From a virus: a stretch of DNA of 21,199 nucleotides. The first letter of the stretch is position 1; every line of letters starts with the position of its first letter. Positions 1 to 21,199 of this stretch are shown piece after piece. The stretch covers positions 1 to 21,199 of IMG/VR virus record IMGVR_UViG_3300030012_000651. One strand, 5' to 3'. Position numbers and translations under genes: made by a program. The notes under the pieces were generated by a model, which worked only from the letters and a program-made list of their open reading frames with translations, made no database searches and had not been told where the DNA came from.

Positions 1-4
1 GCCA

Positions 5-1843
5 TTACGACCTCACCACACAAGCCATACCAGCACGAATAACATCCACTCGTGCCTCATGGCCTTTATCTATTTCTTCTATCTCATCTAAAGCTTTTAT
101 TTGGTCATCTGTTAGCTCACCTGATGCCCTAGCTTGCGCTACAATCTCAGCTTCTCTTTCAATTATCTCATCATATGGCGTTACATCTGACACCTCATCA
201 GCGCGTTCTGATGCAGAGAAGTCTGCTAGCTTTTCGCCTTCTGGGTCTAAGCCCAAACGAGCAAGCATTTCCTGACGAACATCCCCGACCTTAAGTGATA
301 TATCGTGAGCCGCATCAACAGCCATTTGTCCGGTTCTAGCCATACGATCGGCTATTGCTGCCACCTCATCATCAGTAATGTTTTTATGACCTGACGCCTC
401 AAGCTCCTGACGAATTTCATTACGAAATTCTATCTCTTTTTCAAAATCATTTAAGCCTTGATGATATTCTCTCCAAAGAGTTGCGTCTGCCTCATCAGCT
501 TTAGAAAACGTGTAATTACCAGCATCTTCATCTTTAATCTTTTGCACCAACTCATCAGTGTTTCTGCTATCTAAATAACCAGCCTCAAAAGCTAGCTCTG
601 CCATATCGTCAAGATCTAGGTCTGAAGCTTTATTATTTATAAAACTAACAACCGTTCCATTTTTCTTAATGTAGCCAGTACGAGCTTTTATTCCTATATT
701 GGCCAGCTCACCTCTAAATGTTGGCTTATCATCATTTATACCGCCTTTTGATCTAATGAACTCACCCAATGTTGTGGGCTTTCCAATAGCTTTCGGCGCA
801 ATAATCTCAGCTGTTATATTTTGATCTGTTATGAATTGCCTGAGAGCCAGATCATACGTTATATGATCGCCTGTTATCTTGTTTGCTTTTCGTAGATTTT
901 TAACAATTTTATCTGCACGAGCTTGAGCCTCTGATTCAGAAATAGGTTCTGCGGCCTTTCTTGCTTCTATAATTTCCCCAAACTCAGCAATATCAATAAC
1001 TTCTTTTTCATTAACACTTCTTGCCAAAATAGTGCCAATACCACCGCCAATAGCACCACCAAGAAACAAGCCAGCGCCAACATTAAACAAAGCTTCTGAC
1101 ATTGTATAATCAAGCTGTTGATTGGCTGATAACCCATAATAAAAAGGCTCTGTTATTGCTGCACCAAACGCACCCTCTTTTGCACCGACAACAGCACTAC
1201 CTCGTATTGTTCCATATCTTGCTATTGATGCAGCTTTAGCGCCACCAGAAACAATAGGAATAAACATAGAAGCAAACTCTAGCGGATCTGTTGCCATTGC
1301 AGCCATACCACCAGCGAACTTAGCAGCGCCAGGAACAAAACCCTTTGGCCCAGCTTGTATGATTGCTTCCCTAATCATTTCTTCTTTTTTATTTTGAACA
1401 AGCAAGTTAGCCTCTTCTTCTGACATTGCTCGATTGAAAGTAATAATCTCACCAAATATCTCTTTTAATTCTTCTGGCGTTTTGAATACCCCAATAGCTA
1501 ATGCTTTTTCCTGAAACCTATCAGTTTTTGGGGTTCCTAGTAATTCGAGTATTTCAGTTGCCCTGGTGCGTAATCTTTCTAGCTCTTGAGGATCTGTTTC
1601 TGAGGCTAACTGATTTTCTATTTCGTTTTTCTCTTCCTGGAGAACAGCATCCATCTCTAAGAAAACTTGCCGCCTTGCATCTGTATCTGCAACATTTTGT
1701 TCTATTTTATTTGATAACAAAGATGTCATAGTGGGCATATCGAAGACAGCACCAACAGCTGTTCCTAGATCAACAGACAATTCATTTCCAGCTATCTGCC
1801 GGAGTATTCTGTTTTCTGTTGCTAGGGTTCTGGATCGCATCAT
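5..1843 (-). CDS. Putative internal virion (DNA-ejection) protein, 612 aa
   Basis: Last of three consecutive genes that look like capsid-internal ejection proteins. What is seen: a helical, charged N-terminal part (about residues 55-105, coiled-coil-like), then a long glycine/alanine-rich hydrophobic segment (about residues 160-275) able to associate with membranes, then a long charged helical C-terminal half ending at a TAA at 5-7. The start overlaps the stop of the preceding gene as ATGA (1840-1843), so translation is probably coupled; there are two tandem ATG codons and no clear ribosome binding site. Known: T7-like and P22-like phages carry large, poorly conserved internal proteins that form a conduit through the host envelope. 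Inference: this is one of them, chosen from position after the nozzle gene, length and composition. No lytic transglycosylase motif was recognised. It is much shorter than T7 gp16. Function is moderately sure, exact family unknown. Confidence 0.6.
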   Translation of the reverse strand: MMRSRTLATENRILRQIAGNELSVDLGTAVGAVFDMPTMTSLLSNKIEQNVADTDARRQVFLEMDAVLQEEKNEIENQLASETDPQELERLRTRATEILELLGTPKTDRFQEKALAIGVFKTPEELKEIFGEIITFNRAMSEEEANLLVQNKKEEMIREAIIQAGPKGFVPGAAKFAGGMAAMATDPLEFASMFIPIVSGGAKAASIARYGTIRGSAVVGAKEGAFGAAITEPFYYGLSANQQLDYTMSEALFNVGAGLFLGGAIGGGIGTILARSVNEKEVIDIAEFGEIIEARKAAEPISESEAQARADKIVKNLRKANKITGDHITYDLALRQFITDQNITAEIIAPKAIGKPTTLGEFIRSKGGINDDKPTFRGELANIGIKARTGYIKKNGTVVSFINNKASDLDLDDMAELAFEAGYLDSRNTDELVQKIKDEDAGNYTFSKADEADATLWREYHQGLNDFEKEIEFRNEIRQELEASGHKNITDDEVAAIADRMARTGQMAVDAAHDISLKVGDVRQEMLARLGLDPEGEKLADFSASERADEVSDVTPYDEIIEREAEIVAQARASGELTDDQIKALDEIEEIDKGHEARVDVIRAGMACVVRS

Positions 1844-4611
1844 TGGGTTTTTAACCAGTCAGAAAATGATAGAGGGTCTAGTATTCTTATAGTTCTTCTT
1901 CCCTTACTTTTTACAAATTCATTTACTTGTTCTACCAAATATTTTTCGTACCCTTTTTTATCGGCTTCGCTTGCGCTGTCATCTATTGAATTAAATATTT
2001 TGCTTAAATCATTTTTTAAAAAACGAAAGTCCTCGCCCTGAGATGCGTTCCACAATGAGTAAGGCAACGGCTTTTGAGATTTTTCAAACTGATCACTTAC
2101 ATAAAATGTGTAATCTTTACGCTTTTTAAGATTGGCATCTATAGGCACTGTTCTCATATACTTCATAGGACCAGCATCTAACTCGGTATCATCATCTCCT
2201 TCGTCTGTTGAGGGAGGCATCAAGTCCGTGATACTTTTATTATACATACTCATTGCTCGTTGAAAGTTGGCCTCATTACTCTCTTCGCTTATGGTTGATA
2301 TGTTAAAATCTTCTCGTTTAGGCGGCACTGGAAGCTGTAACATATTATTATCGGAAGGCTCATCTTTATCTATAACAGGTAAGGCTTCTTGAATTGCTTG
2401 TGTTACGGTTGTATTAACCTTTGCTAAATCTTTAAATTTAATATCTACAGGTTGATTATTTGATTTAAACTTTACTTGAATTAGCCTATCTCTATCTGTT
2501 CGATAGTGAAGAACTATTCCGTCTCCGGTGCTATTGTTTACCCACTCACCTTTTGACGCTAATGACGCCAAAGAAACAGTTTCACTTAGATCGTTAGGAT
2601 AATCTTTAACTTGTAATTCTTCAATACCCATCTCTTGCAATTTGCGCTCTTTTAAAAGGCCACTACTTAGAGCCTCCATATCTTGAGCTTTAAATTGTTT
2701 TGGAACAATAAACCTTCCACTATCGCTGTTTACAATATTATCAGACTCTGGAAAAATTTCTTTTATTACTCGTGCGGAGGCCTCCTGACCATCTAATCCA
2801 TCAGAGGTCATGTATTTATACATAAGTTTTCTAGCAACACTATATTGTTGATTGTATTGCTCTAATGCCCCACTATCTCCACCTCTTAAATATGCTAGTC
2901 TATATTCATTTACGCCTTCTAATAGTAGTCTTTCTGCGTCAGTAGCAATTCCCTCGCCTTTTGGTTTTAGGTCTGCTTCTTTAGATTGCGACAGCTGCAC
3001 CAGTTCTAAATGCAAACCTGGATCGTCTGTAAAAAGAGCCTCAACATATTCTGGCGCTAGACCGTTTTTTCTTAGCTCATCAGCAAACCTGGGAGCCAAA
3101 TCTCCAAGACCGACTTGTATTTGTTTAATTATTGCAATTTCCACGTCATCATCAATAGCTTGGATACTTTGTATCATTTGTTGCGCCACATCTTTTGACA
3201 ACAACCTTCTATCATTTTGAGGAACGCCTATAACATCATATTGAATATTTAAAGTTTCGTTAAGACGAGTAAGAGCCATTGCCGCATTATTTATATTCCC
3301 TTCGCCCAATTCTTTGAAAACTGTAGATGTTAATTGTTCAGCTTGCTTGTTTGTTTGTGTAACATATGATGCCGGATCAGTTCGTAAAGCTTCTTGCCTT
3401 GCAATTAAAGCTGCTTGAAAATTTTCTGCCCTTGTTTTTAAAATGTCAGTTTCCGCGCCAGTAGCGCCTTCTGGTGGGCTTTTTGCTTCTTCAAATAATT
3501 GCTGTGAAAGTTCATTAGCTTTTTCAGTTGGCATAGAAGATAGTGCGCCATATGTTTTAACGTCTTCCTGAGTGTTTTCCCATTGTCTTAGTAACGCATC
3601 TAACGTGTCTTGGTCATCACGATAAAGAGCTGTGAGCTTATCTTCATCTATTTCAAAGCCTGGCTTAACCTTACCAGTATTTACATAATATGTTATCGCG
3701 TCATCTAATTCATTCGTAAATGCAGCTTTGCCTGTGTTTATCTGTGAATTTAACTCTGATCTAAATCTATCTTCGAAGTTCCTTGTTTGCTCAAAGTTCA
3801 TGCCAGGGTATTTTTCTATTTTGGCCAAGTCATCGATGATAGCTTGCTTTCCTAGAACATCTGCATTTTCAAACCTAAAGAAAAGATTTTCTCTGATTGC
3901 CGCCTCAACAGTTGAGTCAACAAGCTTCTGTGCTTTCTTTTCACCTGCACCTCTTAGCAAAGCCGTTTGAAGAAGATCCTCACCAGCCTTTCGTATGCTT
4001 TCCTCAGTAGCCCCCTCAGTCAAAGATAAGTCTAAAACCTTTTGAGCTGCTTCTGTTAAAATATCTGTTGTTTTTTCTGCATAGGCATTTTTGGCTTTTG
4101 TCGTAACAATCTCTGAGTATTTTGTTGAATACGTTACATTGTCCTCTTGAAGCCTTGCATTGAGAACGCCAGCCGCTATCGGATCTACAACTTGCAAAGA
4201 TGCGGTATAGCCATCCTGAATATCACTCATCTTGTCATTAAAAAGAGAGATCTCCATGTTTGCTTCATCAGCTTCAGCAACAAGCTTTCGCATTTCAGAT
4301 CGTGCTTCTGTTTCTATTTCAACAACAGCAATTCTGTTAGCAGCGTCAAAAGCAGCTTGTTCTGCAATCGTGCGTGGGCCTTTCTCTTCTTGAAGGGCAG
4401 TAAGAACGGGAACAGCGCCCTCTTGCCTTACACGCTCCTCACCCCTTCTTATTGCAAGCTTTTCGCCCTCACGAAATGCAAACTCGCCCATTCGATCCAA
4501 TTCAGCTGATATGGTTTTTCCTAACCGCGCCTCTTCTCGTGCATCAGCAAAATCCATGCCGGAAGGCTGTCTAATTTTTATTCCTGTTTTTTGATACTTT
4601 GGAAGAACCAT
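1840..4611 (-). CDS. Putative large internal virion (ejection) protein, 923 aa
   Basis: Longest gene of the window. The protein is almost entirely predicted helix, rich in Glu, Ala, Lys and Gln, with no signal peptide or clear membrane segment and no enzymatic motif that I recognise. The N-terminus (about residues 20-130) is strongly charged and coiled-coil-like; a Pro- and Asp-rich low-complexity stretch lies near residues 740-810. Its ribosome binding site (AGGTG, about 5 nt before the ATG at 4611) sits at the end of the upstream gene, 8 nt away, and its TGA overlaps the next ATG as ATGA. Known: T7 gp15 and gp16 homologues are long helical proteins released into the host during DNA entry. 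Inference from size, composition and position between the gp14-like and 612-aa proteins: the counterpart of gp15 or gp16. Confidence in a virion role is fair, in a specific equivalence low. Confidence 0.6.
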   Translation of the reverse strand: MVLPKYQKTGIKIRQPSGMDFADAREEARLGKTISAELDRMGEFAFREGEKLAIRRGEERVRQEGAVPVLTALQEEKGPRTIAEQAAFDAANRIAVVEIETEARSEMRKLVAEADEANMEISLFNDKMSDIQDGYTASLQVVDPIAAGVLNARLQEDNVTYSTKYSEIVTTKAKNAYAEKTTDILTEAAQKVLDLSLTEGATEESIRKAGEDLLQTALLRGAGEKKAQKLVDSTVEAAIRENLFFRFENADVLGKQAIIDDLAKIEKYPGMNFEQTRNFEDRFRSELNSQINTGKAAFTNELDDAITYYVNTGKVKPGFEIDEDKLTALYRDDQDTLDALLRQWENTQEDVKTYGALSSMPTEKANELSQQLFEEAKSPPEGATGAETDILKTRAENFQAALIARQEALRTDPASYVTQTNKQAEQLTSTVFKELGEGNINNAAMALTRLNETLNIQYDVIGVPQNDRRLLSKDVAQQMIQSIQAIDDDVEIAIIKQIQVGLGDLAPRFADELRKNGLAPEYVEALFTDDPGLHLELVQLSQSKEADLKPKGEGIATDAERLLLEGVNEYRLAYLRGGDSGALEQYNQQYSVARKLMYKYMTSDGLDGQEASARVIKEIFPESDNIVNSDSGRFIVPKQFKAQDMEALSSGLLKERKLQEMGIEELQVKDYPNDLSETVSLASLASKGEWVNNSTGDGIVLHYRTDRDRLIQVKFKSNNQPVDIKFKDLAKVNTTVTQAIQEALPVIDKDEPSDNNMLQLPVPPKREDFNISTISEESNEANFQRAMSMYNKSITDLMPPSTDEGDDDTELDAGPMKYMRTVPIDANLKKRKDYTFYVSDQFEKSQKPLPYSLWNASQGEDFRFLKNDLSKIFNSIDDSASEADKKGYEKYLVEQVNEFVKSKGRRTIRILDPLSFSDWLKTQ

Positions 4612-4619
4612 CTTTACAC

Positions 4620-5063
4620 CTAACCTATTAGTTGCCCGTATCTATATGCACCTGTGCCGATAGTTCCGATAGCCCCCATAACTGATGATTTATACGCTGT
4701 ATCTCCAGCGGTTCTATAAATATCTGCTTGTTCAGAGGCTTGATTAACTGCAAGTGTTGCATTGTCAGCGGCTATGTTGGCTTCAGTGATACCATCAGCT
4801 GTTGAAGCTGTTGCCAAAACCGCAGCTGATCCAGATGTAGGATCAGCACCACCAGCGGCAGATCTTGCAATAATTGCCGCTAATGTATTGTTTAGGTTGT
4901 TTAATATGTCAGCACCCTTTTGCTTATATGCTATGGCCTCTGTTCGACCCTTAAGTTCAATTAAATCTGCCTCTCTGCGATACCGATCTCTCTCAGCTCG
5001 ACCAGCTTTAATTTTTCCAGCTGCCGAAACAACCGACATTCCAATGGTTAGCGCTGCTGTCAT
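4620..5063 (-). CDS. Small internal virion protein, T7 gp14-like
   Basis: 147 aa. The N-terminus (residues 1-20) is hydrophobic and small-residue-rich, followed by a basic/charged helix (about 20-50), a central GGADPTSGSA motif (71-80) and alanine-rich helices to about 115, then a second glycine-rich hydrophobic end. The short hydrophobic N-terminus followed by a helix and a G-[GV]-DP-x-SGSA motif is a recurrent layout of small podovirus internal virion proteins (T7 gp14 class), which enter the outer membrane during infection. Start ATG at 5063 has an AGGA site 7 nt upstream inside the end of the nozzle gene; only 1 nt separates the genes. The gene ends in TAG. Position directly after the nozzle gene and before two long helical proteins supports the call. 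Confidence 0.65.
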   Translation of the reverse strand: MTAALTIGMSVVSAAGKIKAGRAERDRYRREADLIELKGRTEAIAYKQKGADILNNLNNTLAAIIARSAAGGADPTSGSAAVLATASTADGITEANIAADNATLAVNQASEQADIYRTAGDTAYKSSVMGAIGTIGTGAYRYGQLIG

Positions 5064-5064
5064 T

Positions 5065-7263
5065 TTAGTTTCCTACACTTAATTTATATTCCAGACCTAA
5101 TACAGTCATAGGCAATGGAACATTTTGAGTTAATGTTATTTGTCCGGTAGCACTATACCCTAAGATACCATGCGCTGTTTTTAATCCGGTAAATGCCTGG
5201 ATAGGTGTATCAAGAACGCTTACACCAAAATTTCTAAACGATATTTGTTTACCGTTGATTACAAGATCTTTTGTTTCATTGAGTAGAGCATCAACCTGGA
5301 CAATACGCTTCTTAACGCCTTGCACTGATCCAGAACTTAACACTGGCTCCGTTGGCATTGTCTTTGCCTGAACCGTGTATTCTAATCCTACCTGAAAAGT
5401 AGATAATGAATTTTTTGCAAATGTAATTGTAAATGGAGAAGCTGGAACCGTCTGAGTTGGCTCTACAACGCCATCACGCACGACCTCAACGGTTTCTCCC
5501 TGCAAATGATCCATCGTTGTTGAGTCGGCTGCTGTACCTGTTTTGGCGCTATCTAGCGTTGCATCTTTATCAAACTTTTCTAAAAAGTATCTAACTTCCG
5601 AATTGACAGTACGTTTTACAATACAATAAGTATCAGAGATCTCTGTCGCTACGGCAATAAAACTGCCGCTTGTTGTAAACGAGCTGGGCGCTATAACCTC
5701 TTGTCCGACCAAGATAGAATACACAGACATTGATCCATCATCACCATTAACAATAAATAACCGATCTGCCTCATCAGTTGATGTTGATCTGCGAGCCGCC
5801 AGGTCAACAGGGTTTTTTATAAGATGCGATGAGAGTACGGATATTTGTTGCACCTGATATGAGTTTGTACCTGATCCAAATTGAAATGCGTTTATGGCTT
5901 TACCCTGTCTTTGAACAAATACAGACGCACCATTAAGATCTTCTATCGGAACGCCTGGCTTTGCGCCAAGTCTTGTTTGTGGCCGAATAAGAAAAGTTGC
6001 TGGCGTAACCGGAGAATCTTCTGACTGAATAACAACAAACTCACCGCCAGTAGTAAATATTCTAAGATCAGCCCCAGCTATAACGCTTACAATACTATTG
6101 AGTTGATTAGTGTTTATTGTTGCCTCAACGCCTTCGTCATCTAATCCAGTGCCAGGATCGAAGTTAAAGAAATCAATAACTCTTGATCCCCATATGGTAT
6201 TGGGCCTGGACTTTGATCCACCGAAATATAATCTACCCTCATGGAACGTAGCTGATTTTGGCCAGCCTCTAGTGCTACTCCAAACATCCTCATAGCCATG
6301 TTCACTCTTCCAATTACCAGCAACAACGCCACTCGTATCAAAAAACGGAACTTCTGTGACTGCCTTCATTACTGTTGCGCTAACAAACTCTACATACCTG
6401 GCTCTTCCAAAAGTAGTATCTACCTGGGCAAATTCATTAACGCTTGCCGCTGAGAAAGCCTCAACCTTGTATCCTGTTGTGTTATCTGGTGCTGTAGTCC
6501 AGGGTGGATATACTGTAGCAACTTTAGTTGAGCCTACATAATCATCAATAAACCTAGATTGTCCTGATCCAGTGCCGGAAGTAAGAGTAACGGACATTCC
6601 ATTGGGAGCATCATCAGCCGAATATGCAGATGCAGATTTAAGTGTAATTGTACTAGCGCCCCCAGCCTGGGCAGTTCCGGTATCTGTCGTTACGCTCGAA
6701 GCTGTTATTGTAATGTTTCCTGATACTGCGCTGGGGGTAATTGTAAAATTTGGTGAGTGTGTACTTAAAGCATAAGCATATTGCGGCACATTCGTTAAAG
6801 GTAGGTTTTCTAACGTCCAGTTTGTATCTGTATTTCTAACAAGTCTTTTTGTCTGCAAATCTTCATGGCATAGAATAAGTGTATCAACCGCCTGAGTATA
6901 GGTAATTTCATCAAGCATAGCCGCTGTAATATCTGAGGCAGCTATATAATTATTGCCTGATGAGTTTATGTTTGTTTGTAAAACACCAGCTTTAAATACA
7001 TAGATCCGGCCAACAACCAACACTAAAAGAAAACTGTCTGTAACGCTAAACTCAAAAGGTATAAGCTTAAAATCTGTAAAACTTGTGCCAAAGTTGTAAA
7101 TAAACTTTAGGCCATCCCTACGTTTTAAACCACCTTGAGGCTGTATAATGACATTTGTAGCTTCTTCCAGGGCGTTCTGGTATTGTGCTAAATCTGTCCT
7201 GGCTCGTAATAGCGGATCTAGCTCACCAACAGAAAAGTTTGTTTGAAACTGAGTAACACGCAT
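5065..7263 (-). CDS. Tail nozzle protein, T7 gp12 (tail tubular protein B)-like
   Basis: 732 aa, close to the 794 aa of T7 gp12. Forms the distal tube of the short tail below the adaptor ring. The N-terminus shows the conserved signature of this family: GELD at residues 13-16, RTDLAQY at 22-28, N37 and PQGGLKRRDG at 42-51. The rest is beta-rich with many short glycine, threonine and serine turns, as expected for a beta-propeller tail protein. The ATG at 7263 follows the TAA of the adaptor gene with no gap (TAAATG) and has GAGG 6 nt upstream. The order adaptor, nozzle, ejection proteins is the T7 late-gene order. No truncation is visible. Confidence 0.85.
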   Translation of the reverse strand: MRVTQFQTNFSVGELDPLLRARTDLAQYQNALEEATNVIIQPQGGLKRRDGLKFIYNFGTSFTDFKLIPFEFSVTDSFLLVLVVGRIYVFKAGVLQTNINSSGNNYIAASDITAAMLDEITYTQAVDTLILCHEDLQTKRLVRNTDTNWTLENLPLTNVPQYAYALSTHSPNFTITPSAVSGNITITASSVTTDTGTAQAGGASTITLKSASAYSADDAPNGMSVTLTSGTGSGQSRFIDDYVGSTKVATVYPPWTTAPDNTTGYKVEAFSAASVNEFAQVDTTFGRARYVEFVSATVMKAVTEVPFFDTSGVVAGNWKSEHGYEDVWSSTRGWPKSATFHEGRLYFGGSKSRPNTIWGSRVIDFFNFDPGTGLDDEGVEATINTNQLNSIVSVIAGADLRIFTTGGEFVVIQSEDSPVTPATFLIRPQTRLGAKPGVPIEDLNGASVFVQRQGKAINAFQFGSGTNSYQVQQISVLSSHLIKNPVDLAARRSTSTDEADRLFIVNGDDGSMSVYSILVGQEVIAPSSFTTSGSFIAVATEISDTYCIVKRTVNSEVRYFLEKFDKDATLDSAKTGTAADSTTMDHLQGETVEVVRDGVVEPTQTVPASPFTITFAKNSLSTFQVGLEYTVQAKTMPTEPVLSSGSVQGVKKRIVQVDALLNETKDLVINGKQISFRNFGVSVLDTPIQAFTGLKTAHGILGYSATGQITLTQNVPLPMTVLGLEYKLSVGN

Positions 7264-7881
7264 TTACTGCCTCACTTGAATAAGAGAATAGTCCTCGACA
7301 ATTTGTGTTGATTGACCTCTTGCATCGATATTCATGGCTTCACGCATAAGACCGCCCCGACCATTTTCTGTAGAAGCTCCATAAGCAAGCGCCCTAAAAT
7401 AATCAGCTTTTGTTGATTGGTCTGTAATAACGATTGCTAACTCAGCTGCCAGTGCCGTTCTTAGCAAACGAACAAAATAGTTTGGCATTTTTGCTTCAGA
7501 AATAGTTTGTTGGTAATCAATATAAACAGTTTCCATATTGGTAACTAACTGATCGCCATATATTTCCCAGCCATAACGAACAGATCTTTGTGCTGTTCCG
7601 TCAGTTTCAAATACTGCTAATGCACCAGTTAGATGGTCGCCTGGCATTTGATAAGCATATTTCCATTCATTTATTGGTGCTGCGGATAGCCTGGCTAACT
7701 GGATTTTTGCCAGCGTCCAAGACCATACATAAGTGCTTAGTAACGTATTTTTTAAATCTGGATATAATCGGTCGCAAGCTTGGGCTGCATCAGTTCCCTC
7801 TGTAAACGAAGAAAGGGGCGAAGCCCCCAGCGCGATTAAAGCATCTGAACAAATAGATAAATCTGTATCGCCTACGGCCAT
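7264..7881 (-). CDS. Tail adaptor protein, T7 gp11 (tail tubular protein A)-like
   Basis: 205 aa from the preferred start (T7 gp11 is 196 aa). Forms the ring connecting portal and nozzle. The N-terminus carries the family pattern: ICSDALIALGASP at about residues 10-22, a short SFTEGTDAAQAC stretch, LYP, and an aromatic YVWSW at about 51-55 followed by helices. Two tandem ATG codons exist (7884 and 7881); a GGAGG site lies only 3 nt before the first but 6 nt before the second, so I chose the second. A C-rich hairpin lies in the 46-nt gap upstream. The next gene (nozzle) begins immediately after the stop, consistent with co-translation of the two tail-tube proteins. Confidence 0.8.
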   Translation of the reverse strand: MAVGDTDLSICSDALIALGASPLSSFTEGTDAAQACDRLYPDLKNTLLSTYVWSWTLAKIQLARLSAAPINEWKYAYQMPGDHLTGALAVFETDGTAQRSVRYGWEIYGDQLVTNMETVYIDYQQTISEAKMPNYFVRLLRTALAAELAIVITDQSTKADYFRALAYGASTENGRGGLMREAMNIDARGQSTQIVEDYSLIQVRQ

Positions 7882-7903
7882 CATAACCCTCCAATGTGTA
7901 TAA

Positions 7904-7923
7904 GGGGCCAGTTACCCAGCCCC
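7904..7923. other. GC-rich hairpin between the 92-aa structural gene and the tail adaptor gene
   Basis: GGGGC at 7904-7908 is complementary to GCCCC at 7919-7923, with a 10-nt loop, in otherwise AT-rich sequence. In the minus-strand transcript it is followed by UUAUACAC, too poor in U for a strong intrinsic terminator. It could be a weak attenuator, an RNA-processing site or a stabilising 3' end for the abundant capsid message. Confidence 0.3.
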
Positions 7924-7930
7924 ATATTAA

Positions 7931-8209
7931 TTAGTCTGAGTCGGTCGCTGTAATTGTTAGACCGTCTGTTACGTCAACAACGCCGCTTACGTTGCTTGCA
8001 ACATAAACCCATGACAATGCTTGAGTGCCGCCTGTTGAAGAGCGAACCAAGATAGTGTCACCGACCGCAAGAACATCTGACAATGTGTTGAAATAGCCAG
8101 CCGTATTAACGTCACCAATCGCATCCGTTGTCGAATAACCGTAGAGGCCAGGCGCATCGCCTTTCTTGCCTCCACCGTAGTTTACCAAACCGGTACTTGA
8201 AAAAGCCAT
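7931..8209 (-). CDS. Small structural protein (possible head decoration protein), 92 aa
   Basis: Small beta-rich protein. The first 20 residues are glycine-rich (STGLVNYGGGKKGDAPGLY at 5-23), then TTDA-GDVNTAGYFN at 27-41, then VGDTILVRSSTGG at 49-61 and an alternating hydrophobic/threonine C-terminus. Proteins with this G-rich start and DVNTAGYF-type motif occur commonly next to major capsid genes in tailed phages, and I infer a decoration or other head-surface role, though the repeat-like beta pattern could also fit a tail protein. A strong AAGGAG site lies 8 nt before the ATG at 8209, in the 12-nt gap after the capsid gene, implying high expression together with the capsid protein. Confidence 0.55.
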   Translation of the reverse strand: MAFSSTGLVNYGGGKKGDAPGLYGYSTTDAIGDVNTAGYFNTLSDVLAVGDTILVRSSTGGTQALSWVYVASNVSGVVDVTDGLTITATDSD

Positions 8210-8221
8210 ATATCTGTCTCC

Positions 8222-9055
8222 TTACTCAGTACATGAAATTTTAACGATACCCTCGTCATCAATCGCTATAGCTCCAGCTGAGAACATGGAGCTTACTAGG
8301 AAAGATGTCTTTTCAGGTATGTAATTAACTTCGCTCTTTTGCGAAATGCTTTCGGCATAACCCATTGAGCTTTCGTGCCATGCAAAACATGTACGAGTTG
8401 ATGGCTTTGGAACACCACCCTCATCACGATCACCCATAGTGATTATATTAAAGCCCATGAACGATGATACCTCACCGCGAACAAGAGCCTTGACTACAGC
8501 AAAATCACTCGAAGTTACTTCAGTCTCACTGAGCAACGCATCAAGCTGAGAAGAGTGCATCAATATGTGACGCCCTTCAGCTGGTACGTTTTTCTCATTG
8601 AGAGCCTTAGCAGCCGCACGAAGTTTTGCAATATTCATATTGGTAGTAGAACCACCAATACCAGTTGCAACTGTTGACGGTGATGAAGCCGCATCAAGAG
8701 CATCAATGCAAAGTTGATCCATACGTCTAGCTATTGCTTTGGAAACAACTTGGACCAACTCTCTACGCTCATCAAAATTAACATGAGACTGATGAAAGAT
8801 GTCAGAATACTCTGCAGCGATAAAATCAGACATGGTCGCCTGAACATTGCTATAGGTTACGTTTAACGGTGTCACATCGGTCTGGGGTACCCTGATCGTT
8901 GCAACGCCTTTGCCGATTTTTGGAAACTTAACTGTGTTTCCTTGAACGCCTGTTCGCGTTCTCATAGTGCCGCGAAGCAGTGCCTCGCCTTGATATGCCT
9001 GTTTCACCTCTTGATCGAATAGTGTTACAAAGGCATTGGTTATACTCTGCGCCAT
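8222..9055 (-). CDS. Major capsid protein
   Basis: 277 aa. The sequence matches my memory of the compact phage capsid family common in environmental podoviruses: N-terminal SITNAFVTLF (residues 4-13), MRTRTGVQG (31-39), KIGKG (46-50), VPQTDVTPLNVTYS (56-69), then NFDERRELVQVV (93-104) and an Asp/Leu-rich helix RRMDQLCIDAL (110-120); a C-terminal NYIPEKTSF-type strand precedes the end. It is shorter than T7 gp10A (about 345 aa). The ATG at 9055 has a strong AAGGAGG site 8 nt upstream, fitting the most abundant virion protein. It is preceded by a 175-nt leader that appears structured, and by the scaffold gene, the usual scaffold-capsid order. Confidence 0.88.
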   Translation of the reverse strand: MAQSITNAFVTLFDQEVKQAYQGEALLRGTMRTRTGVQGNTVKFPKIGKGVATIRVPQTDVTPLNVTYSNVQATMSDFIAAEYSDIFHQSHVNFDERRELVQVVSKAIARRMDQLCIDALDAASSPSTVATGIGGSTTNMNIAKLRAAAKALNEKNVPAEGRHILMHSSQLDALLSETEVTSSDFAVVKALVRGEVSSFMGFNIITMGDRDEGGVPKPSTRTCFAWHESSMGYAESISQKSEVNYIPEKTSFLVSSMFSAGAIAIDDEGIVKISCTE

Positions 9056-9230
9056 AGCAGAAGCCTCCTTTTAAGGTTTCTAATATAAAACGCTTACCGT
9101 TAGCCGATGTAATCGGGCGGTCGCTTGCGTGGAAGTGGTCACGCCAACCAGTGGATTCACCACATAAACGGGCCGCTCGGTTATCCGTTACACCACATAT
9201 ACACGCAAACAACCTACATTGCAACAATAT
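9056..9230 (-). promoter_or_regulatory. Structured leader of the major capsid gene
   Basis: A 175-nt non-coding gap between the scaffold stop and the capsid start, locally GC-rich compared with the flanks. In the minus-strand RNA several perfect stems can form: CCGAU/AUCGG with a 3-nt loop (plus 9104-9116), bracketed by ACCG/CGGU (9096-9099 with 9118-9121); GUGG/CCAC with a 5-nt loop (9151-9163); AACGG/CCGUU (9167-9171 with 9185-9189); and a local GCGUG/CACGC hairpin (9127-9144). A second GCGUG at 9202-9206, followed by GUGG at 9193-9196, can instead pair with the same CACGC and CCAC (9127-9138), closing a multibranch fold. A 9-nt direct repeat, CACCACATA, lies at 9158-9166 and 9191-9199. No sigma-70-type promoter is convincing. 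It may regulate or stabilise capsid mRNA, or be a processed small RNA. No tRNA shape fits. Confidence 0.45.
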
Positions 9231-10010
9231 CTAGTTGTTAGCTGCCATCCATTTCTTTTCGATGTTGGTTCGCCATACAGCATCAGTCTGCCATCGAGGA
9301 TCTGAAATAGCTTGCTGAAGATCTGTTACTGTCATTTCTGGTTCTGCAACGACAGGTTTGATCGGGATATTTTCATTGGTGTACCCCTGGATAAGTTTGG
9401 TCAAGGCATTGATACTATCAGCATTGTTTATGCTGTAGCTAAGAGCTGTTTTTTCTGCTTCGTTTAGATCAGCTCCCTTGATGTTACGCTCGAGAAAACT
9501 GATTTTCTCCTGGGCATTAGCGCCAAGCTTTTGCATTTCAGCTCTACGATCATACTCAATATCTTCGGCCTGTTCGCCATTCATTTCCAAAATCTGACCA
9601 GCCAAGTCCTCAAACGCTTTCTGTGAAACTCCATATTGTTTAGCCCAGTCTTTATATACCTCAACAGCCGGATCTTCCAAATCGAGGCCACGATCAACCA
9701 AATCCGAAATATCGTAGTCGCCTTCCGGTGCTTTATGCTTGCCGGATCTAAATGCTTTTTCCAATTCCGCATAACTCTTTGCAAGCTTTTCAACATCTGG
9801 CCCATCTTCATCCCAAAACTTCTCTGGATAATAATCAGGCCGATCAAAAGGTTCGTCATCATCTTCTGACATTTCCTGTTGTTCTGGCTGTTCATGCACA
9901 GGCATAGGAGCCTCTGCTTGTGGCTCTTCTTCTTTTGCGTCTACGTTTATTAATGGCGCTTCTGTTTCCTGTGTTTCAACGCTTTCTGTGTTTTCTGTTT
10001 CTTCAGACAT
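9231..10010 (-). CDS. Capsid scaffolding protein
   Basis: 259 aa from the preferred start. Scaffold proteins direct procapsid assembly and leave before or during packaging. The first 55 residues are extremely acidic (Glu/Asp/Gln/Pro), followed by a PDYYPEKFW segment, an APEGDYDI motif near residue 94 and helical coiled-coil-prone sequence, ending in a WRTNIEKKWMAANN tail, the type of C-terminus that contacts capsid protein. Position between portal and capsid genes matches T7 gp9. An upstream in-frame ATG at 10025 exists, but AGGAG lies 5 nt before the ATG at 10010, so I use that. The gene overlaps the 85-aa gene by 8 nt. It ends in TAG at 9231-9233; the same frame stays open after that stop to 8928. 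Confidence 0.82.
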   Translation of the reverse strand: MSEETENTESVETQETEAPLINVDAKEEEPQAEAPMPVHEQPEQQEMSEDDDEPFDRPDYYPEKFWDEDGPDVEKLAKSYAELEKAFRSGKHKAPEGDYDISDLVDRGLDLEDPAVEVYKDWAKQYGVSQKAFEDLAGQILEMNGEQAEDIEYDRRAEMQKLGANAQEKISFLERNIKGADLNEAEKTALSYSINNADSINALTKLIQGYTNENIPIKPVVAEPEMTVTDLQQAISDPRWQTDAVWRTNIEKKWMAANN

Positions 10011-10260
10011 TATCGCTCCTATCAACCCTTTTCATGATTAACCGGACAAGATCAGCCGCACCTTCTCGAAAGTAGCCTTGGCTTGGATCTTCTCCAGGAA
10101 ACCAGGATGGTTGTTCTATTGTTATCTGCCTCAAATGACTTAGCACCTTTTGGCCTTCCTGTGACTTAAATAATGTTCCATATAATATATCTAAGTCATC
10201 CGCTTTCTGCGGCTCCGGCTTTGCTTGAGATAATCCCTCCCAACCTTCAGCCGAACTCAT
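10003..10260 (-). CDS. Small Bbp19-like protein between portal and scaffold
   Basis: 85 aa. Residues about 24-82 hold the pattern FKSQEGQKVLSHLRQ, then PSWFPGEDP, then FREGAADLVRLIMKRV, which resembles the Bbp19-like phage domain (named for a Bordetella phage BPP-1 structural protein) that commonly lies beside portal or capsid genes. The function is not established. Its ATG overlaps the portal stop as ATGA (10257-10260) with GGAG 7 nt upstream, and its end overlaps the scaffold start by 8 nt, so it is translated together with head genes. A minor head component or assembly factor is the likely role. Confidence 0.6.
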   Translation of the reverse strand: MSSAEGWEGLSQAKPEPQKADDLDILYGTLFKSQEGQKVLSHLRQITIEQPSWFPGEDPSQGYFREGAADLVRLIMKRVDRSDNV

Positions 10261-11816
10261 TGCAACGCTCCGGCAACAGTTTCATCTGTTGGCATTTCTG
10301 GCTGTTGTTCAGCCATCATAGCTTGCTGCATCTGGTCTAACATTGCTTGCTGTTCTTCTGGCGTATTGAGCAACCTAGCATCTACGCCCATCTTTTCAGC
10401 AATGAAATCTACTATTTCAGGTATGTTAAGCAATGTCTGACCCATTGGTCCCATCGCATTAGCAATCTGCATAAAATTAAGAAGCTGGTTTACTTCTTCC
10501 ATCTTTGGAGCTTCTGCTAATGGTGACACTGGTACAACTTTAACCTGAACACCATTGACCTTGAGAGGCATACGAATAAAGCCCTGACGGTCAAGAACGT
10601 ATAAAGTTCTGGATACTAACGGTATCATGATCTCCGTCATCAATCGACCAAAGGCAGATCCAAGATTTGTGGCCAACTCACGCTGGCGCTGGGCGATCTC
10701 TGTTGCTGATCTAGCGCTCATTGTGTCCGGTGGCAAAGTGTCATCCATCAAGATCTTTTTAATATTCATTGTAAGATCCTGAATAACAATCTGGCTTGTG
10801 TTAAAATCCCCAGCTCGGGGTAAAGGAGCTAGGGATGCACCTTGCGGCCCACCGTTGCGTGCGACTGGGATAATTGCACCTGGCTGTATTTTGATGTTCT
10901 GGGGGTTTAACACACCATCATCCGCTGCAAGGAATACGCCTGATATAGAAAGGCTTGCGTTCTTTAATATCAATTCTTTTGTTTTGTTAAGAGTTTTTAT
11001 ATCTGCTATCGCATCAATCAACGGACCTCGGCCATAGACCTCGCCAGCTGTTTTACTGAACCTAGCAACAATAAACGGACTGCTATCCATTTCTCGATAC
11101 ACCAACTCTTGCTGTTTGTGCGGCCAAACTACATGATAGTGATACCGACCGCTTTCTTGGTCAAAAATTATTGCATCAAACAAATCCAGCTCTTCGTGTG
11201 GCTTATCATCAATAGCTGCCTGAAGCTCTGGCGTTATTTTAACGTCACGAAACTCTCGCTTAATGGCTTCAGATTTTATTCGTAGCTTGCGATATACGTT
11301 ATCAATCGTGCCATAAGCACCTTCCTCGATTGCAACTAAATACTGAGGAACGGCTAAGAAACGAACAGGTGTAACTTCATCTCCTGGAGTAATCATCATA
11401 ACCGCTGTACCTACGCAAAGATCCAAGAGAAACTCGCCCATTGCCAGGTCAAAGCTTGTCTGCCGTAGCTGATCAAACATAATATCAACGTAGGCATCTA
11501 GTATTTCTTGCGCTCGTTCCTTCTCATCATCTGGAACAGCTGAACCTGGTTCTAGTCTGCACCATTTACGCATAGGTGGGAAAAGGCCGGACTGCATTCT
11601 GTTAGCAAAACGCTTTGTTGCATTGACAGCTGTACTATCAAAAACTCGTTGTGTTTTGTTTTTGCCTGGGGTTTTACCTTCGTAATAACCGCCATACAAA
11701 TTTCTTTGTGGCAGAGCAAACTCATAACAATCTTCATAGATTGAACGCCATTCATCTTTTCGAGCCTGTGCTTTTGCCTCACGCCCCATCACTTCTTTTA
11801 CATTTAACTTAGGCAT
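10257..11816 (-). CDS. Portal (head-to-tail connector) protein, T7 gp8-like
   Basis: 519 aa, near the 536 aa of T7 gp8. Forms the dodecameric ring at one capsid vertex for DNA entry and exit. The family signature of head-to-tail connecting proteins is clear: an N-terminal W..IYEDCYEFALPQRN segment (about residues 23-37), FDSTAVNA (59-66), RFANRMQSGLFPP (70-82), a central EVYGRGP (about 259-265), and a MSARSATEIAQRQRE-type helix (about residues 365-380) followed by LVSRTLYVL. The C-terminal 40 residues are Gln/Met-rich. Its start overlaps the upstream gene by 8 nt with only a weak GAGAG site, suggesting coupling, and its stop overlaps the 85-aa gene as ATGA. Confidence 0.92.
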   Translation of the reverse strand: MPKLNVKEVMGREAKAQARKDEWRSIYEDCYEFALPQRNLYGGYYEGKTPGKNKTQRVFDSTAVNATKRFANRMQSGLFPPMRKWCRLEPGSAVPDDEKERAQEILDAYVDIMFDQLRQTSFDLAMGEFLLDLCVGTAVMMITPGDEVTPVRFLAVPQYLVAIEEGAYGTIDNVYRKLRIKSEAIKREFRDVKITPELQAAIDDKPHEELDLFDAIIFDQESGRYHYHVVWPHKQQELVYREMDSSPFIVARFSKTAGEVYGRGPLIDAIADIKTLNKTKELILKNASLSISGVFLAADDGVLNPQNIKIQPGAIIPVARNGGPQGASLAPLPRAGDFNTSQIVIQDLTMNIKKILMDDTLPPDTMSARSATEIAQRQRELATNLGSAFGRLMTEIMIPLVSRTLYVLDRQGFIRMPLKVNGVQVKVVPVSPLAEAPKMEEVNQLLNFMQIANAMGPMGQTLLNIPEIVDFIAEKMGVDARLLNTPEEQQAMLDQMQQAMMAEQQPEMPTDETVAGALQ

Positions 11817-12099
11817 TTCTACTCTCGTTTCGTTTGCTTATTGCCGCTGCTTTCTTTCTGGCATCCGCTTTTGAGGAAGCACCCCAGGCACGGAGGGATA
11901 AGAGCAACCTTGTAGGTCGCCCCTCACTATCACGCTCCGGCCCAGAGTTCCCCGCCATTCTAGCCAGGAAGGACGCTCGGCGAGGATTATCGCCTGTCTT
12001 TACCGGAGCTTTTAATTTTGATCCTGTTGTCCGATTAAAGAAGGCCCGACCAGCAGCGTTTAAACCGCCTTTAGGATTTTGATGTACTTTTTTCACCAC
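11809..12099 (-). CDS. Small basic protein, DUF6321-like, 96 aa
   Basis: The conserved core reads GGLNAAGRAFFNRTTG, then KLKAPV, RRASFLARMAG, GPERDSEGRPTR and LLLSLRAWG, a pattern I recognise from a small phage protein family of unknown function (DUF6321-like). An ATG start at 12147 would add 16 residues encoded entirely within the Lys-rich end of the upstream gene; GTG at 12099, with AAAAGG about 9 nt upstream, gives an N-terminus (VKKVHQNPKGG) matching where conservation begins, so I chose it. Strongly basic. It overlaps the upstream gene by 29 nt and the portal by 8 nt. Function unknown; the position beside the portal hints at a head or packaging role. Confidence 0.6.
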   Translation of the reverse strand: MVKKVHQNPKGGLNAAGRAFFNRTTGSKLKAPVKTGDNPRRASFLARMAGNSGPERDSEGRPTRLLLSLRAWGASSKADARKKAAAISKRNESRNA

Positions 12100-12262
12100 C
12101 AGATTTTGCCTTTTTCTTTGGAGCCTTACCGCCCTCCCAAGCCTCATTTACTTCGGGAGTAGAAGGGTCATCCGCGACTAAATGACCCTTCTCGTTTCTT
12201 GCCCTTTTCGGGTCTGCCTCAACTCTATGGAATACTCTTGGATCGTCTTTAATTTTTGTCAT
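12071..12262 (-). CDS. Small charged protein of unknown function, 63 aa
   Basis: I do not recognise this protein. Residues 1-45 alternate acidic and basic residues (DDPRVFHRVEADPKRARNEK at 6-25), and the last 15 residues are a Lys/Ser-rich tail. The ATG at 12262 overlaps the stop of the preceding gene as ATGA, so coupled translation is likely; its end overlaps the next gene. It lies in a string of small basic proteins between the GNAT-like gene and the portal. Confidence 0.6.
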   Translation of the reverse strand: MTKIKDDPRVFHRVEADPKRARNEKGHLVADDPSTPEVNEAWEGGKAPKKKAKSGGEKSTSKS

Positions 12263-12744
12263 GCTAAATTCAAAAGTTTAGCTTTTAACTTTGCTAACCT
12301 TTCGTCCTTTTGTTTATAGAATTTTTTACGTCTTTCCTTACCTTCGGCTTTTTGTTTTTCTAAAGCTTCTTTTTTTAATCTTTCTGCACGTTCAGCTGCA
12401 GTTTCGCCTCTTGCCGCTGCGCTACGATCTGAGGCTGGTCTACCAAAAATATCTTTACCAAGATTTTTCATAGCTTCTTGGCTGCGTTTCTGTCTGTCAG
12501 GTAGTCTAGCATAGTAATCTATGCCTTTTTTCTTAACGCCAATATCCATCAAGAAATCATCTTTAGCTTGCTTAAATCCAAATGTAGTTTTTTTACTGGC
12601 TGTAAATTTTTCGCTACCAGGTGGGCCACCGCCAGCTGCAATCTGCATACCAGTATATTGAGCATAACCCTCATCTATACTTCTGGGCTTTGGATTAAAC
12701 ATATTTTTAAAAGAAAACTTTTTCTTGGTTGTCTTTTTGGCCAT
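12259..12744 (-). CDS. Basic lysine-rich protein of unknown function, 161 aa
   Basis: I do not recognise a family. The protein is very basic: an N-terminal KKTTKKKFSFKN stretch, a central region with a GGGPPGSEKF turn (about 38-47), and a C-terminal third (about 110-161) of uninterrupted charged helix, Lys/Arg/Glu/Ala-rich and coiled-coil-like. A good GGAGG site lies 5 nt before the ATG at 12744, so it is translated on its own signal. A nucleic-acid-associated or head-internal protein is possible from charge alone; this is inference. Confidence 0.6.
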   Translation of the reverse strand: MAKKTTKKKFSFKNMFNPKPRSIDEGYAQYTGMQIAAGGGPPGSEKFTASKKTTFGFKQAKDDFLMDIGVKKKGIDYYARLPDRQKRSQEAMKNLGKDIFGRPASDRSAAARGETAAERAERLKKEALEKQKAEGKERRKKFYKQKDERLAKLKAKLLNLA

Positions 12745-12746
12745 TA

Positions 12747-12980
12747 CTAGCCTCCAAGTTTTTTCTTAATTTCATTCATAGCAGCACCTTCTTGTCTCAA
12801 AGGTGAGAACAATAATCGCATACCGCCAGTTCTTCTCAAGCGCCTACGCTTTTGCAGTCCTTGCATTTCTGTTTTTTCTTGCGCCTCGGCTTTTTCTTCT
12901 TGCCGATCAATTACTTTCTCTGTTGGTGTAGCAACTGGTGCCGGAGCTGGCGCTGGTCTCTTTTTAAAAATACCACCCAT
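12747..12980 (-). CDS. Small Pro/Ala-rich basic phage protein, 77 aa
   Basis: The N-terminus MGGIFKKRPAPAPAP is followed by a charged helix (about 20-42), then RRRLRRTGGMRLLFSPLR (about 45-62) and a short charged tail. Short phage proteins with a glycine-started, proline-rich N-terminus and a C-terminal Arg/Gly-Leu-Leu-Ser motif are frequent near portal and terminase genes, with no assigned function. The start follows the TAA of the GNAT-like gene directly (TAAATG), with AAGG 9 nt upstream. Confidence 0.55.
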   Translation of the reverse strand: MGGIFKKRPAPAPAPVATPTEKVIDRQEEKAEAQEKTEMQGLQKRRRLRRTGGMRLLFSPLRQEGAAMNEIKKKLGG

Positions 12981-13463
12981 TTATTCAAACCTTACCATTG
13001 AATAATAGTCAGCCCCCTCTGGGCCAAACTTTCTGTGTTTACACTCTACCTCAAAATGTAGTGCTTTGGCAAACCTTAATGCCACCATATGTTGCGATTT
13101 TACAAAAATCTGCATCCTTCTGATACCAGATGTAGCCATTACCTCGGCTAAAAGCGCTCTTGCGCCTATCAAAGTTGACCTTGTATGATTTTCTAGACCT
13201 TCACCTGGAATAAACCACGCCTCCACTACACCAGGCCAAACATCTCTTACACCAAACACGCAAACAACTTTGCCTCGACCGATAGCTGCCCAGCTCCAGC
13301 CATGCTCAGAATTTTCCCAAACATAATCTAAATACCCAGAAATACTATCGGCGTACTCTTTTTCGTGTGGCCCCAGGTCTATGCTTAGAAGATGGTTGTA
13401 TTGTAGCGGCACGATTTGCTCATCCGGCCTCATTTTAAACGTAGGAAGCTGTATAAGGCTCAT
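12981..13463 (-). CDS. GNAT-fold-like protein, resembling T7 gp13 family (DUF2833)
   Basis: 160 aa. The layout is that of a compact GNAT-like domain: a helix near residues 34-50 (EKEYADSISGYLDYVW), strands at WSWAAIGRGKVVCVFGV (56-72) and VVEAWFIPG (78-86), a long helix TRSTLIGARALLAEVM (93-109), strand RRMQIFVKS, helix QHMVALRFAKALHF and a last strand. The T7 internal virion protein A family (gp13, DUF2833) has this fold and length. A canonical acetyl-CoA pyrophosphate loop (Q/RxxGxG/A) is not evident, so catalysis is doubtful and a structural use of the fold is possible. ATG overlaps the terminase stop by one base (TGATG). Unlike T7, it lies beside the terminase and not with the ejection genes. 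Confidence 0.55.
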   Translation of the reverse strand: MSLIQLPTFKMRPDEQIVPLQYNHLLSIDLGPHEKEYADSISGYLDYVWENSEHGWSWAAIGRGKVVCVFGVRDVWPGVVEAWFIPGEGLENHTRSTLIGARALLAEVMATSGIRRMQIFVKSQHMVALRFAKALHFEVECKHRKFGPEGADYYSMVRFE

Positions 13464-14986
13464 CAGAACACGTTAAACTCGCTATTCGCAGTATATGACC
13501 CCTGTTGAAACGTAGCACCATACGAGCCTCTCCGTAAGCGTCTTTGCTCACCGCCACCTAGCATGAGATAGCCAAAAGCATCGCCACAGTGCGAATGCTC
13601 GTTCTTTACTGGCGCATCTTTAAATCTTTCCTGTCCAGCGCCCAGGCTTTGCCTTTTGAAGAAATATCCACCACTTAAAGATTTTCGCAGCCTCAAACAC
13701 TTTTTATCGACAATCAGCCCAGGTTTACCGCTAACAAGCCTGGACATTGGAGAAGCTCCGGCCTCACGCCTGACCTGGAAAGCGTTGCTATCTGTTGGTT
13801 GTGCCTTAAATCCTAACGATCTGAGATGATCAAACGCTGTCACTTCGTAGATCTCATCGCGTTTATTACCAGCCGGATCACCCCATATCAAAATATCATG
13901 CTTAGAATATCGCTCTGCTATTCTTCCCAGGAGTTCCTGGCCAAATCGTTCAAGCCCCATGTCAAACGTGACCAGCTCATCGCAAACACGCCACGCACCG
14001 CCCTGAGTACGCTGACCAAAGATAGCTGCCGGAGTTAAACCAAAATCTACACCGATTTGTATTGGATAATACGGATCTACCTCCACATCACCGGACATAA
14101 GCTCATCATCATACTCAGGCCAAACTGGTCTGCCTTCCTGGACAAATGTATACATTCCTTGGGCATAGCATCGAATCCAGTCTACATTCTTCCCACCAAG
14201 CAGCTGTTGATAGTAACCTGGTGGCAGATTGTTAGCATTTTCAGCATTTTCATTGATACGCCACCATTTTGCTCCAGAAAACACAAAGCCCTGGGCATCG
14301 GGATTATCATCCGGCACTTCATCAGGCGAAGCTTGCAACACACCACCTGGCTGTCTAAAAAATGTCCAGGGATACTTTCCCTTGATCGGATGCTTTTCTG
14401 CTACCTCATGCCACCAATGATCGCTGTCTGGTGGGTTTGTATCCATCCAAATGCCATACCAGGTCGGACCGCCATCAGATTTTGTGGGATATCGGCCAAC
14501 TCGGTGTGTCAATCCATCGATTACTGCTTTCGGAAGCTCTCTAGCTTCGTTGACCCAAGCACCAGTAAGCTCCAAGGATAATAACTTTCTTACATCTTGC
14601 GGAGAAGAAAGCGCCATAAATATAACTTCGCAATCGATGCCTGGGATATCGCCTCTTGTTGGGATCTTAATGTGATGAGAAATAGGTGGTTGCCAGCGCA
14701 TACCACCCCACACATCCTCGGGAAATAACTCTTGCCATGTTTTAATGGTTGTGGTGCGCAGCTCGGGATATGTGTTCCTCACGATGACAAAGCGTGAGTA
14801 CTTGATCCCATCTCTAGGAGATGGCTTTTGCTTGACCGCTCTTAACATTATCTCGGCTGCGCAACCATAGGACTTACCAGATCCTACCGGCCCCATCAAG
14901 CCCCTAACGAAACTTTGATCGTGTATAAACTTCCAAACAGTCGGACTGTTCTCAAAGTTTAAATCAAGGCTGGGGATCGCGCTCAT
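13463..14986 (-). CDS. terL: Terminase large subunit
   Basis: 507 aa. The packaging motor ATPase and headful or end-cutting nuclease. ATPase domain: Walker A GPVGSGKS at residues 32-39, an adenine/arginine region RNTYPELRTTT at 70-80, Walker B GAWVNEARE at 142-150 (N146-E147 in the usual D-E position), coupling motif MDTNPP at 181-186. Nuclease domain (RNase H-like): D314 in IGVDFG, D370 in WGDPAG and D469 in HCGDAFGY form the likely acidic triad. The start ATG at 14986 has AGGA about 5 nt upstream. A small-subunit-like gene and a 46-aa peptide lie just upstream and the portal lies downstream. Complete, with no missing catalytic residue. Confidence 0.93.
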   Translation of the reverse strand: MSAIPSLDLNFENSPTVWKFIHDQSFVRGLMGPVGSGKSYGCAAEIMLRAVKQKPSPRDGIKYSRFVIVRNTYPELRTTTIKTWQELFPEDVWGGMRWQPPISHHIKIPTRGDIPGIDCEVIFMALSSPQDVRKLLSLELTGAWVNEARELPKAVIDGLTHRVGRYPTKSDGGPTWYGIWMDTNPPDSDHWWHEVAEKHPIKGKYPWTFFRQPGGVLQASPDEVPDDNPDAQGFVFSGAKWWRINENAENANNLPPGYYQQLLGGKNVDWIRCYAQGMYTFVQEGRPVWPEYDDELMSGDVEVDPYYPIQIGVDFGLTPAAIFGQRTQGGAWRVCDELVTFDMGLERFGQELLGRIAERYSKHDILIWGDPAGNKRDEIYEVTAFDHLRSLGFKAQPTDSNAFQVRREAGASPMSRLVSGKPGLIVDKKCLRLRKSLSGGYFFKRQSLGAGQERFKDAPVKNEHSHCGDAFGYLMLGGGEQRRLRRGSYGATFQQGSYTANSEFNVF

Positions 14987-15104
14987 TTTTATCCTGCAAT
15001 GTATCGTGACTGATTAGTCTTATTTTTCTTAATGCTTCTTCAAGAGCCTCTATTCTTTGCTCCAGCATTATAACTGCTACCTCAAGCCTTGCTGTCTTGT
15101 CCAT
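14964..15104 (-). CDS. 46-aa leucine-zipper-like peptide between terminase subunit genes
   Basis: A small gene with an exceptionally good ribosome binding site: GGAGGTGAT ending next to ATG (GGAGG, 6 nt spacing), located inside the end of the terminase small-subunit-like gene. It encodes 46 residues. Residues 7-31 form an amphipathic helix (LEVAVIMLEQRIEALEEALR at 7-26) with heptad-spaced Leu/Ile, predicted to dimerise as a coiled coil; the tail is charged. It overlaps the upstream gene by 23 nt and the terminase large subunit gene by 23 nt. I recognise no family. Its place suggests a terminase accessory or oligomerisation factor, by inference only. Confidence 0.6.
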   Translation of the reverse strand: MDKTARLEVAVIMLEQRIEALEEALRKIRLISHDTLQDKNERDPQP

Positions 15105-15498
15105 CTATCACCTCCGCATCCTCAATAGCTGGCCCCTTCATGTTGATACCAACAATCGATGGCTTATCACTTTCCTGATCCGGACTATCGAGCCAACCAG
15201 CCGCTTTTGCCAATACTCTTAGCACCGAAACCTTATCGTGCATCTCAATCGCAACCCGACCATCCGGCATAGGCGTTATTTTTTTAATAGCCCTCAACGC
15301 ATAATCCGGAATGTCTTTCGGATCTTTCATTGTACCATCAAGATTTATAATCTCAGTAATTGAAGTTGTACCCAGGGCAATCAATTCCTGGGCAACAACC
15401 TCTTTGTTACTTTCTAACGTGGCACTCGTTCTGACCTTTTTCTGTGTAACTCGTACACCACCAAACCGACCAATAGGAGTTTGCCTCGTTCTAGCCAT
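15082..15498 (-). CDS. Terminase small-subunit-like protein lacking the HTH
   Basis: 138 aa. Residues 36-103 match the C-terminal part of the terminase small-subunit family (Terminase_2 type): ELIALGTTSITEIINLDG (38-55), a KDPKDIP turn, ALRAIKKI, GRVAIEMHDK (80-89) and SVLRVLAKAAGWL (91-103). In that family this follows an N-terminal helix-turn-helix of some 50 residues that binds packaging-site DNA. Here the N-terminus has only about 35 residues, basic and Gly/Thr-rich (ARTRQTPIGRFGGVR at 2-16), with no helix-turn-helix. The tail (105-138) is acidic. The start overlaps the preceding stop (TAATG). It lies just upstream of the large subunit. It may bind DNA through its basic arm, or the DNA-binding function may be supplied by a different protein. 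Confidence 0.6.
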   Translation of the reverse strand: MARTRQTPIGRFGGVRVTQKKVRTSATLESNKEVVAQELIALGTTSITEIINLDGTMKDPKDIPDYALRAIKKITPMPDGRVAIEMHDKVSVLRVLAKAAGWLDSPDQESDKPSIVGINMKGPAIEDAEVIDGQDSKA

Positions 15499-15755
15499 TA
15501 AAATGGGATCTCATCTTCAAAATCTTTGTCAGCACTACTATTTTGCTGAGAAGATTGATTATCAACTTTGCCCTTATCATCCATCGGAAACAGGCTCAGC
15601 CAGATCTCAGCTTCCTGGTTAGGTATCGGCAACGCATTTAACTTTATACGCATACCCTTACTATCCTCAAAGGCTATACCTAACTTAACCCAATCAGATT
15701 TCTCAGGATCATTTCTTCGTTTCTGACCCTGAACAACATTATACATTTTCTTCAT
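15498..15755 (-). CDS. Small SSB-like protein with bacterial SSB-type C-terminal tail
   Basis: 85 aa. Residues 4-56 are a short, strand-rich domain (YNVVQG, WVKLGIAFE at 22-30, MRIKLNALPI at 35-44, EIWLSLFP at 50-57) that resembles small phage proteins of the pattern tyr-val-val, W-x-x-x-G-x-A-F, L-x-x-L-P, thought to be OB-like. It is followed by a Gln/Ser/Asn linker (66-75) and ends DKDFEDEIPF, nearly identical in kind to the conserved acidic tip of bacterial SSB (DFDDDIPF), which binds partner repair and replication proteins. Inference: a mini ssDNA-binding protein that recruits host SSB partners. AAGGA lies 7 nt before the ATG at 15755. The core is shorter than a standard SSB domain. Confidence 0.55.
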   Translation of the reverse strand: MKKMYNVVQGQKRRNDPEKSDWVKLGIAFEDSKGMRIKLNALPIPNQEAEIWLSLFPMDDKGKVDNQSSQQNSSADKDFEDEIPF

Positions 15756-15886
15756 TTACTCGTCCTTCCTAAATAGTAAACGTGGTTTCCCTGTTACCAG
15801 TTCCTTCCTTGTTGCGCTAGAGTTCTTTTTAGCTGTTGTAACATAAGATTTGATTTCATTTAAAAGATCAAATTGTTTTCAGCCAT
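15756..15886 (-). pseudogene. Probable frameshifted small gene (about 43 aa if repaired)
   Basis: After the 130-aa gene an ATG at 15886 opens a frame that reads MAEN then runs out after eight codons, while the overlapping frame, lacking a start codon, reads on as FDLLNEIKSYVTTAKK, then NSSATRKELVTGKPRLLF and RKDE to a TAA at 15756-15758 that abuts the next ATG (TAAATG). The open frame is protein-like and the tight junction mimics the other genes, so a single-base deletion near the AACAATTTG at about 15872-15880 (sequencing error or real) would explain it. Alternatives are a non-canonical start or chance. Confidence 0.35.
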
Positions 15887-15889
15887 ATT

Positions 15890-16282
15890 TTAACCATCAT
15901 CACCAAGTCCTTGCGTAGCTTTGGTTCCAAAGGCTTTCCTGGGCGTTCTCTTATCACTACGCTGAATAGAATATCTATACATAAACTTTTCGCGCTCTTT
16001 CTTGAGTGCTTCTGCCTTTTTCTCTACCCTATCACCAAGTCCTTGCGGTAAAATACTTGGATTTCTATCCAAATATTCCTCATTTTTTCTTATCGTACTC
16101 ATAGCAGCCCCAAACATTTTTCGGACCGAATCTTCTTTTTTTTCTGGTATTAACTTAATCCTATCGTCTTTGACCATCAAATCCACCAGATCAGAATTAA
16201 GAGCATTAATCATATTCCTAATCATTTTGCCATATTCTTCGGACTCTAGCTTTGCTTTCTCAAGGTTTGGTAGGTTTGCCAT
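15890..16282 (-). CDS. Helical charged protein of unknown function, 130 aa
   Basis: First gene after the 197-nt regulatory gap. A strong AAAGGAG site lies 6 nt before the ATG at 16282. The protein is helical and Lys/Glu-rich with no recognised domain; residues 84-100 (DRVEKKAEALKKEREKF region) form a charged helix. The motif QGLGD occurs twice, near residue 80 and near the C-terminus, encoded by a perfect 17-nt direct repeat. As the first gene of the packaging operon it may be a terminase-associated or regulatory factor, but the sequence gives no specific evidence. Confidence 0.6.
   Translation of the reverse strand: MANLPNLEKAKLESEEYGKMIRNMINALNSDLVDLMVKDDRIKLIPEKKEDSVRKMFGAAMSTIRKNEEYLDRNPSILPQGLGDRVEKKAEALKKEREKFMYRYSIQRSDKRTPRKAFGTKATQGLGDDG
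15899..16047. repeat. 17-nt in-frame direct repeat within the 130-aa gene
   Basis: The 17-mer ATCACCAAGTCCTTGCG occurs at 15899-15915 and again at 16031-16047, 132 nt (44 codons) apart, in the same reading frame, encoding QGLGD both times. This could be a relic of an internal duplication or a repeated short linear motif. Confidence 0.7.
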
Positions 16283-16479
16283 ATCAATCTCCTTTAATTT
16301 GGTATCGCACTTATCTCAGGAAAAATCCAGAAAATATTTATGTGGTACACTGTAGCAGTACGCCAGAGGGGTGGGGGGCAAGGGTGTCAATTTTGCAGAA
16401 CGCCTGACATTTTTTTTTCGCGGTCAAAAATTTAACATAATACATATTATGCGAAAACCTGGGCTGTTTTCCCTTATTT
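16283..16479. promoter_or_regulatory. Palindrome-rich intergenic region upstream of the packaging/late operon
   Basis: A 197-nt non-coding gap, the longest in the window. It contains, from the replication-gene side: an inverted repeat GAAAAC/GTTTTC with a 7-nt loop (16453-16471); a perfect 16-bp palindrome CATAATA-CA-TATTATG (16436-16451); a run of nine T on the plus strand (about 16410-16418); a TTGAC-type hexamer on the minus strand near 16386-16391; a very G-rich plus-strand run (16368-16384); and a dyad TGGTAC...GTACgCCA (16343-16365). No minus-strand -35/-10 pair with good spacing is convincing. The region probably carries the late promoter and its operator(s), with a possible weak terminator for the replication genes. 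Confidence 0.45.
16436..16451. repeat. Perfect 16-bp palindrome, operator candidate
   Basis: CATAATA (16436-16442), two central bases, then TATTATG (16445-16451). Symmetric AT-rich sites of this length are typical binding sites for dimeric regulators; AT-richness also allows a chance occurrence. It adjoins a second inverted repeat at 16453-16471. Confidence 0.4.
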
Positions 16480-17334
16480 TTATAGCCTTTTGTCCTTTAC
16501 TACTCCCTTGATTATGTCGTTTGTTCTGTAATCTTTAGACTTTCCTAGCGCTTTTGACACTGGTATTTGAAAATATCCTATGCCACGCGCCATATCACGC
16601 CGGTTTTTATAGCAATATTCAGCATGGTTCTTTAGTATTGCCGACCATTCTTCCATTGATAGACCGTCTCTTATCCAATGAGATACAGTTTGAATATCTC
16701 TCTCATTAATATTACGAGGTGTTCCATACTCTTCACATATCCTCAGAAACAAAGTACAAAACCGCCTAGCATCATTATATATAATATTATTATTATTCGT
16801 TATAATGTTCTCGTTTGTGTTACCTCTAGATGTGACAGGTAGGTGTGACCTCTGGGTGTAACAGGTGGTTTGTTTATTAACAGAGTTATCCACAGGCTTT
16901 AGACCTTGTTTTTCTCTTGTCTTATTATAATTGTAGAGCTGCTCTTTTCTTGCTTGTTCTCGTTGTTCTTCAATCTTGATTTGCTCGGCTGCTGTTAAAT
17001 TTGCTTTTGCTTCATTCAAATCTTTTGGCGCTCTTTTAAATACAACTTTTAAACTATCACTCTTTTGGTGTTTACTAAACTTCTTGACCTTTTCAATATA
17101 TCCAAACTCTATCAAGTTTTTAATTTGCCTTGTTACAGCCGTTCTACTGATGCCCATATCTTTAGCTATTCGGCCTTGTGAAACCCAAGTAACCCCGAGT
17201 TGATCCGTATAAGTACAAAGAACACACAGAACACTTAATGCGGCTGTACCATGCAAGCGCTTATCTCGTGCAGCATCAAACGGTAACACCGAATAGTTTC
17301 TCAGGTCTTCATTCTTTTTACGAGGTACGAGCAT
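16480..17334 (-). CDS. Winged-helix replication-type protein, 284 aa
   Basis: Residues 25-90 form a winged helix-turn-helix: helix LHGTAALSVLCVLCTYTD, then WVSQGRIAKDMGISRTAVTRQ (50-70, recognition helix near 62-74), NLIEFGYIEKV and a wing. Residues 105-145 are a charged coiled-coil-like helix; 170-187 is an Asn-rich linker encoded by an AT-repeat; residues 190-284 are a separate helical domain (FCTLFLRICEEYGTP, WIRDGLSMEEWSAILKN, YFQIPVSKALGKS). N-terminal winged helix plus C-terminal helical domain is the layout of many phage replication-initiation (O-like) proteins, and RusA lies just upstream. The start (ATG at 17334) follows the RusA stop directly (TAAATG). It could also be a plain transcription factor; no replication-origin iterons were found within it. 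Confidence 0.6.
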   Translation of the reverse strand: MLVPRKKNEDLRNYSVLPFDAARDKRLHGTAALSVLCVLCTYTDQLGVTWVSQGRIAKDMGISRTAVTRQIKNLIEFGYIEKVKKFSKHQKSDSLKVVFKRAPKDLNEAKANLTAAEQIKIEEQREQARKEQLYNYNKTREKQGLKPVDNSVNKQTTCYTQRSHLPVTSRGNTNENIITNNNNIIYNDARRFCTLFLRICEEYGTPRNINERDIQTVSHWIRDGLSMEEWSAILKNHAEYCYKNRRDMARGIGYFQIPVSKALGKSKDYRTNDIIKGVVKDKRL

Positions 17335-17745
17335 TTAATCCCATTCTAAGGTTACAATAACCATTGGATCACCAAACCTTTTTTGTACTGTCATTTTGTA
17401 TATTAGCCGATCATCTTCGTATAAAACGCCATTACAAGCGTCTGTGATAATCTTAAGCACATTGTCAGCGTCTACCCTAGTCGGGATAGTTTCACCCACT
17501 GTGGCGGCTTCTCTGCGCTTCTTAGAATATGATTTAGGTATTCCGAATTGAGCCATCACAGAGACACGACAGGGAACATTTATAGGATCTAGTCCTAGTT
17601 CTACCATTTTATCCGATGCCGCTGCCGCTAATTTCATTTCATAATCTCGCGTCTTTTTGGGCGTGTAAGCTCTGCCTTGTCGCGTAAATCTTGGTCGACC
17701 TTTTCCAACTGGTTCACCCTGCATCCAAAAATCAATTCTTTTCAT
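17335..17745 (-). CDS. rusA: RusA-like Holliday-junction resolvase
   Basis: 136 aa (E. coli RusA is 120 aa). Cuts four-way DNA junctions in phage replication and recombination, preparing concatemers for packaging. Family hallmarks: GEPVGKGRPRF (residues 10-20), then VDADNVLK (91-98) and LYEDDRLI (108-115). D92, D94 and D111 or D112 match the catalytic acidic residues of RusA (D70, D72, D91), and K98 matches the essential K76. The ATG at 17745 lies within the end of the upstream gene (14-nt overlap) without a clear ribosome binding site, implying translational coupling. Confidence 0.9.
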   Translation of the reverse strand: MKRIDFWMQGEPVGKGRPRFTRQGRAYTPKKTRDYEMKLAAAASDKMVELGLDPINVPCRVSVMAQFGIPKSYSKKRREAATVGETIPTRVDADNVLKIITDACNGVLYEDDRLIYKMTVQKRFGDPMVIVTLEWD

Positions 17746-17995
17746 GGTTCGTTAGCCAGTCTTTAATTTCTTGCTTAAAATCATCTGCGCTTTGTTCGAT
17801 AGGAAACGGCGGCGGCGCTAGTGAAACAGCTTGTCCAGGTAAATGATCCCTGATTAAATTACTTATAATTAATGCCTGAGATTGATTTGTTTTATTGCTA
17901 AAATCGATCAACCGCTGCTTGCTGGTTGACGGTATGCGAACTGTAAAGTTTACCAAGTTCTCATTATTTTTTATTATTTGTTTCCTTTTTTTCAT
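17732..17995 (-). CDS. Ribbon-helix-helix DNA-binding protein (putative repressor)
   Basis: 87 aa from the preferred start. Residues 15-52 fit the ribbon-helix-helix fold: strand VNFTVRIP, helix A STSKQRLIDFSNKT, turn and helix B QSQALIISNLIRDHL. Arc/CopG-type proteins bind DNA as dimers on inverted repeats through the strand. The C-terminal 35 residues (Pro-rich linker, then an acidic helix) may bring oligomerisation. A longer frame with a TTG at 18013 exists, but ATG at 17995 has AGAGG about 10 nt upstream, so I chose ATG. It is the first leftward gene, next to the inverted repeat at 18026-18057, so autoregulation and control of the divergent early operon is likely. Confidence 0.7.
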   Translation of the reverse strand: MKKRKQIIKNNENLVNFTVRIPSTSKQRLIDFSNKTNQSQALIISNLIRDHLPGQAVSLAPPPFPIEQSADDFKQEIKDWLTNHEKN

Positions 17996-18025
17996 AGCAA
18001 AAACGCCTCTCAATAAATTAATTAT

Positions 18026-18057
18026 GTGATACCACTTGACATATAATCTGGTATCAC
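18026..18057. repeat. 9-bp inverted repeat, probable operator
   Basis: GTGATACCA (18026-18034), 14-nt spacer, TGGTATCAC (18049-18057). Centre-to-centre distance is 23 bp, about two helical turns, suited to two bound dimers on one face of the DNA. Arms are perfect and the spacer holds a TTGACA hexamer, so binding would block a promoter. The adjacent ribbon-helix-helix protein is the obvious candidate ligand. Confidence 0.6.
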
Positions 18058-18063
18058 TAGATT
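18036..18063 (+). promoter_or_regulatory. Rightward sigma-70-like early promoter (candidate)
   Basis: A consensus -35 TTGACA at 18036-18041 is followed after 16 nt by TAGATT (18058-18063), a 4/6 match to TATAAT. It would transcribe the gene at 18107 and the early operon. A TATAAT at 18042-18047 exists but has no -35 at the right distance. The -35 lies inside the inverted repeat. Confidence 0.45.
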
Positions 18064-18069
18064 AATCAA
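18040..18069 (-). promoter_or_regulatory. Leftward sigma-70-like promoter (candidate)
   Basis: On the minus strand TTGATT (18069-18064) is followed after 18 nt by TATATG (18045-18040). Both are partial matches. It would serve the ribbon-helix-helix gene, and it overlaps the rightward promoter face to face within the operator. Confidence 0.35.
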
Positions 18070-18106
18070 TATGTGATTTGTTAGTTTATAGGAAGGACAA
18101 AACAAA

Positions 18107-18523
18107 ATGAAAGTTAATAAAGTAAATCTAAAAGATAACGAGATAGGCGCAAAGCGCGACAGAGTAAGCAATAACTTTTATAAGGAAATAACAATCATTG
18201 ACCCATCAAAAGCCACTGATGATAATCTAGGCCGAAGTAATGGAACAGTGGCAACATTTAGATTTTATTGGGGTTCCACTGTTTGTCATTGTGTCGCGTG
18301 GTTCTTTGGTAAAGATCAATATGGTAGTGGATACGGTAACGCCGGCGGCGGTGGTTACTGTAAAGAGAGCGCTTCAATGCAAGCAGCTTTAGAGCAGGCC
18401 GGAATAAAACTTAGTAAGAATATTCATGGCGTTGGTGAAACAGCCATGAGAGAGGCAGCTATTGCGATTGGTAAGAAACTATCCGGCAAGCGTAAATTAT
18501 ATTTACATGTCGCGCATCAATAG
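18107..18523 (+). CDS. Glycine-rich early protein of unknown function, 138 aa
   Basis: First rightward gene; GGAAGGA lies 9 nt before the ATG. Residues 25-65 look strand-rich (FYKEITIID, TVATFRFYWGSTVCHCVAWFF); residues 72-89 are a glycine-rich loop (YGSGYGNAGGGGYCKES), followed by a helix ASMQAALEQAGI (89-100) and a C-terminal basic helix. A Gly-rich loop followed by Lys-Glu-Ser-Ala and a helix ending in AGI is a pattern I have seen in phage proteins of unknown function. Three Cys (60, 62, 85) and H61 could bind metal; that is speculative. Being first from the early promoter, it may be a host-takeover or anti-defence protein. Confidence 0.6.
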   Translation: MKVNKVNLKDNEIGAKRDRVSNNFYKEITIIDPSKATDDNLGRSNGTVATFRFYWGSTVCHCVAWFFGKDQYGSGYGNAGGGGYCKESASMQAALEQAGIKLSKNIHGVGETAMREAAIAIGKKLSGKRKLYLHVAHQ

Positions 18524-18535
18524 GAGGCTTAGAGA

Positions 18536-18832
18536 ATGACAATTACTACATTCAGAAAATTAGAAGTTAAAAACTGGTTTGATTACGAAGAGAATAAAAT
18601 GGATGGTTTTGTTTATTTGACGGAAGATCAAGACATTCCAACAAAGCCGGACTATATTCAAAACTATTACCACATTCTTAAAAATAACGATGGTGATAAA
18701 AAATATTACATGATGGTTGATCGTGGAGAATATGAAAGCGATCAGATTATAGACTTAGAAAACATTTTATTTGATTGGCTTGAAGGTGAGTGCTTTGAGG
18801 GCGCTTATAAAATTGAAGAGGTAAAGCAATGA
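18536..18832 (+). CDS. Acidic early protein of unknown function, 98 aa
   Basis: A good AGGAGG site lies 8 nt before the ATG. The protein is rich in aromatic and acidic residues: by my count 23 Asp/Glu against 11 Lys/Arg, with YIQNYYHI and KYYMMVDRGEYES segments. No domain recognised. It is followed by an ATGA overlap with the next acidic gene. Early position and acidity are compatible with an inhibitor of host proteins that bind DNA, but there is no direct evidence. Confidence 0.6.
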   Translation: MTITTFRKLEVKNWFDYEENKMDGFVYLTEDQDIPTKPDYIQNYYHILKNNDGDKKYYMMVDRGEYESDQIIDLENILFDWLEGECFEGAYKIEEVKQ

Positions 18833-19365
18833 CACAAGTAATAGAACAAAGATCAATTCATAATCAATTTTCAAACTTTGATGACAAGCAAGGATTTGAA
18901 AAGCTTTTAACAGATTTATCTAAATATGATTTTGTTGACGAGTGTTGGCATAATGAAGCTATGCCTCATGTGTGCAAGATGATGCCTACAGAAAAATACC
19001 CCGACAGAGCTTTACGAGTTTGGATGGATTGGGAAGATCATCAATGGAGTGACCTACATCACGATCTTAAAGAGGGTCAGACTTACTACAGATTTAATGT
19101 CCAATTAAATGGTGAGTACGGTGACGGAGACACAACAGAATTTAGCAAAGACTTTGAAACAATGGCGGAGGCTATAGAGTTTGTAGAGGAGCTTTTAAAG
19201 TCTAAATATCACAGCCTTCTAGTTGATGAGTGGGGTGAATGGTTAGGTAAGCAAGACAGCATTGATGACAAAGAAGCAGACGCTCAGGCGGTTATTACTT
19301 GTTATACCTTAACCGAAGATCAGAAAGAATTTGTAACAGATTTTATTGAAAGGTGGGAACAATGA
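18829..19365 (+). CDS. Strongly acidic early protein of unknown function, 178 aa
   Basis: I count 41 Asp/Glu against 17 Lys/Arg. The central part (about 63-118) alternates hydrophobic and charged residues (RALRVWMDWEDHQW, YYRFNVQLNGEYGDGD) like a beta-sheet domain, followed by a helix (FETMAEAIEFVEELLKSKY, about 109-127) and a C-terminal helix. No enzymatic motif or named family is recognised. It starts in an ATGA overlap with the upstream gene and ends in another ATGA overlap with a 29-aa membrane peptide, so three to four proteins here are co-translated. Its surface would be negative enough to mimic DNA, an inference only. Confidence 0.6.
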   Translation: MTQVIEQRSIHNQFSNFDDKQGFEKLLTDLSKYDFVDECWHNEAMPHVCKMMPTEKYPDRALRVWMDWEDHQWSDLHHDLKEGQTYYRFNVQLNGEYGDGDTTEFSKDFETMAEAIEFVEELLKSKYHSLLVDEWGEWLGKQDSIDDKEADAQAVITCYTLTEDQKEFVTDFIERWEQ

Positions 19366-19451
19366 AAGATTGGATTGAAGCAATAGTTGGTGGGGTGTGC
19401 TTGTTTGGCACGTTCTATATGTGGCTTGTAATAGCAGGAGTTTTAGCATGA
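19362..19451 (+). CDS. 29-aa single-span membrane peptide
   Basis: ATG at 19362 overlaps the upstream TGA, with AAGGTGG about 5 nt before it; the TGA at 19449-19451 overlaps the next ATG. The peptide is MKDWIEA followed by one hydrophobic segment (IVGGVCLFGTFYMWLVIAGV, residues 8-27). Both ATGA junctions and a good ribosome binding site support a real gene. A small membrane peptide in the early operon could affect the host envelope or exclude superinfection; its role is unknown. Confidence 0.6.
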   Translation: MKDWIEAIVGGVCLFGTFYMWLVIAGVLA

Positions 19452-19798
19452 GTTTTGATTATTGTTTAGTTGCCACCGGTGGGGATTGTGCAGCCGGTGG
19501 TTTATCAAAAGAAAATACTTTTATAGTTTTACCAAAGGATAAATCATTTTTTACCATAGTTAAAAGCTATTTAAGAAACCAATTAGAGCAAGACTTTGAA
19601 AGCGGTGAAATGCCAATAGGCACAATATCTGAGAAGTTTTGCAAGCTAAGAGATGAGCATCATGATTTAGGAAACGCGCTGATTGATTGCGGTATATTTG
19701 AACACAAATGGCACAAGCGCACAGATTGGATATTAGCAGAACTAGGCGATGATGGAGCGCCCCTAGTATCATTCAAAGCAATACAAGCGGAGGGCTAA
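19448..19798 (+). CDS. Early protein of unknown function, 116 aa
   Basis: The start is ATG at 19448, with AGGAG 7 nt upstream and an ATGA overlap; a longer frame begins earlier without a good start and is dismissed. The N-terminus MSFDYCLVATGGDCAAGGLSK is glycine/cysteine-rich, followed by a helix (FFTIVKSYLRNQLEQDF, about 34-50), and a C-terminal part with EHKWHKR and DWILAEL. I recognise no family. Four Cys (6, 14, 66, 81) and several His are present. It lies between the membrane peptide and a very acidic peptide in the early operon. Confidence 0.55.
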   Translation: MSFDYCLVATGGDCAAGGLSKENTFIVLPKDKSFFTIVKSYLRNQLEQDFESGEMPIGTISEKFCKLRDEHHDLGNALIDCGIFEHKWHKRTDWILAELGDDGAPLVSFKAIQAEG

Positions 19799-19800
19799 CC

Positions 19801-19947
19801 ATGACAAAAGACGAATTGATTGCGCTTATTCACAGCGCCATAAAAGAAACGAGCGTTGACTGTGAACGGCTCACAGAGTTTGAGCAAGATCCGGATGAAA
19901 TAGTAATGAGATTTTTTGATTTAGAGGAGGAAGAAGAAAATGATTGA
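19801..19947 (+). CDS. 48-aa very acidic early peptide
   Basis: GGAGGG precedes the ATG by about 6 nt, straight after the previous stop. It encodes 48 residues, with 17 Asp/Glu and 4 Lys/Arg by my count. Residues 3-16 form a helix (KDELIALIHSAIKE), and it ends in a run of five Glu whose codons (GAGGAGGAAGAAGAA) double as the ribosome binding site of the next gene, with which it overlaps by 8 nt. Function unknown. Confidence 0.6.
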   Translation: MTKDELIALIHSAIKETSVDCERLTEFEQDPDEIVMRFFDLEEEEEND

Positions 19948-20260
19948 TCAAGTTGAAGTAAAAAAAATGCACCACCGCGATGGCTCCGATACGGAGATTG
20001 CGACAGCGCACAAGGTGGCTCCGAGGGTAGTCGGGAGGAGACTACAAATTCTTTGCGGCCTTGCACAGTGCGGAGAAGCAAGGACAGGCAGTGAGCTTGC
20101 AAAGAACCTCGGGCTATCAATCCTCAGTGTAAGGCCGCGCCTCACTGAATTGCAAGAAATAAATTGCATTCTTGACACAGAAACAAGGCGCAAAAATGAG
20201 TTTGGAAACACTGAGATCGTGTGGAAAATAACAGAGAAGGGTTGGAATTATGTTTATTAA
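19940..20260 (+). CDS. Winged-helix DNA-binding protein, 106 aa
   Basis: Residues 30-100 form a winged helix: RRLQILCGLAQCGEARTGSELA (helix 1 and turn), KNLGLSILSVRPRLTELQEI (56-75, recognition helix near 62-73) and a wing with CILDTETRRKNEFGNTEIVWKIT (76-98). Helix-turn-helix proteins with the LGLSILSVRPRLTEL pattern are found in many phages and prophages of Alphaproteobacteria and others, usually near recombination genes; they may act on DNA as a replication accessory or regulator. Start ATG at 19940 uses the GAGG-rich end of the previous gene. The N-terminal 25 residues are disordered and rich in His, Asp and Lys. Confidence 0.65.
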   Translation: MIDQVEVKKMHHRDGSDTEIATAHKVAPRVVGRRLQILCGLAQCGEARTGSELAKNLGLSILSVRPRLTELQEINCILDTETRRKNEFGNTEIVWKITEKGWNYVY

Positions 20261-20735
20261 ATACGAAGAGATCAGGCGAATTGCTGATAGTATTCGAGAG
20301 ATTTGCAAAGATGATGAGGATACTTTTCTTGATACGTTAGACGGAGAGACAGACATTGTTGACGTACTAGCAAAACTCATTCAAGAACGGCTGGAAGTGT
20401 TGGGCTACGAAGCCGCAAACAAAGAGCTTGCTGAGCAATACAAAAGACGAGCTGATAAAATGGCAACCAAAGCGGATGCCATAAACCAACAAATGAAGCA
20501 CTTACTCAATGCGATGGGCGTAAAGAAAGTAAACCATGCACTCGCAACGGTAAGCATAACTAAACCTCGATGGTCAGTTGAGGTAGTTGACGAGGCACAA
20601 GTGCCAACACAACTTAAAGTAACAACATCAAAACCTGATCTAAGAGCAATCAAAAAGATTTTAGATGATGGTGAACCAGTGCCAGGATGTCGCTCCAAGG
20701 TGGGCTACGAAGGCGTAACAGTGAGGATAAAATAA
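20250..20735 (+). CDS. Gp157-family protein (Siphovirus Gp157-like), 161 aa
   Basis: Length and pattern match the phage Gp157 family, which typically lies beside single-strand annealing or recombinase genes: an N-terminal helical part with a coiled coil (ANKELAEQYKRRADKMATKADAINQQM, about 55-81), then LNAMGVKKVNHALATVSITK (87-106) and SVEVVDEAQVP, a K-T/V-x-x-x-KPD segment and a C-terminal VRIK. Proposed roles are single-strand DNA-binding or recombination accessory function; the family is not well characterised biochemically. The ATG overlaps the upstream gene by 11 nt, and the annealing-protein gene follows 1 nt after its stop. Confidence 0.75.
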   Translation: MFIKYEEIRRIADSIREICKDDEDTFLDTLDGETDIVDVLAKLIQERLEVLGYEAANKELAEQYKRRADKMATKADAINQQMKHLLNAMGVKKVNHALATVSITKPRWSVEVVDEAQVPTQLKVTTSKPDLRAIKKILDDGEPVPGCRSKVGYEGVTVRIK

Positions 20736-20736
20736 A

Positions 20737-21199
20737 ATGAACAATACTTGGAAAACACTTTCAGCATTAAACGTGAATGACGATAAGGAAAAGAAAGGAC
20801 GCTTTGATTATTTGTCCTGGGCAGATGCTTGGAAGCACGTTCAGAACAATGTAAAGAACGCATCTTATGAATTACTTGAGGATATTGTCTATCCAGATAA
20901 CACTCGAGAAGTTCGGTGCAGCGTAACGATTGATGGTGCTACGCATACAATGTGGCTTGCTGTTATGGATAACATGAACCGCGCTATCAAAAACCCAGAT
21001 GCACAAGCAATCAACAAAGCCAGAATGCGTTGCCTTGTGAAAGCAATAGCCATGCATGGTCTAGGTTTGTACATCTATCAAGGCGAGGATCTGCCGGATG
21101 AATTGGATGAAAAGCCAAAGCCAAAACCCGAGCCAAAGCCAGAGATAGATGTAAGCGTACACCCACAGGAAATAGAAGAGCCAGAGGAACCTAAAGAGG
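20737..21199 (+). CDS. Single-strand annealing protein, Sak/DUF1071 type (C-terminus beyond the window)
   Basis: The open frame runs off the right edge; 154 residues are visible. Known DUF1071/Sak-type features: KGRFDYLSWADAW (residues 20-32), a central strand region (VRCSVTIDG, TMWLAVMDNMNRAI at 71-84) and NKARMRCLVKAIAMHGLGLYI (93-113) followed by YQGEDLP. These proteins anneal complementary strands in phage recombination. After residue 120 a Lys/Pro/Glu-rich linker (KPKPKPEPKPE) suggests a tethered C-terminal part, perhaps another binding motif not yet visible. GAGGA lies 9 nt before the ATG. Together with Gp157, RusA and the SSB-like protein it implies recombination-dependent replication. 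Confidence 0.8.
   Translation, partial: MNNTWKTLSALNVNDDKEKKGRFDYLSWADAWKHVQNNVKNASYELLEDIVYPDNTREVRCSVTIDGATHTMWLAVMDNMNRAIKNPDAQAINKARMRCLVKAIAMHGLGLYIYQGEDLPDELDEKPKPKPEPKPEIDVSVHPQEIEEPEEPKE

Follow-up and report, generated by a model that had tools for sequence, protein, structure and literature searches.

A conserved structured RNA between the scaffold and major capsid genes in a clade of short-tailed phages

Structured 5' leaders are a known kind of element, and we here describe one in front of the major capsid protein (MCP) gene of a virus from the IMG/VR collection (IMGVR_UViG_3300030012_000651, of which positions 1 to 21,199, all 21,199 nt analysed here, are called the window). The gap between the scaffold, or capsid assembly protein, gene (9231-10025, minus strand; Pfam Phage_T7_Capsid, 55.9 bits) and the MCP gene (8222-9055, minus strand; Pfam Phage_capsid_2, phrog_3437) spans 175 nt (9056-9230), and holds a probable promoter and a structured RNA of about 100 nt (9189-9091, minus strand). 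That the gap carries a real structured RNA is close to certain, and this RNA is very likely the 5' leader of the capsid message. An initial annotation, made from the letters of the window, had proposed a structured leader directly upstream of the MCP gene; covariation in homologous gaps bears this out, and the observation is real and larger than first described. Given that the RNA has held its shape through long evolution despite changes in its letters, it is very probably important for making virus shells. As leading explanation, which we regard as an even call, the RNA is the conserved structured 5' end of a separate capsid unit in one short-tailed phage clade, and raises capsid output.

The gap proved to be non-coding on the minus strand, as first described: sense frames are open across the RNA in no more than about 20% of family members, which is about the chance level, and they are not conserved among these members. 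A small coding sequence inside the gap is ruled out because reading frames are not kept across relatives, and ARAGORN finds no tRNA or tRNA-like gene there. The impression of a GC-rich segment in an AT-rich genome holds only mildly, with about 50% G+C in the gap against 40-48% nearby.

The RNA is present once in the window and folds into four helices, P1 to P4, with a probable pseudoknot at P3 (all positions on the minus strand). P1 is a hairpin (9189-9167) in which an outer AACGG (9189-9185) pairs with CCGUU (9171-9167) and an inner CCG (9180-9178) with CGG (9175-9173), the two parts being separated by an internal loop with AUAA (9184-9181) opposite C9172. P2 is a hairpin of GUGG (9163-9160) and CCAC (9154-9151). 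P3, one of the stems named in the initial annotation and found to exist, joins GCGUG (9144-9140) to CACGC (9131-9127), and CCA in its loop (9138-9136) probably pairs with UGG (9150-9148) as an H-type pseudoknot, rather than with an upstream GUGG (9196-9193). In P4, which is preceded by an AAG linker, GC (9124-9123) pairs with GC (9093-9092) and ACCG (9121-9118) with CGGU (9099-9096), followed by C9117 opposite CUAA (9103-9100) and an inner CCGA (9116-9113) paired with UCGG (9107-9104). The consensus of P1 is NNNGG-NUAA-CCG...CGG-C-CCNNN and that of P4 is CCG-C-CC...GG-NUAA-CGG, closed by GC/GC. Hence, one 4x1 internal loop, with NNNA facing a single C, occurs in both P1 and P4, in mirror orientation.

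Relatives were collected via the capsid protein and comprise 80 IMG/VR contigs at 80-99% identity plus MEP301, a phage of the methylotroph clade OM43, at 63%. Of the 54 distinct gaps, that of MEP301 is the odd one; the other 53 align well, with strong conservation of letters inside helices that change. A scan with the MEP301 capsid yields a second clade, the gap sequences of which are very different but follow an identical plan. The window-clade alignment (A1) holds 40 distinct sequences, aligned with MAFFT and not fitted to structure, and the MEP301-clade alignment (A3) holds 36 sequences, aligned independently of the window clade. The letters of the internal loops are NUAA or NCAA in the window clade and CAUA, CUAA, CUCA, CACA and similar in the MEP301 clade, in which the pseudoknot positions read (N)CG/CG(U).

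When these homologous scaffold-capsid gaps were checked for covariation, covarying pairs were found in both clades. In the window clade 93.0% of pair cells are intact, compared with 31-41% when the partners are slid, 18 pairs have changed on both sides, and the covariation score is 0.297 (0.138 shuffled, at most 0.111 slid). The MEP301 clade gives 87.5% intact cells (27-40% slid), again 18 pairs changed on both sides and a score of 0.339 (0.146 shuffled). We also applied our own tree-aware test, modelled on R-scape, in which substitutions are re-dealt over the tree and pairs are scored by a G statistic with average-product correction (E < 0.05). It finds 8 of 31 structure pairs significant in the window clade and 11 of 29 in the MEP301 clade, against none of 5,429 and none of 5,327 other column pairs, respectively, and each of P1 to P4 is supported in at least one clade. 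The outer helix of P1 is paired in 96% of cells, and covariation in P1 falls on pairs 8-34 and 10-32 in A1 and, in A3, on pairs of both the inner and the outer helix. All four pairs of P2 have changed on both sides in A1, three of them significantly in the tree-aware test; P3 is 98% paired, with covariation; and the GC/GC closure of P4 is 98.8% paired, with alignment pair 87-109 significant. The pseudoknot is 97.5% paired with few changes within a clade, too little variation for a covariation test there; at its middle pair, one clade has mostly G-C and the other C-G throughout.

Folding energy by itself is no proof of this structure; the proof is comparative. Single-sequence folding of the gap gives z-scores of -1.8 for the minus strand and -2.7 for the plus strand, and the 105-nt core alone barely beats shuffles (z -0.8). 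The minimum-energy fold of the window sequence has -31.6 kcal/mol and the conserved fold, its nested part taken without the pseudoknot, -25.5 kcal/mol, so the conserved fold is invisible from one sequence, and minimum-energy folding was rejected as a guide to structure, given that it yields a fold different from P1-P4. A plus-strand RNA was likewise rejected despite its better z-score: read on the minus strand, G-U pairs outnumber A-C pairs by 36:12 and 17:3 in the two clades, and therefore the RNA is on the minus, or message, strand.

Covariance models built from one clade recover the other. A model of the window clade (R1) recovers gaps of the MEP301 clade with E-values down to 4e-8, and a model of the MEP301 clade only (R2) recovers window positions 9087-9193 on the minus strand (36.9 bits, E 2.9e-8), every unrelated match in the R2 search being at noise level. 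R1 also matches phage contigs binned with metagenome-assembled genomes, each time directly before the capsid gene: L496 (capsid 59% identical, E 2e-9), L494 (70%, E 5e-6), L498 (52%, E 2e-5) and L497 (54%, E 3e-5). To judge from capsid identities down to about 52% among the members found by the models, the RNA is old. In L495 (1655-1730; capsid 66%) we see by eye a reduced copy with P1, P4 and both AUAA/C loops, and no P2, P3 or pseudoknot; the essential core would then be the two loops. On the capsid tree the bearers of the RNA, L495 included, form one group with one change (support 94/89), which fits a single origin. Without use of capsid information, two pattern scans of IMG/VR gave 228 copies; all 215 that could be judged stand before an MCP gene and all 209 that could be judged follow a scaffold gene, a result that covers the core family only because the patterns are strict. 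The RNA is frequent in aquatic viromes and its bearers are water-dwelling bacterial viruses. The models give no convincing match in Vibrio phages (the best, CKB-S2, reaches 14 bits, E 0.06-0.24), HTVC010P, Hodr, Baldr, Skadi-4 or Dunaliella virus SI2. The strand, place, structure and vertical inheritance of the RNA thus follow from comparison between genomes.

The initial annotation knew of no family with this shape, and a search of the window against Rfam 15 agrees, with no match at the gathering threshold and only chance miRNA matches (E 4-6.5) at a relaxed one; nine divergent relatives searched at the relaxed threshold give no match on the RNA. The fold is therefore new to Rfam. No capsid-linked phage RNA motif was found in the literature searched, in which a leader on a tailed-phage capsid gene is without description, two surveys excepted: one from 2017, reportedly of 224 motifs, and one from 2023, said to treat viral structured RNAs, are outside that comparison. 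The manA and wcaG RNAs are structured RNAs of marine metagenomes and phages that were found by comparative sequence analysis (PMC2864571), but they are mostly linked to metabolic genes and show no match to the capsid-leader RNA.

A probable sigma70-type promoter precedes the RNA on the minus strand, with a -35 element TTGCAA (9224-9219), a 17-nt spacer and a -10 element TATATG (9201-9196) that 6 nt separate from the first paired base of P1; the predicted transcript start is near 9189, which is that first base. The window's promoter agrees with the consensus at 8 of 12 positions, hardly more than shuffled sequences do, and a fixed consensus scan reports no promoter at 9224-9196. In 32 of the 40 window-clade and 30 of the 36 MEP301-clade members the best promoter keeps the window's spacing to within about 3 nt, ending 5 to 9 nt ahead of the first base that pairs in P1. 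A terminator is found between scaffold gene and RNA in 41 of 64 MEP301-clade members, and none between RNA and MCP gene in 154 relatives. Downstream, both clades show a cluster of terminator-like sites 1,050-1,350 nt past the MCP start and hardly any in the rest of 3 kb; the clustered sites follow a small gene 3' of the MCP gene, and some fall within the first part of the tail tube gene. The window has a GC-rich terminator-like hairpin after this small gene (7904-7923, minus strand; -17.3 kcal/mol with its surroundings) and a second one at 7828-7814 (minus strand), the region 7923-7904 being where the capsid transcription unit probably ends. Because of the predicted promoter, the single genomic context and the predicted terminators upstream and downstream, we infer that the capsid genes form a separate, strongly expressed unit.

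This arrangement resembles that of T7, in which the scaffold gene is followed by the phi10 promoter, a structured leader, a strong Shine-Dalgarno sequence, capsid gene 10 and the terminator Tphi. The same order of scaffold, promoter, leader, capsid and terminator is present in the window, with promoter and terminators as predictions, and the window's scaffold matches the T7 capsid assembly family, related to T7 gp9. On our best reading, by analogy, this would be a dedicated capsid unit laid out like T7 phi10-gene 10-Tphi. However, T7 has a short leader, in which a single hairpin stands at the 5' end, and a promoter for the phage RNA polymerase, whereas the leader described here has four helices, a probable pseudoknot, two mirrored loops and a host-type (sigma70-like) predicted promoter; the short-tailed phages in question appear to use the host polymerase.

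From the promoter-like sequence at its fixed distance, transcription would begin with the first base of P1, and the leader, as we propose, would act in cis to secure a high output of capsid protein. The likeliest route would be that a compact domain at +1 offers no free 5' end to decay of the RNase E/RppH type, and the same compact fold could leave the Shine-Dalgarno sequence (AAGGAGG, 9064-9070, minus strand) accessible to the ribosome. We put such a protective, output-raising role just short of an even call; repression of expression, in place of a rise, would also fit the comparisons. Protection alone fails to explain the conservation, given that simple 5' stabilizers need no conserved loop letters. 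The conserved unpaired bases, which are the two mirrored NNNA/C loops and the AAG linker, suggest that a partner, either a protein or the transcription machinery, may also recognize the RNA. The RNA is small enough for reporter studies and could give a handle on how capsid output could come to far exceed that of the products of neighbouring genes.

Recognition could also be the main function. In an unlikely alternative, the RNA is a regulatory receptor in which a protein, such as unassembled capsid or scaffold, or a small molecule binds the mirrored loops and alters translation or the life of the message. The occurrence of the same 4x1 loop twice, kept across great divergence, would fit this, as would the persistence of the loops by eye in the reduced L495 copy and the linkage of the RNA to the capsid gene alone. 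However, no expression platform of the riboswitch type was found, that is, no terminator or Shine-Dalgarno sequestration exclusive with an aptamer: the relatives show neither a terminator separating RNA and MCP gene nor a conserved alternative fold, and the hairpin around the Shine-Dalgarno sequence is weak, at a mean z of -1.0 across 40 relatives, and is not common to the two clades, so that a conserved Shine-Dalgarno hairpin was rejected. In a broader form, which we offer tentatively, the RNA may represent a new class of phage RNA receptor, with mirrored loops on a probably pseudoknotted core that sense the state of capsid assembly or grip RNA polymerase; the number of shell proteins would then be set by an RNA and not by a protein regulator.

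A grip on polymerase is known from HK022, where the putL RNA closely follows its promoter and forms two stem-loops in which bulges matter for function (PMC9378689); put RNAs are about 70 nt long, belong to early operons and have proven polymerase binding (PMC9378689). We consider it improbable that the capsid leader is a nascent-RNA antiterminator of this kind, binding RNA polymerase so that it reads through the post-capsid terminator into the tail genes. Both are phage RNAs just after a promoter with loops or bulges in two stems (PMC9378689); here the RNA sits at the predicted +1, two of its stems carry asymmetric internal loops, and about 1.1-1.25 kb further downstream both clades have terminator-like hairpins. 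Size and fold differ, however, with about 100 nt, four helices and a probable pseudoknot in place of about 70 nt and two stem-loops, a shape that only the reduced L495 copy approaches; polymerase contact is conjectural, and the downstream hairpins may merely end the capsid unit.

It is very improbable that the RNA is a separate small RNA or a self-cleaving ribozyme instead of an mRNA leader. A compact, probably pseudoknotted fold with invariant loop letters would suit either, but the RNA has a single genomic context and the terminator that would separate it from the MCP gene is lacking in the relatives; Rfam shows no ribozyme match, the relaxed search of the divergent members included, and there is no upstream piece to cut off because the fold begins at the predicted +1.

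Least credible of all is the switch between two mutually exclusive folds that the initial annotation had read from the pairing, which is unsupported because its partners lie outside the predicted transcript and the pairing is poorly kept in relatives. The alternative pairing can be drawn (9206-9202 with 9131-9127 and 9196-9193 with 9138-9135), it is part of the minimum-energy fold of all 175 nt, and read-through transcripts from upstream would include the partners, so it could form in some phages. However, 9206-9202 lies in the promoter spacer and 9196-9193 consists of the last -10 base and the next three; these bases precede the predicted start, so transcripts from the predicted promoter would lack them. 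Across 53 distinct relatives the two parts of the alternative helix are paired in 74.0% and 59.4% of cells, compared with 97.7% for the local helix, and in more distant relatives in 58.8% and 50.0%, compared with 96.2%; the pairing that remains is explained in part by conserved promoter letters.

Other elements were seen around the same position. In part of the window clade a start-codon hairpin, UCUGC-UAUGGC-GCAGA, lies at about 9062-9045 (minus strand) and shows matching changes (CUGU/ACAG in L062 and L079); it is absent in other members. The scaffold-MCP gap of Pelagibacter phage Baldr (L183, 1280-1500) is 200 nt long with possible repeats and hairpins, and the models show no relation to the capsid-leader RNA. 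L466, L471 and L472 give no convincing model match, although inspection by eye of the gap before the MCP gene shows hairpins that share the NNUA(A)/C internal loop; one in L472 reads GGAA-CCUAA-UCCGC..GCGGA-C-CUUCC. The clade of Dunaliella virus SI2 (L414-L459, L178) has a different conserved leader in its scaffold-MCP gap, often after a terminator and promoter and with no R2 match, made up of the blocks CAGACCC, CGGCACCC, AGGCCC and GGCNCUCG; by eye, there seems to be covariation in its closing helix, which is AAGAU/AUCUU (in L461, AAAC/GGUU).
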